Assembly (NCBI RefSeq): GCF_002217795.2
Contig: NZ_AP018823.1
Location: forward strand, 3,906,001-3,970,000
Direction: 5' to 3'
Origin: Aquitalea magnusonii
GTDB lineage: Bacteria > Pseudomonadota > Gammaproteobacteria > Burkholderiales > Chromobacteriaceae
DNA length: 64,000 nt
The notes beneath the pieces are model-generated. The model ran no database searches. It was not told the origin of the DNA and worked only from the letters and a program-made list of their open reading frames with translations. The position numbers and the translations under genes are program-made. Below are positions 1 to 64,000 of this stretch, piece after piece (the first letter of the stretch is position 1; each line of letters starts with the position of its first letter).

Positions 1-30
1 CAGCGATGCACACTGCCTTTTACTGGCCGT

Positions 31-960
31 TTACTGCTGGATACCCGGCTGGCTGGCCCAGCTACGAATCTGCTCGATGGAGGTTGTGGCACCGCCGCAT
101 ACCACCACCAGAATCTTGTTGTAAGGCGCCAGTGCTGGGTTTTGCTCATAGACCACGGACAGGACCGCGCCACACGCCGGCTCGACCAGGACGCGGTGAT
201 CCGCCAGAAACCGCTCGCAAGCGGCAAGCGCGCTGCCGTCCGACACCACCAGGCTGTGTACCGGATGCGTGTTTGCGCAATGCAATGCCTGTTCGCACAC
301 CCGTTTCGCGCCAAGCGAGGTGGCAATGCTGCTGATGCGCTCCAGCTCCACGGTATGCCCGGCCAACACGGCGGCATGGAAGGAGGCCGCCCCTTCGGTT
401 TCTACCGCGAATACCGGCACATCATGCCACTGATTGCGTTGCAGCCCTTCCACGATGCCGGCAAGCAGCCCGCCGCCACCAACGGCAAGCACTACGGCAT
501 CCGGCTTGCATTGTGCCATGGCGACCTCATCGATCAGCGAGGCATGCCCATGCCACAGCAGCGGATTATCAAATGGATGTAGAAAGGCATCGGTCGCGCC
601 CAACAAGGTTTGCGCATGCTGGTTGGCCTCTTGCCATGAACCCCCATGCACGATGACCTCCGCCCCCTCCAGCCTGAGCAGTTCCTTGGCCCGCTCGGTG
701 GTGGTTTCCGGCACCACCACCGTTACCGGGATGTTCAGGCATCGCCCGGCATAAGCCACGGCCAGCCCGGCATTTCCCCCCGAGGAGGACACAAAGCGTC
801 GTGCGCCCTGCTCTTGGTAGACACGGCAGGCATGCCCGATCCCACGGATTTTGAAGGATCCGGCGGGCTGTAGCGCATCGAGTTTGAGCCAAATGGACCG
901 GCCTGCCTGTACGCTCAAGGCGCGTGACTCCAGCAGCGGAGTATCAATGTGTAGATTCAT
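31..960 (-). CDS. PLP-dependent serine/threonine dehydratase family protein
   Basis: This 309-residue protein belongs to the tryptophan-synthase-beta (fold type II) PLP family. The Schiff-base lysine lies in GSFKIRG (Lys37), followed by SSSGGNAGLAVAYAG, the usual substrate/cofactor loop, and a glycine-rich phosphate-binding segment VGGGGLLAG near residue 160. It lacks the C-terminal ACT regulatory domain of biosynthetic IlvA, so a catabolic L-serine/L-threonine ammonia-lyase is most likely. The RidA-like gene 67 bp upstream on the same strand supports this, because RidA enzymes hydrolyse the enamine/imine made by such dehydratases. No strong ribosome site precedes the chosen ATG. The exact substrate (serine, threonine or a hydroxyamino acid) cannot be read from the sequence. 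Confidence 0.8.
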   Translation of the reverse strand: MNLHIDTPLLESRALSVQAGRSIWLKLDALQPAGSFKIRGIGHACRVYQEQGARRFVSSSGGNAGLAVAYAGRCLNIPVTVVVPETTTERAKELLRLEGAEVIVHGGSWQEANQHAQTLLGATDAFLHPFDNPLLWHGHASLIDEVAMAQCKPDAVVLAVGGGGLLAGIVEGLQRNQWHDVPVFAVETEGAASFHAAVLAGHTVELERISSIATSLGAKRVCEQALHCANTHPVHSLVVSDGSALAACERFLADHRVLVEPACGAVLSVVYEQNPALAPYNKILVVVCGGATTSIEQIRSWASQPGIQQ

Positions 961-1027
961 GGCAAAGACTTTCGGGATAGCGGGGTGAAGCCGGGGTGGC
1001 TACTGTCAACCGTTGATGATGCTGCAT

Positions 1028-1414
1028 TCAGGACGTGAGCTGGTCCGGTGCCAGTGCCTGCACCTCGATCTCGACATCCAGCTCGAATGCCAGCTTGGCA
1101 CAGACCACCGAGCGCGCCGGAAAACCAGCAGGAAAATAAGCGGCATAGGCTTGGTTAAACTCGGCAAAGTGCTTCATATCGGATAGCCATGCCGTCACCT
1201 TCACCACGGCATTCAATGACGAGCCGCAGGACTGCAAGGTGCGCTCGATAGCTGCCATGATGTTGTGGGTCTGGGTGGTGATATCGCTGCGCATCGGCTC
1301 CGCCTGCTCAGACATCGAAACCTGACCGGACAGAAACAGAAAACCACCCGCCTGGACTGCGCGGGAGAACGGAAACGGTAGTGTGCTGCTAAAGCGCGTA
1401 ATGGCTTGGGACAC
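1028..1414 (-). CDS. RidA family (YjgF/YER057c/UK114) reactive imine/enamine deaminase
   Basis: The 128-residue product has the RidA fold signature: SRAVQAGGFLFLSGQ near the start, a central ALERT-like helix (AAIERTLQSCGSSL), VVKVTAWLSDMKHFAEFNQ, and the conserved arginine in PARSVVCAKL. A longer open frame continues upstream, but that extension is unlike RidA. The GTG at 1414 has GGAG eight bases upstream and gives the usual family length, so I start there. RidA proteins hydrolyse 2-aminoacrylate-type intermediates released by PLP dehydratases. The gene lies directly upstream of such a dehydratase and probably shares its transcript. It could also be a YjgF paralog with another substrate. Confidence 0.8.
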   Translation of the reverse strand: MSQAITRFSSTLPFPFSRAVQAGGFLFLSGQVSMSEQAEPMRSDITTQTHNIMAAIERTLQSCGSSLNAVVKVTAWLSDMKHFAEFNQAYAAYFPAGFPARSVVCAKLAFELDVEIEVQALAPDQLTS

Positions 1415-1832
1415 GATGTAAGCTCCATTGAATAGGTGCCTCAAGGCAGTGCCGGAAATATAGATGCTGGCTGATGGCAGTTCACTGCCGGCACTGGAGG
1501 CGTAATGACGCGGGCCATAGCAAAAGCTGGCGGACAGGTGCAAGCAGGTTGTCAATCTCCGCCGCTGGCATCGCCAATGCGGTGACAAAACGCAGGAGGC
1601 CTGGCTCCCAATAGTCATTGGTAAAGAACGCAGGCAGTGGCAATGCTGTCACTGGAAAATCCCTGCGCGGGATGAGCGAGAACCGCCGGCTGAACAGGCA
1701 TACGCCACGGCGGCTTGTTACGCGACAACACGTCCCGCACCGATGCGCATCCTAGAGAGTGGGTAAAGCACCGACTTGTAAAAAATTGACTTGCTTGAGC
1801 GAGAATCGGCAGCAGGGTTGTGGCCTGCGCGC
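1415..1832. other. Gene-free stretch between AraC regulator and RidA gene
   Basis: No frame in these 418 bases resembles a known protein. It holds the GGAG ribosome site of the RidA gene just upstream of position 1414 and presumably the promoter of the RidA-dehydratase pair. The short open frames here overlap each other and show no domain. I see no clear terminator for the upstream AraC gene. Confidence 0.4.
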
Positions 1833-2642
1833 TCAGTATCCGGATGGTGCCACGCCAAAAGCCCGGCGGAAGGCCCGATTGAAATGGCTCTGGTCGTAAA
1901 AGCCCACGCCTTGTGCCACATCGGCAATGCTCAACTTGCCACGCGCCAGTAGCGCGCAAGCCTGCTCCAACCTTAGGCGAAGCAGCCAGGCATAAGGCGT
2001 CATGCCCACGGTTTGCTTGAATTGGCGCAAAAAATGAAAACGCCCCAGCCCACACACCGCAGCCAGTTCATCCAGCGTAATTTTTTCGGCCAGGTGACTG
2101 CAGCAGTAATCCTTGATTCGCAGCCACTGCAAAGCAGAGAGCGTCCCTTTGACGACCACCGGCTTGATGGCGCGAGATTGGGTAAACAGAAAATATAGCA
2201 ACGACAGCCATTCGGACTGTACCAGCAAGGAAGAAGGATCGGCTGTCAGTTGTAAGGTGTCGTGCAAGCGCAGCAGGCGAGCAGCCAGTGCTGGATCTTC
2301 AAGCACCATCCCTGCCAAGGCGGGCTCACGCTCAACCTCGGTCAGTTCGGCGGCTACGCTTTTGAGCAAGTCCTGCGATAGCCGGAGAGTTTTCAGGGTA
2401 TAGGCATCACCGCCTTCGCCTGCACCATCATGAATTTCTCCTGGCGGCATCAGGGAAATACATCCCGGCCCAAGCAATAGCGATTGGCCACTGAACTGCT
2501 GGCGCTGCAAGCCCCTTGTTACCAGCCCGATATGGTAGTCAAGATGGTAATGCCGATCAAAGCTGAAGGCTTCGAACTGGCCAACACTCAGCACCAACCC
2601 AGGCAAGCCGGCCAGTCGCTTGTACGCTACGCGATTACCCAT
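1833..2642 (-). CDS. AraC/XylS family transcriptional regulator
   Basis: The 269-residue protein has an N-terminal cupin-like sensor region (HYHLDYHIGLVTRG and the LMPPGEIHDG segment) followed by a C-terminal AraC-type double helix-turn-helix. Its diagnostic parts are ITLDELAAVCGLGRFHFLRQFKQ and the second motif SIADVAQGVGFYDQSHFNRAFRR, ending in GVAPSGY. The order and spacing match amino-acid-efflux or catabolic AraC activators. It is on the same strand as, and upstream of, the RidA-dehydratase pair, so it may control those genes; that is inference. The ligand is unknown. Confidence 0.85.
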   Translation of the reverse strand: MGNRVAYKRLAGLPGLVLSVGQFEAFSFDRHYHLDYHIGLVTRGLQRQQFSGQSLLLGPGCISLMPPGEIHDGAGEGGDAYTLKTLRLSQDLLKSVAAELTEVEREPALAGMVLEDPALAARLLRLHDTLQLTADPSSLLVQSEWLSLLYFLFTQSRAIKPVVVKGTLSALQWLRIKDYCCSHLAEKITLDELAAVCGLGRFHFLRQFKQTVGMTPYAWLLRLRLEQACALLARGKLSIADVAQGVGFYDQSHFNRAFRRAFGVAPSGY

Positions 2643-3275
2643 GTCGAATCACAGAGCTGCGCTGATGGCGACATTAAAGACACGTTCACCCCATGCAAGC
2701 AGCCAGAAGCCCCCGTTCCCGCTCATCGCGCTAAATATACTACAGCCCTGATGCGGCTCGATATCGCGCGCTGGCAAGAGCGGCGTCTGAGCACGAAGGG
2801 AGCGCAGGCTCACCAAGATAGATCTGCACGCTTCTCGCGATGCAATGCCTGTTGTCAAAAGGAGTAGCCTCCGGCCACCAGACAGCTCCAGGCGCTAGCT
2901 TGCTGGGCAGGTGATCCGCTTCAACGGTTTGGCCGGGGCGGACAGGCTGGTGGCCAGCGCGGCTAACTGCGGAATCACGCGGGGTCATGGTCGGCTTCGC
3001 TCTTATCCAACATGACCAGCGGCCTGCCTGTTATTCACCAAGATTTTGACCAGTAAGGCGACGGGTCGGGCAGCCCGCCAAGTCATCACCGGCCGCACAA
3101 GAAATAAAAGCATAGCGCTTGCGTACAAACCCGCGCGCAGAGTGGTCTTTATTCATAGCAAGATATTCAAATCCTTAATGCATACCCGGCATGCGCTATC
3201 AAGTTCATTTTCATAATGATGCTTGTGATTTTTTTATGTGCGAGGCATGTAGTTGACAGGACGGTCATATTTTAT
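2643..3275. other. Gene-free stretch between AraC gene and FecI cassette
   Basis: About 630 bases lie between the divergent AraC and FecI genes. The small overlapping frames show no recognisable domain. A minus-strand frame near 2649-2858 ends in a hydrophobic stretch that could be the decayed end of a membrane protein, but this is too weak to call. The base composition becomes more AT-rich toward 3200, leading into the Fur box and promoter of the iron cassette. Confidence 0.4.
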
Positions 3276-3296
3276 AAATGATAATGGTTATCATTT
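3276..3296. promoter_or_regulatory. Fur box upstream of FecI
   Basis: The 21-base element AAATGATAATGGTTATCATTT is an almost perfect inverted repeat close to the classical Fur consensus (GATAATGATAATCATTATC). It lies 15 bases before the FecI start. A TTGACA hexamer at 3253-3258 lies just upstream and TATAAA at 3273-3278 touches the box, so iron-loaded Fur would block the promoter. The position fits iron-starvation control of the whole cassette. Confidence 0.85.
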
Positions 3297-3311
3297 TTAT
3301 AAGAGCAAGGC

Positions 3312-3839
3312 ATGTCCCCTCCAGGTCCTCTGGCCCACAACGCCGCCCAAAGCGTCGATGCACTTTATCGCCAGCACCATCGCTGGCTGGAAGGCTGGCT
3401 ACGCGGCAAGCTAGGCCCCAGCCAGGATCACGCGGCCGATCTTGCTCACGATACCTTCGTGCGCGTGTTGCACAAGCAGTTGTTTGCTTCACTGCAGGCA
3501 CCCAGGCCATTGCTTGCGACGATCGCGCGCGGGCTGATGATAGACCTGTTCCGCCGCCAGGATCTGGAGCGCGCCTATCTGGAAGTGCTGGCCGGCCAGC
3601 CGGAGTCGCTGGTGCCGTCGCCGGAGCAGCAAGCGCTGGTAATCGAAACGCTGTTGCAGGTGGATGCCATGCTGGCCGGGCTGGGTAGCCGTCCCAAGCA
3701 GGCGTTCCTGCTGGCGCAACTGGACGGCATGAGCTACCCCGATATCGCCCGTACGCTGGGGGTGTCGGTCAGCAGCATCAAGAAATACATGGTCAAGGCA
3801 CTGAGCCATTGCCTGGCCTATCAGTTGGCTCAGGACTGA
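3312..3839 (+). CDS. FecI-like ECF sigma factor (iron-starvation type)
   Basis: The 175-residue protein has sigma region 2 (SVDALYRQHHRWLEGWLRGKL through DHAADLAHDTFVRVL) and region 4 (LPxxPKQAFLLAQLDGMSYPDIARTLGVSVSSIKKYMVKAL), the usual FecI arrangement without region 3. It should direct RNA polymerase to the receptor operon when FecR relays a signal from the TonB-dependent transducer. A strong Fur box precedes it, and the FecR gene starts two bases after its stop codon, so the two are co-expressed. Iron control is shown by the site; the inducing ligand is unknown. The symbol fecI is withheld because many paralogs exist. Confidence 0.9.
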   Translation: MSPPGPLAHNAAQSVDALYRQHHRWLEGWLRGKLGPSQDHAADLAHDTFVRVLHKQLFASLQAPRPLLATIARGLMIDLFRRQDLERAYLEVLAGQPESLVPSPEQQALVIETLLQVDAMLAGLGSRPKQAFLLAQLDGMSYPDIARTLGVSVSSIKKYMVKALSHCLAYQLAQD

Positions 3840-3841
3840 TC

Positions 3842-4786
3842 ATGGCAACACTCACTCCGGCTATCTTGCGACAGGCGGCCGAATGGCACGTGCTGTTCAG
3901 TGCGGGCGAAGCCAGCAATAAAGACCACGCCGCCTGGCAGCAATGGCGTGCAGCCAACCCCTTGCACGAAGAGGCGTGGCAGCAACTGGCCAGCCTGACC
4001 GACCGGTTGCAAGCACTGCCGGCGGGCATCGGCCAGCAACTGCTGCAACAGCGCCAGGGACGCCGCCGCACGCTGCGCCAGTGCGTGCTGTTGTTGGGCT
4101 GTCTGGGGGCAGGCTGGCAGACCTGGCTGCGGTTGCAGCACAGCGTGGCACCGCTGTCTTTCCATGCGAACGCCGGCCGCCGTGAGCGTGTGACGCTGGC
4201 CGATGGCAGCAAGCTGGTGCTGCGTGCCGGCGCGCGGCTACAGGTAAGCTTTGACGATAACCAGCGGCTGCTCCGCCTGCTGGCGGGCGAGGTGGCGGTA
4301 GCCACCGCCAGCGACAATCACGCCCCCTACCGTCCGCTGCTGGTGGAAACCCGGCATGGTCATATCACGGCGCTGGGAACACGCTTCACCGTGGGCTTGG
4401 CCAGCGACCGGACCTGCGTGGCCGTGCAGCAACACGCGGTGCGCTTGCAACCGTGGTCCGGTGGTGCCGGGCTGATCCTGCAAGCCGGCGAGCACGGCGA
4501 GCTGAGCGATAGCGCGCGGCGCTTGCCCTTGCCGCCAGACGACACCACGCCAGACTGGGTCAGCGGTCGCATCGTGGTGGTCAATGCCCGCCTGGGCGAT
4601 GTGATCAGACAACTGGCACCGCATTACCCCGGTGCCTTGTTGTGCGACCCGCAGGCTGCGGCCTTGCCGGTATCCGGTGCGTTTTCCGAAGATGATCCGC
4701 AAGCCTCGCTGCAGGCCATTACTGCCACCTTGCCGGTCAAGATCGTGCGGCGCGGCCCGTTATGGACGCTGCTGACGCGGCGGTAG
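3842..4786 (+). CDS. FecR-like anti-sigma factor/regulator
   Basis: From the ATG at 3842 the product has 314 residues. The N-terminus carries the cytoplasmic sigma-binding DUF4880-like segment (AAEWHVLFSAGE ... WQQWRAANPLHEEAWQQL). A single membrane segment lies around residues 79-95, and the periplasmic FecR domain includes the typical GRRERVTLADGSKLVL and ALGTRFTV blocks. An in-frame extension upstream would overlap FecI and is not family-like, so I do not use it. FecR proteins hold and activate their partner sigma factor in response to the N-terminal signalling domain of a TonB-dependent receptor, which is encoded just downstream. Confidence 0.9.
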   Translation: MATLTPAILRQAAEWHVLFSAGEASNKDHAAWQQWRAANPLHEEAWQQLASLTDRLQALPAGIGQQLLQQRQGRRRTLRQCVLLLGCLGAGWQTWLRLQHSVAPLSFHANAGRRERVTLADGSKLVLRAGARLQVSFDDNQRLLRLLAGEVAVATASDNHAPYRPLLVETRHGHITALGTRFTVGLASDRTCVAVQQHAVRLQPWSGGAGLILQAGEHGELSDSARRLPLPPDDTTPDWVSGRIVVVNARLGDVIRQLAPHYPGALLCDPQAAALPVSGAFSEDDPQASLQAITATLPVKIVRRGPLWTLLTRR

Positions 4787-4793
4787 ACACTGC

Positions 4794-4820
4794 GAAAATT
4801 TTTTTAGCCAGGGGGTGTCT
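4794..4820 (+). promoter_or_regulatory. Candidate FecI-type promoter for the receptor gene
   Basis: GAAAAT (4794-4799) and TGTCT (4816-4820) are separated by 16 bases in the gap between fecR and the receptor gene. This resembles the -35/-10 pattern described for iron-starvation ECF sigma factors. It lies about 60 bases upstream of the receptor start, where a FecI-dependent promoter would be expected. The match is by eye to short motifs, so confidence is moderate. Confidence 0.4.
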
Positions 4821-4881
4821 GTTTTGATGGAGTCGTTCGGCCTACCAGCATAACAACTGATTCTCATTTGCTGGTAAGTCC

Positions 4882-7704
4882 ATGATGAACCTTACGACAC
4901 CGCACACACTTCTCCGTTTGACGCAGCTTAGCCTGGCTCTGCAGCCCTTGTGTTACGGCCTGACTGCGCTAGCCTCACTCGGCCCCACCACCGCCTGGGC
5001 CCAGGCGGCCAGCCTGCCGTCGGATCGCCATACGGTACAACTGCCCGCAGGCCAACTGGCTGCCACGCTGGCGCGTTACGCGGCTGACGTTGGCGTGATT
5101 CTCGCCTTTGACGCGCAGTTGCTGGCAGGTCGGCAAAGCCCGGCGCTCAGCGGCCAGTTTACCGTGGCCGAAGGCTTTGCCCGGCTGTTGGAAGCTACGC
5201 CCTATCGTGTCGAACGGGTAGCGGATCAGCGCTATCGGCTAGTGCAACGTCCAAGCAGCTCTGCGGAGAAAGAACCCGCCATGCTGGAGCCGGTGGTCGT
5301 GACGGCTCCCTTGCTGCGTACGCCGGGAAAACTGGACCAACAAATGCTGCAGCTGCTGCCGGCAGCCAACGGCGATCTCACAAGCCAGTTGCGCATCAAC
5401 CCCAACATCCAGTTTGACGAAGCCCAGCTATCCTCCGCGACCGGCGGCGAAATCAGTCCGGCGGAAATCAGCATCCACGGTGCCAAGCCTTACCAGAACG
5501 AGATGCTGGTAGATGGCTTGTCCATCGCCAATGATCTGGATCCGGGCAACAAGATAGTCACCACCAACCCGGAATACATCCCCGGCCAGGCACAGGCACT
5601 GGCCTACGACAGCAGCCAGCTATGCAATGCCCGCGTGCTGGACAGCAATGTGCCGGCCGAATACGGCCGCTTCACCGGCGGTGTGGTGGAAGCCGAGCTG
5701 TGCCGCGCGCGCAAGAAGCTGGGTGGCAGCGTCAGCATCGGTTATACCTCATCGGCGTGGAGTGAGCAGATCATCGACCCCAAGCGCCAAAGCGCGTTTG
5801 AACAGTCGTCCGATGCCGACAACCAGCCGCGTTACCGCAAGTGGACCTACAAGGCCAATGTAGAGGCTCGCCCCAGCGAAGACTGGGGCGTGGTGGTCTC
5901 CGCCGTGCGGCGCGAATCGGAGATTCCGCTCAAACGCTTTAGCACTGACAACAGCAGCAATGTGGTCAGCCAGGAAGTAACCCAGACCCGGCGCATGGAC
6001 GCGCTGGCCATCAAGGCCGATTGGTCGCCGAAAGACAGCCCGCACAGCGGCGATATCACGTTCAGCTACGCGCCCTCAGAAAATGGTTATTTCATTGCCG
6101 ATGGGAAGGACAGCGACTACCAGATCCGCAGTGGTGGGGTGGCCTTGTCCGGCCGCCTGGTGTCCGAGCTGGGTGATGTCACGCTGAATCAGCAGCTATC
6201 GCTGATGCAGAACGAACAGTCGCGGCGCAGCGATGCCGACTACTATCGCGCCTGGCGCTGGTCCACGGCCAAGAACTGGGGCGATGCCAGCAAGAGCAAC
6301 CCCAGCAGCATTGAAGGAGCGTGGGGCGATGTGGACCAGACGCTGCGCACGGTCAACTACAAGCTGGGTGCCTCGTTCGACTTGGCAGGCGATAGCGCGC
6401 TATCACACAAGATCGGCACCGGTATCGACATCAAGCACCAGACTGCCGAGTACCTGCGCCTGAGCACTACCCGCTACTGGCTGACTGCCAGCAACCTGCC
6501 CACCAGCGGTGCAATGGCTTCGTGCCAGTACGCCGACGGCAGCGTCGACACCGAGGGCTGCTCGGCTACCGCGACGCAGACGCAGGGACGGGGCCAGTAC
6601 TTCCGCCGCCTCATTACCTACCAGGCTGGCGGTGCCGAAATGGAAGCGCTAAGCAGTGCGGCCTACATCGATGACCAGATGCGCTGGCGGGACTGGCAGT
6701 TGCGGCTGGGGCTGCGTGCCGACCACGACACCTTGACGCGCGATTTCAACCTGGCACCGCGCAGCAGCCTGACCTGGGAGGCGGCACCGGGCTTGTCGCT
6801 GAACGCCGGTGCCAACCGCTACTATGGCCGCTCGCTGCTGGCTTACGCATTGCAGGACCAGATTCACACCTTGCAATATACGCAAACCCGCCCCAGCAAC
6901 TCGCTGGTATGGAGTAGCCCGGTACAGTCCAAAACCACCAACCGCCTGTCCGACATCGACAGCCCTTACGATGACGAAGCCACAGTGGGCTTCAGTTGGG
7001 AGCCTGACTGGGCTGGCGGCCTGTTCGACGTGCGGCTGACGCGCCGCGACGGCAAGGAACAGATTGTCAAACGCCTAGTCACCGGGCAGAGCGAGTGTGC
7101 CTCCAGCCAGTGCTACATGTACACCAACCAGGGGAGCAGCCAAACCCGCGACTTCACGCTCAGCTGGAGTAGCCGCACCCCGTGGCGGCTGGGTAACAGC
7201 CGCACCAGCTTCTGGCTGGCCTTCAACAAAAGCGATGTAAAGAGCAACTATTCCAGCTACGCCGATACCTATAGCAGCGACAAGGCGGCGGACGAGATCA
7301 TCCAGTACGACGGCAAGTTCATCCGCTATAGCGATATGCCGGCGGACAACTACAACCGGCCATGGACGCTGCGTTTAGGCGCCATCACCTCGCTGCCGGC
7401 CTACAGCCTCAGCATCAGCAATCTGCTGCGCATCCGCGACGGCTACCAGCAGATGCTGCAGGACGGAAGCACCACCTACCAAGGCAGAACCGTGGACGTA
7501 TGGCGAAAGACCACGCTGCCGCGTTCGCTGACGCTGGATACCGTCATCGCCTGGAACCCGCGCATCAGCGGCGACCAGCGTGCGCAGGTGAAACTCAGCA
7601 TCGAGAACCTCACCAACCGCAAGAACATGCTCAGCGTCAGCGACAGCTACGCCACCTACGAGCGTGGTCGCACCTTCACCCTGGAGCTGGGCTACCAGTT
7701 CTGA
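4882..7704 (+). CDS. TonB-dependent transducer/receptor with STN signalling domain (FusA/YddB-like role)
   Basis: The 940-residue protein has a long signal sequence ending near AWAQA, then a secretin/TonB N-terminal (STN) domain at about residues 50-125 (LPAGQLAATLARYAADVGV, ALSGQFTVAEGFARLLE). A TonB box-like PVVVTAP, a plug domain, and a 22-strand barrel ending in the aromatic LELGYQF follow. The STN domain marks it as a transducer that signals through FecR to FecI encoded just upstream. Several barrel loops carry cysteine pairs. Followed by an M16 protease and an SbmA-like ABC protein, it most resembles receptors of the Fus/YddB protein-import type. A siderophore receptor remains possible. 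A two-methionine start (4882 or 4885) is ambiguous. Confidence 0.85.
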   Translation: MMNLTTPHTLLRLTQLSLALQPLCYGLTALASLGPTTAWAQAASLPSDRHTVQLPAGQLAATLARYAADVGVILAFDAQLLAGRQSPALSGQFTVAEGFARLLEATPYRVERVADQRYRLVQRPSSSAEKEPAMLEPVVVTAPLLRTPGKLDQQMLQLLPAANGDLTSQLRINPNIQFDEAQLSSATGGEISPAEISIHGAKPYQNEMLVDGLSIANDLDPGNKIVTTNPEYIPGQAQALAYDSSQLCNARVLDSNVPAEYGRFTGGVVEAELCRARKKLGGSVSIGYTSSAWSEQIIDPKRQSAFEQSSDADNQPRYRKWTYKANVEARPSEDWGVVVSAVRRESEIPLKRFSTDNSSNVVSQEVTQTRRMDALAIKADWSPKDSPHSGDITFSYAPSENGYFIADGKDSDYQIRSGGVALSGRLVSELGDVTLNQQLSLMQNEQSRRSDADYYRAWRWSTAKNWGDASKSNPSSIEGAWGDVDQTLRTVNYKLGASFDLAGDSALSHKIGTGIDIKHQTAEYLRLSTTRYWLTASNLPTSGAMASCQYADGSVDTEGCSATATQTQGRGQYFRRLITYQAGGAEMEALSSAAYIDDQMRWRDWQLRLGLRADHDTLTRDFNLAPRSSLTWEAAPGLSLNAGANRYYGRSLLAYALQDQIHTLQYTQTRPSNSLVWSSPVQSKTTNRLSDIDSPYDDEATVGFSWEPDWAGGLFDVRLTRRDGKEQIVKRLVTGQSECASSQCYMYTNQGSSQTRDFTLSWSSRTPWRLGNSRTSFWLAFNKSDVKSNYSSYADTYSSDKAADEIIQYDGKFIRYSDMPADNYNRPWTLRLGAITSLPAYSLSISNLLRIRDGYQQMLQDGSTTYQGRTVDVWRKTTLPRSLTLDTVIAWNPRISGDQRAQVKLSIENLTNRKNMLSVSDSYATYERGRTFTLELGYQF

Positions 7705-7709
7705 TTCTG

Positions 7710-7738
7710 CGGGGCGGTGTCTGAATAACGCCGCCCCG
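7710..7738 (+). other. Intercistronic GC hairpin between receptor and protease genes
   Basis: CGGGGCGG at 7710-7717 pairs perfectly with CCGCCCCG at 7731-7738 around a 13-base loop. No T-tract follows, so it is not an obvious intrinsic terminator. It may stabilise the upstream receptor mRNA or lower downstream expression within one operon. The protease gene starts 20 bases later with its own GAGG ribosome site. Confidence 0.5.
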
Positions 7739-7757
7739 TCCTTGTCCGAGGTTTTCC

Positions 7758-10568
7758 GTGAAGAATCTTGTTACCCTGGCACGCTGGTTTTGCCTGCTTG
7801 CCGCCTATGGCCTGACCACCCTGTTATCTACCCATGCCGCAGCCCAGACGGTGGAACCCTTCCGCTGGGATCCGGCCATTCATCGCGGCACGCTGCCCAA
7901 TGGCCTGCGTTATTTCATCGTACCCACCAGCCAGCCAGCCGATACGCTGGGCATCCAGTTACTCGTGAACGCCGGTTCGCTAGAGGAAGACGACAGCCAG
8001 TCCGGCGTGGCGCATCTGGTGGAGCACATGGTGTTTCACGAAAGTCGTGAGGTGCCGGAAGGCATTGCCCGGCGCATGGCGGCCATGGGCTGGCGCTCCG
8101 GCGTGCAGTACAACGCGATGACCAATTACGAGCGCACGCTGTACATGCTCAATCTGTCCGGCAAAGCCCATCTGGCGCAATGGGACCAAGGCCTGTTCCT
8201 GCTGTCGCAAATTGCCGGCCACGCCCGCATCAGCGAGCGCAGCCTGGTACAGGAACGGCGCGTGGTGCTGGAAGAGTGGCGCAGCAAGCTCGGCGCGCGC
8301 GAGCGCATGGAACAACAGCGCCGCTTGCTACTGCGCGATGGCGGGCTGCAGCCGTTGCGGCCAACCATCGGCACCGAGCGCAGCATCCGCACCCAGCCGG
8401 CAGCCAGCCTGCAGCGCTTCTACCAGCGCTGGTACCAGCCCAACAATATGACGCTGCTGGTGGTCGGCGATGTCGATGTCGCCCAGGTCGAAGCCCGCAT
8501 CCGCCACTGGTTTGCCGAGCGGCCGGCTGCAGTGCTGCCAGTGCGTGCCGACCGTAACCCGGTGCTGGGCAACACGCTGCGTACCAACCGGCTGCAGGAC
8601 ACGGAAAACCGCAGCAGCCAGGTGGGCTGGGTGCTGCGCAGCCGCAGCAGCCTGGCGCAGGACAGCGCCGGTTTCCGCACCCGCCTGCTGGACAATCTGG
8701 CCGAAAAACTGCTCAAGCAGGAGCTGGCGCGTTACCAGCCCTTGCGACCGGCAGGGGTACGCAGCGTGGTGGCGCGCAAGGGTTTCATCGGCGGCACCAC
8801 CTTCACGCTGGGCTTTGCCGCCACCGTGGACCCTGGCGCGCACCAGGCAGGCATGCAGCACCTGTTGCAGTTGCAGCGCCTGTTGCTGGCACAAGCACCG
8901 GACGACACCAAACTTACCCAACTGCGCCAAGACCTGCTTGCCCTGGCCCGCCGTTCACCACGCAGCAGCGCCGGCTGGGACGCGCAAAAATGGCTGCAGG
9001 AACTGCAAAGCGCCGTCACCGACGAACGCGTGCTGCAAGACCCGGCACAAAAAGGCCCGATGGCCGAAGCCATCCTGGCCGGTATCAGTAACGATGAAGT
9101 CATTGCCCACCTGCGCGGCTGGTTGCAAAGCCCCGACCGCCTGCTGTTCATGATGGCACCCGGCCTCAAGCCGGTGCCGCTGCCGACACCACAGCAGGTG
9201 CTGGCACTGCAGGCAGACCTAGCCGCCAAACCCTTGCCCGTCCTTCCGTTGGCGTCGGCACCGGCTTCCGTCCCGCTACCGGCCTTGCCACCCGCCCTGC
9301 CGGCCGCCGGTAGTACGCTGCTGTGGCGCGACGAGGCCCAGCAAGTGGCGATGTGGCAACTGGCGAACGGCGACCGCCTGGTCTGGCAGTACCGCCCCAA
9401 CCAAAACGGCAAGCTACGCTACTTGGCCGACTCGGCCGCCGGCTACAGACTGCCGGGTGCCGATGGCTGGCAGTGGCAGTTGGCCGCGCAGTTGGCCGCC
9501 GCCACTGCCCCAGCCGGCTGGCAGACCACCCAGTTGCAACGCTGGGAGCAAGCCGAGCATGTCCGCCTGTCACAATCGCAAACCGCCCAGCGGCTGACGC
9601 AATCGGCCAGCATCCCGGCCGACAAGCTGGCGACGCTGTGGCACTACTATCAGACCCGCCAGTTACACGCTGGCATCGACCCGACGCTGCTGCGGCTGCA
9701 ACAGGACAGCCTGGGCCGCGACAACAGTGCCTCCAGCCAGGCATACGCCGCGCTGGACAAGCTGCGCTATGCCCAAACGGCTGCCGACCAAGCACCTACC
9801 GTGGCCGCACTAAGCCGACAAACCCCGGCCGGGCTGCTGGCGCTGTGGCAGCAACTGACGGCGCGGCCGGTTACGCACTACCTTAGCGGCGCGGCCAGCG
9901 AAACCGAGGTGCTGGCCGCGGCCAAGCTTTATCTGGCGGCCATCCCACGCCAACCGGACGCGGCGGCGGCGCGCGCCTTGCTACCACTACCGGGCCGCTT
10001 TGAAAGCCGGCACGCCATCGCGCGAGAGCCGGTGGCCCGCGTCCAGGCCTACGGCAGCGTGCCGATGGTGTGGCAGGGTGAGCGCGCGCTGCAGGTAGCC
10101 ACGCTGGGGCGGGCGCTGCACGCTGCGCTGCGCAAGTCGCTGCGCGAGGAAGCCGCCGGTGTTTACAGCGTGCAGTTCAGCCTGAAACTCGACCCCGACA
10201 CTGACCGCCTGGAAAGCGAATGGCAGTTCAGCACCGACCCGGCACGGCTGGACGAGCTGCTGGCACGTGTCCGCACCATCCTGGCACAGCCGGCAGCGGT
10301 ACTGGACGACGCCATCCTGCAACCGGCGCTGGAGGATGGCCGGCAACAGGCCAGCGCCCGCCTCAACGACGACGACAGCCGCTTCAACCGCCTGCAACTG
10401 AGCGTACGTCACTACGGCGATAGCCGTTATCTGGCACAAACGGCCCAACTGGCCGGCGCACTGGACGCAGCCACTGTGCGCACGCTGGCCGCAGGACTGC
10501 AGCTGGAGCAAAACCTGGCCCTGCTGCTGACCCTGCCTGACCCCAAACTGATGGAGACCCAACCTTGA
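7758..10568 (+). CDS. Periplasmic M16 (pitrilysin/PqqL/FusC-like) zinc protease
   Basis: The 936-residue protein begins with a signal peptide (cleavage near HAAAQ) and carries the inverted zinc motif HLVEH at residues 86-90. The expected third ligand is Glu166 in QERRVVLEEW, 76 residues later. The length, two pairs of M16 half-domains and a proline/alanine-rich linker around residue 500 match the large single-chain PqqL/FusC group. FusC cleaves imported plant ferredoxin in the periplasm to free iron, and E. coli PqqL is iron-regulated. It starts with GTG preceded by GAGG. The stop codon overlaps the start of the ABC gene by four bases, so the two are translationally coupled. The real substrate is unknown. 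Confidence 0.85.
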   Translation: MKNLVTLARWFCLLAAYGLTTLLSTHAAAQTVEPFRWDPAIHRGTLPNGLRYFIVPTSQPADTLGIQLLVNAGSLEEDDSQSGVAHLVEHMVFHESREVPEGIARRMAAMGWRSGVQYNAMTNYERTLYMLNLSGKAHLAQWDQGLFLLSQIAGHARISERSLVQERRVVLEEWRSKLGARERMEQQRRLLLRDGGLQPLRPTIGTERSIRTQPAASLQRFYQRWYQPNNMTLLVVGDVDVAQVEARIRHWFAERPAAVLPVRADRNPVLGNTLRTNRLQDTENRSSQVGWVLRSRSSLAQDSAGFRTRLLDNLAEKLLKQELARYQPLRPAGVRSVVARKGFIGGTTFTLGFAATVDPGAHQAGMQHLLQLQRLLLAQAPDDTKLTQLRQDLLALARRSPRSSAGWDAQKWLQELQSAVTDERVLQDPAQKGPMAEAILAGISNDEVIAHLRGWLQSPDRLLFMMAPGLKPVPLPTPQQVLALQADLAAKPLPVLPLASAPASVPLPALPPALPAAGSTLLWRDEAQQVAMWQLANGDRLVWQYRPNQNGKLRYLADSAAGYRLPGADGWQWQLAAQLAAATAPAGWQTTQLQRWEQAEHVRLSQSQTAQRLTQSASIPADKLATLWHYYQTRQLHAGIDPTLLRLQQDSLGRDNSASSQAYAALDKLRYAQTAADQAPTVAALSRQTPAGLLALWQQLTARPVTHYLSGAASETEVLAAAKLYLAAIPRQPDAAAARALLPLPGRFESRHAIAREPVARVQAYGSVPMVWQGERALQVATLGRALHAALRKSLREEAAGVYSVQFSLKLDPDTDRLESEWQFSTDPARLDELLARVRTILAQPAAVLDDAILQPALEDGRQQASARLNDDDSRFNRLQLSVRHYGDSRYLAQTAQLAGALDAATVRTLAAGLQLEQNLALLLTLPDPKLMETQP

Positions 10569-12226
10569 ATACCTTGCGTCAATTCTGGCAACTGGCGGCA
10601 CCGTACTGGCGCTCACGCCATAACTGGCAGGCCTGGCTGCTGCTGCTGGCCATCCTTGGCATGGGCCTGATCCTGGTGCAAATGAATGTATGGCTCAACT
10701 TCTGGAACAAGGACTTCTACGACGCACTGGGCGCGCTGGACACGCCGCGCATCTACCCGCTACTGGGCCGTTACTGCCTGCTGATCAGCGCCGCCGTGGT
10801 GGTGGCAGTGGCACTGGACTGGGTACGCAAGCTGCTGATTCTGCGCTGGCGCGAAGCCATGACACGCCAGCTCGTGGACGCCTGGCTGGCAGAGCACGCT
10901 TTTTATCGCCTTGGCCTGTACGGCGAGCCGGACAACCCCGACCAGCGCATTGCCGAAGACGTCAATTTGCTAGTGACCGACAGCATCGACCTGCTGCGCT
11001 CGCTGGTATCGGCGGTGGCCAAGCTGCTGTCCTTCGTGTTCATCCTGTGGCAACTGTCCAGCAAGCTCACTTTGCCATGGGGCGATGGTCAGTTGGTGGT
11101 GCCTGGCTACCTGCTGTGGTTTGCCCTTGGCTATGCATTGTTCGGGGCGCTGCTCACACACTGGATTGGCGGCGAGCTGACACGCCTGAACGTGCAGCAA
11201 CAACAGCGAGAGGCCGATTTGCGCAGCACGCTGCGCCACCAGCGCGAACATGCCGAACAGATTGCGCTGTACGGCGGTGAGCCATGGGCACGACGCCAGG
11301 TAGCGGATGACTTTGCCGGCGTTGCGGCCAACTGGTATCGGCTGATGCAGCGCGAACGCAATCTGGGCCTGTTCAGCACCAGCTACAACTACATCAACAG
11401 CATGGTTCCGCTGTTTGCCGCTTTGCCAGCCTTCCTGTCCAAGTCCTTGACGCTGGGTGGGCTGATGCAGGTGAACTCCGCCTTCATGCAGGTGAGTAAC
11501 GCACTAAGCTGGTTTGTGCGCGCCTACGATGAGCTGGCGCGCTGGTCGGCCTCGGTACAGCGTCTGCATCGCTTTGTCACCAGTCTGGACGCAGCACATT
11601 GCCAGGATCGCCAGCCCTCGGCTGAGGCATCGTCCAATACCAGGCTGAGCCTGCAGCAATTGCAAGTGTGTTATCCGGACGGCAGCCCGATGCTGCAGAC
11701 ACTGAACCGCGAAGTGGCCCACAGCCAATGGGTGCGCCTGGACGGCCCTAGCGGCTTGGGCAAGTCCACGCTGATTCGCACGCTGGCAGGGATCTGGCCG
11801 TATTACCGTGGCCAGCATGACACCCACCCACAAGTGTTGATCCTGCCACAGCAACCCTATCTGTTCCACGCCAGTCTGGCGCAGCTATTGAGCTACCCGG
11901 CGCTACAACCATGGCCAGAGCAACAATTGCGCGACGGCCTGGTGGCCATGGGCCTGGCCGCGTGGACCGAGCGCTTGCACGAGGTGGCTGACTGGGGACG
12001 TGTACTGTCCGGTGGTGAACAGCAAAGGGTGTCGCTGCTGCGAGCCATGCTGCAGCGGCCAGCCGTGCTGATCCTGGATGAAGCCACCAACCAGCTAGAC
12101 GAGCCGTCGGCGCATGCCTGCTTGCGCACCTTGCGCCAGGTCTTGCCTGATACCACCGTCATTGCGGTAACACACCAGCCCGTGCTGCATGATCTTTTCA
12201 ATGATGTCATTCAACTCTCTCGTTGA
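10565..12226 (+). CDS. SbmA/BacA-YddA type ABC transporter (fused permease and ATPase)
   Basis: The 553-residue protein has an N-terminal transmembrane region of about six helices, beginning with LLLLAILGMGLILVQMNVWLN, and a C-terminal ATPase with Walker A GPSGLGKST, signature LSGGEQQRVSLL and Walker B VLILDEATN. This permease-ATPase fusion matches the YddA/FusD and vitamin B12/peptide transporter group. Translation probably starts at TTG (10565) inside the TTGA overlap with the protease stop. In Fus systems the ABC protein is thought to move proteolysis products out of the periplasm, in a direction still debated. Here it is the last gene before a strong terminator. Confidence 0.85.
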   Translation: MNTLRQFWQLAAPYWRSRHNWQAWLLLLAILGMGLILVQMNVWLNFWNKDFYDALGALDTPRIYPLLGRYCLLISAAVVVAVALDWVRKLLILRWREAMTRQLVDAWLAEHAFYRLGLYGEPDNPDQRIAEDVNLLVTDSIDLLRSLVSAVAKLLSFVFILWQLSSKLTLPWGDGQLVVPGYLLWFALGYALFGALLTHWIGGELTRLNVQQQQREADLRSTLRHQREHAEQIALYGGEPWARRQVADDFAGVAANWYRLMQRERNLGLFSTSYNYINSMVPLFAALPAFLSKSLTLGGLMQVNSAFMQVSNALSWFVRAYDELARWSASVQRLHRFVTSLDAAHCQDRQPSAEASSNTRLSLQQLQVCYPDGSPMLQTLNREVAHSQWVRLDGPSGLGKSTLIRTLAGIWPYYRGQHDTHPQVLILPQQPYLFHASLAQLLSYPALQPWPEQQLRDGLVAMGLAAWTERLHEVADWGRVLSGGEQQRVSLLRAMLQRPAVLILDEATNQLDEPSAHACLRTLRQVLPDTTVIAVTHQPVLHDLFNDVIQLSR

Positions 12227-12355
12227 GGAGCGGGTCCGGAAATCTGCGTCAACCCACCGTTCCGCACGCATCAGTCAAAAGACTGCTTTGGCCGAAAAGC
12301 ACTCACGCCACATCAACTCGCCTCCGGCGACTGATCACACCCGCTGACTGGAAAA

Positions 12356-12382
12356 GCAAAAGGGGCCAACGGCCCCTTTTGC
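12356..12382. terminator. Bidirectional intrinsic terminator between ABC gene and glmS
   Basis: A perfect 12-bp stem (GCAAAAGGGGCC / GGCCCCTTTTGC) with an AAC loop sits between two convergent genes. T-tracts within both arms make it suitable for ending the iron cassette on the plus strand and the glmS transcript on the minus strand. Confidence 0.85.
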
Positions 12383-12435
12383 TTGATCAGACTCCGACGA
12401 ACTTTATTCGGTGTAGTCAAAAGCCTGCCCGGTGA

Positions 12436-14265
12436 TTACTCCACCGTGACGGATTTTGCCAGGTTGCGTGGCTTGTCCACGTCGGTGCCGCGCGCCAGGG
12501 CGACATGGTAGGCCAGCAGTTGCACCGGGATGGTGTGGACGATGGCGGACAGCACGCCGACATGACGCGGGGTGCGGATCACATGCACACCGTCGGATTC
12601 ACTGAAATGGCTGTCCAGGTCGGCAAACACGAACAGCTCGCCACCACGGGCGCGTACTTCCTGCATGTTTGACTTCACCTTTTCCAGCAGCGCGTCGTTG
12701 GGGGCAATCACCACTACCGGCATGCTTTCGTCCACCAGCGCCAGCGGGCCGTGTTTCAGCTCGCCAGCCGGGTAGGCTTCGGCGTGGATGTAGGAGATTT
12801 CCTTGAGCTTGAGCGCGCCTTCCAGTGCAATCGGGTAGTGCAGGCCACGGCCGAGGAACAGGGCATTTTGCTTGGCGGCAAACTTGTCGGACCAGGCCTT
12901 GATCTGCGGCTCCAGATTGAGCGCATGCTGTACCGAACCGGGCAACTGACGCAGTGCTTCCTGATAGCCATGTTCGGCCTGTGCATCCACCCGGCCACGC
13001 AGCTTGCCTAGCGTCACCGCCAGGGCAAACAGGCCCACCAACTGGGTGGTGAAGGCCTTGGTGGAAGCCACGCCGATTTCGGCACCGGCGCGGGTGTAGA
13101 ACACCAGCTCGCTGGCGCGCGGAATGGCGGATTCGCGCACATTGCAGATGGACAGCGCCATGTTGTGACCCAGTTCCTTGGCGTACTTCAGCGCTTCCAT
13201 GGTGTCCAGCGTTTCGCCGGACTGGGAGATGGTAACTACCAGATGCCTGGGGTTGGCAAAGGCGTCGCGGTAGCGGTATTCGCTGGCGATTTCCACATCG
13301 CAGCTGATGCCGGCAATGCTTTCGATCCAGTATTTGGCCGTCAGGCCGGCATAGAAGCTGGTGCCGCAGGCCAGAATCTTCACCCCTTCCACTTGCGGTA
13401 GCAGTTCGGCGGCACGGGCACCGAACAGGCCGGCAGCAAAGCCGTTTTCCAGCACCGCTTCGATGGTGTCGGACAGGGCCTTGGGTTGTTCGTGGATTTC
13501 CTTTTGCATGAAGTGGCTGTACGGGCCCAGTTCCAGCGAGGCCAGCGATACATCGGACACATGCACGGCGCGTTCGATCACCTGATCGTTCTTGTCATGC
13601 AGTACCACGCTGTCACGGGTGAGCAGGCCGATATCGCCCTCTTCCAGGAAGATGACGCGACGGGTGGCGGACAGGATGGCAGACACGTCGGAGGCGATGA
13701 AGTGTTCACCTTCGCCCAGCCCCACCAGCAGCGGGCAGCCCATGCGGGCGCACACCAGTTCGTCCGGGCGGTCCAGCGCGATGACGCCGATGGCGTAAGC
13801 GCCGCTCAGTTGGCGGGTGGCTTGCTTCACCGCATCAAACAGGCTGACACCGCCTTGATAGTAATGATGCACCAGATGGGCGATCACTTCGGTATCGGTC
13901 TGCGAGGTGAATTCATAGCCCAGCGCTTTTAGCTGCTGACGCTGTGCTTCGTGATTTTCGATGATGCCGTTATGCACCACGGCAATCTTGTCGAAGGAGA
14001 TGTGCGGGTGGGCGTTGTGCTCGGTCACACCGCCGTGGGTGGCCCAGCGGGTATGGCCAATGCCCAGCGTGCCTTGCAGGTTTTCTGCCGCGGCGGCGGC
14101 TTCCATTTCCGCCACACGACCGACACGGCGTACACGGCTGATGGCATTGCCGGTATGCACGGCAATACCGGCGGAATCATAACCACGGTATTCCAGGCGC
14201 TTGAGGCCATCTACCAGAATGGGAACCACATTACGCGCCGCAATGGCGCCAACGATGCCACACAT
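12436..14265 (-). CDS. glmS: Glutamine--fructose-6-phosphate aminotransferase (isomerising)
   Basis: The 609-residue protein has the N-terminal nucleophile cysteine directly after Met ([11 protein letters not shown]), the glutaminase motifs [11 protein letters not shown] and GHTRWATHG, and two C-terminal SIS isomerase domains ([21 protein letters not shown]). It ends in [12 protein letters not shown], the family's usual C-terminus. It makes glucosamine-6-phosphate from fructose-6-phosphate and glutamine, the first step toward UDP-GlcNAc. A TCTCC on the plus strand (14271-14275) gives it a GGAGA ribosome site. Its start overlaps the stop of the DeoR gene by one base, so it is cotranscribed with that regulator. 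No glmS ribozyme is seen, as expected outside Gram-positives. Confidence 0.97.
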
Positions 14266-15056
14266 TATTTTCTCCTTGCACTATCGTTGCCAGCGGGCGC
14301 GCAAATCAGCGTGACGCCCTTGGCCTGAATGATGTCCCTGGATTCCGCCGGCAGTGCCTCATCGGTAATCAGGGTGTGAATGGTGTGCCACGGCAATTCC
14401 AGATTGGGAATGCGGCGGCCGATCTTGTCCGACTCCACCATGACGATGACTTCGCGCGCTACTTCCGCCATTACGCGGGACAGGCCCACCAGTTCGTTGA
14501 AGGTGGTGGTGCCACGTTCCAGATCGATGCCGTCCGCACCGACAAACAGCTGGTCGAAGTCGTAAGAGCGTAATACCTGCTCGGCCACCTGGCCCTGGAA
14601 AGATTCGGAGTGCGGGTCCCAGGTGCCGCCGGTCATCAGCAGGGTGGGTTCGTTTTCCAGTTCGCGCAGCGCTGCCGCCACATTGAGCGAGTTGGTCATC
14701 ACCACCAGGCCGCGCTTGCTGCCCAGCAGCGGAATCATGCTGCTGGTGGTGGTACCGCTGTCGATGATGATGCGGTTGTGGTCGCGTATGCGCTCCGCCG
14801 CCGCACGGGCGATGTCCAGCTTGCGGTCGGACACCTGGCCCACTTCCGGCTCCACCGCCATTTCGCTGGGCAAGGCAACGGCTCCGCCATAACGGCGCAG
14901 CAGCAGGCCACCGGTTTCCAGCAGGGCAAGGTCTTTGCGGATGGTGACTTCGGAAGTGGCAAAACGCCGGGTCAGCTCATCGACACTGACTTCACCACGC
15001 TCTTGCACCAGGGTGGCGATGGCATGGCGGCGTTGCTGGGTATTTCGTTTGGTCAT
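14265..15056 (-). CDS. DeoR family regulator of amino-sugar synthesis
   Basis: From the ATG at 15056 the protein has 263 residues. It has the DeoR winged helix at the N-terminus ([28 protein letters not shown]) and a C-terminal sugar-phosphate-sensing domain with [14 protein letters not shown] and [18 protein letters not shown]. Longer in-frame starts exist at 15086 (ATG) and 15113 (TTG). They would translate through two adjacent palindromes that look like this family's operator, so the shorter start is preferred, although no good ribosome site supports any of them. Directly upstream of and overlapping glmS, it probably senses an amino-sugar phosphate and controls glmS. The effector is inferred. 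Confidence 0.85.
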
Positions 15057-15057
15057 T

Positions 15058-15077
15058 GAAACGTTTCGTTTCGAAAG
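15058..15077. promoter_or_regulatory. Candidate DeoR-family operator upstream of regulator-glmS
   Basis: GAAACGTTTC (15058-15067) and the palindrome TTTCGAAA (15069-15076) lie side by side immediately before the DeoR start, and a further CGAAAG half-site occurs at 15152-15157. Repeated (C)TTTCGTTTC-like half-sites are typical of AgaR/GlpR-type DeoR regulators, so this is a likely autoregulatory site. Confidence 0.5.
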
Positions 15078-15189
15078 TTTTGCCATGATAACGGCTGAAT
15101 ATGCCGCTATCAATCGCCTTCACTGCAAAATTTGTTATTTTTCTTTTGCAACGAAAGAAATGCCACAGCTTTGCTGACAGACGACAAAT

Positions 15190-15232
15190 GAAAATGCCCA
15201 CCGGGCCTTCCTGTGGAAAGCGCAGCGGGCAT
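15190..15232 (-). terminator. Probable intrinsic terminator after glmU
   Basis: Read on the minus strand, ATGCCC (complement of 15227-15232) can pair with GGGCAT (complement of 15194-15199), followed by TTTTCATTT. It lies 20 bases past the glmU stop and before the DeoR promoter. The loop contains a further small hairpin, so the structure is imperfect. Confidence 0.5.
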
Positions 15233-15252
15233 GGTGTGCATCCTGCCGGGAA

Positions 15253-16617
15253 TCAGCTCTTTTTCTGCGGACGCTTCCAGCCAGGAATGCTGACCTGACG
15301 CGCACGGGCCACGGTCAGGGTATCGGCCGGGGCGGTGCGGCTGATCACCGAACCTGCGCCTATCGTCGAGCCACTCTCCAGCGTGACCGGGGCCACCATC
15401 AAGGTGCCGGAACCGACAAACACATTGTCCTGGATGACCGTCTTGAACTTGTTGACGCCATCGTAATTGCAGGTGACCGAACCGGCACCCACGTTCACCT
15501 TGCTGCCGATCTCGGCATCGCCAATATAGGTGAGATGATTGACCTTGGAACCCAGGCCAACCGTGCTCTTCTTGATTTCGACAAAATTGCCGATATGCAC
15601 TTCATCGGACAAGGCCGCTCCCGGACGCAGACGGGCATACGGGCCGATGCGGCAATCCGCCCCGACCACGGCATCTTCCAGATGCGAGAAGGCGGCAATA
15701 CGGCTGCCTGCCGCGATCTTGACGTTTTTCAGCACGCAGTTGGCACCGATCTCGACATTGTCGCCCAGCTCCACCACGCCTTCGAACACACAATTGACGT
15801 CGATGCTGACATCACGGCCATGCAATAGCTGGCCACGGATGTCGATGCGCGCCGGGTCGGCCAGCGTGACGCCGGCAGTCAGCAGCGCGCGCGCCTGATT
15901 TTGCTGCAGGATGCGCTCCAGCTCGGCCAGTTGCAGCTTGTTATTCACGCCGGCAGCTTCCCACGAAGCCGACACGCTGGCGCTTTCCACCGTCACGCCA
16001 TCTGCCACGGCCAGTGCCAGCACGTCGGTCAGATAATATTCACCCTGGGCATTGCCATTGCGCAGCGCCTGCAGCCAGCCAGAGAGCTGGCGGTTGGGCA
16101 GCACCATCATGCCGGTATTGATTTCGCGGATGGCCAGTTGTTCTGGCGTGCAATCCTTGTGTTCGACAATGGCCTTGAGCTTGCCGTCGTTGCCACGCAG
16201 CATGCGGCCATAACCGCTGGCATCTTCCAGCACGTCGGTCAGCACCGCCATACCATCGCCAGCAGCAGCAATCAGTTGTTGCAGGGTTTCGCTGCGGGTC
16301 AGCGGCACATCGCCGTACAGCACCAGGGTCTTGCCTTCGTTCGGCAGTGCCGGCAAGGCCATCTTCAGTGCGTGACCAGTACCCAGTTGTTCGGCCTGTT
16401 CGGCCCAGACAATGTCTTCATCCTTGATAGCCTGGCGGACCTGATCGCCACCGAAACCGTATACCACCACCAGCCGCGCCGGATTCAGGCTGCGGGCCGT
16501 GGCGATGACGCGGGCAAGCATCGGTGCGCCACCGATGGGATGCAATACCTTGGGCTTGGCCGAGTACATGCGGGTACCCTTGCCTGCCGCCAGAATGACA
16601 ATACTGAGGCTGTCCAT
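15253..16617 (-). CDS. glmU: Bifunctional UDP-GlcNAc pyrophosphorylase / glucosamine-1-phosphate acetyltransferase
   Basis: The 454-residue enzyme has the nucleotidyltransferase signature LAAGKGTRMYSAKPKVLHP at the N-terminus. The left-handed beta-helix hexapeptide repeats follow (for example GDNVEIGANCVLKNV, IGDAEIGSKVNVGAGS), with the acetyltransferase lysine/asparagine region NYDGVNKFKT. It acetylates glucosamine-1-phosphate and then uridylates it, giving UDP-GlcNAc for peptidoglycan and LPS. I start at the ATG at 16617, which has AAAGAG upstream and gives the length of E. coli GlmU (456). The longer frame adds a non-homologous leader. It stands beside glmS and its regulator, completing the pathway except for glmM. 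Confidence 0.97.
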   Translation of the reverse strand: MDSLSIVILAAGKGTRMYSAKPKVLHPIGGAPMLARVIATARSLNPARLVVVYGFGGDQVRQAIKDEDIVWAEQAEQLGTGHALKMALPALPNEGKTLVLYGDVPLTRSETLQQLIAAAGDGMAVLTDVLEDASGYGRMLRGNDGKLKAIVEHKDCTPEQLAIREINTGMMVLPNRQLSGWLQALRNGNAQGEYYLTDVLALAVADGVTVESASVSASWEAAGVNNKLQLAELERILQQNQARALLTAGVTLADPARIDIRGQLLHGRDVSIDVNCVFEGVVELGDNVEIGANCVLKNVKIAAGSRIAAFSHLEDAVVGADCRIGPYARLRPGAALSDEVHIGNFVEIKKSTVGLGSKVNHLTYIGDAEIGSKVNVGAGSVTCNYDGVNKFKTVIQDNVFVGSGTLMVAPVTLESGSTIGAGSVISRTAPADTLTVARARQVSIPGWKRPQKKS

Positions 16618-16642
16618 GCGAACTCTTTGCTGACCAAAAATG

Positions 16643-16669
16643 AAAAAGGCTGCCACGGTTGTGGCAGCC
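16643..16669 (-). terminator. Intrinsic terminator of the ATP synthase operon
   Basis: A 9-bp stem, GGCTGCCAC (16648-16656) with GTGGCAGCC (16661-16669), is followed on the minus strand by a run of five T then CATTTTT. It lies 31 bases beyond the atpC stop and between that stop and the glmU start. Confidence 0.9.
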
Positions 16670-16699
16670 TGCAACTATACACGATTCGTTCCCGCGCTT

Positions 16700-17122
16700 T
16701 TAGTGCACGCGCTTCTTGAGGTAGTCCAGCGCCTTGAGCTGGGCAATGGCGGCTGCCAGGGCAGCGTGAGCCTTTGCCGTGCTCAGGTCGTCGGTGGCAT
16801 GCTGCAGAGATTCTTCTGCTGCACGCTTGGCCTCATTGGCACGCGCTTCGTCGAGATCCTCGCCGCGGATCGCCGTATCAGCCAGGACGGTGATGTGGGT
16901 GGGCTGCACTTCCAGCATGCCGCCGGAGACAGCCACCAACACTTCTTCCTTGCTACCCGGTACGGTCATGCGCAGCACACCGGGTTTGATACGGGTCAGG
17001 AGCGGCACGTGTCGCGGATAGACACCGATCTCACCTTCCAGTGCCGGAGCAACCAGAAACTCGGCTTCACCCGAGTAGATGAGTTCTTCAGTGCTTACCA
17101 CTTCCACATGCATCTTGGACAT
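16700..17122 (-). CDS. atpC: F1Fo ATP synthase subunit epsilon
   Basis: The 140-residue protein has the beta-sandwich N-terminus (MHVEVVSTEELIYSGEAEFL, GEIGVYPRHVPLLTRIKPG) and the C-terminal alpha-helical hairpin rich in Ala, Glu and Arg. Epsilon belongs to the central stalk and inhibits ATP hydrolysis. It is the last gene of the operon, 15 bases after atpD, and a terminator follows. Length equals the E. coli protein within one residue. Confidence 0.96.
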   Translation of the reverse strand: MSKMHVEVVSTEELIYSGEAEFLVAPALEGEIGVYPRHVPLLTRIKPGVLRMTVPGSKEEVLVAVSGGMLEVQPTHITVLADTAIRGEDLDEARANEAKRAAEESLQHATDDLSTAKAHAALAAAIAQLKALDYLKKRVH

Positions 17123-17137
17123 AAGCCCTCTCCTTAA

Positions 17138-18541
<1,404 letters not shown>

Positions 18542-18575
18542 CTAAACATTTAACTTTTACAGTCTGTGTAACGGC

Positions 18576-19442
18576 TTACACCGCTGCGGCACCAGCCACA
18601 ATCTCAGACAGCTCAGTGGTAATCGCCGCTTGACGGGCCTTGTTGTACACAAGGCGCAGCTGCTTGATCGTATTACCCGCGTTGTCGGTTGCAGCTTTCA
18701 TGGCCACCATACGCGCTGCCTGTTCGGAAGCCATATTTTCGGCCAGAGCCTGATAAACCACCGACTCCAGGTAACGCTTGACCAAGAACTCCATCAGGCT
18801 GGGGGCATCCGGTTCGTAGAGGTAATCCCACGAATGCGAGTGCTCCACCACCATGTGTTGCGGAGTCAACGGCAGGAGCTGTTCGAGCGTCGGTTCCTGT
18901 TTCATCGTGTTGATGAAACCGGAGTAGACGATGTAAACCGCGTCCAGTTCGCCTTCAGCGTACTGTTTGAACAGCACTGTAAGCGGGCCAATTAGTTTGT
19001 CCATCTTCGGCACATCGCCGAGCTGGACTGCGCTTGCCACGACATTGAGGCGAGCACGCTGGCAGGCGGCTACGGCTTTTTGGCCGAGGCAGCACACGTC
19101 GACTTCGACGTTCTGTTCCTGCAGTTCCTTGACCTTGGCATAGAAGCGCTTGAACGAGTTCACGTTCAGGCCGCCACACAGGCCCTTGTCAGAGGAAACC
19201 AGGATGATACCAGCGCGCTTGACAACGTCACGGCGTGCAAGCAGTGGATGACCAAGATCCGCGTTTGCCTGAGCAAGGTGCGCCATAACCGTACGCACCT
19301 TCTCGGCATAAGGACGGGCAGCGCGCATACGCTCTTGCGTTTTGCGCATCTTGGAGGTTGACACCATTTGCATCGCGCGAGTGATCTTCTGCGTGTTTTG
19401 CACGCTTCGGATCTTGGTGAGAATCTCTTTACCGACTGCCAT
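18576..19442 (-). CDS. atpG: F1Fo ATP synthase subunit gamma
   Basis: The 288-residue rotor subunit begins MAVGKEILTKIRSVQNTQKI, with the long N-terminal helix that enters the alpha/beta hexamer. It has the central VSSDKGLCGGLN motif and ends with the C-terminal helix ASEQAARMVAMKAATDNA and a following YNKARQAAITTEL. Its length agrees with E. coli AtpG (287). It lies between atpA and atpD. Confidence 0.97.
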   Translation of the reverse strand: MAVGKEILTKIRSVQNTQKITRAMQMVSTSKMRKTQERMRAARPYAEKVRTVMAHLAQANADLGHPLLARRDVVKRAGIILVSSDKGLCGGLNVNSFKRFYAKVKELQEQNVEVDVCCLGQKAVAACQRARLNVVASAVQLGDVPKMDKLIGPLTVLFKQYAEGELDAVYIVYSGFINTMKQEPTLEQLLPLTPQHMVVEHSHSWDYLYEPDAPSLMEFLVKRYLESVVYQALAENMASEQAARMVAMKAATDNAGNTIKQLRLVYNKARQAAITTELSEIVAGAAAV

Positions 19443-19481
19443 TCCTGAACCTTTCTTTAGCTACGACGTGAGTCGAAAGGC

Positions 19482-21026
19482 TCAGTTGAAGCTGTAGCCA
19501 GCCTTGAACGATTCCATCGCCTTGGCCAGTACCTTCTCGTTGTCGCCGGACAGGTCGCCCGAAGCGTTAACGGCGGCCAGCAGGTCGCTGTGGTTCGCAC
19601 GCACGTAAGCGAGGAACTCAGCTTCGAATGCCAGGGCCTTCTTCACCGGAACGTCTTCGTAGCTGCCCTTGTTCACAGCCCACAGGGTCAGTGCCATTTC
19701 GGCAGTGGCCAGCGGTACGAACTGCTTTTGCTTCATCAGTTCGGTAACCACTTCACCGTGTTGCAGCTGCTTGCGGGTAGCTTCGTCCAGGTCGGAAGCA
19801 AACTGCGAGAACGCAGCCAGTTCACGATACTGGGCCAGTGCCAGACGGATACCGCCACCGAGCTTCTTGATGACCTTGGTCTGGGCCGCACCACCCACGC
19901 GGGATACCGAAATACCGGCGTTGATGGCCGGACGGATACCTGCGTTGAAGAGGTCGGATTCCAGGAAGATCTGGCCGTCGGTAATGGAAATCACGTTGGT
20001 CGGAACGAAGGCGGAAACGTCACCAGCCTGGGTTTCGATGATAGGCAGTGCGGTCAGCGAACCGGTCTTGCCCTTCACTTCACCGTTGGTCAGTTTTTCT
20101 ACTTCGTCCGCGTTGATGCGGGAAGCGCGTTCCAGCAGACGGGAGTGCAGGTAGAAAACGTCACCCGGGTAAGCTTCACGGCCCGGCGGACGGCGCAGCA
20201 GCAGGGAGATCTGACGGTAGGCAACGGCTTGCTTGGACAAGTCATCGTATACGATCAGAGCATCTTCGCCACGGTCGCGGAAGTATTCGCCCATCGCGCA
20301 ACCGGAGTACGGGGCGATGAACTGCAGGGCAGCGGCTTCAGAAGCGGTAGCGGCCACGATGATGGTGTGACCCAGGGCACCGTGTTCTTCCAGCTTGCGT
20401 ACCACGTTGGCAATGGAGGAGGCTTTTTGACCTACGGCGACGTAGATACAAACAACGCCAGTGCCTTTTTGATTGATGATGGCGTCCAGAGCAACGGCGG
20501 TCTTGCCGGTCTGACGGTCGCCAATGATCAGCTCACGCTGGCCACGGCCTACCGGTACCATGGAGTCAATCGCCTTCAGGCCGGTCTGCATCGGCTGGGA
20601 TACCGACTGACGCGCAATCACGCCCGGCGCGATCTTTTCGATCGGGCTGGACAGCTTGGCGTTGATCGGACCCTTGCCGTCGATCGGCTGGCCCAGGGCA
20701 TTGACAACACGGCCCACCAGTTCCGGACCTACCGGCACTTCCAGAATGCGACCGGTACACTTGACTTCGTCGCCTTCGGAAATGTGTTCGTACTCACCCA
20801 GCACCACGGCGCCGACAAAGTCGCGCTCCAGGTTCATGGCGAGGCCGTAGGTGTTGCCCGGAAACTCGAGCATTTCGCCCTGCATCACGTCTGCCAGACC
20901 GTGGACACGAACGATACCGTCGGTCACGGAAATTACCGTACCCTTGGTACGGACTTCAGCGCCTTCAGCCAGGTTCTGAATCTTGGCCTTGATCAGATCG
21001 CTGATTTCAGAGGGGTTCAACTGCAT
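19482..21026 (-). CDS. atpA: F1Fo ATP synthase subunit alpha
   Basis: The 514-residue subunit has the N-terminal [16 protein letters not shown], the non-catalytic P-loop GDRQTGKTA, the arginine-finger region [15 protein letters not shown] and the [19 protein letters not shown] signature. It alternates with beta in the F1 head and carries regulatory nucleotide sites. The gene begins eight bases downstream of the atpH stop. Confidence 0.98.
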
Positions 21027-21034
21027 GATCTCTC

Positions 21035-21571
21035 CTAATTCTTGAGGCTTGCCGCCATCGCTTGCAGCTTGCCGCGCACGGAACTGTCGATGACATCGTC
21101 ACCGACCAGCACGCGCACACCACCGATCAGATCGGCATTGTCACGCACATCAAGGCGTACGGTTTTGCCGTACTGCTTGGAAAGCGTGCTGGTGAGTTCG
21201 GCTTTCTGTTCTTCAGTCAGCGGGAACGCCGTTTCAACTTGCGCATCAACGATGTTTTCCGCTTCGGCCTTGAACAGTTCAAACTGACTGGCGATATGCG
21301 GCAGCAGCATCAGGCGGTGGTTCTCGATCAGGGCGGCCAGAAAGTTTTTTACGCTTTCGTTGGCTCGCTCGCCGAGCACTTCCAGCATCAGCGCCTCAAC
21401 CTCTTTTGCGGTATGTTTCGGATTGGTGACAACTTCAACCATATCCGGGTTGTTCACCATGGCAGCCAGCCACGCAAGCGCATCGGACCACTGGTCCAGC
21501 GTACGCGTTTCGGTGGCGAGGCTGTATACCGCTTCGGCGTAGGGCCTTGCGACGGTAATGAGTTCTGCCAT
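21035..21571 (-). CDS. atpH: F1Fo ATP synthase subunit delta
   Basis: The 178-residue protein matches the OSCP/delta family: an N-terminal helical bundle ([14 protein letters not shown]) and the C-terminal [19 protein letters not shown] segment with [17 protein letters not shown]. Delta joins the peripheral stalk (subunit b) to the top of F1. The gene lies 7 bases after atpF. Confidence 0.95.
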
Positions 21572-21578
21572 GAGTTAA

Positions 21579-22049
21579 TTAAAACTCCGCTTTGATGGAG
21601 GAAAGCAGGTCGGCGTGCTTGGCCGCATCGATCTCTTTGCGCAGGATTTTCTCTGCGCCGATCACGGCCAACTGGGCTACCTGCTCACGCAGGGCCTCCT
21701 TGGCACGCATCACTTCCTGATCGATCTGACCCTTGGCGTCAGCCACAATGCGCGCACCTTCGGTGCTGGCATTTTCTTTGGCTTCGTCCACGATCTGGGT
21801 AGCGCGCTTCTCGGCAGAAGCAATGATTTCCATTGCTTGCTGCTTGGCCTTGCGGAGTTCATCCCCAACGCGTTTTTCAGCGGCTTCCAGATCTTGCTTG
21901 CCACGTTCTGCAGCGGCCAGGCCGTCTGCAATACGCTTGGCACGCTCATCCATCATATTGGTAAGCGGAGGCCAAACAAACTTCATGGTGAACCATACCA
22001 GGATGGCGAACGTGATCGCCTGGCCCAGTAGTGTTACGTTAAATTCCAC
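21579..22049 (-). CDS. atpF: F1Fo ATP synthase subunit b
   Basis: The 156-residue protein, exactly the E. coli length, has one N-terminal membrane helix ([21 protein letters not shown], in part) and a long charged coiled coil beginning [18 protein letters not shown]. Two copies form the peripheral stator stalk. It lies between atpE and atpH. Confidence 0.96.
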
Positions 22050-22102
22050 GCTTGTTTTCCTCCAGAAAATGACTTCTACACCAACCGTTTACTGGCTAAA
22101 AA

Positions 22103-22447
<345 letters not shown>

Positions 22448-22473
22448 CTAAAAAAACAGATACCACAAACTCT

Positions 22474-23691
<1,218 letters not shown>

Positions 23692-23758
23692 TTATAGGCT
23701 GAGCGCTTGATTTGCGTCAAACTGAACATCGCCCGCACCATTGCAGTGCAACATAAAA

Positions 23759-24616
23759 TCATTTGCTTGATTTTGCTTGAAGTTTTTCAAGCAGGCGTTC
23801 GAGGTCATCCAGGTTGGCATACTCCACCTGCAAACGGCCCTGCCCACGTGCGCCATGACGAATGCTGACCTTGGCACCGATACGCTCGGACACCTCCTGC
23901 TCCAGCCGGGCAATGTCCGGATCGATCCGTTTTTCCACGGCCGGCGGTGTGGTTTTTTGGTCAGACAATTGTTGTACGCGCCGCTCCACTTCACGCACCG
24001 ACCAGGCCTTTTCCACCGCCTCGTGCGCCAGTTCCAGCTGCTGCATCACCGGCAAGGCAAGCAGCGCACGGGCATGACCCATTTCCAGTTGGCCCTGATG
24101 CAGCATGGCTTGCACCGGCTCGGGCAGCGCCAGCAGGCGCAGCAGATTGGATACCGCGCTGCGTGAGCGTCCGACAGCATCGGCTGCCGACTCGTGGGTC
24201 AGGCCAAACTCGCTGATCAGGCGCTTGAGGCCATGTGCTTCTTCGATAGGGTCCAGCTCCTGGCGCTGGATGTTCTCGATCAACGCCATGGCCAGTGCGG
24301 CTTCGTCGGCCACGGTTTTCACCACCGCCGGTACTTCGGCAAGGCCCGCCTTGCGGGCGGCACGCCAGCGGCGCTCACCGGCAATCAGCTCGTACTCACC
24401 CAAACCTACTTCACGCACCACCACCGGCTGGATCACGCCCTGGGCGCGAATGGACGCCGCCAGCTCGTCCAGTGCGGCTTCGTTCATATGGCTGCGCGGC
24501 TGGTATTTGCCTGGGCGGATCAGATCGATGGAAAGCGTGGTGAGGCGGTCGTCCGCCACTGCGCTGGTGGCGAGGAGCGCGTCTAGACCGCGCCCGAGTC
24601 CTTTGAGTTTGGCCAT
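23759..24616 (-). CDS. parB: Chromosome partitioning protein ParB (CTPase/DNA clamp)
   Basis: The 285-residue protein starts MAKLKGLGRGLDALL, typical of chromosomal ParB. It has the LRPGKYQPR-like segment (IRPGKYQPRSHMNE), the CTP-binding motif ELIAGERRWRAARKAGL, a helix-turn-helix (LTHESAADAVGRSRSAVSNLLRLL, in parts) and a C-terminal dimerisation region. It loads on parS sites and spreads to organise the origin region with ParA. It begins four bases after the parA stop. The linked atp genes and mnmG suggest the replication origin may not be far. No parS copy was seen by eye in this window. Confidence 0.95.
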   Translation of the reverse strand: MAKLKGLGRGLDALLATSAVADDRLTTLSIDLIRPGKYQPRSHMNEAALDELAASIRAQGVIQPVVVREVGLGEYELIAGERRWRAARKAGLAEVPAVVKTVADEAALAMALIENIQRQELDPIEEAHGLKRLISEFGLTHESAADAVGRSRSAVSNLLRLLALPEPVQAMLHQGQLEMGHARALLALPVMQQLELAHEAVEKAWSVREVERRVQQLSDQKTTPPAVEKRIDPDIARLEQEVSERIGAKVSIRHGARGQGRLQVEYANLDDLERLLEKLQAKSSK

Positions 24617-24620
24617 GATG

Positions 24621-25412
24621 TCAGACAGATGGAGTTGCGGTTGCGGGTTCGAGGCGGGCAGTCAGTTCCTGCGCCAGCGTGAGGTAGGCTTGGGCGCCAC
24701 GGGCATTGCGGTCGTATACCAATCCGGGCAGGCCGTGGCTGGGTGCTTCAGCCAGCCGCACATTGCGCGGAATCACGGTTTCGAACACCTTGTTGCCAAA
24801 GTGGCTGGCCAGTTGTTCCGACACCTGCTGTGAAAGATTACTACGGGCATCGAACATGGTACGCAGCAGACCCATGATTTCGATGCGCGGATTAACCGCA
24901 GCACGCACCTTGCGCAGGGTGGTGACCAGATCGGACAGCCCTTCGAGCGCATAGTATTCACACACCATGGGTATCAGCACGCTGTTGGCGGCCACCAGAC
25001 CGTTGAGGGTGAGCAGGTTGAGTGAGGGCGGGCAGTCGATCAGCACATAGTCGTACTGGTCGTCCACCAGGCTCAGGGCATTCTTCAGCCGAGCTTCGCG
25101 TGCCAGTTCGTTGACCAGTTCCAACTCGGCCCCGCCCAGATCGCGGTTGGCCGGCAGCACATGGTAGCCGCCCTCCTTGGCCGGCTGGCGCGTCTCTTCC
25201 ACCGAGGCATCGCCCAGCAGCACGTGATACACGGAGCGTTCCAGCGCCTGCTTGGCAATGCCGCTGCCCATGGTGGCATTGCCCTGCGGGTCGAGGTCGA
25301 CAATCAACACCCTGCGGCCCAGCTCGGCCAGACCTGCGGCCAGGTTGACCACGGTGGTGGTCTTGCCGACCCCACCTTTCTGATTGGCAACCGCGATCAC
25401 GCGTGCATTCAT
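24621..25412 (-). CDS. parA: Chromosome partitioning ATPase ParA (Soj-like)
   Basis: The 263-residue protein has the deviant Walker A KGGVGKTTTVVNLA at residues 12-25, the Walker A' motif VDLDPQGNATMGSG and Walker B YVLIDCPPSLNLLT. It lacks the N-terminal DNA-binding domain of plasmid type Ia ParA proteins, matching chromosomal Soj. ATP-dependent DNA binding moves ParB-parS complexes. Its ATG overlaps the rsmG stop in an ATGA junction, so the two are coupled. Confidence 0.95.
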   Translation of the reverse strand: MNARVIAVANQKGGVGKTTTVVNLAAGLAELGRRVLIVDLDPQGNATMGSGIAKQALERSVYHVLLGDASVEETRQPAKEGGYHVLPANRDLGGAELELVNELAREARLKNALSLVDDQYDYVLIDCPPSLNLLTLNGLVAANSVLIPMVCEYYALEGLSDLVTTLRKVRAAVNPRIEIMGLLRTMFDARSNLSQQVSEQLASHFGNKVFETVIPRNVRLAEAPSHGLPGLVYDRNARGAQAYLTLAQELTARLEPATATPSV

Positions 25413-26035
25413 TTAGCCACCATTCTCACCAGATGGCGTTCGGCGTCCAGACCGGGCACCGACACCGGTAGTACTTCGGCTACCGCTACCGTGTCCGGCA
25501 GCAGCGAGATTTCTTCGTAAGGATACACACCCTTCATCGCCAGGTATTGACCGCCATCGGCCAGCAGGTGCGGGGTGAGGCGGACAAACTCGGCCAGCTC
25601 GGCAAAGGCACGGCTGGTGATGCGATCGAACTTGTGTTCCGGCTGGTAGGCCTCGACGCGGCTGGTCACCACCTCGACATTGGGCAGGCCCAGTTCGATA
25701 ACGGCCTGACGCAGAAAGGTGGTTTTCTTGTGGTTGGAGTCCAGCAGCACCACTTGCAGGTCGGGACGGGCGATGGCCGCCGGAATGCCCGGCATGCCGC
25801 CACCAGAACCCACATCCAGCAGGCGGGTGCCACCGTTCAGGTGCGGCACCAGCGACAGGCTGTCCAGCAGATGGTAGCTGACCATGCGCTGCTCTTCGCG
25901 CACAGCGGTGAGGTTGTACGTGTGGTTCCACTTGGCCAGCAGGTTCAGGTAGCCGTCCAGCAGGGCCAACTGTTGTTCGGTGAGGCCCAGGGCCAGTTGT
26001 TCCAGCCCTTGTTTCAGTTCTGCAGTATGTGTCAT
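25409..26035 (-). CDS. rsmG: 16S rRNA (guanine527-N7)-methyltransferase
   Basis: The 208-residue enzyme (E. coli 207) carries the SAM-binding motif LLDVGSGGGMPGIPAAI and the family segment WNHTYNLTAVREEQRMVSYHLLDSL. It methylates G527 of 16S rRNA; loss gives streptomycin resistance in many bacteria. I start at the ATG at 26035. A TTG 15 bases upstream is also in frame and abuts the mnmG stop, so the true start is uncertain by five codons. Confidence 0.94.
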   Translation of the reverse strand: MTHTAELKQGLEQLALGLTEQQLALLDGYLNLLAKWNHTYNLTAVREEQRMVSYHLLDSLSLVPHLNGGTRLLDVGSGGGMPGIPAAIARPDLQVVLLDSNHKKTTFLRQAVIELGLPNVEVVTSRVEAYQPEHKFDRITSRAFAELAEFVRLTPHLLADGGQYLAMKGVYPYEEISLLPDTVAVAEVLPVSVPGLDAERHLVRMVAK

Positions 26036-26050
26036 GCGCTTGGCTTGCAA

Positions 26051-27943
26051 TTATTCGGTTTTGGCGTCGGCAAAGCCGCGCTTCAGATGCACCATCAACA
26101 GGGCAACCGCCGCCGGGGTGATGCCCTGGATGCGCGAGGCCTGACCCAGGGTTTCCGGGCGCTGCTGATTCAGTTTTTGCTGTACTTCCTTGGACAAGCC
26201 CTTGACCAGGCCGAAGTCGATGTCGGCGGGCAGGCGGATGTCTTCCAGATTGTCGCGGCGCGCCAGTTCTTCGTTCTGACGGTTGATATAGCCTTGATAT
26301 TTGACCTGAATTTCCACTTGCTCGGCAACCACGTCATCCGCCACGCCGCCCGCCGCTTCGGGCAGGGTCATCAGCTCGCGGTAGGCGACATTGGGGCGTT
26401 TGAGCAGGTCGAACAGGTTGTACTCGCGCTCGATACCCTTGCCCAGCAGGGCTTCCAGCGCAGCGGCATCCTGCAGCTTGGCCGGATGCAGCCAGGTGGT
26501 TTTCAGGCGGGCGGTTTCGGCTTCCACTGCGTCGCGCTTGCGACAGAAGGCATCCCACTGCGCATCGCCAACCAGGCCGAGCTTGCGGCCCATTTCGGTC
26601 AGGCGCAAGTCGGCATTGTCCTCGCGCAGTTGCAGGCGGAATTCGGCGCGGCTGGTAAACATGCGGTAAGGCTCGGACACACCCTTGGTGATGAGGTCGT
26701 CCACCAGCACGCCAAGGTAGGCCTCGTCGCGGCGCGGACACCAGCCTTCTTCATCGCGCGAATACAGTGCGGCATTCAGGCCGGCCAGCAGGCCTTGCGC
26801 TGCGGCTTCTTCGTAACCGGTGGTGCCGTTGATCTGCCCGGCAAAGAACAGGCCCTTGATGGACTTGGTTTCCAGCGTGGACTTGAGGCCGCGCGGATCG
26901 AAGTAATCGTATTCGATGGCATAGCCGGGGCGCAGGATGTGGGCGTTTTCCATGCCGCGGATGGAGCGCACCGCCGCCAGCTGGATATCAAACGGCAAGC
27001 TGGTGGAAATCCCGTTGGGGTAGAACTCGTGCGTGGTCAGGCCTTCCGGTTCCAGGAATACCTGATGGCTGTCCTTGTCGGCAAAGCGGTTGATCTTGTC
27101 TTCGATGGACGGGCAGTAACGCGGGCCCACCCCTTCAATCACGCCGGTAAACATCGGGCTGCGCGCAAAGCCGGAACGGATGATGTCGTGGGTTTGCTGA
27201 TTGGTGTGGGTAATCCAGCACGGTAGCTGCTTGGGATGCATGCTGCGCTGGCCGCGGTAGGAGAACACCGGCTCCGGACTATCCCCCGGCTGCTCTTCCA
27301 TGACCGAAAAATCAATGCTGCGGCCATCAATGCGCGGCGGCGTGCCGGTTTTCAGGCGGCCTACCGGCAAATCCAGCTCGCGCAGGCGCGCACCCAGCGT
27401 GGAGGCGGCCTGATCGCCAGCGCGGCCACCGGTGTAGTTTTCCAGGCCAACGTGAATCTTGCCGGACAGGAAAGTACCTGCCGTCAGCACCACGGTACGG
27501 GCGCGGAACACGATGCCGATGGCGGTAATGGCACCGGCCACCTGATCGCCCTCAATCAGCAAATCATCCACCGGCTGCTGGAACAGCGTCAGATTGGGCT
27601 GGTTTTCCAGCATCTCGCGGATGGCTGCCTTGTACAGGATGCGGTCGGCCTGCGCACGGGTGGCGCGTACCGCCGGGCCCTTGGAGGCATTGAGGGTGCG
27701 AAACTGGATGCCGCCGATATCGGTGGCCAGCGCCATGGCGCCGCCCAGCGCATCCACCTCTTTCACCAAATGCCCTTTGCCGATGCCGCCAATGGACGGA
27801 TTGCACGACATCTGACCCAAGGTCTCGATATTGTGGGTAAGCAGAAGCGTGGCGCGGCCCATGCGGGCGGCGGCCAGCGCGGCCTCGGTGCCGGCGTGTC
27901 CGCCGCCAACCACGATCACATCAAACTGTGTGGGATAAATCAT
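26051..27943 (-). CDS. mnmG: tRNA uridine 5-carboxymethylaminomethyl modification enzyme (FAD-binding)
   Basis: The 630-residue protein has the FAD dinucleotide motif [19 protein letters not shown] at the N-terminus. The family signatures [17 protein letters not shown] and [13 protein letters not shown], the ring [18 protein letters not shown], and the helical C-terminus ending in LMVHLKRGF follow. With MnmE it modifies the wobble uridine of several tRNAs. It is the first gene of the mnmG-rsmG-parA-parB series, in the order common to many proteobacteria. Confidence 0.97.
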
Positions 27944-28292
27944 CTGGCTGTACTCGGAAGCCCGTGCGCAAGACTGAAGCAGGGCAAAGCGTGCAGGAAA
28001 AACGGCCTATTCTACGGCAAAACCGATAGCAAGGTAAGTCATTGATTTGTTTCGCCCCTGCTGTAACCGGCGCTTAAAACGCCGGTCATTCACAAGTCAT
28101 ATGACGGAAATGTCTGCGTCAAACTGCATCACTAGCATGTGTTGCAAGGCCGGCCCAGCCAAAAGCTGCTGGCAAATGAAGGAGTTGCCGAGCCTGCATC
28201 CGGACATGGCCGACAGTGCCAGACCGGCATAAGACCAGCATTCCGGATCAATACGACAAGCCTGTATGCATATCCGCCAGGGGAGATAAGTC
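27944..28292. other. Divergent intergenic region between mnmG and olsB-like gene
   Basis: These 349 bases hold the promoters of two divergent genes. No convincing open frame is present; short frames lack ribosome sites or homology. A GGGGAGA ribosome site for the downstream acyltransferase is clear at about 28281-28287. Confidence 0.5.
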
Positions 28293-29042
28293 ATGCAATT
28301 GAATGAAAGCATCAATAGTCGCCGCCAACTCAAACTGGGGGTGCGCGTTGCCGAAACTGCCGACGATATCCGCCGCGCCCAAAAACTGCGCTTTGATGTA
28401 TTTGCCGGAGAAATGGGGGCCGAGCTGTCATCACAAGCCCTGGGTATTGATTGTGATGAGTACGATGCGCTGTGTGATCACCTGATTGTGGAAGATGCCA
28501 ACAGCGGCCTGGTGGTGGGCACCTACCGCATGCTGCCGCCCGATATGGCGCGGCGCGCCCCGTCGCTGTATTCCGAACATGAATTCGACCTCACCCGGCT
28601 GGACAACCTGCGCGACAGCCTGATTGAAGTGGGCCGCTCCTGCGTCCACAAGGATTTTCGCAGTGGCGGTGTGATTGCCCTGCTGTGGTCCGGCCTGGCA
28701 GATTACGTACAGAAAAAAGGGGGGGAATATCTGGCAGGCTGCGCCAGCGTCAGCCTGGCCGATGGTGGCCATCAGGCCGTCAGCCTGTACCGCCAACTGG
28801 AGTCCAGCCACCTTTCCCCTGCCGAATGGCGCGTGTTTCCGCACCTGCCGCTGCCGCTGGACCGCATTCACGATGATGCGCCCTCCTCGCCGATGCCGCC
28901 GCTGATCAAGGGTTATCTGCGCGCCGGGGCCTTCATCTGCGGTGAACCGGCCTGGGACCCGGACTTCAACTGCGCAGACTTCTTCATGCTGCTGCCGATG
29001 AGCCGCCTGACCGGCCGTTACAACCGTCACTTCGTAGGCTGA
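28293..29042 (+). CDS. OlsB-like ornithine N-alpha-acyltransferase (GNAT fold, hemolysin-like)
   Basis: The 249-residue protein fits the autoinducer-synthase/GNAT-type acyl-ACP acyltransferase family called hemolysin-like or OlsB. It has RVAETADDIRRAQKLRFDVFAGEMGA, the acidic DCDEYDALCDHLIVED, the VVGTYRML strand, the core VGRSCVHKDFRSGGVIALLW, and the C-terminal GAFICGEPAWDPDFNCADFF. OlsB attaches a 3-hydroxyacyl chain to ornithine, the first step of ornithine-lipid synthesis. The partner acyltransferase OlsA is not beside it, so the lipid product is inferred from family only. A strong terminator follows. Confidence 0.75.
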   Translation: MQLNESINSRRQLKLGVRVAETADDIRRAQKLRFDVFAGEMGAELSSQALGIDCDEYDALCDHLIVEDANSGLVVGTYRMLPPDMARRAPSLYSEHEFDLTRLDNLRDSLIEVGRSCVHKDFRSGGVIALLWSGLADYVQKKGGEYLAGCASVSLADGGHQAVSLYRQLESSHLSPAEWRVFPHLPLPLDRIHDDAPSSPMPPLIKGYLRAGAFICGEPAWDPDFNCADFFMLLPMSRLTGRYNRHFVG

Positions 29043-29075
29043 TTCTCCAGCCTGCACAGCGTTGTCGCTGTCATC

Positions 29076-29115
29076 AGCCCGGCCGAAGCCCCCGTTCGGC
29101 CGGGCTGTTCTGTTT
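29076..29115 (+). terminator. Intrinsic terminator after olsB-like gene
   Basis: A perfect 12-bp stem, AGCCCGGCCGAA (29076-29087) with TTCGGCCGGGCT (29095-29106), has a 7-base loop and is followed by GTTCTGTTT. Confidence 0.85.
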
Positions 29116-29121
29116 ATATCG

Positions 29122-29150
29122 CCTTATATCGCCACGAACCCGGCTACAAT
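29122..29150 (+). promoter_or_regulatory. Probable promoter giving a near-leaderless trmO transcript
   Basis: TACAAT at 29145-29150 is a good -10 box six bases before the trmO ATG (29157), so transcription should begin at or next to the start codon. The -35 region at about 29122-29127 is weak. No Shine-Dalgarno is present, consistent with a leaderless message. Confidence 0.45.
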
Positions 29151-29156
29151 CCGGCC

Positions 29157-29858
29157 ATGACCTATCCGTTTACCCCGATTGGCATCGTCCACTCACCCTA
29201 CAAGGAAAAATTCGGCATCCCGCGCCAGCCCGCGCTGGCCCCGGCAGCCGACATCCAGATCGAGCTGTTGCCACCCTTCAATCACCCCGACACCGTGCGC
29301 GGGCTGGATGCCTTTTCCCATGTGTGGATCAGCTTTGTCTTCCACCAGACCGCCCAGCGCGGCTGGCAGCCGCTGGTACGCCCGCCGCGGCTGGGCGGCA
29401 ATGCCAAGGTGGGCGTGTTTGCCAGCCGCTCCACCCATCGCCCCAATCCGCTGGGCCTGTCGCTGGTGGAAGTACGCGGGATCGACCTGAGCAATGGCGT
29501 AAGACTGCACCTGGCCGGTGCCGACCTGCTGGATGGCACGCCGGTGCTGGACATCAAACCTTATATCCCCTTTGTGGAAGCCCACCCGCAAGCCCGTGGC
29601 GGCTTTGTTGACGGGCCGCCGCCCTGCCTGGAAATCTGCTGGAGCCAGCCGGCCTTGCAACAGCTGGCCGCCCTGCCCGCCGCGCCGCCGGCATTGGCGC
29701 AACTGATTGAACAAGTGCTGGCGCAAGACCCGCGCCCGGCCTATCAGGACGACCCGGAACGCATCTACGGCGTGCGGCTGTATGACTACAACATCCGCTT
29801 TTGCATCCGGGATAACCATGCCCACGTGCTTGAAATTCAGCCGTTTGCCCCGAACTAA
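29157..29858 (+). CDS. trmO: tRNA (adenine37-N6)-methyltransferase of t6A (TsaA/YaeB family)
   Basis: The 233-residue protein (E. coli 235) begins FTPIGIVHSPYKEKFGIPRQ. It has the family core WISFVFHQ, LGGNAKVGVFASRSTHRPNPLGLSLVE and VLDIKPYIPFVEA, and the C-terminal DPERIYGVRLYDYNIRF. TrmO methylates N6-threonylcarbamoyladenosine at position 37 of certain threonine tRNAs using SAM bound to a beta-barrel fold. It stands alone between terminators and appears to be translated from a leaderless transcript. Confidence 0.92.
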   Translation: MTYPFTPIGIVHSPYKEKFGIPRQPALAPAADIQIELLPPFNHPDTVRGLDAFSHVWISFVFHQTAQRGWQPLVRPPRLGGNAKVGVFASRSTHRPNPLGLSLVEVRGIDLSNGVRLHLAGADLLDGTPVLDIKPYIPFVEAHPQARGGFVDGPPPCLEICWSQPALQQLAALPAAPPALAQLIEQVLAQDPRPAYQDDPERIYGVRLYDYNIRFCIRDNHAHVLEIQPFAPN

Positions 29859-29908
29859 TACCGCATGCTCCGGTCACACCGGAGCCCTTTACTCTGGAGA
29901 ATAAAATC

Positions 29909-30847
29909 ATGACACCTCGCGCGAAGACGATCATGCTCGCCTTCACCCTGGTTTCTGTCCTGGCGGCACCGTTTGCGGAAGCCGCACGCCTGGGCGGAGG
30001 CAAGAGCGCCGGCATGCGCCGCTCGGCCCCGACCAAGAGCTACCAGCAGCCCACACCAATGCCGGCTCCGGCAGCGGCTCCGCAGGCTGCGCCGCAAGCC
30101 CAGCCCAAGAAAGGTCCGGGCGTCGGTACAGCCATTGCCGCTGGTGCCGCTGGTGCCGCTGCCGGCTACATGCTGGGTTCGGCCATGAACAATAACCATG
30201 CGTCCGGCAATGCGGTGGATACCGCTGGTGCCGGGTCCGGCATTCCCTGGGGCACGCTGGCCCTACTGGGCCTGCTGGGTATTGGCGGCCTGATGTGGTT
30301 CCGCCGCAAGTCGGCCAACCAGGCAGCAATGAATACCCCGATGCCCGCCGGCAACGCCCCGGTATTCAATAGCAATGCTCAGGATGCAGCCCGCTTCGAG
30401 CCGATTCCCAAGATTGGCTCCGGCCTGGGTCAAACGGCTGGCTATGGCGCAGCACCGGCCATGGGCAGCGTGGCACCCGCCCGCCTGCCGGATGGTACGG
30501 AAACCCCCAACTTCCTGCGTCAGGCCAAGGCAACTTTCCTGCACCTGCAAAGCCTGAACTCGCCGGACAGCCTGGAAGAAGTCCGCAAGTACATGACGGC
30601 AGACCTGTTTGAAGGCCTGCGCAATGAAATCGGCAGCAATACCGATGTGGCTGACTTCCCGCAACTGGACTGCCAGTTGGCCGAAGCCGTGGAAGAAGGT
30701 GGCCGCTTTATTGCCACCGTGCGCTTCTCCGGTACGGTAAGCGAGTCGGTCAATGCAGCGGCAGTGCCGTTCAGCGAATACTGGCACTACATCAAGGATG
30801 GCAGCACCGGCGGCAAATGGCTGGTAGCCGGTATCCAGCAGGAATAA
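29909..30847 (+). CDS. Tim44-like domain membrane protein
   Basis: The 312-residue protein starts with a signal peptide (cleavage near AEAARLGGG), then a proline/alanine/glutamine-rich stretch. A glycine/alanine hydrophobic segment (AIAAGAAGAAAGYMLGSAM) is followed by a membrane helix PWGTLALLGLLGIGGLMWF. The C-terminal domain, FLRQAKATFLHLQSLNSPDSL onward, matches the bacterial Tim44-like (NTF2-fold) family. The cellular role is not known for bacterial members, which are often found in beta- and gammaproteobacteria. GGAGA precedes the ATG and a perfect terminator follows, so it is a single-gene unit or ends the short trmO unit. Confidence 0.75.
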   Translation: MTPRAKTIMLAFTLVSVLAAPFAEAARLGGGKSAGMRRSAPTKSYQQPTPMPAPAAAPQAAPQAQPKKGPGVGTAIAAGAAGAAAGYMLGSAMNNNHASGNAVDTAGAGSGIPWGTLALLGLLGIGGLMWFRRKSANQAAMNTPMPAGNAPVFNSNAQDAARFEPIPKIGSGLGQTAGYGAAPAMGSVAPARLPDGTETPNFLRQAKATFLHLQSLNSPDSLEEVRKYMTADLFEGLRNEIGSNTDVADFPQLDCQLAEAVEEGGRFIATVRFSGTVSESVNAAAVPFSEYWHYIKDGSTGGKWLVAGIQQE

Positions 30848-30874
30848 TTCCGGTTTTAAAGCAGATTTATCTTA

Positions 30875-30899
30875 ACGGGCCCGGTCGGGCCCGTTTTTT
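30875..30899 (+). terminator. Intrinsic terminator after Tim44-like gene
   Basis: ACGGGCCCG (30875-30883) pairs perfectly with CGGGCCCGT (30886-30894) and a run of six T follows. Confidence 0.92.
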
Positions 30900-30992
30900 A
30901 TTATCCGGCCATGCTCTACACTGGAATGCCGATTGCTAGGTGATTGGCTTACGGGCCAGCAAGAGCCCCACTCCAGGAAGGAATGTACTGCA

Positions 30993-32201
30993 ATGAAACG
31001 TTTCGAGCATGCCGGTCTGACTCTCGGTAGCCATTTCCAACCCATCTACAGTCTGGCACACCGCCGCACCGTGGGTGTGGAAGCACTATTGCGCGCCGAG
31101 CAGAACCAGCTGCCCCTCTCCCCGGCCGAGGCCTTTTATGCCATGGTGTCCCCCGAACGGCGCCACGGCCTGGACCTGGCCGTCAGCCAGGCTCATGTGC
31201 ATCACTTTGCCGCACTGGAGCACAGCCATCCGCACTGGCTGTTCCTGAATGTCGACGCCGCCTCGCTGTCCCGCCCGGAGCGGGCCATGGCGCTGGCCAA
31301 CACCATTCGCGAAGCCGGCCTGCAGCCGGGCAATGTGGTGCTGGAAGTGCTGGAGCACGTACTGGAAGTGGATGAAGCCCTGATCGAAGGCGTGAATCTG
31401 CTGAAAAAAGCCGGTTTTCTGATTGCCATTGACGACTTTGGCGTCGGTCACTCCAACCTGGACCGGGTATGTCAGCTGGAACCGGACCTGGTGAAATTCG
31501 ACAAGGATTTGCTACGCAGCGCAGTCAGCCAGCCACGTACCCGCAATCTGCTGTCCAGACTGGTGCGCTTGATGCACGAAATTGGTGCATTGGTGGTGGA
31601 AGAAGGGATTGAAACCGAGAACGATGTGCTGGTGGCGCTGGAATCCGGCTGCGATCTGGTTCAGGGCTATTATGTGGCCCGCCCCTCCGCCAGCCCGGAT
31701 GCCGACGACATCATCACCAAACGGCTGGATTCGCGCTGGGATGAACTGATGGTGCGCGACCTGCTCAAGCGCAAGATTACCCGCCGCCAGATCGAACTGG
31801 CGCGTCAGGCCTTTGTGCAATCGGCCATTTCACTGATGCAAGGCACCCCGTTCGACCAGGCTGCCACCCCCATGCTGGCCATGCCCGATGTCATCCGCTG
31901 TTTCTTGCTGGACAGCGAAGGCCGCCAGATTGGCCGCAACCTCAACAGCCGCCACAACACCATTGCCAGCAGCCTGAAGTTTGCCCCGCTGGCCGATACC
32001 ACCGGCGCGGTATGGTCGCGCCGCGCGTATTTCCAACATGCCATCGACCAGCCCGGCGTGCTGTACATGAGCGAGCCTTACCTGTCGATGACCGACACCC
32101 GCTCCTGCGTCACCCTGTCCATGGCGATTGAAATCGACGAAGCCATGCACGTACTGTGTGCCGATGTGCTGGCACCGCGCGTACACAGCAGTCACGGCTG
32201 A
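30993..32201 (+). CDS. EAL-domain c-di-GMP phosphodiesterase with C-terminal sensor domain
   Basis: From the ATG at 30993 (AGGAAGGA upstream) the protein has 402 residues. The EAL domain fills residues 5-250 and looks catalytically complete: EALLR, LFLNVDAASL (metal asparagine), VVLEVLEH, IAIDDFGVGHSNL, VKFDKDLL, VVEEGIET and LVQGYYVARP. A C-terminal domain of about 150 residues (from IELARQAFVQSAIS) resembles the PAS/cache-like output-linked region of YkuI-type EAL proteins. No membrane segment is seen, so it should hydrolyse c-di-GMP in the cytoplasm. It may lower the c-di-GMP read by LapD later in this window. Confidence 0.88.
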   Translation: MKRFEHAGLTLGSHFQPIYSLAHRRTVGVEALLRAEQNQLPLSPAEAFYAMVSPERRHGLDLAVSQAHVHHFAALEHSHPHWLFLNVDAASLSRPERAMALANTIREAGLQPGNVVLEVLEHVLEVDEALIEGVNLLKKAGFLIAIDDFGVGHSNLDRVCQLEPDLVKFDKDLLRSAVSQPRTRNLLSRLVRLMHEIGALVVEEGIETENDVLVALESGCDLVQGYYVARPSASPDADDIITKRLDSRWDELMVRDLLKRKITRRQIELARQAFVQSAISLMQGTPFDQAATPMLAMPDVIRCFLLDSEGRQIGRNLNSRHNTIASSLKFAPLADTTGAVWSRRAYFQHAIDQPGVLYMSEPYLSMTDTRSCVTLSMAIEIDEAMHVLCADVLAPRVHSSHG

Positions 32202-32239
32202 AGCACACGCAGGCCAGACAACAGCCCCGGCAGAATGAA

Positions 32240-32263
32240 CAAAGCCCCGCTTGCGGGGCTTTG
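32240..32263. terminator. Bidirectional terminator between EAL gene and dolP
   Basis: CAAAGCCCCGC pairs with GCGGGGCTTTG around a TT loop; TTTT-rich tails lie on both sides of two convergent genes. Confidence 0.88.
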
Positions 32264-32282
32264 CTTTTAGTCAGCACACGGC

Positions 32283-32870
32283 TTACTGCGCTGGCGTGAT
32301 TTCGGTGATGCTTTCAAACAGCGTCACCACTTTTTGCACCCCGGCGGTTTCGCTCACCACCTGTGCCGCCGCCTGCCCTTCTGCCGGTGTGAGCAGACCC
32401 AGCATGTACACCACGCCGCGTTCGGTCACTACCTTGATATGGTTGGGCGAGTAGCCCTTGCCATCCAGCAGGCGGGTACGCACCTTGCTGGTAATCCAGG
32501 TGTCGTTGCTACGCTCGGAAAAACCGGAAGACGGAGCCACCACGGTGTAATTGAACACACGGCGCACATTGGGCATGGCGCGGGCAATCAGCTCGGCCTG
32601 CTGGCCGGCTTCTGCCGATGGCACTTCGCCGGTCAGCAGCACGGCCCGGTTATAGCTGGTGGTATTGACGTGCGCCGAAGGCAATTTCTCGCCAATCTGG
32701 TGCGACACCTTGGCTTCAATGCTCTGGTCGTCCACATAAGCACCGCTGGAGCGGCGATCGGTAGCCACCAGCGCACCACCGGCCACACCACCAGCCGCCA
32801 ATGCAAAGCAACCGGACAAGGCGCTGGATACCCCGGCAGCCAGCAACAGGGACAGGACAGTACGTTTCAT
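32283..32870 (-). CDS. dolP: Outer-membrane lipoprotein with two BON domains (YraP/DolP)
   Basis: The 195-residue product has a lipoprotein signal with lipobox LSGC (Cys21), a glycine-rich link, and two BON domains: DQSIEAKVSHQIGEKLPSAHV with VNTTSYNRAVLLTGEV, and DTWITSKVRTRLLDGKGYS with HIKVVTERGVVYMLGLLT. DolP sits at the outer membrane, binds anionic lipid and supports envelope integrity and BAM function in E. coli. The gene follows diaA directly (TAA then ATG) as in E. coli yraN-diaA-yraP. Confidence 0.88.
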   Translation of the reverse strand: MKRTVLSLLLAAGVSSALSGCFALAAGGVAGGALVATDRRSSGAYVDDQSIEAKVSHQIGEKLPSAHVNTTSYNRAVLLTGEVPSAEAGQQAELIARAMPNVRRVFNYTVVAPSSGFSERSNDTWITSKVRTRLLDGKGYSPNHIKVVTERGVVYMLGLLTPAEGQAAAQVVSETAGVQKVVTLFESITEITPAQ

Positions 32871-33461
32871 TTACTCACCTCCCAACAGCATGTAGTCAAT
32901 GGCATCACACAAGGCATGCACCAACAGGATATGCACTTCCTGAATGCGGGCGGTGCGCAGCACCGGCACATTCAGCTGAATGTCCTCGGGCGAGAGGATT
33001 TCGCTGATCTTGCCGCCATCCTTGCCGGTGAGGGCAATCACCCCCATGCCGCGCTCGTGGGCAGCATAAATGGCTTCAATCACATTGGCGGAATTGCCCG
33101 AGGTGGAAATAGCCAGCAAGAGGTCGTTGGTATGTCCCAACGCACGCACCTGCTTGGAAAAAATCATGTCAAAGTCGTAATCGTTGCCGATGGCAGTAAG
33201 GGCCGAGGTATCGGTTGCCAGCGAAATGGCGGCCAGACCGGGCCGCTCCTTCTCGAAACGCCCCAGCATTTCAGCGGCAAAATGCTGGGCATCGGCCGCC
33301 GAACCGCCATTACCGCAAGCCAGGATCTTGCCCTCGTTCATCAGGCAGCTAACCATGCGCTCGGCAGCCAGCGCCACCGCGGGCGACAGCAGTTCCATTG
33401 CCTCCTGTTTGGCGGCAATGCTTTCCAGAAAATGTCCGTTGACGCGTTCAATCAGGTCCAT
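32871..33461 (-). CDS. diaA: SIS-domain DnaA initiator-associating protein (DiaA/GmhA family)
   Basis: The 196-residue protein, exactly E. coli DiaA's length, carries one SIS domain: [20 protein letters not shown], the serine-rich [15 protein letters not shown] and the C-terminal [18 protein letters not shown]. Phosphoheptose isomerase GmhA has almost the same pattern, so sequence alone is ambiguous. The neighbours lpoA-yraN upstream and dolP downstream match the diaA locus. DiaA promotes assembly of DnaA on oriC; a GmhA role remains possible in Neisseriales. Confidence 0.8.
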
Positions 33462-33491
33462 GCTCTTCCTTGTAGCAGCGGGGGATGGCTG

Positions 33492-33827
33492 CTATGCAAA
33501 AATGTTTTTCAACCACTGCAGCGGCTGTTCGCCTTCGCTCAGCACAGCATCAAAACGACAGGGCGCGTCTACTCGCTTCTCGGACAGGTAGACCGTGGCT
33601 GCGTGCATGAGTTTCCGCTGCTTTGCCGCATCAATGCTGTAAACGGCCCCGCCAAAGCGCTGGCTGGCACGGTGGCGCACTTCCACAAACACCAGATAGC
33701 GGCCATCACGCATGATGAGGTCTATCTCACCACCACGGCACAGCCAGTTGCGCTCCACCAGTTGCAAACCCTGCTGCAACAAAAAGGACAAGGCGCGCGC
33801 TTCTGCCTGCTGGCCCTGGCGGTTCAT
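33492..33827 (-). CDS. yraN: UPF0102 family YraN-like endonuclease-fold protein
   Basis: The 111-residue protein shows the family core: [31 protein letters not shown] and [10 protein letters not shown], where the Glu-Asp and Glu-x-Arg residues resemble a restriction-endonuclease-like metal site. The C-terminus ends [10 protein letters not shown]. The exact function is not established. It starts five bases after the lpoA stop and precedes diaA, in the E. coli order. Confidence 0.88.
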
Positions 33828-33832
33828 GAGTG

Positions 33833-34951
33833 CTACTCGCCTTCGCCAATCAGCGATACCGGCAATTGGCGGTCAAATACCCGGTCGCGGCCCAGTTTCA
33901 GATCACCAGTCACACCATCCAGCTTGATGCTGGCAGGGTTACGCGTGGAACCCAGCAACAGCGCCAGACGATAGGCATCAATCCCCAGCGCATACAGGCG
34001 CTCGGTCTGCAGGGTAAGCGTGCTGGCCGGACGGGCATAACGCTTGACTGCCGGATGTTGCGGCATCAGGAACCACGGCATGTCGATAAAGCGCACCCCC
34101 GCCAGTTGGCGATCCGGGCTGCGCGTGCTGATCTGCGAGGTGGCATACACCGGCAGCTCCGCTGGCAAGGCCGGTTTCAGCCTGGCGGCTTCAGCAGGCT
34201 CCACCGCCAGAAACACCGCATCCGCCTTGCTGAGCGCCTGCGCCAGCCCAGACAGATTGTCTCCGTTGTCCTCCAGTTGGGCCACATCCCTGCCGCCCAG
34301 GCTGCGCCATTCATCGGCGAAAGCCTGCTTCAGGCGGCTGGACAATACCTCGCCATCGGCGATGATCAGCGGACTGCTGCGGCCATCGTCCCGCATCAGA
34401 CGGGCAATCTGGCGCGCTTCCACCTCAACATTCAGCGCCAGGGTAAACAGCTTGGGATTAGTCGGTACATCGCGCCCCACCGCATTGAGTGCCAGCGTAG
34501 GTACGCTGACATACGGTGCCACGGCGGCAATACCGCCACGCGACAAGGGGCCGATCACCACATTCACCCCGCCAGCCACCGCCTCGCGGTAACGCTGGGC
34601 GGCATTGTGCTCATCGGCATCAATCACCACCAGCTCGGCCTGCGGATCGGCATCATGCGCCGCATCCACACCGCTGCGCACCACCGCCGCCGCCTCGCCC
34701 AGCAATTTGGACTCGGTGGGCAACAGCACGCCTATTTTCACCCTGACAGGGGTTTTGCCGGGCGCGGCCAGCGGCTTGGCCACCGGGGCAACAGGGGCGG
34801 ATGCCGGCTGCGCCTGGGCGCGCGGGCTTTGTCCGGCCACGCTATTGAGCGGCGCGGCATTGAGTTGGATGATATAGTCCGGTGCCTGCGCATGCGCAGC
34901 CGTCAACCATGTCATCATGACGCCAACCAACAGCGGAGCCAGTCTTTGCAT
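33833..34951 (-). CDS. lpoA: Penicillin-binding protein activator LpoA-like protein (short form)
   Basis: From the ATG at 34951 the protein has 372 residues: a signal peptide ([17 protein letters not shown]), a proline/alanine linker, then a periplasmic-binding-protein-like domain ([35 protein letters not shown] [17 protein letters not shown]). E. coli LpoA is about 680 residues with an N-terminal TPR domain and a lipobox cysteine. Both are absent here, so this is the short form; the protein seems to be soluble periplasmic. It should stimulate a class A PBP if function is conserved. A GTG at 34966 would add five residues. The locus order lpoA-yraN-diaA-dolP supports the call. Confidence 0.8.
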
Positions 34952-35848
34952 ACTTCGTTCGCTCACTTGCTTGAAACTGCACGGGAAAGTTTCTGTCGCG
35001 GCACATTATATGTGGTGGCCACTCCCATTGGAAACCTAGGAGATGTTACCGCACGTGCGCTGGCGGCCTTTGGCGCGGCCGACGTGGTATGCGCCGAAGA
35101 CACCCGCGTCACCGGCAGCCTGCTGACCGCCTACGGCATTCACGCCAACAAGCTGGTGAGCCTGCGTGAGCACAACGAACGCAGCATGGCCGAACAAGTC
35201 ATCCGCTGGCTGGCGGAAGGGCAGATTGTGGTGCAGGTATCCGATGCCGGCACCCCGGCGGTATCCGACCCCGGCGCGCGGCTGGTGGAAGCCGTGCGCG
35301 CCGCCGGCCATCCGGTACGCCCCATCCCCGGCGTATCCGCCGTCATCACCGCCCTGTCCGCCAGCGGCTTTACCAGCAATGCCTTCCTGTTTCACGGCTT
35401 TTTGCCGCCCAAAAGCGGCGAACGCCGCCGTACCTTGCAGCAATGGCTGAGCGCCGACCACCTGGTGGTGTGCTACGAAGCACCGCACCGCATTGTGGAC
35501 ACCCTGCAGGACATCGTGGCCGAACTGGGGCCGGACCGCCGCCTGATGCTGGCGCGCGAACTGACCAAAACCTTTGAAACCTTTCACAGCCTGCCTGCCG
35601 GTGAACTGCTGGAATGGGTAAAAGCCGACAGCAACCAGCAGCGCGGCGAAATCGTGCTCATCATCGACGCCGCCCCGCAAGCGGAAGACAAGGCCGGTTT
35701 GCCGGAAGAAGCCATCCGGGTGATAAACATCCTCAGCGCCGACCTGCCAATGAAACAAGCCTCCACCCTGGCCGCGCAAATTACCGGTGCCAACCGCAAG
35801 CTGCTGTATGACCATGCGCTGAAAATGAAAAAGGACGCCGGGGAGTGA
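34946..35848 (+). CDS. rsmI: 16S rRNA (cytidine1402-2'-O)-methyltransferase
   Basis: The enzyme core starts GTLYVVATPIGNLGDVTARA and continues with AEDTRVTGSLL, VQVSDAGTPAVSDPGARLV, IPGVSAVITALSASG, FHGFLPPKSGERRRTL, LARELTKTFETFHS and RGEIVLIID, all typical of the tetrapyrrole-methylase-fold RsmI. The frame is open far upstream inside lpoA on the other strand, but that part is not homologous. No ATG lies close. TTG at 34946 has GCGGAG six bases upstream and gives 300 residues; TTG at 34967 gives 293, closer to the family (E. coli 286). It is divergent from lpoA with the 5' ends overlapping. Confidence 0.88.
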   Translation: MHTSFAHLLETARESFCRGTLYVVATPIGNLGDVTARALAAFGAADVVCAEDTRVTGSLLTAYGIHANKLVSLREHNERSMAEQVIRWLAEGQIVVQVSDAGTPAVSDPGARLVEAVRAAGHPVRPIPGVSAVITALSASGFTSNAFLFHGFLPPKSGERRRTLQQWLSADHLVVCYEAPHRIVDTLQDIVAELGPDRRLMLARELTKTFETFHSLPAGELLEWVKADSNQQRGEIVLIIDAAPQAEDKAGLPEEAIRVINILSADLPMKQASTLAAQITGANRKLLYDHALKMKKDAGE

Positions 35849-35893
35849 TTTACAAGCCACGGCAGATGGGATAGACTTGCCTCCTCTTGCGAT

Positions 35894-35978
35894 GCCCGGG
35901 TGGCGAAATCGGTAGACGCAGGGGATTCAAAATCCCCCGCCGCAAGGTGTGTCGGTTCGAGTCCGACCCCGGGCACCA
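35894..35978 (+). tRNA. tRNA-Leu (anticodon CAA)
   Basis: The 85-base gene folds into a class II tRNA. GCCCGGG at the 5' end pairs with CCCGGGC, and the anticodon stem GGGGA/TCCCC holds the loop TTCAAAA with anticodon CAA at 35928-35930. A variable arm (CGCCGCAAGGTG region), the T arm GTCGG-TTCGAGT-CCGAC and an encoded CCA follow. It has the same isoacceptor as E. coli leuX, the attachment site of phage P4. An accessory region with P4-like immunity follows here. Confidence 0.95.
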
Positions 35979-36017
35979 AGTCCTTAGCAGATAAGGATTA
36001 CAGCAAGAATCAAAAAC

Positions 36018-36039
36018 AGCGCCGCAAGGCGCTTTTTTG
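36018..36039 (+). terminator. Intrinsic terminator after tRNA-Leu
   Basis: AGCGCC-GCAA-GGCGCT with a GNRA-like loop and a run of T after it. A 29-base block containing this hairpin recurs with one mismatch at 36858-36886. Confidence 0.9.
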
Positions 36040-36142
36040 TTGCCCAAATCCCGCCATGGAACACTGGCGGGACACTAGCGCAACACAGCACAAACCGGCA
36101 GGCTCAGCCCGCAGCCATGCCGTGCCACACCCTCCCCCGGTA

Positions 36143-36171
36143 TTGACAAGCCCGCCCCGCCAACCAACAAT
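36143..36171 (+). promoter_or_regulatory. Promoter of the C4/CI-like immunity locus
   Basis: A perfect TTGACA (36143-36148) is followed after exactly 17 bases by AACAAT (36166-36171, four of six consensus positions). Transcription would start near 36178 and run through the upstream target, the antisense RNA and the leader ORF, as in P4 and P1 immunity operons. Confidence 0.6.
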
Positions 36172-36230
36172 TGCCGCGTGCTGTTCAATAGCGGCACCGG
36201 GAATGCAAGCCCGAAAGACATAGGCGGACA

Positions 36231-36250
36231 GCCGCTTTGCGGCATTTTTT
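36231..36250 (+). terminator. Short attenuator-like terminator before the antisense RNA
   Basis: GCCGC-TTT-GCGGC followed by ATTTTTT forms a compact terminator between the upstream complementary target (36204-36224) and the C4-like RNA. Pairing of the target with the antisense RNA could change its folding; this regulatory link is inference. Confidence 0.55.
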
Positions 36251-36284
36251 ACGTCCGTCGAACACCATTGGTACGTCCTTTTTC

Positions 36285-36366
36285 TATGGCGGGCCGTGGT
36301 GGGGAGCCTTCGGGCTGCCGGTTCCTATGTCCCGGTCTTGCAAACCCTGCCATGTGCCTGCCACCC
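36285..36366 (+). ncRNA. C4 / CI-type phage antisense RNA (P1- and P4-like immunity)
   Basis: The segment folds like phage C4 antisense RNA. An 8-bp closing stem, TGGCGGGC (36287-36294) with GCCTGCCA (36356-36363), encloses a hairpin AGCC-TTCG-GGCT (36305-36316) and an exposed region holding TCCTATGTC (36323-36331) and CTTGCAA (36337-36343). These two antisense motifs are complementary, in the correct order, to two flanking sites. The upstream site has TGCAAG 36204-36209 and GACATAGG 36217-36224. The downstream site has TTGCAAG 36370-36376 and GACATAGGA 36397-36405, the latter covering the Shine-Dalgarno of the leader ORF. That seqA-seqB-seqC layout is that of P4 immunity. A frame reading through this RNA resembles the Ash-type proteins annotated over such loci. 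Confidence 0.7.
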
Positions 36367-36413
36367 CGATTGCAAGCGGGGTGCGGGTCTAAATCCGACA
36401 TAGGAGGCATACC

Positions 36414-36509
36414 ATGCCTGGCATCTCCCGCGCCCAGTTGCGCCCTCCCCCCGCGATTGTCATTGCCGTTACCGCCCCGCCATCCTTTAGCAAGGAGGCC
36501 CGCGCATGA
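36414..36509 (+). CDS. 31-residue leader ORF coupled to the downstream gene
   Basis: ATG at 36414 has AGGAGG six bases upstream (36402-36407), inside the region complementary to the C4-like RNA. The 31-residue product is rich in Pro and Ala and ends at a TGA that overlaps the ATG of the 114-residue gene (ATGA). In phage P1, C4 RNA blocks a small ORF whose translation opens the downstream gene; this ORF has the same position. I recognise no domain. It may act only as a translated leader. Confidence 0.55.
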   Translation: MPGISRAQLRPPPAIVIAVTAPPSFSKEARA

Positions 36510-36850
36510 ACACCCAGCAACCTCTCAGCCAGCCCGCTCCCGCCGCCTATCTGGCGCTGGCCACCTTTCAAGACCAACTCGGCCGCCTGCAAACCCTGAC
36601 CAGCCTGCCGGAACATGCCGCGCTGCGCGAACCCATCAGCCAGCTGACCCGCCTGAGCCAGACCATCCAGCACACCATTGCCGATGGCATCTGCACGCTG
36701 GACCGTGCCGCTGACTGCATGCAATGCCTGCTTGATCTGCTGTACCACGCCGAGGACATGCCGCTGGCAGCCAACCAACTGGCCGGGCTGCTGACCCCGC
36801 TGCATCAGCAAATCAGCCTCGCCCGCACCGATATCGGCCAACTCCTGTAA
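36506..36850 (+). CDS. Unknown 114-residue helical protein under antisense-RNA control
   Basis: A strong AAGGAGG lies ten bases upstream, and the start overlaps the leader ORF stop, so it is a real gene. The product is predicted all-helical, with leucine/alanine/glutamine heptads (FQDQLGRLQTLTSL, HAALREPISQLTRLSQTIQ, LAGLLTPLHQQISLARTDI) and two cysteines in ADCMQCLLDLL. There is no signal peptide or membrane helix. It may belong to a small family limited to Neisseriales and Burkholderiales (DUF1484-like), but I cannot confirm this. Its codon use and GC are like the host, unlike the AT-rich island downstream. Its place after a P4/P1-like immunity module suggests an anti-repressor, cell-division inhibitor or toxin-like role; this is inference. 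Confidence 0.75.
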   Translation: MNTQQPLSQPAPAAYLALATFQDQLGRLQTLTSLPEHAALREPISQLTRLSQTIQHTIADGICTLDRAADCMQCLLDLLYHAEDMPLAANQLAGLLTPLHQQISLARTDIGQLL

Positions 36851-36857
36851 GTGGCAG

Positions 36858-36882
36858 ACAGCGCCGCAAGGCGCTGTTTTGT
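36858..36882 (+). terminator. Intrinsic terminator ending the immunity unit
   Basis: ACAGCGCC-GCAA-GGCGCTGT followed by TTTGTTG. It is a near-copy of the tRNA terminator 840 bases upstream. Confidence 0.88.
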
Positions 36883-36886
36883 TGCC

Positions 36887-37452
36887 TGTCGCACGGCCCG
36901 GCGATGGCTAGATCATTAGCGCCGTCACACCACCACGGCCCCATAACGCCGTCAGCCCAGCCTGTTGGTGGTTTCCTGAGCCAAGTTGGCGGAAAATTGA
37001 CGAATCCACTAACAAATTAATCATTAAAAATCATAAACTTAGATGAGAACTAGGGAAGGTCTGATTAAATGGCTGATTTCAATCTTGATGTTCCATAAAT
37101 CATTGATTTTATTGTGTAAATATTTTTACACCTGGACTTGTTCAGACCATTCCTAGAGGATTTGACGGCATAGCAGCGCTTTTTGCTACATACTTAGGAG
37201 AAAAATTACGCAACTATGAAGGCACTATTCATTTTTGTCAGAACCACAGCCATAATACACACATGCTAAATCATTTCATTTTCCGATTTTGTAATAAATT
37301 AACTCAATAATTAGTTATCTAATTTATCAACGCTAATTAATTAGCAGAGTTAAACGTCACTTTCAATTAAATAGTTTGTAAATTGCACGATAAATCAGCA
37401 CCATTCATCAGACCAAATAAATATATACAACTGAATTGCCGAAAGAGAATTT
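36887..37452. other. AT-rich intergenic region before the phosphatase-kinase operon
   Basis: About 560 bases with falling GC content mark the left border of the AT-rich island. It holds a 99-bp MITE-like element and an apparent promoter region rich in A and T before 37453. No gene is supported; the only open frames are under 20 codons. Confidence 0.5.
37054..37152. mobile_element. 99-bp MITE-like element with IS5-type ends
   Basis: Terminal inverted repeats GGAAGGTCTGA (left) and TCAGACCATTC (right) match at 9 of 11 positions and are flanked by a direct CTAG duplication (37050-37053 and 37153-37156). YTAR target duplications are typical of IS5-family elements. The inside has no coding potential and holds the palindrome GTGTAAATATTTTTACAC. 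No full-length parent element lies in the window. Confidence 0.55.
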
Positions 37453-38604
37453 ATGCTAAAAAAAGTCCTTGAGAAATGGCTAATGCGGCAAACACCAGAT
37501 CGTGGGAAAGCTGCAATGGATGATTATTCAGTCTTTTTTTCCACAGATATTGGACTGAGACGAACTGAAAATCAAGATCAGGTGGCTGCTATACGAGTTA
37601 ACGTCAATCCATCGATTGGCCACTCTTTTATCATCATTGCACTTTCTGATGGCATGGGAGGCATGAGGGATGGTAAGTTGTGTGCAAATAAGGCGATTGC
37701 TAGTTTCTTTTATTCTGCAATTAGCAATAGACACTTAGATGCTGAAAAGCGATTAGAACTTGCTGCTCACGCTGCGAATAACGCTGTTGGGGAGTTATTC
37801 AATGGCACTGGAGGTGCTACTTTATCGGTTGTTTGCATTGGTGGTGATAATAAAATTAACACATTGAATGTAGGTGACAGCCGCATATATGCTACTGTTG
37901 AAAAACCCAACAGAGAAGTGATTAGACTAACTGTTGATGACTCACTGGAGGAGTTAGTTGGTGGTCATGGGAAAGAATTATTGCAATTTATAGGCATGGG
38001 AGAAGGGATCAAGCCACATATTAACAATATTCATTCTGATGTAAAAAATATAGTTATTACCTCAGATGGAATTCACTATGTCGACCAAGGTACATTTTAT
38101 AAAATTTTGATCAACTCAAATACCCCTTCCGTTGCAATAGATAGACTATCGGCATTGGCTAGATGGTGTGGATCTCCTGATAATGCATCATTATCTATTG
38201 TGGATGTTGGTGCTGCCCTTAACTCTCTGCAGGATATTAGAGATGCTGGCGTGGAAATTGCAGATTCATTTACGTCAACAAATTTCCTATGGATAAGGGA
38301 GAGCTCTCTTGATGAGGAGATAGCTAAGAAAAATGAAAATTTTCCTTACAAGAGAGCTGACATTTTAGATAAAAATTGCGAAGACTGTGAAGTTGATCCT
38401 AGGCATGTTGACGCGAATGAAAATCACGATGACGAAGTTAAGAATAATATCCCAACCGAGAAAAAAGCCGATCACGATTCAGGTCCTAAACAATCACCAC
38501 AAAAAAGAAAAAGAAAGCCAAGGGCACCTAAAGAAAAAAAGGTTGAGAGCTCAAACCCACAATTATTGATTGAAATTGACACCAAACTAATTTCGGACAA
38601 TTAA
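37453..38604 (+). CDS. PP2C-type serine/threonine phosphatase of the AT-rich island
   Basis: The 383-residue protein has a PP2C domain at about residues 25-265 with all metal-binding motifs: RRTENQD (Asp42), ALSDGMGGMRDG (Asp66), LNVGDSRIYA, ITSDGIHYVD and DNASLSIVD. There is no membrane helix. After residue 290 follows an acidic, disordered stretch and a strongly basic C-terminal tail (KRKRKPRAPKEKK), which may bind nucleic acid or a partner. It is followed immediately (TAA then ATG) by a Ser/Thr kinase, and then by a second kinase, so phosphatase and kinases are made together. Base composition is far lower in GC than the neighbours, a sign of transfer. The substrate is unknown. Confidence 0.85.
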   Translation: MLKKVLEKWLMRQTPDRGKAAMDDYSVFFSTDIGLRRTENQDQVAAIRVNVNPSIGHSFIIIALSDGMGGMRDGKLCANKAIASFFYSAISNRHLDAEKRLELAAHAANNAVGELFNGTGGATLSVVCIGGDNKINTLNVGDSRIYATVEKPNREVIRLTVDDSLEELVGGHGKELLQFIGMGEGIKPHINNIHSDVKNIVITSDGIHYVDQGTFYKILINSNTPSVAIDRLSALARWCGSPDNASLSIVDVGAALNSLQDIRDAGVEIADSFTSTNFLWIRESSLDEEIAKKNENFPYKRADILDKNCEDCEVDPRHVDANENHDDEVKNNIPTEKKADHDSGPKQSPQKRKRKPRAPKEKKVESSNPQLLIEIDTKLISDN

Positions 38605-39657
38605 ATGACTGCAAAAGTTAGATATCACATACACAGGCCAATGGATGGCGGCGGTATGGGAGATATATTTATTGGAAGTGATATCCATCTGAATAGAGAA
38701 GTTGTTTTTAAATTACTAAAAGACGGAGAGGATCAGCGACGTCTTATTGATGAGCAAAAAGCGTTAATGCGGTTGCGCTCAAAGCATGTTGTACAAATAT
38801 TTGACGTGATCTCAGTTACACAAGGAAGCGTCGCGAAAAAAGCAATTGTTCTTGAGTACATTAAGGGAACCACACTAAAGAATGGCTCCTACCATAAGGA
38901 TACCGTTTTCATTAAGGATATTTGGCAGATAGCATGCGGCCTGAAAGATATTCATAACTCAAATATTATTCATAGAGACATAAAGCCTAACAACATAAGA
39001 ATTGACAGAAATGGCGTTGTGAAGATTATTGACTTTGGCTTGGCACGCCCTAATGGTGATGAAGCTAAAACAGCTAGTATTATTGGCACTATTGGTTATA
39101 TGGCCCCTGAACTCTGGGGCGACGGCATGATTGGATTTGATAAATCAATTGATGTTTATGCTTTCGGAGTAATGGCACTACGATTGCTTGGAATTCCCCT
39201 CCCTTTGGAGCTTACCCAGCAGCCACCGAGGCCAAAAAATGATTTGGCAATCAAAAATGCACTTCACGGTCTCCCTAGTAAAATAATATCAATTATTAAT
39301 CAATGCATGGAGTATAACCCGGCGGATAGACCAGACATTTCATCTGTCGAGGAAATTCTTCGAAAGCATCTACTAGCAGGAAAGCATCGTGCACTATTAG
39401 TTTCTAAAAATGGAACTAATGAACTTAATGCGATGCATCGAATTGCAACCGTGAAGTATGGAAGTGGATGTTCAATTTCAATTGAGTACAATGATTTTAT
39501 TTTTGTTGTCAAACATATTCTTGGCGTTGTTTCGATAAATAACATTTATGCAAAAGTTGGAGATGCTTTACCTGGTTGTTGCGTACTAACTTTGCATGAT
39601 AGTAAGAAAAGAATGTTTGTGACATTTGACATATCTAATCCAGAGGTAATGCCGTAA
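38605..39657 (+). CDS. Hanks-type Ser/Thr protein kinase 1 of the island
   Basis: The 350-residue protein has an N-terminal kinase domain with the glycine loop DGGGMGDIF, Lys36 in VVFKLLK, the alpha-C glutamate Glu50, catalytic HRDIKPNN (Asp125), DFG at 143-145 and APE at 167-169, so it should be active. About 95 residues follow the kinase fold (from HRALLVSKNG) and match nothing I know. They contain small beta-like segments and two adjacent cysteines, and could sense a signal or substrate. No membrane segment is present, unlike typical PknB receptors. Start follows the phosphatase stop without a gap, and its stop overlaps the next start (TAATG). Confidence 0.85.
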   Translation: MTAKVRYHIHRPMDGGGMGDIFIGSDIHLNREVVFKLLKDGEDQRRLIDEQKALMRLRSKHVVQIFDVISVTQGSVAKKAIVLEYIKGTTLKNGSYHKDTVFIKDIWQIACGLKDIHNSNIIHRDIKPNNIRIDRNGVVKIIDFGLARPNGDEAKTASIIGTIGYMAPELWGDGMIGFDKSIDVYAFGVMALRLLGIPLPLELTQQPPRPKNDLAIKNALHGLPSKIISIINQCMEYNPADRPDISSVEEILRKHLLAGKHRALLVSKNGTNELNAMHRIATVKYGSGCSISIEYNDFIFVVKHILGVVSINNIYAKVGDALPGCCVLTLHDSKKRMFVTFDISNPEVMP

Positions 39658-40727
39658 TGATTGATAGAATCATAGCTGGGCGATATAAAATACTAAAACA
39701 TATCGGGCGTGGAGGTATGCAAGAAGTTTTCTTGGCCCATGATACTGAGCTAGATACCGAAGTTGCATTGAAAACACCTCAAGCAGGTCAGCAAAATCGA
39801 CGATTCCAAAAAAGTGCAATTATTTCTGCAAGAATAAACCATCATCATGTTGCAAAAACGTTAGATTACATTGATGAAAATGGAACTGTCTATCTGATTG
39901 AAGAGCTTATCAATGGTGAAACACTCTCTCAGAAATTAGATAGATTTGGATATTTTGATCCTCACTTTGCTGCAAAAATATTGCATCATATTGCGAAGGG
40001 TGTTAGCGCATCTCATCGAGAGGGTGTAATTCATCGAGATTTAAAGCCAAGCAATATTATGGTTAGTGCCGGTGTAGAACTGAGCAACTTAAAAATAACT
40101 GATTTTGGAATAGCGACACTTACTGAAGAGGTGTTTGAAGAGGCTGCAAAAGCGGGCGACTTAACTCAGTCCACATCTGGAACTATTAAGGGGGCATTGC
40201 CATTCATGGCTCCTGAGATGATGTTCAGACAGTCTGACCAAAAAATACTACCTTCTGTTGATATATGGTCTGTAGGTGCAATGATGTTTCAGCTTTTGAC
40301 TGGTGATTATCCATTTGGGGTTTATTTAGAGGCAGCCGTTAATGTAAAAAATAAGGAACGAAAGCCTTGGCCTAAATTCATGACTAGAAATCCTCAATTT
40401 TCTCTGCTGTCTACTGAGCTTCAAGCTATTGTTGAAAGATGTTTAGATTATAATCCAGAGTCTAGATTGACGGCAGATCAATTAGTCGAGCTTTGTGATA
40501 ATCTATGCTACATTACTGCAGAACGAGAAGAGGGTGTTGTTACTAACTTGATTCAAAATGGCTACAGTGGATTTGCTACCAATGAATCAAGTGATGTTTT
40601 CTTTAGCATGGAAAGTGTTTATGGCTTGAGGGTACCGGACACCGAGAAGAATAGTCTAATCTGCTATTCTAGTTTTTCAGGCAGCCCAAAAAATAGAGCA
40701 CATCCTATTTTTGTGTTGAAAAAGTGA
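39657..40727 (+). CDS. Hanks-type Ser/Thr protein kinase 2 of the island
   Basis: The 356-residue protein has the glycine loop IGRGGMQEVFLAHD, Lys39 in VALKTP, HRDLKPSNIM (Asp128), DFG 149-151 and PEMM in place of a fuller APE context (FMAPEMM). The position usually held by the alpha-C glutamate reads FQKSA, with serine 53, so the salt bridge to Lys39 seems to be lost or supplied by another residue; activity may need a partner. A 70-residue tail with no known domain follows. It is the last gene of the PP2C-kinase-kinase operon; a shared convergent terminator lies 190 bases downstream. Cytoplasmic, by absence of membrane segments. Confidence 0.85.
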   Translation: MIDRIIAGRYKILKHIGRGGMQEVFLAHDTELDTEVALKTPQAGQQNRRFQKSAIISARINHHHVAKTLDYIDENGTVYLIEELINGETLSQKLDRFGYFDPHFAAKILHHIAKGVSASHREGVIHRDLKPSNIMVSAGVELSNLKITDFGIATLTEEVFEEAAKAGDLTQSTSGTIKGALPFMAPEMMFRQSDQKILPSVDIWSVGAMMFQLLTGDYPFGVYLEAAVNVKNKERKPWPKFMTRNPQFSLLSTELQAIVERCLDYNPESRLTADQLVELCDNLCYITAEREEGVVTNLIQNGYSGFATNESSDVFFSMESVYGLRVPDTEKNSLICYSSFSGSPKNRAHPIFVLKK

Positions 40728-40914
40728 AATATACTTCACTATTAATACTTCTATCCCTGTCGGGGATCTGGCTTGTACCGTCCTCCCACAGGGATCTAGA
40801 CTTCAGGCCAAACTGGGTTTGCTGTGTATAAATTTGTGCATCGACCAAGTTCCCACAAACCAGAAATCACCGTCTGTATTGGCTTTCCAGCCACACTTCG
40901 ATAAAGACCCCAAA

Positions 40915-40961
40915 CAACAAAACACCCCCGCTCCATCTGCATGGCCGGGGGTGTTTTGTTG
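40915..40961. terminator. Bidirectional terminator between island and TonB receptor
   Basis: A perfect 16-bp stem (40915-40930 with 40946-40961) contains A/T runs in both arms and a 15-base loop, suitable for stopping both converging transcripts. It sits at the right edge of the AT-rich island, so it may be native to the receptor gene. Confidence 0.88.
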
Positions 40962-40993
40962 TGGCCGCCATCTGGCGGGCGTGTCAGGCGGGG

Positions 40994-43210
40994 TCAGAAC
41001 TTGAGGTTGAAGGCGGTGTACAGCGAGCGGGCGGGGCCGGCCACGCCTACGCCCCAGGGGATGCCGGCGCGGCTCATGGTCATGCCCTGGCCGGTGTAGG
41101 CACCACCCAGCGGCAGGGTGTAGAAGTGGTTGAATACGTTGTCGATGCCCACGTCCACGCTGAACCGTTTGTTTTCATAGCGGGTGCGCAGGTTGAACAG
41201 GCTGTAGCCGGGGGTTTTGACTTCGTTGCGCACGGCGGAGACGTCCGTTTTGGCGCGGACGGCCTGCCATTCGGCGGTGCTGGTCCACTGCCCCAGCGTG
41301 TTTACCAGCGCCAGTTTGGCGTTGAGCGGCATGATGTTGTACAGATTGTCGCCAGTGCTGAGGTTTTCGCCACGGGTGTAGCTGAGCTGGGCGGTGGCAT
41401 CGAAGCGGCCGAAGCCGGTGGTTCTGGCCAGTTGCAGCTTGCCGCTGACGTCCATGCCGTATAGCTGGGCGTTCTGGTTGACGTATTGCAGCACCACATA
41501 GCCGGTGGTGGCGGTCTGGTTGTTGTTGGCCGTGCCGTAACGCTGGGCGTCGATGTAGTTTTCCACATAGCTGTAGTAGGGGCTGAGCTTGAATTGCCAG
41601 GCTTCGCCGTCGGCGGCGTGCCAGTTGGCGCTGCTGCTGAGGGTGTGGGCCACTTCCGGCTTGAGGTTGGCATTGCCGACATAGCCGTTGCCGTCTCCGG
41701 CAAAGTTGTTCATCACCGCGGCCATGGTGTTGCTGGACCAGGTGTAGCGCTCGTACAGATTGGGCGAGCGGGTTTTCTGCGCGTAGGCCAGTTCGTATTG
41801 CGCGTTGTCATCCGGGGTGAAGCGGGCCAGCGCGGACAGGTCGAGGTTGAGGTCGGTACGGGCGTGGTTTTGCGCGTTGAAGCTGGCGGCATCCGGCGCG
41901 TAGGAGACGTTGCTGTTGTAGCCCGCTACGCTGCCGGTGTTGCTTTTCACCTGGCTGAGCCGTGCGCCGATGATGCTGCGCCATTGTGCTGTCCAGTCCG
42001 CCTGCCATTCGGCAAAGGCGTCCACGCGGTCGCGGTTGCCGTCCTTGATGTTCCAGAAGGTGTTAGGGCCCATGCCTCCATTACCACCGGCAGCCGGCCA
42101 CCAGTCGTTCAGGCTGTAGCGCTGGACTTCGCTGCCCAGTTTCAGTTTGTCGCGCGCATTCAGGGCCAGATCGGCAGTCAGGCTGCCGCCCAGCGTGTGG
42201 CTGGCGGAATCCATCGGCATGCCATTGTGATAGATGCCGTAAACAGTTTGCTTGTCATCGCCAAAGTTCATGCTGTGGCGCACGTACTGGCTGTACAGGC
42301 GGGCATCCAGCTCGCCCCAGGCAAACTGGCCGTTGTAGTGCAGGTTCAGCTGGTCGCTGCTGTTGTCGGTCATGTCCATGCGCTGGTTGGCAAAGCCCTC
42401 ATAAGGCGTGCGTTGCACGCCCACTTTGGCTTCCAGCAATTGATCGTTATCGCGCCAGGCCAGGCCCAGTTGGTGGTTTTCGGTTTTGTAGGCGGTGGAG
42501 CCTACCGTTTTGCCATCCATCCAGGCGCGGCCGGTGGCGGCCAGGCCGGATTTCTTGAAATCGGCTGCGGCGTCGTAGTTGTTGCTGCGGGCGGTGGAGC
42601 CGGTGTAGTTGATGCTGACATGGTCGTTGGCCAGGGTGGCGCTGGCATTGGCTCCACGGCCATCGCCATTGCTGCGGTAGAACGCACCCACGTTGCCGGT
42701 CTGCAATATCTGGCCTGCTTCGGCAAATTGCGGCGCGGCGGAACGGGCCACAATCACCCCGCCGATATTGTCGCCCCCGGCACTGACCGGGGCGGCACCG
42801 TTATATACCTGCACGCTGTCCACCTGGCTGGCATCCATATAGGACAGCGGGGAATTCATGTGATTGGGGCAGGCAGCCACCAGGCTGGCACCGTCGGTTT
42901 TCACCAGCAGGCGGTCGTCGGCCAGGCCGCGCAGTACCGGCAGGCTGGAGAAGCCACCGGCGGCATGCAGATTGAGGCCGGGGATGTCCTGCAGCAGTTG
43001 GGCGCTGTCGCTGCTGCGGGCGGCTTGCGCGGCCAGTTGTGCCGGGCTGAGGCTGTTGCCATCGGCCTGGCTGTCGTGGCGGCTGCCAGTTACCACGACT
43101 TCGGGCAGTTGTACCAGTTGGGTGCTGCTGTCGGCGGCCTGTGCCATGCGGGGAAAGGCGGACAGGGCAAGGGTGACGGCCAGGACGGCCGGCTTGGCGT
43201 GCAATTGCAT
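40994..43210 (-). CDS. TonB-dependent outer-membrane receptor, possibly copper (OprC/NosA-like)
   Basis: From the ATG at 43210 the protein has 738 residues: a signal peptide (cleavage near MAQAADS), TonB box-like PEVVVTG, a plug domain and a beta-barrel ending in SLYTAFNLKF. The plug has CPNHM at residues 114-118, a CxxxM arrangement like the copper ligands of Pseudomonas OprC, and a later HNGMPM segment in the barrel might provide His/Met ligands. There is no STN domain, so no direct sigma signalling. A longer open frame upstream of the signal peptide is not used. The copper assignment is inferred from motif resemblance; zinc or another ligand remains possible. Confidence 0.75.
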   Translation of the reverse strand: MQLHAKPAVLAVTLALSAFPRMAQAADSSTQLVQLPEVVVTGSRHDSQADGNSLSPAQLAAQAARSSDSAQLLQDIPGLNLHAAGGFSSLPVLRGLADDRLLVKTDGASLVAACPNHMNSPLSYMDASQVDSVQVYNGAAPVSAGGDNIGGVIVARSAAPQFAEAGQILQTGNVGAFYRSNGDGRGANASATLANDHVSINYTGSTARSNNYDAAADFKKSGLAATGRAWMDGKTVGSTAYKTENHQLGLAWRDNDQLLEAKVGVQRTPYEGFANQRMDMTDNSSDQLNLHYNGQFAWGELDARLYSQYVRHSMNFGDDKQTVYGIYHNGMPMDSASHTLGGSLTADLALNARDKLKLGSEVQRYSLNDWWPAAGGNGGMGPNTFWNIKDGNRDRVDAFAEWQADWTAQWRSIIGARLSQVKSNTGSVAGYNSNVSYAPDAASFNAQNHARTDLNLDLSALARFTPDDNAQYELAYAQKTRSPNLYERYTWSSNTMAAVMNNFAGDGNGYVGNANLKPEVAHTLSSSANWHAADGEAWQFKLSPYYSYVENYIDAQRYGTANNNQTATTGYVVLQYVNQNAQLYGMDVSGKLQLARTTGFGRFDATAQLSYTRGENLSTGDNLYNIMPLNAKLALVNTLGQWTSTAEWQAVRAKTDVSAVRNEVKTPGYSLFNLRTRYENKRFSVDVGIDNVFNHFYTLPLGGAYTGQGMTMSRAGIPWGVGVAGPARSLYTAFNLKF

Positions 43211-43626
43211 GGTGTTTCCCAAATGAGCGACGGAATGAAATACATACCGGATCAAGCACTGCGCCTTGTCCGGCACTGTTATCGGCAGGCGGCAATTGGC
43301 GCGATCGGCCACAGCAGTGCCTGCCTGCAGTGGCCAAACAACTGTTTGACGTTTGCCGAGGGGAGCGTAGCAAGTTGGCTTTGTTCTGGGATGTGACCAA
43401 TTGCCGCAGCCGGCTGATTTTGCTGGCGCGGAAGGTTGGGCAATGCATGTAGTCTGATTACGCGCAAATGCGAGGGATTTTCTTTGCGTTCGGCATGACA
43501 TCTGCCAGACTTGCTCAGTACACTACGTTCTGGCTCGGGCCTTGCCCGGCAACGGTCAGTACCGGTGCAGCACCCTGTTGCCGGCCTTTCGACGCTGTTA
43601 CTTTCCACCACCCTGTACCGACCACC
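43211..43626. other. Divergent intergenic region before the GGDEF-EAL sensor
   Basis: These 416 bases lie between two divergent genes. I looked for a cobalamin riboswitch and a Fur box and found neither. A GGCCAC/GTGGCC hairpin occurs near 43308-43343. No gene is supported. Confidence 0.4.
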
Positions 43627-46605
43627 GTGAACAAGATCTGGCGCACCTGGCTGATCAGCCTTTGCATTGCCCTGCTCTCCTGCCTGATTGGCATGGCGGT
43701 GGTGTATGTGGCTGCGCGTCAGGATGAGGAGCTGGCCCGCTCCCTGGCGCTGGCTGATGCCACCGACCGCGGCAATGCCGTGAAAGTGGCGGTAGACCGG
43801 GCGCTGTCGTCCACCTATGCCCTTAGCGCCATGGTGCGGCAGGGTCGTGGCCGGCTGGAGGATTTTGATACCTTTGCCCGCCCGCTGATGAGCTACTACC
43901 CCGGCGTGATGTCGCTACAACTGGCCCCGGACGGGGTGGTGCGGCAAATCTACCCGCTCAAGGGCAATGAAAAGGCGCTGGGGCACAATCTGCTGGCCGA
44001 TCCGGCACGCAATAAGGAAGCCTTCATGGCCCGCAACAGCGGGCAAATGACGCTGGCCGGTCCTTTTCCGCTGGTGCAGGGCGGCATGGGTGCGGTTGGC
44101 CGGCTGCCGGTATTTCTGAACCCGGACAAGAACAGTCCACCCGTGTTCTGGGGCTTTGTGATTGCCCTGATGCGCTTTCCCGACGTGCTGCATGGTGCCG
44201 GGCTGGATTGGCTGTCCAAGCGCGGCTACCACTACAGCCTGTGGCGGCAGCACCCGGACAGCGGTCAGGTACAGGTGCTGGCCAGCTCCGGCGGGGCGGA
44301 GCTGCGACTGGATGATCCGGTTCACTTTCGCATCAACATGCCCAATGGACTGTGGGTGCTGGACGTACAGCCCAGGGATGGCTGGCGCAATCTGCACCAC
44401 CTGGTGATCAACAGCCTGCTGGTACTGACCATCAGCATCCTGCTGGGCTGGCTGGCCTGGCAAATGACAGAACTGCGACGCCACCGCGCCGAACTGGCGC
44501 TGCTGGTGGCCTTGCGTACCCGTGCGCTGGAACAGCAAACATCGGAACGGGAGGCTGCCGAGCATGCCGCCTTGTCGGAAACCCTGCGCCAGGCCGCCCT
44601 ATTGCAAACGGCCTCTGACGGAATCCACATTCTGGATGAGCAGGGCCGCCTCACCGAATACAGCCCGTCCTTTGCCAGCATGCTGGGCTATGAGATGGCG
44701 GAGATGCGCCACTTTGTGCTGTCTGACTGGGACAAGGACATCCGGCCAGAACAACTGCAGCAGTTGATACGCGCGGGCAGCAGCCACGGCCAGCGCTTTG
44801 AAACCCGCCACCGCCGCAAGGATGGCTCGCTGCTGGAGGTGGAAATCAATGCCAAGACCGTGCATATCGCGGGACGGCCTTATCTGTACGCCTCGGCGCG
44901 CGATATCAGTGAACGCAAGCACGCCGAGCAGCTATTACGCATTGCGGCTACCGCATTTGAAGCACAGGAAGGCATGGTGGTGACAGACTGTCACACCGTG
45001 ATCCTGCGGGTGAACAGTGCCTTTAGCAAAATCACCGGCTATACCACGGACGAAGTGGTGGGGCGCAAGATCAGCCTGCTGCAATCTGGCCGTCACGACA
45101 GCGCCTTTTACCAGCGCATGTGGCAAAGCCTGCAGGAGCTGGGCGCCTGGCAAGGCGAAATCTGGAACCGGCGCAAAAGCGGGGACATCTACCCGGAATG
45201 GCTGAGCATCAGCGCGGTGCTGGGCGATGATGGCAATGTCAGCCACTATGTGGCCACCATGAGCGACATCACCCAGCGCAAGGCCGCTGAGGACAAGATC
45301 AAGCGGCTGGCCTTCTACGATCCGCTTACCCAACTGCCCAACCGCCGCCTGCTGCTGGACCGGCTGCAAATGGCCCTGGAATACAGCCAGCACCGCCAGC
45401 AATGCGGTGCCTTGCTGTTTATCGACCTGGACAATTTCAAAACCCTCAATGACACCCTGGGCCACGATATGGGTGACCGCCTGCTGCAAGAAGTGGCGCA
45501 GCGCCTGAATGACTGCCTGCGGCCAGGCGATACCGTGGCACGGCTGGGCGGCGACGAATTTGTGGTGATGCTGGAGAGCCTGGACAGCGAAACGGCACTG
45601 GCAGCACAGCAGGCACGCAGCATTGGCCAGCATATTCTGGAAACCCTGTCCCGCCCCTACCCCATGCTCGATGGCATGCACCACAGCACCTGCAGCATGG
45701 GGGCGGTACTGTTTGACAGCGCTGTCGGCTCGGTGGAAGAGCTGCTCAAGCGCGCCGATCTGGCCATGTACCAGGCCAAGGCCGCCGGCCGCAACACGCT
45801 GCGCTTTTTCGACCCGGAAATGCAGCAGGCCGTTACCGCCCGCGCCGAGCTGGAAGCCGCACTGCGGCGTGGACTGCAACAACAGCAATTCGTGCTCTAC
45901 TACCAGCCGCAGGTGGATGCCGACGGCCACATTACCGGTGCCGAAGCGCTGCTGCGCTGGCAACGGCCAGAACATGGCCTGGTGGGGCCAGTCAGCTTTA
46001 TCCCGCTGGCCGAGGAATCCGGCCTGATCGTGCCGCTGGGCGAGTGGGCACTCTACACCGCCTGCCGTCAGTTGGCGGAATGGGCCAGGAACCCGGCCAC
46101 CGCCAGGCTGCAACTGGCAGTCAATGTCAGCGCACGCCAGTTCCACCAGGCCGGCTTTGTCGAGATGGTACGCAATGCGCTGCTGTACAGCGGCGCGCCG
46201 GCACATCGCCTGAAGCTGGAGCTGACCGAAAGCCTGCTGCTGCAGGATGTGGATGACACCGTGCGCAAGATGAACACCCTGAAACAGGACGGGGTGTGCT
46301 TCTCGCTGGATGATTTTGGCACCGGCTACTCCTCGCTGTCCTATATCAAGCGCCTGCCGCTGGACCAACTGAAAATAGACCAGTCCTTCGTGCGCGACAT
46401 CGACAGCAATAGCAATGATGTGTCCATCATCCGCACCATTGTGGCGCTGGCCGACAGCATGCAGCTGCAGGTGATTGCCGAAGGCGTGGAAACCACCACC
46501 CAGCGCGACTTCCTGCTGCAGCAGCACTGCCATGCCTTCCAGGGCTATCTGTTTGGCCGGCCCATGCCGATTGCCGATTTCCTGTCCCGGCTGCAAACCG
46601 CCTAG
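43627..46605 (+). CDS. Membrane sensor with PAS-PAS-GGDEF-EAL domains
   Basis: Starting from GTG at 43627 the protein has 992 residues, although no ribosome site is evident and earlier in-frame codons exist. In order: a membrane helix (about 8-30), a CHASE-type extracytoplasmic domain to about 255 (ALADATDRGNAVKVAVDRAL, MSYYPGVMSLQLAPDGVV), a second helix (256-280), PAS (about 326-430), PAS (438-555), GGDEF with intact LGGDEF at about 640, and EAL with EALLRW at about 772 and the full DDFGTGYSSL, KIDQSF and IAEGVE set. It can in principle both make and break c-di-GMP in response to an outside signal. It is followed by tatD at a short gap. Confidence 0.88.
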   Translation: MNKIWRTWLISLCIALLSCLIGMAVVYVAARQDEELARSLALADATDRGNAVKVAVDRALSSTYALSAMVRQGRGRLEDFDTFARPLMSYYPGVMSLQLAPDGVVRQIYPLKGNEKALGHNLLADPARNKEAFMARNSGQMTLAGPFPLVQGGMGAVGRLPVFLNPDKNSPPVFWGFVIALMRFPDVLHGAGLDWLSKRGYHYSLWRQHPDSGQVQVLASSGGAELRLDDPVHFRINMPNGLWVLDVQPRDGWRNLHHLVINSLLVLTISILLGWLAWQMTELRRHRAELALLVALRTRALEQQTSEREAAEHAALSETLRQAALLQTASDGIHILDEQGRLTEYSPSFASMLGYEMAEMRHFVLSDWDKDIRPEQLQQLIRAGSSHGQRFETRHRRKDGSLLEVEINAKTVHIAGRPYLYASARDISERKHAEQLLRIAATAFEAQEGMVVTDCHTVILRVNSAFSKITGYTTDEVVGRKISLLQSGRHDSAFYQRMWQSLQELGAWQGEIWNRRKSGDIYPEWLSISAVLGDDGNVSHYVATMSDITQRKAAEDKIKRLAFYDPLTQLPNRRLLLDRLQMALEYSQHRQQCGALLFIDLDNFKTLNDTLGHDMGDRLLQEVAQRLNDCLRPGDTVARLGGDEFVVMLESLDSETALAAQQARSIGQHILETLSRPYPMLDGMHHSTCSMGAVLFDSAVGSVEELLKRADLAMYQAKAAGRNTLRFFDPEMQQAVTARAELEAALRRGLQQQQFVLYYQPQVDADGHITGAEALLRWQRPEHGLVGPVSFIPLAEESGLIVPLGEWALYTACRQLAEWARNPATARLQLAVNVSARQFHQAGFVEMVRNALLYSGAPAHRLKLELTESLLLQDVDDTVRKMNTLKQDGVCFSLDDFGTGYSSLSYIKRLPLDQLKIDQSFVRDIDSNSNDVSIIRTIVALADSMQLQVIAEGVETTTQRDFLLQQHCHAFQGYLFGRPMPIADFLSRLQTA

Positions 46606-46639
46606 CCTGACCCCAGCTTAAGCATCACGGAGTGAAAGC

Positions 46640-47437
46640 ATGCATTTTCAGAGTGCCCCCGGCCCCTGCCTGATCGACACCCACTGCCACCTGGATGCCG
46701 CCGAATTCAATGGCCAGCGCGATGAGATTGTCAGCACCGCCCAGGCCTGCGGTGTCGGCCAGTTGCTGCTGCCTTCCATCCACAGTGACAGCTTTGCCGA
46801 CAGCCTGGCCATGCGCGCGCGTTATGGCTGCTGGATTGCCTTCGGCCTGCATCCTATTTATCTGGCACGTCATCAGGACGATCACCTGCAACTGCTGGAA
46901 CAGCACCTGCAGCAGCATGCGCCGGTGGCGGTAGGAGAAATCGGACTGGATTACTACCTGCCCGGTCTGGATGCCGCGCGGCAGGAAAGCCTGCTGGTGG
47001 AACAACTGAAGCTGGCCCGCAAATACAATCTGCCGGTGCTGCTGCATGTGCGGCGCGCACAGGACCGCGTTCTCAAATACCTGCGCCAGATTCCGGTACC
47101 CGGCGGCATCGCCCACGCCTTCAATGGCAGCCGGCAGCAGGCCGAGGCATTCATCGGCCTGGGTTTCAAGCTAGGGTTTGGTGGGGCGATGACCTATAGC
47201 GGCTCGCGCCGCATCCGCGAACTGGCCGCCACCCTCCCGCTGTCCGCCCTGGTGCTGGAAACCGATGCGCCGGACATCCGCCCGGAATGGGCGCAGCAGC
47301 AGCCCAATGTTCCGGCCAATATAAAGAATTTTGCCGCTGTCCTGGCCGGATTGCGCGCCATGGACTTGCATACATTAACTGGCGCGCTCTGGCGCAATAG
47401 CTATCAGGCCATCGGCCTGGCCATGCCAAACGTATAA
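46640..47437 (+). CDS. TatD family metal-dependent hydrolase (deoxyribonuclease-like)
   Basis: The 265-residue protein has the TatD/amidohydrolase metal motifs: IDTHCHLDAAEF, VAVGEIGLDYY, LLHVRRAQDRVL, GGIAHAFNGS and VLETDAPDIRP. Members are 3'-5' exonucleases or DNA-repair-linked nucleases. YjjV-like members are the closest in length. It has an ATG start with GGAG-like bases and follows the GGDEF-EAL gene by 34 bases, probably without functional connection. Confidence 0.85.
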   Translation: MHFQSAPGPCLIDTHCHLDAAEFNGQRDEIVSTAQACGVGQLLLPSIHSDSFADSLAMRARYGCWIAFGLHPIYLARHQDDHLQLLEQHLQQHAPVAVGEIGLDYYLPGLDAARQESLLVEQLKLARKYNLPVLLHVRRAQDRVLKYLRQIPVPGGIAHAFNGSRQQAEAFIGLGFKLGFGGAMTYSGSRRIRELAATLPLSALVLETDAPDIRPEWAQQQPNVPANIKNFAAVLAGLRAMDLHTLTGALWRNSYQAIGLAMPNV

Positions 47438-47650
47438 TCCTGCGCCAAAAGGTGATTGTTAAGCTATACCGTGCTAATGTGCCGGCCGGATGTGGCTGGC
47501 ATGGTCACGACGCGGGGTAGCTACCACCATAAAACATCTACCGTCCCCGGCGTCATCCGTTGCTCATCTACATGACAGACTGTTGATTGGCACCGCATGC
47601 ACACACCCATCCGCCATCCATCTGTCTGGCAATGAAGTCCGGGGAATTCA

Positions 47651-49300
47651 ATGAAAAATCTATCCATCGCCGTGCGCATCACCACCGGTTTTGGCCTGCT
47701 GCTGCTTGCACTGGCCATCATCGGCAGCATTACCCTGCAAGGGCTGGGTCGTATCGACCAGCGGGTGGAGGAAGTCTCCAGCCATGAACTGGTGTTCTTC
47801 CGCGATGTGTCGCAACTGCGCGTACACATGGGCAATCTTAGGCGCTTTGAAAAAGACTACTACCTGAACATCGCCAACAGCGCTAAGCGGGCAGAATATC
47901 TGGGCAAGTGGAAAGACACTTACGCCAAGGCCCAGGAAACGGTAGGCAAGCTGTCGCAGTCGCTGGCTGAGGGCAATAACAGCCTGAGCAGCAGCCTGAG
48001 CGGGCCGGTGCGCAAACAGGGCGAATTACTGCAGGCGTATGCCGACGGCTTCAACACCGTCAGCAGCCAGGTGGAAGCCGGCAGCATCAGCACGCCGGCA
48101 GACGGCAATGCCGCCATCGGCAAGTTCAAGGAAAACGTACACCAGATGGAAGCGATGCTGCAGACCATCAGCAGCGCCGCGGTGGACGCCGTCAATGCCC
48201 TGGGCAGCCAGATCAACACCACCTCGGCCTCGGTGCGCAATGCCGTGATGGCCCTGCTGGCCATTGCCTTGCTGCTGGGCATCCTGCTGTCCTGGCTGAT
48301 CATCCGTTCCATCCGCCATCCGCTCAACAGCATGCGCGACAGCAGCCAGCAACTGGCGCAAAGCCGCGACCTGCGGCAGCAGTTTCCCGATCTGGGCCGC
48401 AACGAGCTGGGCAGCATGGGCCGCTCGGTGTCCGATCTGGTGGGCACGGTACGCACGCTGATCCAGGAATCCCACGGCTACTCCTCACGCCTGGTTGGCG
48501 TGGCCGACCAGTTGGGCCATGTCAGCGATCATGTGGCCAAGGCTTCGCACCAGCAATCCGAAGCGGCCTCCGCCAGCGCCGCCAGTATCGAACAGATGAC
48601 CGTCAGCATCCAGATGGTGTCCGACAATACCCAGGGCGTGGAGGAGCAGGTACGCAATGCCACCGGGGAGGCCACCCGCAGCAGCCAACTGGCAAGCCAG
48701 GCGGCGGCAGAGATTCAGCAGATTGCCAGCAGCATTACCGAAACCGCACAAGTGATTGAGCAGTTGAACCAGCGCTCGGGTGAAATCGGCGACATCGTCA
48801 AGGTGATCCGGGATATTGCCGACCAAACCAATCTCTTGGCGCTCAATGCCGCCATCGAGGCTGCCCGCGCCGGCGAGATGGGCCGCGGCTTTGCCGTGGT
48901 GGCAGATGAAGTACGCAAGCTGGCCGAACGCACGGCTTCTGCCACGGCAGAAATCTCTACCCGCATTTCCGGGGTGCAAACCGACACCCGTCAGGCCTTT
49001 GTCAGCATGCAGCAGGCCAATAGCCGCATTGAAACCGGGGTTGGCAGCGCCCAGCAGGTGGCACAGTCGCTGCAGTTGATCCGCGAATTGTCACAGCGCT
49101 CGGTGGACAAGATTGGCGATGTTGCCGGGGCCATCAAGGAGCAAAGCCAGGCCAGCCAGGACGTGGCGCGCAATGTGGAACAGATTGCCCAGATGAATGA
49201 CAGCACCAACCGCTCGGTGCAGGAATCCCATCAACTGGCACAGCAACTGAAGGAACTGTCCGCCGCCCTGGATGACAGCCTGAACCGCTTCCGGGTGTAA
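47651..49300 (+). CDS. Methyl-accepting chemotaxis protein
   Basis: The 549-residue chemoreceptor has an N-terminal helix ([20 protein letters not shown]), a four-helix-bundle periplasmic domain to about residue 190 ([23 protein letters not shown]), a second helix ([22 protein letters not shown]), HAMP, and a long signalling coiled coil. The conserved tip is [20 protein letters not shown]. The C-terminus ends SLNRFRV without the CheR-binding pentapeptide. The ligand is unknown. An intrinsic terminator follows. Confidence 0.93.
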
Positions 49301-49316
49301 ACCGCCAGGCCACAAA

Positions 49317-49340
49317 AAAGCCGCCCTCACAGGCGGCTTT
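49317..49340. terminator. Bidirectional terminator between chemoreceptor and TolC-family gene
   Basis: AAAGCCGCC pairs with GGCGGCTTT around a 6-base loop, with six A upstream serving the minus-strand gene. Confidence 0.88.
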
Positions 49341-49361
49341 GGCTGATGCGGCAGCGGGCGC

Positions 49362-50888
49362 TCAGTTGCTGCTGGCAGCCTGCGGCTTCTTGGCCTTGCC
49401 GGCTTTCAGCGGCTTGACCCCCAGCGGTGCGGCTGCCGGTGCCACCGCCTGCGGCTCAGCCGTGGCGGCGGTGTACTGGCGGGCGGCAATCGACTTCACA
49501 TCCACCGTGGCCGGCGGGGTGTAGCTGGTATTGCAGGCGTTCTGCTCTTCTTCACTCAGGCTATCGGTCTGGAAGTCTTCCACCGGCTTGAGCTTGAGGG
49601 TTTGCAGCAGGCTGCCGGAGTTGGCCAGCACGGTAGCTTCCGCAACCTTGTAATCGGACTGGGCGTTGATGTAGGCGCGCTGGGCGTCAAACAACTCGTT
49701 TTCACTGTCCAGCACATCCAGCAAGGTACGCTGGCCGATATCAAACTGCTTGCGGTAGGCGTCGCGCGCCTTCTCGGTGGACAGTTGGTGCTGACGCAGC
49801 GATTCCATCTGGTCCTTGAGCTTGACGATATTATTGTTGGCAATGCTCAGGGTCTGGCGCATGTCACGGCACACCTTGTCGCGCAGATCCTTGGTGGTGT
49901 TCAGCTTCTCGGCGGCCGAACCCAGGCGGGCGCGGTCTGCGCCGCCACGGAACAGATTCATGTTGAAAATCACCGCCACCGAGCTGAGCTTGGTACGCCC
50001 GTTGTAGCCGTTATAGTTGTCGGTAGGTGCCTTGCTGGCCTGCAAATCCAGCGTGGGCGAGAAAGCACCACGACGCACATTCACCTCGGCCTGGGCCGAA
50101 CGCACGCTGGACAGGGCGCTCAGGTAGGCCGGATTGTGCGCAACGGCATTCTTGATCAAATCGCCGCTGCCGGGCAGTGCAGACTTCATCGACGGAATAT
50201 CGCTCAACTGGGCCGGGGCATCGCTGCCGGTCAGACGGGCATAGCGTACCGATACATCATGCAGGTTGGAGGTATCGGTAATCAGATTGCTCTCGGCCAG
50301 CGCCAGACGGCCTGCCGCCTGTTCCAGATCCACCCGGCGGCCGACACCGGCCTGCACCTTCTGCGCAATTTGCTCAAAGATTCCCTTATGAATTGCATAG
50401 TTTTCCTGAGCGGTATCCAACAACTGACGATAGCGCAGCACATCCTGATAAGCCTGAACCGTCTGCAGGGCCATGCTTTCGGTAGCATCCAGGAAATCAA
50501 AATATTTGGCCTGTTCGTCATAACCCAGTTGCTTGACCGTGTTATAGGTCTGCAAGCCCTGGAAGATGTTCTGGCTCAGGCTCAGTTTCCAACCGCGGGT
50601 GGTGTAGTTCTGGTCGGTTACTGCCACATTGCTAGGGTAGTCATAGCGCTGGCGGTTGGATTCGTAACTCAGATCGACAGTTGGCATGTACCCCGCCCGG
50701 CCCACGTTCACATCCTGACCCGCGCCACGGAACTGGTGCAGCTTGGCCAGCACTTCCGGGTTGTTCAGGATTGCCTGCTGCACAGCGGCGGTAACCTCAA
50801 TGGCACTGGCCTGTTGCGGCAACAAAGCGGCAACACCGGCCAGGCCGATAGCCACCGACAAACTGATGGATTTGCGCAAATTTCTCAT
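49362..50888 (-). CDS. TolC-family outer membrane protein of a type I secretion system (LapE-like)
   Basis: The 508-residue protein has a signal peptide (cleavage after QQASA), then the two repeated TolC halves. The marks are ILNNPEVLAKLHQFRGAGQDV and GYMPTVDLSYESNRQ in the first half, and LSALSSVRSAQAEVNVRRGAFSPTLDLQASKAP with the YRKQFDIGQRTLLDVLDSENELFDAQ signature, typical of adhesin-exporting LapE/AggA proteins, in the second. A low-complexity Ala/Lys/Pro tail of about 50 residues (ending PQAASSN) follows. It should form the outer-membrane duct for the giant adhesin encoded nearby. The inner-membrane ABC and adaptor proteins are not in this window. Confidence 0.88.
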   Translation of the reverse strand: MRNLRKSISLSVAIGLAGVAALLPQQASAIEVTAAVQQAILNNPEVLAKLHQFRGAGQDVNVGRAGYMPTVDLSYESNRQRYDYPSNVAVTDQNYTTRGWKLSLSQNIFQGLQTYNTVKQLGYDEQAKYFDFLDATESMALQTVQAYQDVLRYRQLLDTAQENYAIHKGIFEQIAQKVQAGVGRRVDLEQAAGRLALAESNLITDTSNLHDVSVRYARLTGSDAPAQLSDIPSMKSALPGSGDLIKNAVAHNPAYLSALSSVRSAQAEVNVRRGAFSPTLDLQASKAPTDNYNGYNGRTKLSSVAVIFNMNLFRGGADRARLGSAAEKLNTTKDLRDKVCRDMRQTLSIANNNIVKLKDQMESLRQHQLSTEKARDAYRKQFDIGQRTLLDVLDSENELFDAQRAYINAQSDYKVAEATVLANSGSLLQTLKLKPVEDFQTDSLSEEEQNACNTSYTPPATVDVKSIAARQYTAATAEPQAVAPAAAPLGVKPLKAGKAKKPQAASSN

Positions 50889-51006
50889 CGATACTACCCC
50901 ATATGAAATGTGTGGCTTATTTTAAATACATGTTTAAAACACAATACATTTAAATTATACACACTGAAATTTACTGTTGCTGCCTGTTTTTTACAGAAAA
51001 AATGCC

Positions 51007-51720
51007 ATGAGCGTGATCTGTTCACCGCCAGTCCTCACCGATACAACACCCTTGCAGCGAGTCCATGACGCAGGCATCAAACTGCTGCACCTGCTGCTGC
51101 CCATCATGCTCAGCTGGCTGCTGTGCCTGGGTGTTACCGGCAGCAGCCTGCCCAGCGAGCAGACCGTGTCGCGCTATGGCCCGCAGGCGCAGCGGCTGTA
51201 CCGCGAGTGGCAGGCCATGCTGAACAATGCCGGCAGTAGCGACAGCGCACGGCTGAAGGAGGTGAACGAGTTTTTCAACCGGCGCATTACTTATGCGGAA
51301 AACAGCCAGGTATGGCGGCAGGAGGATTACTGGGCCACGCCACTGGAAACCTTTGGCAAGGGCATGGCCGACTGCAAGGGTTTCGTGATTGGCAAATACG
51401 TGTCGCTCCGCATGCTGGGCGTGGCACCGGACAAGATCAGGCTGACTTATGTGAAGGCGCGCATTGGCGGCCCGTCCAGCAATGTCACCCAAGCGCACAT
51501 GGTGCTGGCATACTATCCAAGCCCGACAGTGGAGCCGCTGATTCTGGATAACCTGATCACCAGCATCCAGCCTGCCTCGCAGCGGCCCGACCTGATCCCG
51601 GTGTTCAGCTTCAATATGGAAAGCATCTGGGTGGGCGGTACGCAAAACAATAATGTCAACCGGCTGACACGCTGGAAACAACTGCTGGACAAACTGAAAA
51701 CGGAAGGTTTTACCTTTTGA
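51007..51720 (+). CDS. lapG: LapG-type periplasmic cysteine protease (BTLCP family)
   Basis: From ATG 51007 the protein has 237 residues. A hydrophobic N-terminal segment (LLHLLLPIMLSWLLCLGV) should lead it to the periplasm. The transglutaminase-like triad is Cys123 (GMADCKGFVIGKY), His164 (TQAHMVLAY) and Asp181 (PLILDNL), with the calcium-site region RITYAENSQVWRQEDYW. LapG cuts the N-terminal retention module of LapA-type adhesins and releases them from the surface when c-di-GMP is low. Its stop overlaps the lapD start. An in-frame TTG upstream would add ten residues and is less likely. Confidence 0.92.
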   Translation: MSVICSPPVLTDTTPLQRVHDAGIKLLHLLLPIMLSWLLCLGVTGSSLPSEQTVSRYGPQAQRLYREWQAMLNNAGSSDSARLKEVNEFFNRRITYAENSQVWRQEDYWATPLETFGKGMADCKGFVIGKYVSLRMLGVAPDKIRLTYVKARIGGPSSNVTQAHMVLAYYPSPTVEPLILDNLITSIQPASQRPDLIPVFSFNMESIWVGGTQNNNVNRLTRWKQLLDKLKTEGFTF

Positions 51721-53645
51721 GTCCCCCCGTGAAGTCACGCAAACTTTCTCTGGTACAGCGCCTGTGGCTGTTACTGCTGTTGCTGGTGGCGCTGTCCATC
51801 GGCGGCGCGCTGATTGCCAACCTGCTCAATGCCCGCAGCTATCTGGAACAACAGCTAAGCGCGCAAAGTGCCGATACCGCCAACGCGCTGGCCCTGATGG
51901 TGACGCAGTACAAGGCCGATCCGGTGATGGCGCAAACCCTGCTGGGCGCGGCCTTCGAGCAGGGCCACTTTGCCGAGATCAGCTGGGAAGGCGTTCCAGC
52001 CCAGCAAGCCATCCATCTGCGCAACCGTAACGGTTTTGAAGACACCCCGGCCTGGTTCCGTCAGTTGCTGCCGCTAAAGCCGCAAACCGGACTGGCCCAG
52101 GTGAGCAACGGCTGGCTGCAGGCTGGCCGCATCGTGGTGAGCGCACATCTGGGCTATGCCTACAGCTCCTTGTGGCAAGGCGCGCTGCAAACCGTGTTCT
52201 GGCTGGTGGTGATCGGCCTGGCTGCCGGCCTGCTGGGCTTTTTCGACATCCGCAGCCTGCGCCGCGAACTGCATGCGGTGGTGGCGCAAGCCCATGCCAT
52301 CAGCGAACAGCGCTTCATGCGCATTCCCATCCCCGGCATTCCGGAACTGGCCGAAGTGGGCATGGCGATGAACCACATGGTGGAACGGCTGCAAAACTAC
52401 CTGCTGGGCCTGCGCGATGAAGTGGACCGCCTGCGCCGCGAAGTGCTGACTGACAGCAGTACCGGCCTGCCTAACCGTGAAGCATTCGAACAGCGCTTTG
52501 CCAACCTGCTCAATCCGCAAGCCGACCCGGTCAGCGGTCATCTGCTGCTGATCCGGGTGGCCGGCCTGGCCGAACTGAACCAGCGCCTGGGTGGACGGCG
52601 TACCGATGCCCTGCTCAAGCGGGTGGCGGATGATCTCGCCAGCCAGTGCCAGTCCCACCGCGGCTGGATGGCCACCCGCCTGCGCGGTGCCGACTTTGCC
52701 CTGTTCTGCCCAGAGCTGGGCCATGAGGAGGCCGGCAAGCTGGCGGATGAGCTTTGCCTGCTGTGGCCGGTGTACTGGACGATGGACTTGTCCGACCAGC
52801 CTGGGCTGGGCCATATCGGCATCACGGCCTTCCAAAGTGGCGACCAACTGACCGAGGTGCTGGCCCGCGCCAGCGACAGCCTGACCCTGGCCGAGGCCCA
52901 GCCACTCAATAGCTGGTATCTGGGCAGCAGGGCAGCCCCTGCAGACCGGGAAGCGCTGCCGGACTGGAAGGCGCTGCTGGAAGCGGCCTGCCAGGATGAC
53001 TCGCTGCAGTTGCGCTGGTACCCGGTATGCGATCCGGACAAGGTGGTGTTGTGGCATGAAGGCATGCTGTTTCGCCCGGCACAGCATGGCATGGCCGCCA
53101 TGAGTGCCTTGCGCCTGGTGTCACAGGCGGCACGGCTGGGACTGGTACACCGGCTGGACCTCAATACCCTTAACCTGGCACTGCGCCATGGCCCGGCGGG
53201 GGTGCTGGCCGTCAATATGTCGCCCGCCTCGCTGCACCATCCGGACTTCCTGCCGTCCATTTTGCAGTTGCTACAGCGCTACCCGGAACGCCAGATCAAT
53301 TTTGAATTCCACGAAACCGGGCTGGATGAGCACTGGGAGCACTTTGTCGCCTTCAGCCGCGCCATTCGTCCGGCAGGCCATCAGTTGGCGGTGGAAATCC
53401 AGGGACACAATCTGGCACTGGTGGCACGTACCCATGAGGCCAGCATCAGCTATCTGGTACTGGACAGCACCCTCACCCAGGGCATTCATGCCGATGAGGG
53501 CCGTTCTGCGCTGCTGCGCGGCCTGCTACGCATGGCGGCACTGATGGGCGTGCAACTGGAAGCCAAGGGGATTAGCAGCGCGGAGGATGCAGCCGCACTG
53601 ATCGAAATGGGCGTACACAGCCTGACCGGCCCGGCCATCAGCTAA
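51717..53645 (+). CDS. lapD: LapD-type c-di-GMP effector with degenerate GGDEF and EAL domains
   Basis: The 642-residue protein has a membrane helix at about 13-35, a periplasmic PAS-like LapD output domain, a second helix around 156-176 and a HAMP segment. A GGDEF-like domain whose active site reads RGADF (about residue 322) and an EAL-like domain whose signature reads EGMLFR (about 447) follow. Both enzymatic sites are therefore lost, as in Pseudomonas LapD. It should bind c-di-GMP through the EAL fold and hold LapG away from the adhesin. TTG at 51717 overlaps the lapG stop (TTGA). GTG at 51729 is an alternative but lacks a ribosome site. Confidence 0.93.
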   Translation: MSPPVKSRKLSLVQRLWLLLLLLVALSIGGALIANLLNARSYLEQQLSAQSADTANALALMVTQYKADPVMAQTLLGAAFEQGHFAEISWEGVPAQQAIHLRNRNGFEDTPAWFRQLLPLKPQTGLAQVSNGWLQAGRIVVSAHLGYAYSSLWQGALQTVFWLVVIGLAAGLLGFFDIRSLRRELHAVVAQAHAISEQRFMRIPIPGIPELAEVGMAMNHMVERLQNYLLGLRDEVDRLRREVLTDSSTGLPNREAFEQRFANLLNPQADPVSGHLLLIRVAGLAELNQRLGGRRTDALLKRVADDLASQCQSHRGWMATRLRGADFALFCPELGHEEAGKLADELCLLWPVYWTMDLSDQPGLGHIGITAFQSGDQLTEVLARASDSLTLAEAQPLNSWYLGSRAAPADREALPDWKALLEAACQDDSLQLRWYPVCDPDKVVLWHEGMLFRPAQHGMAAMSALRLVSQAARLGLVHRLDLNTLNLALRHGPAGVLAVNMSPASLHHPDFLPSILQLLQRYPERQINFEFHETGLDEHWEHFVAFSRAIRPAGHQLAVEIQGHNLALVARTHEASISYLVLDSTLTQGIHADEGRSALLRGLLRMAALMGVQLEAKGISSAEDAAALIEMGVHSLTGPAIS

Positions 53646-53665
53646 GCAGCACCGGCCCAGGCACC

Positions 53666-53699
53666 AGCCCGCCTCCAGCCACTGGACGCGGGCTTTTTC
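53666..53699 (+). terminator. Intrinsic terminator after lapD
   Basis: AGCCCGC (53666-53672) pairs with GCGGGCT (53688-53694), followed by TTTTTC. Confidence 0.8.
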
Positions 53700-53875
53700 A
53701 TATCCGGTGCCAACAGCAGTAAACGCGAACCACAATGCCAACGGTTCTGCACGCAATGGTTGGAAGGCAGGCATGAGAACGGCAATGCCAGCGATGCCCT
53801 AGGGCGGCCAAACCGTTTAGCGACTACGGCGTCCTGACGATCTAGACCGCCTTTAGCCATCATCCGTGCGCCCAC

Positions 53876-53907
53876 AAAAAAACCGACAGCGTGTCAGGCT
53901 GTCGGTT
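53876..53907 (-). terminator. Intrinsic terminator of the adhesin gene
   Basis: On the minus strand a 10-bp stem AACCGACAGC/GCTGTCGGTT with a 7-base loop is followed by a run of T. It lies about 20 bases past the adhesin stop codon. Confidence 0.9.
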
Positions 53908-53925
53908 GTTGCGGCCAGGGCTGGC

Positions 53926-56900
53926 TTAGTCGGTAATCAACTTACCACTCCCCAGCAGGTTATGCAGGATCTGGCTGTCCGACAGCAGCGTGTTGCCGCT
54001 ATGGGTCAGGTCGACATTCTGCAGCACAATCTGCTGGGTCTCATGCGTTGCCAGATTACCGGTTTCGCTGACATGGATCACCGTGCTTGTCACCCCCTTG
54101 CTGGTGCTGGTGGTGAAGTGCAGGTAATTGCCCAGATTACCAACATCGGTACCGCTATGGCTTTCGCCTACCAGCAGATCACGCAGATCCAGCTTGTCAC
54201 CGCCATTGGATACCGCTGCGGTCTTGAAGTTGATGATGGTATCCACGGCCGGAGTTGCCACCGTGCCTTGATCGCCCAGCACCCACTTGAAGGTATCCAC
54301 ACCGGTACTGCCACTGGTCATGGTGTCGTTGCCGGCCCCGCCATGCAGCAAGGTGGCGGTGGATCCGGCGTACAGATAGTCGGTACCCGCAGAGCCATGG
54401 ACTTCATTACCAGCCCCCACCAGGAAGGATACCGGTACGGTCGACGAGGTGGCCGTATTGCCATTGCTCTCAATCGCGGTGACGGTGGCATTAAAGCTGA
54501 CCTGCCCGTGGTAGCTGCCGGACAACTGCAGGGAACCGCTTTGCAGATCGCTCAGGCTCAAACCGGTAACGGTCAGGTTACCGGAGGCATCCGGCGTGTA
54601 GGTCGTGCCATGCAGTACCAGGGATGGCGAGCCTTCGGCAGAGGTCAGACCGCTGATATTCAACGTCAGGGTTTCCGAGCCAACCGCCACCGGATGCGAA
54701 GCCGTCATCAGGCTGGACAAGGCAATGGTGGTGGTTGCCGCATCGCTGGCCTGGAAGCCGCCCTGGGTCAGCACGATATTATCCACCATGGCACCACGAC
54801 CACTGGCATCGACCGCGCTGGCCGGGGTATCCGTCAGGATGGTGATGACCTGATTGCCGCCGGTACCGGTAAAGTCGAAGGAAATATTGCGCCAATCCAG
54901 CGTGCTGCCCGATGTAGCCGAATATTCGGCCACCAGCTTGCCATCCACATAGATACCGATCTTGCTGACATCCGTGGAATAGCCCGGCCGACCGGCAAAA
55001 TCCATCGACAACTGGTATTCCGCGCCGGCCACGGTGGTCACGGTGCGGGTAATGCCCAGGGTCTGAATAATGTCAGAAGTCGAGTTATTCAGTTCCAGCC
55101 AGTGGGTATTGCCAGCACCCGTTGATGAGTTCGGGGTAATGGTGCTGCCGCTGGCCGTGCTCATGGAATCGCTGGTGGTCCAGATCTCGAAACCATTGAT
55201 ACCGCCAGGTGCAACGTCATTGCTGGTCACCAAGGTCCACCCCTCGGCTTTGGTCGTGCTGGTGGTCTGGTTGGTGCTTTCCCAAGTGGTATTGAACAAC
55301 TGACTTGTCGTGATATTCGATACCAGATTGATGGTCGGCAGCGTGGTATCCACCGTCAGGGCATGGCTAGCCGGTGTGGCTGCATTCCCCGCGGCATCGC
55401 TGACATTGGCCGTCACCGTGATATTGCCATCCGCCAGCTTGGCCACATCGCTGGCCGGTACAGTCACCGACCAGCTATTGCCACTTACCGTGGCACTATA
55501 GTGAACATTGTTCAGCACCACATCCACCTTCTGATCATCCTCCACACCGCTTGTACTGCCGCTGACCAGCAGCGACTTATTGTGTTCGGCGGCATTGATC
55601 ACATCATCACCGGCCAGCGTGGTGGCAATGGCAATGGTGGGGGCTGTCAGATCAATCTTGGCACTGTCGCTGGCGCTGGCCGAAACATTGCCCGCCAGAT
55701 CAGTGATGTAGGCCTTCACGGTCAGCGTACCGCCATCAGCCGGGGCGGCCGGAGTGAGAACGACCTTCCCTGCGGTAATTTCAGCGGCAGTCAGTACATG
55801 ACCCGTTTGCACCACGTCGTTGATGGTGACGTTCAGCGTATCGCCCGCCTTGGCATTGCTTGGCAGGCCGATGTTGACGGTTTCCGTCGTGGCGCTGCCC
55901 TGCTCGGCCTTGTTGATGTAGCCGTCATTGTTGGCGTCGGTGGCAATCGTCACCGTCGGTGCCGACGGCGCGGTAATGTCTTCGATGGCGCTTGCCGCAC
56001 CAGTGGTGGAGACATTGCCATGGGTATCGGTCTGGGTGGCCGAGATGCTGACAGATTTGCCATCACCCGGTTCCGGCATGTTCAGCGTCACCACGCCGGT
56101 GCTGGCGTTGTAGCTGGCTGTTACACCATTGGCAGCACCAGTGATGCTTCCATCATGGTTCACCACCAGCTTGGTCACCACACCATTGTCGGTCACGGTG
56201 AGATTGGCGCTACCACCCGCGCTGATCAGGCTCTTGTCCAATGTTACGGTGGACTGCAGCGTCGCCGTACCATTGGATGTTTCCGAACCGCTGAGGTAGC
56301 CATCGTGATTGCTGTCGGTGGTAATCACCACCGGCGGCGTGGTCGGCAAGTGATAGCTATCGCTGCCCACACCCGAGGTGTTACCGGCCAGATCGGTCAC
56401 GGTGGCATTAACCGTCAGTGTGGTTCCAAGCGACGGTGTAGCCACCGGCAGGTAAATCACACCATTCTGATAGCTGTAGACCAGGCCGTTACCATCAACC
56501 AGTTGATTGCTGGAATTCAAGTGCAGCGTTACATCCGTACCGGTGCTGGAAGTGATATGCACAGTACCGCTATGGTTCAGCTCGGCCTGATCCTTCGCGT
56601 CCAGCGTGACGGAAGCGGTCATGGTATTGCTGCTTACCAGGCTGATGACGCTTGCCGTGGTGCTACCCGCCGGTGTCAGCGTGCTTTGGAACACTGCCTG
56701 ACCGCCCTGATCCCAGTACACGATCTGGATGGTATGTAAATTACCCGCCGTGGCCCCCAGGGTCAGGGTGAAATCTGTGCCGGTCGGCGATTGGTTCTGG
56801 TTTCTGGTGGCAACCGTCACGCCATCCACAATGATCTGGTAGCCATCGTCTGCCAATACCGACAGTTTGTAAGTACCCGAGGCCGCCGCGAACACACCAT

Positions 56901-59900
56901 TCATGCTGATGATGGCCTGACTGGTGGAACCATAGGTGCTGGCGTATTGCACATTGCTGGCGTTGCTGCCCAGGAAATTAGCCAGATTGCCACTGGCACC
57001 CAGATTGCCAGACACGCTGTTTGCCACGCCAAAACTCAGCGCATCCGCTACAAAGGTCGCGGTCGGGCTATGGCTGGCAATATCGCTCAGCACCTGGCTT
57101 AGCGGTGTTGATCCGGTAATGACCGAATCATTCAGACCATAGTAATTACTGGTCAGGCCATTGGGCAGAATGCTCACCACCGGGGTATCTGGCGCGGTGG
57201 TGTCCAGGGTGGCGCTGTCGCTGCCCTGAGCCGAGGTGTTGCCAGCCACGTCGGTGATGGTCGCAGCCACCGTCAGTGTGCCGCCTTCAGCCGGGGCGGC
57301 CGGGGTCAATACCACTTTGCCGGCAGTAATGTCATCGCTGCTCAGCACGTGGGCGGCTTGTGCCACGCCGTTGATGCTGACGTTGAGGGTGTCACCCGCC
57401 TTGGCATCGCTCGGCAGGCCGATGTTGACGGTTTCTGTCGTGGCACTGCCTTGCTCAGCCTTGTTGATGAAGCCATCGTCGTTGGTGTCGGTGGCAATCG
57501 TCACCGTCGGCGCACTTGGTGCCACCGTATCCAACTGAGCGCTGTCGCTGCCCTGAGCCGAGGTGTTGCCAGCCACGTCGGTGATGGTCGCAGCCACCGT
57601 CAGTGTGCCGCCTTCGGCCGGGGCTGCCGGGGTCAATACCACTTTGCCGGCAGTAATGTCATCGCTGCTCAGCACGTGGGCGGCTTGCGCTACGCCGTTG
57701 ATGCTGACGTTGAGGGTGTCACCCGCCTTGGCATCGCTCGGCAGGCCGATGTTGACGGTTTCTGTCGTGGCACTGCCTTGCTCGGCCTTGTTGATGAAGC
57801 CATCGTCGTTGGTGTCGCTGGCAATCGTCACTGTCGGCGCACTTGGTGCCACCGTATCCAACTGAGCGCTGTCGCTGCCCTGAGCCGAGGTGTTGCCGGC
57901 CACGTCGGTGATGGTCGCGGCCACCGTCAGTGTGCCGCCTTCAGCCGGGGCGGCCGGGGTCAATACCACTTTGCCGGCAGTAATGTCATCGCTGCTCAGC
58001 ACGTGGGCAGCTTGTGCCACGCCGTTGATGCTGACGTTGAGGGTGTCACCCGCCTTGGCATCGCTCGGCAGGCCGATGTTGACGGTTTCTGTCGTGGCAC
58101 TGCCTTGCTCAGCCTTGTTGATGAAGCCATCGTCGTTGGTGTCGGTGGCAATCGTCACCGTCGGTGCACTTGGTGCCACCGTATCCAACTGAGCGCTGTC
58201 GCTGCCCTGAGCCGAGGTGTTGCCGGCCACGTCGGTGATGGTCGCGGCCACCGTCAGTGTGCCGCCTTCAGCCGGGGCGGCCGGGGTCAATACCACTTTG
58301 CCGGCAGTAATGTCATCGCTGCTCAGCACGTGGGCGGCTTGCGCTACGCCGTTGATGCTGACGTTGAGGGTGTCACCCGCCTTGGCATCGCTCGGCAGGC
58401 CGATGTTGACGGTTTCTGTCGTGGCACTGCCTTGCTCGGCCTTGTTGATGAAGCCATCGTCGTTGGTGTCGCTGGCAATCGTCACTGTCGGCGCACTTGG
58501 TGCCACCGTATCCAACTGAGCGCTGTCGCTGCCCTGAGCCGAGGTGTTGCCGGCCACGTCGGTGATGGTCGCGGCCACCGTCAGTGTGCCGCCTTCAGCC
58601 GGGGCGGCCGGGGTCAATACCACTTTGCCGGCAGTAATGTCATCGCTGCTCAGCACGTGGGCGGCTTGCGCTACGCCGTTGATGCTGACGTTGAGGGTGT
58701 CACCCGCCTTGGCATCGCTCGGCAGGCCGATGTTGACGGTTTCTGTCGTGGCACTGCCTTGCTCAGCCTTGTTGATGAAGCCATCGTCGTTGGTGTCGGT
58801 GGCAATCGTCACCGTCGGTGCACTTGGTGCCACCGTATCCAACTGAGCGCTGTCGCTGCCCTGAGCCGAGGTGTTGCCGGCCACGTCGGTGATGGTCGCG
58901 GCCACCGTCAGTGTGCCGCCTTCAGCCGGGGCGGCCGGGGTCAATACCACTTTGCCGGCAGTAATGTCATCGCTGCTCAGCACGTGGGCGGCTTGCGCTA
59001 CGCCGTTGATGCTGACGTTGAGGGTGTCACCCGCCTTGGCATCGCTCGGCAGGCCGATGTTGACGGTTTCTGTCGTGGCACTGCCTTGCTCAGCCTTGTT
59101 GATGAAGCCATCGTCGTTGGTGTCGGTGGCAATCGTCACCGTCGGCGCACTTGGTGCCACCGTATCCAACTGAGCGCTGTCGCTGCCCTGAGCCGAGGTG
59201 TTGCCAGCCACGTCGGTGATGGTCGCAGCCACCGTCAGTGTGCCGCCTTCGGCCGGGGCTGCCGGGGTCAATACCACTTTGCCGGCACTGATGTCATCGC
59301 TGCTCAGCACGTGGGCAGCTTGTGCCACGCCGTTGATGCTGACGTTGAGGGTGTCACCCGCCTTGGCATCGCTCGGCAGGCCGATGTTGACGGTTTCTGT
59401 CGTGGCACTGCCTTGCTCGGCCTTGTTGATGAAGCCATCGTCGTTGGTGTCGCTGGCAATCGTCACTGTCGGCGCACTTGGTGCCACCGTATCCAACTGA
59501 GCGCTGTCGCTGCCCTGAGCCGAGGTGTTGCCGGCCACGTCGGTGATGGTCGCGGCCACCGTCAGTGTGCCGCCTTCAGCCGGGGCGGCCGGGGTCAATA
59601 CCACTTTGCCGGCAGTAATGTCATCGCTGCTCAGCACGTGGGCAGCTTGTGCCACGCCGTTGATGCTGACGTTGAGGGTGTCACCCGCCTTGGCATCGCT
59701 CGGCAGGCCGATGTTGACGGTTTCTGTCGTGGCACTGCCTTGCTCAGCCTTGTTGATGAAGCCATCGTCGTTGGTGTCGGTGGCAATCGTCACCGTCGGT
59801 GCACTTGGTGCCACCGTATCCAACTGAGCGCTGTCGCTGCCCTGAGCCGAGGTGTTGCCGGCCACGTCGGTGATGGTCGCGGCCACCGTCAGTGTGCCGC

Positions 59901-62900
59901 CTTCAGCCGGGGCGGCCGGGGTCAATACCACTTTGCCGGCAGTAATGTCATCGCTGCTCAGCACGTGGGCGGCTTGTGCCACGCCGTTGATGCTGACGTT
60001 GAGGGTGTCACCCGCCTTGGCATCGCTCGGCAGGCCGATGTTGACGGTTTCTGTCGTGGCACTGCCTTGCTCAGCCTTGTTGATGAAGCCATCGTCGTTG
60101 GTGTCGGTGGCAATCGTCACCGTCGGCGCACTTGGTGCCACCGTATCCAACTGAGCGCTGTCGCTGCCCTGAGCCGAGGTGTTGCCAGCCACGTCGGTGA
60201 TGGTCGCAGCCACCGTCAGTGTGCCGCCTTCGGCCGGGGCTGCCGGGGTCAATACCACTTTGCCGGCACTGATGTCATCGCTGCTCAGCACGTGGGCAGC
60301 TTGTGCCACGCCGTTGATGCTGACGTTGAGGGTGTCACCCGCCTTGGCATCGCTCGGCAGGCCGATGTTGACGGTTTCTGTCGTGGCACTGCCTTGCTCG
60401 GCCTTGTTGATGAAGCCATCGTCGTTGGTGTCGCTGGCAATCGTCACTGTCGGCGCACTTGGTGCCACCGTATCCAACTGAGCGCTGTCGCTGCCCTGAG
60501 CCGAGGTGTTGCCGGCCACGTCGGTGATGGTCGCGGCCACCGTCAGTGTGCCGCCTTCAGCCGGGGCGGCCGGGGTCAATACCACTTTGCCGGCAGTAAT
60601 GTCATCGCTGCTCAGCACGTGGGCGGCTTGTGCCACGCCGTTGATGCTGACGTTGAGGGTGTCACCCGCCTTGGCATCGCTCGGCAGGCCGATGTTGACG
60701 GTTTCTGTCGTGGCACTGCCTTGCTCAGCCTTGTTGATGAAGCCATCGTCGTTGGTGTCGGTGGCAATCGTCACCGTCGGCGCACTTGGTGCCACCGTAT
60801 CCAACTGAGCGCTGTCGCTGCCCTGAGCCGAGGTGTTGCCAGCCACGTCGGTGATGGTCGCAGCCACCGTCAGTGTGCCGCCTTCGGCCGGGGCTGCCGG
60901 GGTCAATACCACTTTGCCGGCACTGATGTCATCGCTGCTCAGCACGTGGGCAGCTTGTGCCACGCCGTTGATGCTGACGTTGAGGGTGTCACCCGCCTTG
61001 GCATCGCTCGGCAGGCCGATGTTGACGGTTTCTGTCGTGGCACTGCCTTGCTCGGCCTTGTTGATGAAGCCATCGTCGTTGGTGTCGCTGGCAATCGTCA
61101 CTGTCGGCGCACTTGGTGCCACCGTATCCAACTGAGCGCTGTCGCTGCCCTGAGCCGAGGTGTTGCCGGCCACGTCGGTGATGGTCGCGGCCACCGTCAG
61201 TGTGCCGCCTTCAGCCGGGGCTGCCGGGGTCAATACCACTTTGCCGGCAGTAATGTCATCGCTGCTCAGCACGTGGGCGGCTTGCGCTACGCCGTTGATG
61301 CTGACGTTGAGGGTGTCACCCGCCTTGGCATCGCTCGGCAGGCCGATGTTGACGGTTTCTGTCGTGGCACTGCCTTGCTCGGCCTTGTTGATGAAGCCAT
61401 CGTCGTTGGTGTCGCTGGCAATCGTCACTGTCGGCGCACTTGGTGCCACCGTATCCAACTGAGCGCTGTCGCTGCCCTGAGCCGAGGTGTTGCCGGCCAC
61501 GTCGGTGATGGTCGCGGCCACCGTCAGTGTGCCGCCTTCAGCCGGGGCGGCCGGGGTCAATACCACTTTGCCGGCACTGATGTCATCGCTGCTCAGCACG
61601 TGGGCAGCTTGTGCCACGCCGTTGATGCTGACGTTGAGGGTGTCACCCGCCTTGGCATCGCTCGGCAGGCCGATGTTGACGGTTTCTGTCGTGGCACTGC
61701 CTTGCTCAGCCTTGTTGATGAAGCCATCGTCGTTGGTGTCGGTGGCAATCGTCACCGTCGGTGCACTTGGTGCCACCGTATCCAACTGAGCGCTGTCGCT
61801 GCCCTGAGCCGAGGTGTTGCCGGCCACGTCGGTGATGGTCGCGGCCACCGTCAGTGTGCCGCCTTCAGCCGGGGCGGCCGGGGTCAATACCACTTTGCCG
61901 GCAGTAATGTCATCGCTGCTCAGCACGTGGGCAGCTTGTGCCACGCCGTTGATGCTGACGTTGAGGGTGTCACCCGCCTTGGCATCGCTCGGCAGGCCGA
62001 TGTTGACGGTTTCTGTCGTGGCACTGCCTTGCTCAGCCTTGTTGATGAAGCCATCGTCGTTGGTGTCGGTGGCAATCGTCACCGTCGGTGCACTTGGTGC
62101 CACCGTATCCAACTGAGCGCTGTCGCTGCCCTGAGCCGAGGTGTTGCCGGCCACGTCGGTGATGGTCGCGGCCACCGTCAGTGTGCCGCCTTCAGCCGGG
62201 GCGGCCGGGGTCAATACCACTTTGCCGGCAGTAATGTCATCGCTGCTCAGCACGTGGGCGGCTTGCGCTACGCCGTTGATGCTGACGTTGAGGGTGTCAC
62301 CCGCCTTGGCATCGCTCGGCAGGCCGATGTTGACGGTTTCTGTCGTGGCACTGCCTTGCTCGGCCTTGTTGATGAAGCCATCGTCGTTGGTGTCGCTGGC
62401 AATCGTCACTGTCGGCGCACTTGGTGCCACCGTATCCAACTGAGCGCTGTCGCTGCCCTGAGCCGAGGTATTGCCAGCCACGTCGGTGATGGTCGCAGCC
62501 ACCGTCAGTGTGCCGCCTTCAGCCGGGGCTGCCGGGGTCAATACCACTTTGCCGGCACTGATGTCATCGCTGCTCAGCACGTGGGCGGCTTGTGCCACGC
62601 CGTTGATGCTGACGTTGAGGGTGTCACCCGCCTTGGCATCGCTCGGCAGGCCGATGTTGACGGTTTCCGTCGTGGCACTGCCTTGCTCAGCCTTGTTGAT
62701 GAAGCCATCGTCATTGGTGTCGGTGGCAATGACGACGGTCGGCGCGGACGGGGCGGTGGTGTCCAGCGTGGCGCTGTCGCTGCCCTGAGCCGAGGTATTG
62801 CCAGCCACGTCGGTGATGGTCGCAGCCACCGTCAGTGTGCCGCCTTCGGCCGGGGCGGCCGGGGTCAATACCACTTTGCCGGCACTGATGTCATCGCTGC

Positions 62901-64000
62901 TCAGCACGTGGGCGGCTTGCGCCACGCCGTTGATGCTGACGTTGAGGGTGTCGCCCGCCTTGGCATCGCTCGGCAGGCCGATGTTGACGGTTTCCGTCGT
63001 CGCACTGCCTTGCTCGGCCTTGTTGATGAAGCCATCGTCATTGGTGTCGGTGGCAATCGTCACTGTCGGTGCCGACGGGGCGGTGGTGTCCAGCGTGGCG
63101 CTGTCGCTGCCCTGAGCCGAGGTGTTACCAGCCACGTCGGTGATGGTCGCAGCCACCGTCAGTGTCCCGCCTTCAGCCGGGGCTGCCGGGGTCAATACCA
63201 CTTTGCCGGCACTGATGTCATCGCTGCTCAGCACGTGGGCAGCTTGTGCCACGCCGTTGATGCTGACGTTGAGGGTGTCACCCGCCTTGGCATCGCTCGG
63301 CAGGCCGATGTTGACGGTTTCTGTCGTGGCACTGCCTTGCTCAGCCTTGTTGATGAAGCCATCGTCGTTGGTGTCGGTGGCAATCGTCACCGTCGGTGCA
63401 CTTGGTGCCACCGTATCCAACTGAGCGCTGTCGCTGCCCTGAGCCGAGGTGTTGCCGGCCACGTCGGTGATGGTCGCGGCCACCGTCAGTGTGCCGCCTT
63501 CAGCCGGGGCGGCCGGGGTCAATACCACTTTGCCGGCAGTAATGTCATCGCTGCTCAGCACGTGGGCGGCTTGCGCTACGCCGTTGATGCTGACGTTGAG
63601 GGTGTCACCCGCCTTGGCATCGCTCGGCAGGCCGATGTTGACGGTTTCTGTCGTGGCACTGCCTTGCTCGGCCTTGTTGATGAAGCCATCGTCGTTGGTG
63701 TCGCTGGCAATCGTCACTGTCGGCGCACTTGGTGCCACCGTATCCAACTGAGCGCTGTCGCTGCCCTGAGCCGAGGTATTGCCAGCCACGTCGGTGATGG
63801 TCGCAGCCACCGTCAGTGTGCCGCCTTCAGCCGGGGCTGCCGGGGTCAATACCACTTTGCCGGCACTGATGTCATCGCTGCTCAGCACGTGGGCGGCTTG
63901 TGCCACGCCGTTGATGCTGACGTTGAGGGTGTCACCCGCCTTGGCATCGCTCGGCAGGCCGATGTTGACGGTTTCCGTCGTGGCACTGCCTTGCTCAGCC
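53926..64000 (-). CDS. Giant type I-secreted repeat adhesin (LapA/BapA-like), C-terminal part
   Basis: The frame is open from the stop at 53926 to the window's right edge: 3358 codons, with the true start outside. From the window edge toward the C-terminus it has at least 20 bacterial Ig-like repeats of 109 residues, a PA14-like segment (SNYYGLNDS ... VLADDGYQIIVDG), and further Ig-like domains. Then come a lectin-like domain (GWTLVTSNDV ... IGIYVDGKLVAEY), an RTX-like turn (LLHGGAGNDTM) and the type I secretion C-terminus (DTIINFKTAAV ... KLDLRDLLVGE). It should be exported by the TolC-family channel nearby and controlled by LapG/LapD. The N-terminal retention module with the LapG site is not visible here. 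Confidence 0.92.
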   Translation of the reverse strand, partial: AEQGSATTETVNIGLPSDAKAGDTLNVSINGVAQAAHVLSSDDISAGKVVLTPAAPAEGGTLTVAATITDVAGNTSAQGSDSAQLDTVAPSAPTVTIASDTNDDGFINKAEQGSATTETVNIGLPSDAKAGDTLNVSINGVAQAAHVLSSDDITAGKVVLTPAAPAEGGTLTVAATITDVAGNTSAQGSDSAQLDTVAPSAPTVTIATDTNDDGFINKAEQGSATTETVNIGLPSDAKAGDTLNVSINGVAQAAHVLSSDDISAGKVVLTPAAPAEGGTLTVAATITDVAGNTSAQGSDSATLDTTAPSAPTVTIATDTNDDGFINKAEQGSATTETVNIGLPSDAKAGDTLNVSINGVAQAAHVLSSDDISAGKVVLTPAAPAEGGTLTVAATITDVAGNTSAQGSDSATLDTTAPSAPTVVIATDTNDDGFINKAEQGSATTETVNIGLPSDAKAGDTLNVSINGVAQAAHVLSSDDISAGKVVLTPAAPAEGGTLTVAATITDVAGNTSAQGSDSAQLDTVAPSAPTVTIASDTNDDGFINKAEQGSATTETVNIGLPSDAKAGDTLNVSINGVAQAAHVLSSDDITAGKVVLTPAAPAEGGTLTVAATITDVAGNTSAQGSDSAQLDTVAPSAPTVTIATDTNDDGFINKAEQGSATTETVNIGLPSDAKAGDTLNVSINGVAQAAHVLSSDDITAGKVVLTPAAPAEGGTLTVAATITDVAGNTSAQGSDSAQLDTVAPSAPTVTIATDTNDDGFINKAEQGSATTETVNIGLPSDAKAGDTLNVSINGVAQAAHVLSSDDISAGKVVLTPAAPAEGGTLTVAATITDVAGNTSAQGSDSAQLDTVAPSAPTVTIASDTNDDGFINKAEQGSATTETVNIGLPSDAKAGDTLNVSINGVAQAAHVLSSDDITAGKVVLTPAAPAEGGTLTVAATITDVAGNTSAQGSDSAQLDTVAPSAPTVTIASDTNDDGFINKAEQGSATTETVNIGLPSDAKAGDTLNVSINGVAQAAHVLSSDDISAGKVVLTPAAPAEGGTLTVAATITDVAGNTSAQGSDSAQLDTVAPSAPTVTIATDTNDDGFINKAEQGSATTETVNIGLPSDAKAGDTLNVSINGVAQAAHVLSSDDITAGKVVLTPAAPAEGGTLTVAATITDVAGNTSAQGSDSAQLDTVAPSAPTVTIASDTNDDGFINKAEQGSATTETVNIGLPSDAKAGDTLNVSINGVAQAAHVLSSDDISAGKVVLTPAAPAEGGTLTVAATITDVAGNTSAQGSDSAQLDTVAPSAPTVTIATDTNDDGFINKAEQGSATTETVNIGLPSDAKAGDTLNVSINGVAQAAHVLSSDDITAGKVVLTPAAPAEGGTLTVAATITDVAGNTSAQGSDSAQLDTVAPSAPTVTIATDTNDDGFINKAEQGSATTETVNIGLPSDAKAGDTLNVSINGVAQAAHVLSSDDITAGKVVLTPAAPAEGGTLTVAATITDVAGNTSAQGSDSAQLDTVAPSAPTVTIASDTNDDGFINKAEQGSATTETVNIGLPSDAKAGDTLNVSINGVAQAAHVLSSDDISAGKVVLTPAAPAEGGTLTVAATITDVAGNTSAQGSDSAQLDTVAPSAPTVTIATDTNDDGFINKAEQGSATTETVNIGLPSDAKAGDTLNVSINGVAQAAHVLSSDDITAGKVVLTPAAPAEGGTLTVAATITDVAGNTSAQGSDSAQLDTVAPSAPTVTIATDTNDDGFINKAEQGSATTETVNIGLPSDAKAGDTLNVSINGVAQAAHVLSSDDITAGKVVLTPAAPAEGGTLTVAATITDVAGNTSAQGSDSAQLDTVAPSAPTVTIASDTNDDGFINKAEQGSATTETVNIGLPSDAKAGDTLNVSINGVAQAAHVLSSDDITAGKVVLTPAAPAEGGTLTVAATITDVAGNTSAQGSDSAQLDTVAPSAPTVTIATDTNDDGFINKAEQGSATTETVNIGLPSDAKAGDTLNVSINGVAQAAHVLSSDDITAGKVVLTPAAPAEGGTLTVAATITDVAGNTSAQGSDSAQLDTVAPSAPTVTIASDTNDDGFINKAEQGSATTETVNIGLPSDAKAGDTLNVSINGVAQAAHVLSSDDITAGKVVLTPAAPAEGGTLTVAATITDVAGNTSAQGSDSAQLDTVAPSAPTVTIATDTNDDGFINKAEQGSATTETVNIGLPSDAKAGDTLNVSINGVAQAAHVLSSDDITAGKVVLTPAAPAEGGTLTVAATITDVAGNTSAQGSDSATLDTTAPDTPVVSILPNGLTSNYYGLNDSVITGSTPLSQVLSDIASHSPTATFVADALSFGVANSVSGNLGASGNLANFLGSNASNVQYASTYGSTSQAIISMNGVFAAASGTYKLSVLADDGYQIIVDGVTVATRNQNQSPTGTDFTLTLGATAGNLHTIQIVYWDQGGQAVFQSTLTPAGSTTASVISLVSSNTMTASVTLDAKDQAELNHSGTVHITSSTGTDVTLHLNSSNQLVDGNGLVYSYQNGVIYLPVATPSLGTTLTVNATVTDLAGNTSGVGSDSYHLPTTPPVVITTDSNHDGYLSGSETSNGTATLQSTVTLDKSLISAGGSANLTVTDNGVVTKLVVNHDGSITGAANGVTASYNASTGVVTLNMPEPGDGKSVSISATQTDTHGNVSTTGAASAIEDITAPSAPTVTIATDANNDGYINKAEQGSATTETVNIGLPSNAKAGDTLNVTINDVVQTGHVLTAAEITAGKVVLTPAAPADGGTLTVKAYITDLAGNVSASASDSAKIDLTAPTIAIATTLAGDDVINAAEHNKSLLVSGSTSGVEDDQKVDVVLNNVHYSATVSGNSWSVTVPASDVAKLADGNITVTANVSDAAGNAATPASHALTVDTTLPTINLVSNITTSQLFNTTWESTNQTTSTTKAEGWTLVTSNDVAPGGINGFEIWTTSDSMSTASGSTITPNSSTGAGNTHWLELNNSTSDIIQTLGITRTVTTVAGAEYQLSMDFAGRPGYSTDVSKIGIYVDGKLVAEYSATSGSTLDWRNISFDFTGTGGNQVITILTDTPASAVDASGRGAMVDNIVLTQGGFQASDAATTTIALSSLMTASHPVAVGSETLTLNISGLTSAEGSPSLVLHGTTYTPDASGNLTVTGLSLSDLQSGSLQLSGSYHGQVSFNATVTAIESNGNTATSSTVPVSFLVGAGNEVHGSAGTDYLYAGSTATLLHGGAGNDTMTSGSTGVDTFKWVLGDQGTVATPAVDTIINFKTAAVSNGGDKLDLRDLLVGESHSGTDVGNLGNYLHFTTSTSKGVTSTVIHVSETGNLATHETQQIVLQNVDLTHSGNTLLSDSQILHNLLGSGKLITD
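57200..64000. repeat. Tandem array of 327-bp coding repeats in the adhesin gene
   Basis: At least 20 complete units plus a partial one at the window edge, each exactly 327 bp (109 codons), repeat head to tail without change of length. Units are nearly identical, also at synonymous positions, with a few switching variants (TDTNDDG/SDTNDDG, DITAG/DISAG, AQLDTVAP/ATLDTTAP). Each carries the loop DTNDDGFINKAE. Units near 62450-63120 are the most diverged and use the ATLDTTAP form. The array size may vary by recombination or be misassembled from short reads. Confidence 0.95.

Follow-up and report, generated by a model that had tools for sequence, protein, structure and literature searches.

A cassette beside the tRNA-Leu(CAA) gene of Aquitalea magnusonii most likely derives from a satellite element and employs a C4 antisense RNA to repress the gene for a regulator of the VioS family (DUF1484). 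The cassette is located in the 64,000-nucleotide stretch of DNA that was analyzed here (the window). The C4 fold, the complementarity between antisense segments and targets, their covariation, the distinct loops, the DUF1484 membership of the product and the satellite-type context in relatives are read directly from the sequences, and processing of the C4 RNA and repression at the window locus would follow the precedents of P1/P7, P4 and Gifsy-1.

Organization of the cassette and its antisense RNA

All elements of the cassette are on the forward strand. The tRNA-Leu (CAA) gene at 35894-35975 was recognized by the Rfam tRNA model (56.8 bits) and by ARAGORN as Leu-caa on the same DNA (L007). The sigma-70-type promoter TTGACA-N17-AACAAT at 36143-36171, assigned by consensus match alone, is the single promoter-like site found by a consensus scan of positions 35900-37000, in which shuffled sequences averaged 0.4. 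A short leader RNA (36178-36249) follows that contains target 1 and has a terminator at its end. It resembles isrK RNA (RF01394) with a score of 35.5 bits, below the cut-off of 50, and is termed isrK-like on this basis. Target 1 consists of a b part, TGCAAG (36204-36209), and an a part, GACATAGG (36217-36224), and the intrinsic terminator (36231-36251) of a stem at 36231-36243 followed by a T run. The covariance search that the earlier note had proposed returned one match to the Rfam C4 model RF01695 in the window, at 36282-36368, scoring 63.1 bits where the cut-off is 45 (E 7e-10 within the window) and covering the full model, positions 1-87 of 87, which assigns the RNA to the C4 family. The antisense a' loop (36322-36331) and b' segment (36337-36343) were assigned within it by their pairing and covariation with the targets. 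Target 2 comprises a b part, TTGCAAG (36370-36376), and an a part, GACATAGGAG (36397-36406), that covers the Shine-Dalgarno sequence of a leader ORF of 31 codons (36414-36509). The leader, which by eye is similar to the initial half of the ~58-codon leaders that follow other C4 RNAs, overlaps the start of the 114-residue DUF1484 gene (36506-36850) by ATGA, with the gene start at 36506, both reading frames having been read from the sequence. The fold of the leader RNA has a z value of -3.3 and surpassed every one of 200 shuffles. Promoter, targets, terminator, C4 fold, antisense motifs, leader and overlap were located where the earlier note had placed them. The note also had the module end at its own terminator: a terminator-like hairpin, ACAGCGCC-GCAA-GGCGCTGT followed by TTTTG, can be read at 36858-36884, but is absent from the list produced by the consensus terminator scan.

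Both antisense motifs proved complementary to both targets as claimed previously. Segment a' pairs 8/8 with target 1 (36324-36331 with 36217-36224) and forms 10 bp including one G-U with target 2 across the Shine-Dalgarno sequence (36322-36331 with 36397-36406), and segment b' pairs 6/6 with target 1 (36337-36342 with 36204-36209) and 7/7 with target 2 (36337-36343 with 36370-36376). The window copy therefore possesses the two antisense segments complementary to flanking targets that characterize RF01695.

Compensatory change between antisense segments and targets was assessed in 140 of 291 listed C4 loci that were extracted, of which 136 were parsed. Loop a' matched the target of its own locus over at least 7 nt on the downstream side in 94 and on the upstream side in 93 of the 136 loci, compared to 4.6% and 3.7% for the targets of other loci. 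For segment b' the corresponding values were 108 and 122 of 136, compared to 16.1% and 20.2%. No foreign target was strictly better for a' in 77 loci downstream and 81 upstream, a better one existing in 59 and 55, respectively; for b' none was strictly better in 52 and 98. When the 88 distinct loops were considered with one representative each, the observed mean was never reached in 2000 permutations in any of the four antisense/target comparisons, with 36 of the 88 lacking a 7-nt match downstream and 29 upstream. By these measures, antisense segments and targets change together across the parsed loci, the kind of change that the earlier note had proposed to look for in relatives, and together with the C4 match and the pairing this bears out the P4/P1-type antisense plan that the note had recognized. 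Antisense RNA control of the window cassette is well supported on these sequence grounds.

The earlier note described a module that stands alone. Instead, the genome of the window has nine C4 matches above the Rfam cut-off, with nine different loops. Six of these loops match their own target over at least 7 nt and three copies have no 7-nt match on either side, compared to 4 matches in 144 cross comparisons. The window loop matches its own targets over 9 and 8 nt and the targets of the other eight copies over at most 4 nt; in the reverse comparison, the copy at 3458332 has a loop with a 7-nt match near target 2 of the window. Similarly, 24 parsed copies in G070 have 24 loops, 19 of which match their own target, with 47 matches in 1104 cross comparisons. 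As cross-matches are few, the specificities as judged by loop matching are largely, although not perfectly, private to each cassette.

C4 RNAs, DUF1484 genes and satellite-type elements

The 114-residue product belongs to DUF1484 (PF07363; 36.2 bits against a cut-off of 21.2), which is its sole Pfam match, and searches of PHROGs, NCBIfam and PADLOC gave none. A three-helix fold is predicted. The description of the gene as uncharacterized no longer holds, as VioS, a studied protein reported in PMC5339254, is a member of the same family. A search of 5.8 billion proteins yielded 10, and in a profile search 67 of the best 8000 candidates matched, many of them named as Chromobacterium proteins. Values of dN/dS among the 114-residue copies were 0.29-0.74, which denotes modest constraint.

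DUF1484 is present in 24 of 61 genomes of the family, with 92 matches in total. Of the 92, 46 (in 23 genomes) have a listed C4 RNA on their own strand no more than 450 nt upstream, where ~0.05 are expected by chance; 39 of these 46 RNAs are above the Rfam cut-off. The same distance applied to the opposite strand gave none and to the downstream side gave one, and a listed C4 is within 2.5 kb of 70 of the 92 matches. Rescanning of seven family loci at E values up to 0.5 recovered a C4 RNA at L043, which already was counted as C4-led, and none at L038, L044, L045, L047, L049 and L057. In a draw across the order, DUF1484 was detected in 7 of 399 genomes. Outside the family, G365 is the single strong case, with two DUF1484 copies that both are C4-led (56.5 and 73.1 bits), and no C4 is near the weak cases in G086, G259 and G346 (21-23 bits). 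A phage or plasmid home for DUF1484 was rejected: the window protein gave no tblastn match in phages and C. subtsugae VioS none in plasmids. Among viral contigs, none of 29 stretches that matched by pattern was confirmed as DUF1484.

At least one C4 match was found in 35 of the 61 genomes searched, that of the window included, and 30 to 39 matches were found in each of four genomes (G036, 37; G061, 35; G064, 39; G070, 30) of genus g7, which is Chromobacterium as judged by shared sequences. A cargo scan was conducted on 82 proteins, namely the window gene and 81 first genes after C4 RNAs, with near-duplicates, genes of more than 300 residues and one further gene omitted. DUF1484 accounted for 17 proteins, Bro-N for seven, and AntA and SymE for one each, and up to eight of the C4-led proteins matched one PHROG anti-repressor family. 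These matches show that C4 RNAs in these bacteria serve classical anti-repressors as well as several families of small proteins. Several C4 RNAs in G070 lead either ~149-residue proteins that share RRRYK...LPFV or ~107-residue proteins. G015 has 13 C4 matches and seven LuxR-type matches with no match to DUF1484.

The tRNA-Leu(CAA) gene is an integration hot spot that is present in all 10 genomes of the genus, with integrase ORFs after it in G001 and G009. The C4 RNA and DUF1484 gene follow the tRNA gene directly in the genome of the window (G000), G003 and G007. In G005, ~0.2 kb including the start of an integrase ORF intervenes between tRNA gene and cassette. The two are separated in G001 by an integrase element together with a 34-bp repeat of the tRNA end (91% identity), and the DUF1484-like DNA of this genome gave no Pfam match. 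The site is without a cassette in G002, G004, G006 and G008. The element at this site in G009 consists of an integrase, a SIR2 protein, C4, a leader, DUF1484, a 115-residue ORF and a Toprim primase-like ORF, and the succession of C4, DUF1484 and Toprim ORF recurs in G032, G072 and G365. Another element in the genome of the window comprises an integrase, C4, a 58-codon leader, a DUF927 protein and AlpA. At the tRNA-Leu site, G000 and G005 share one loop and G003 and G007 another, and in each pair both targets have changed accordingly, with matches of 9 and 8 nt. The G001 loop represents a third specificity which matches 8 nt downstream and 4 nt upstream.

The window cassette is best read as the remnant of a P4-like satellite at tRNA-Leu(CAA), and the domesticated mobile-element unit suggested in the earlier note gains support from the G009 element and the Toprim gene. 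When five proteins of the G009 and G001 elements were compared by tblastn to positions 35601-41500, nothing was found beyond 26 residues of integrase ORF extension that lie on the tRNA gene. The C4 region gave three weak matches to Bordetella phages in blastn (73% identity over 47% of the query). No phage match was obtained for the 58-residue leader of L002, and of the 137 stretches of viral contigs that fitted its pattern none was confirmed. When viral contigs were scanned for the target pattern, 60 stretches were listed, but the pattern (17 fixed bases and a gap of 31 lengths) is too loose for them to count for or against superinfection immunity, and none was used.

The SIR2-domain protein of the G009 element (L260, 3800-5332) matches PADLOC model PDC-S25 with 592 bits. 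After the window cassette there are ~600 nt without a long ORF and then three ORFs at 37453-40727, one of 383 residues with no Pfam match and two for Ser/Thr protein kinases. Both kinase ORFs have matches to several kinase models of PADLOC that may be generic. The three ORFs possibly are defense cargo of the same integration site as the cassette.

The published vioS locus

VioS suppresses violacein production by antagonizing the quorum-sensing receptor CviR (PMC5339254), with which it interacts in the yeast two-hybrid system (PMC11019928). The window protein is ~24% identical to VioS and has the same predicted order of three helices. In VioS, DUF1484 is preceded by a fused N terminus that is leader-like, whereas leader and gene are separate in the window. 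With this organization and degree of identity, the window protein is not designated an orthologue, for which high identity and the fused N terminus would be expected.

Named genomes were scanned with an alignment for VioS-type genes, and of the 18 loci obtained 17 carry the label Chromobacterium and one the label Xenophilus. A C4 RNA ends ~50 nt before the start codon in 10 loci and is ~0.8 kb before the matched domain in two. The remaining six lack an upstream C4 and have instead a divergent 87-residue ORF, which is an HTH_3 (XRE-type) regulator in the two loci that were scanned (L162 and L038). The XRE-led arrangement without C4 occurs at L038, in a genome that presumably is C. violaceum ATCC 12472. 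C. subtsugae PRAA4-1 holds both kinds, XRE-led at L162 and C4-led at L168. The sequence GAGGGTTTTGCC before the ATG is common to XRE-led and C4-led vioS, with divergence just upstream. In a tree of 17 VioS-type genes, support was low in the VioS group (27-82%) and XRE-led and C4-led copies were not separated, so that the tree gives no basis for a history of the exchange. In C. subtsugae, the XRE-led vioS is followed at ~0.6 kb by a further C4 RNA (L162, 4009-4095), and in C. vaccinii MWU205 the reading frame of the XRE-led vioS (L169, 3001-3389) meets a stop after ~40 codons.

The vitR/vioS locus has been described with a divergent XRE-type regulator (PMC11019928). The strain in which vioS was defined, ATCC 31532, now is classed as C. 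subtsugae and its sequence has the accession CP142381 (PMC11237616), and the published primers were checked on the PRAA4-1 sequence as a stand-in. Primers vioSBF, vioSER, VioSBFw and VioSHR all are exact in L168. Among 19 loci checked with the promoter primers, the sole other fit with at most one mismatch was vioSER in L172 (one mismatch). Among six loci checked, VioSBFw has one mismatch in each of the five other than L168, and VioSHR fits none of these five within two mismatches. The promoter amplicon from L168 measures 195 bp, and the published length is 196 bp. L168, but not L162, contains the SnaBI site with which vioS and its promoter were excised. L168 shares 84% identity (90% similarity) with L038, and L162 shares 90% (93%); the vioS paper prints identities to CV_1055 of 85% and 90%. 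The knock-out primers KNvioSKF and KNvioSBR are exact in L162, L166 and L168 and do not discriminate. On the strength of the primer, amplicon, SnaBI and identity matches to L168, the genetically defined vioS very probably is the C4-led copy. The published vioS promoter fragment ends exactly at the start of the C4 leader, and the C4 loop and target 2 of L168 pair 9/9 across the Shine-Dalgarno sequence. Devescovi et al. describe their Tn5 insertions MB8 and MB11 as located in the promoter. Wild-type ATCC 31532 is pale (PMC5339254), which implies that vioS is expressed sufficiently to act and that the C4 RNA does not silence it fully.

A literature search found nothing that links C4 antisense RNA with Chromobacterium, or antisense RNA with vioS, and the term antisense is absent from the text of PMC5339254, PMC11019928 and PMC7240160. 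Within the literature searched, the link between C4 RNAs and DUF1484/VioS appears to be new. As far as the searches show, the same applies to the published vioS as a C4-led gene, to the satellite origin and to specificities that are largely private and lie next to the targets they match. It is suggested that the one name, vioS, covers two kinds of locus, one led by the XRE regulator and the other by C4. Tetracycline lowers the vioS transcript also in an airR mutant (PMC7240160). As leaders of the C4 type tie translation to transcription, the C4 leader may bear on this effect if the assay measured the C4-led copy.

Proposed mechanism, alternatives and implications

A single transcript from 36143 would include target 1, C4, target 2, the leader and the gene for the DUF1484 protein. 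A fraction would stop at the terminator as the isrK-like RNA, and the remainder would be processed to C4, which in this RNA family is expected as a product of ~77 nt, with an RNase P-type cut suggested by precedent: the C4 RNA of P1/P7 is processed by RNase P. Pairing of C4 with target 2 on the leader Shine-Dalgarno sequence would stop translation of the leader and, through the ATGA overlap, also that of the DUF1484 gene. This translational coupling is supported by the isrK-orf45-anrP locus of Gifsy-1 in Salmonella, in which AUGA coupling of leader and gene was demonstrated by mutation (PMC4825925). Rho-type termination may follow, as in P4, and target 1 may serve as a decoy or a second site. 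The loop would confer the largely private specificity of each cassette. The DUF1484 protein would act like VioS by binding a LuxR-type regulator.

That the protein works in the manner of VioS is probable, and the identity of its target as a LuxR-type regulator is a tentative assignment that falls a little short of an even prospect. A LuxR match is present in 23 of the 24 DUF1484 genomes compared to 14 of the 37 others, a pattern that tracks genus and is not independent evidence. The genome of the window has one Autoind_bind match, near G000:C1:3657455. No LuxI match was obtained in the 10 genomes of the genus, that of the window among them, and no control matched the LuxI family either. Against a LuxR-type target are the specificity of VioS, which does not block CepR (PMC5339254), the ~24% identity and the existence of a DUF1484 genome without a LuxR match (G019).

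The plan of the cassette is shared with c4 of P1/P7 and the CI RNA of P4 (seqA-CI-seqC), which as described in PMC5320573 and PMC4825925 have the C4 fold, two antisense segments, two flanking targets, a target over the Shine-Dalgarno sequence and an RNA cut from the transcript that it controls, the last feature being presumed in the window. P4/P1 immunity RNAs guard replication or anti-repressor genes of the phage or satellite. In contrast, the window RNA guards a DUF1484 gene that adjoins no gene for phage replication, and it is one of nine copies in its genome with different loops. The Gifsy-1 locus has in common with the window a short terminated leader RNA, an RNA of ~80 nt that is processed in Gifsy-1 and the AUGA overlap of the leader, but its downstream gene is an anti-repressor and the isrK score of the window is below the cut-off (PMC4825925). 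Proteobacteria and phages are known to have C4 RNAs (PMC2864571). The Group 1 C4-like sRNAs of Acinetobacter baumannii are multi-copy, chromosomal and apparently processed, and resemble those in the genome of the window in their many copies and differing specificity loops; their targets are discussed there as open (PMC5320573), whereas the window copy and most parsed loci here have matching targets on at least one flank. The primer-fitting copy of vioS likewise has an upstream C4 RNA with the plan seen in the window. Aqs1, a phage-encoded antagonist of LasR (PMC13043044), is by its description also a blocker of a LuxR-type protein carried by a mobile element and would be alike if DUF1484 proteins block generally.

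An alternative that deserves attention, although it is unlikely, is superinfection immunity, in which C4 would act in trans on satellites or phages that arrive with a matching specificity, the DUF1484 gene being a passenger. The C4 RNAs of P4 and P1 behave in this manner (PMC5320573), and at a single site the loop specificity differs from strain to strain, as immunity types also do, but the position of C4 directly upstream of 46 of 92 DUF1484 matches suggests that the gene is the business end. It is rather improbable that the cassette is a decaying remnant, intact by descent from the satellite and no longer regulating or mattering. The modest constraint on the protein, the lack of tblastn matches to the G009 and G001 element proteins beyond the 26 residues on the tRNA gene and the four of 10 genomes with no cassette at the site are as this explanation would predict. 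However, antisense segments and both targets remain matched in four genomes at the site despite the changed specificity, and the ORF, the leader overlap and the promoter all are intact.

The earlier note also considered a type I toxin-like unit, with a toxic small protein and C4 as the antitoxin RNA, which now seems very improbable. An RNA repressor does adjoin a small gene, and elsewhere one of the 82 scanned proteins, in G043 (L154, 1680-1934, reverse strand), is a C4-led, type I toxin-like member of the SymE family (60 bits against a cut-off of 29). Nevertheless, the window product is predicted to have three helices, has no toxin-family match in Pfam, NCBIfam or PADLOC, its DUF1484 match being the only one in these collections and PHROGs, and has a studied relative, VioS, that is a regulator.

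Repression of a VioS-family gene by a satellite-derived C4 RNA, the preferred reading, ties an immunity RNA of phage type to host quorum sensing. The 88 distinct loops in the sample constitute a natural collection of antisense-target pairs. The C4 leader would provide a direct, testable answer to Devescovi et al. for the strain behind the CV026 biosensor. More broadly, it is possible, though somewhat less likely than not, that P4-like satellites in these bacteria carry quorum-sensing antagonists under the control of their immunity RNA, such that a de-repressed or newly arrived satellite would mute the quorum sensing of its host. Remnants of these elements may have multiplied on chromosomes to sets of up to ~40 RNA-wired switches of largely private specificity, and the gene whose loss made CV026 may be among them.
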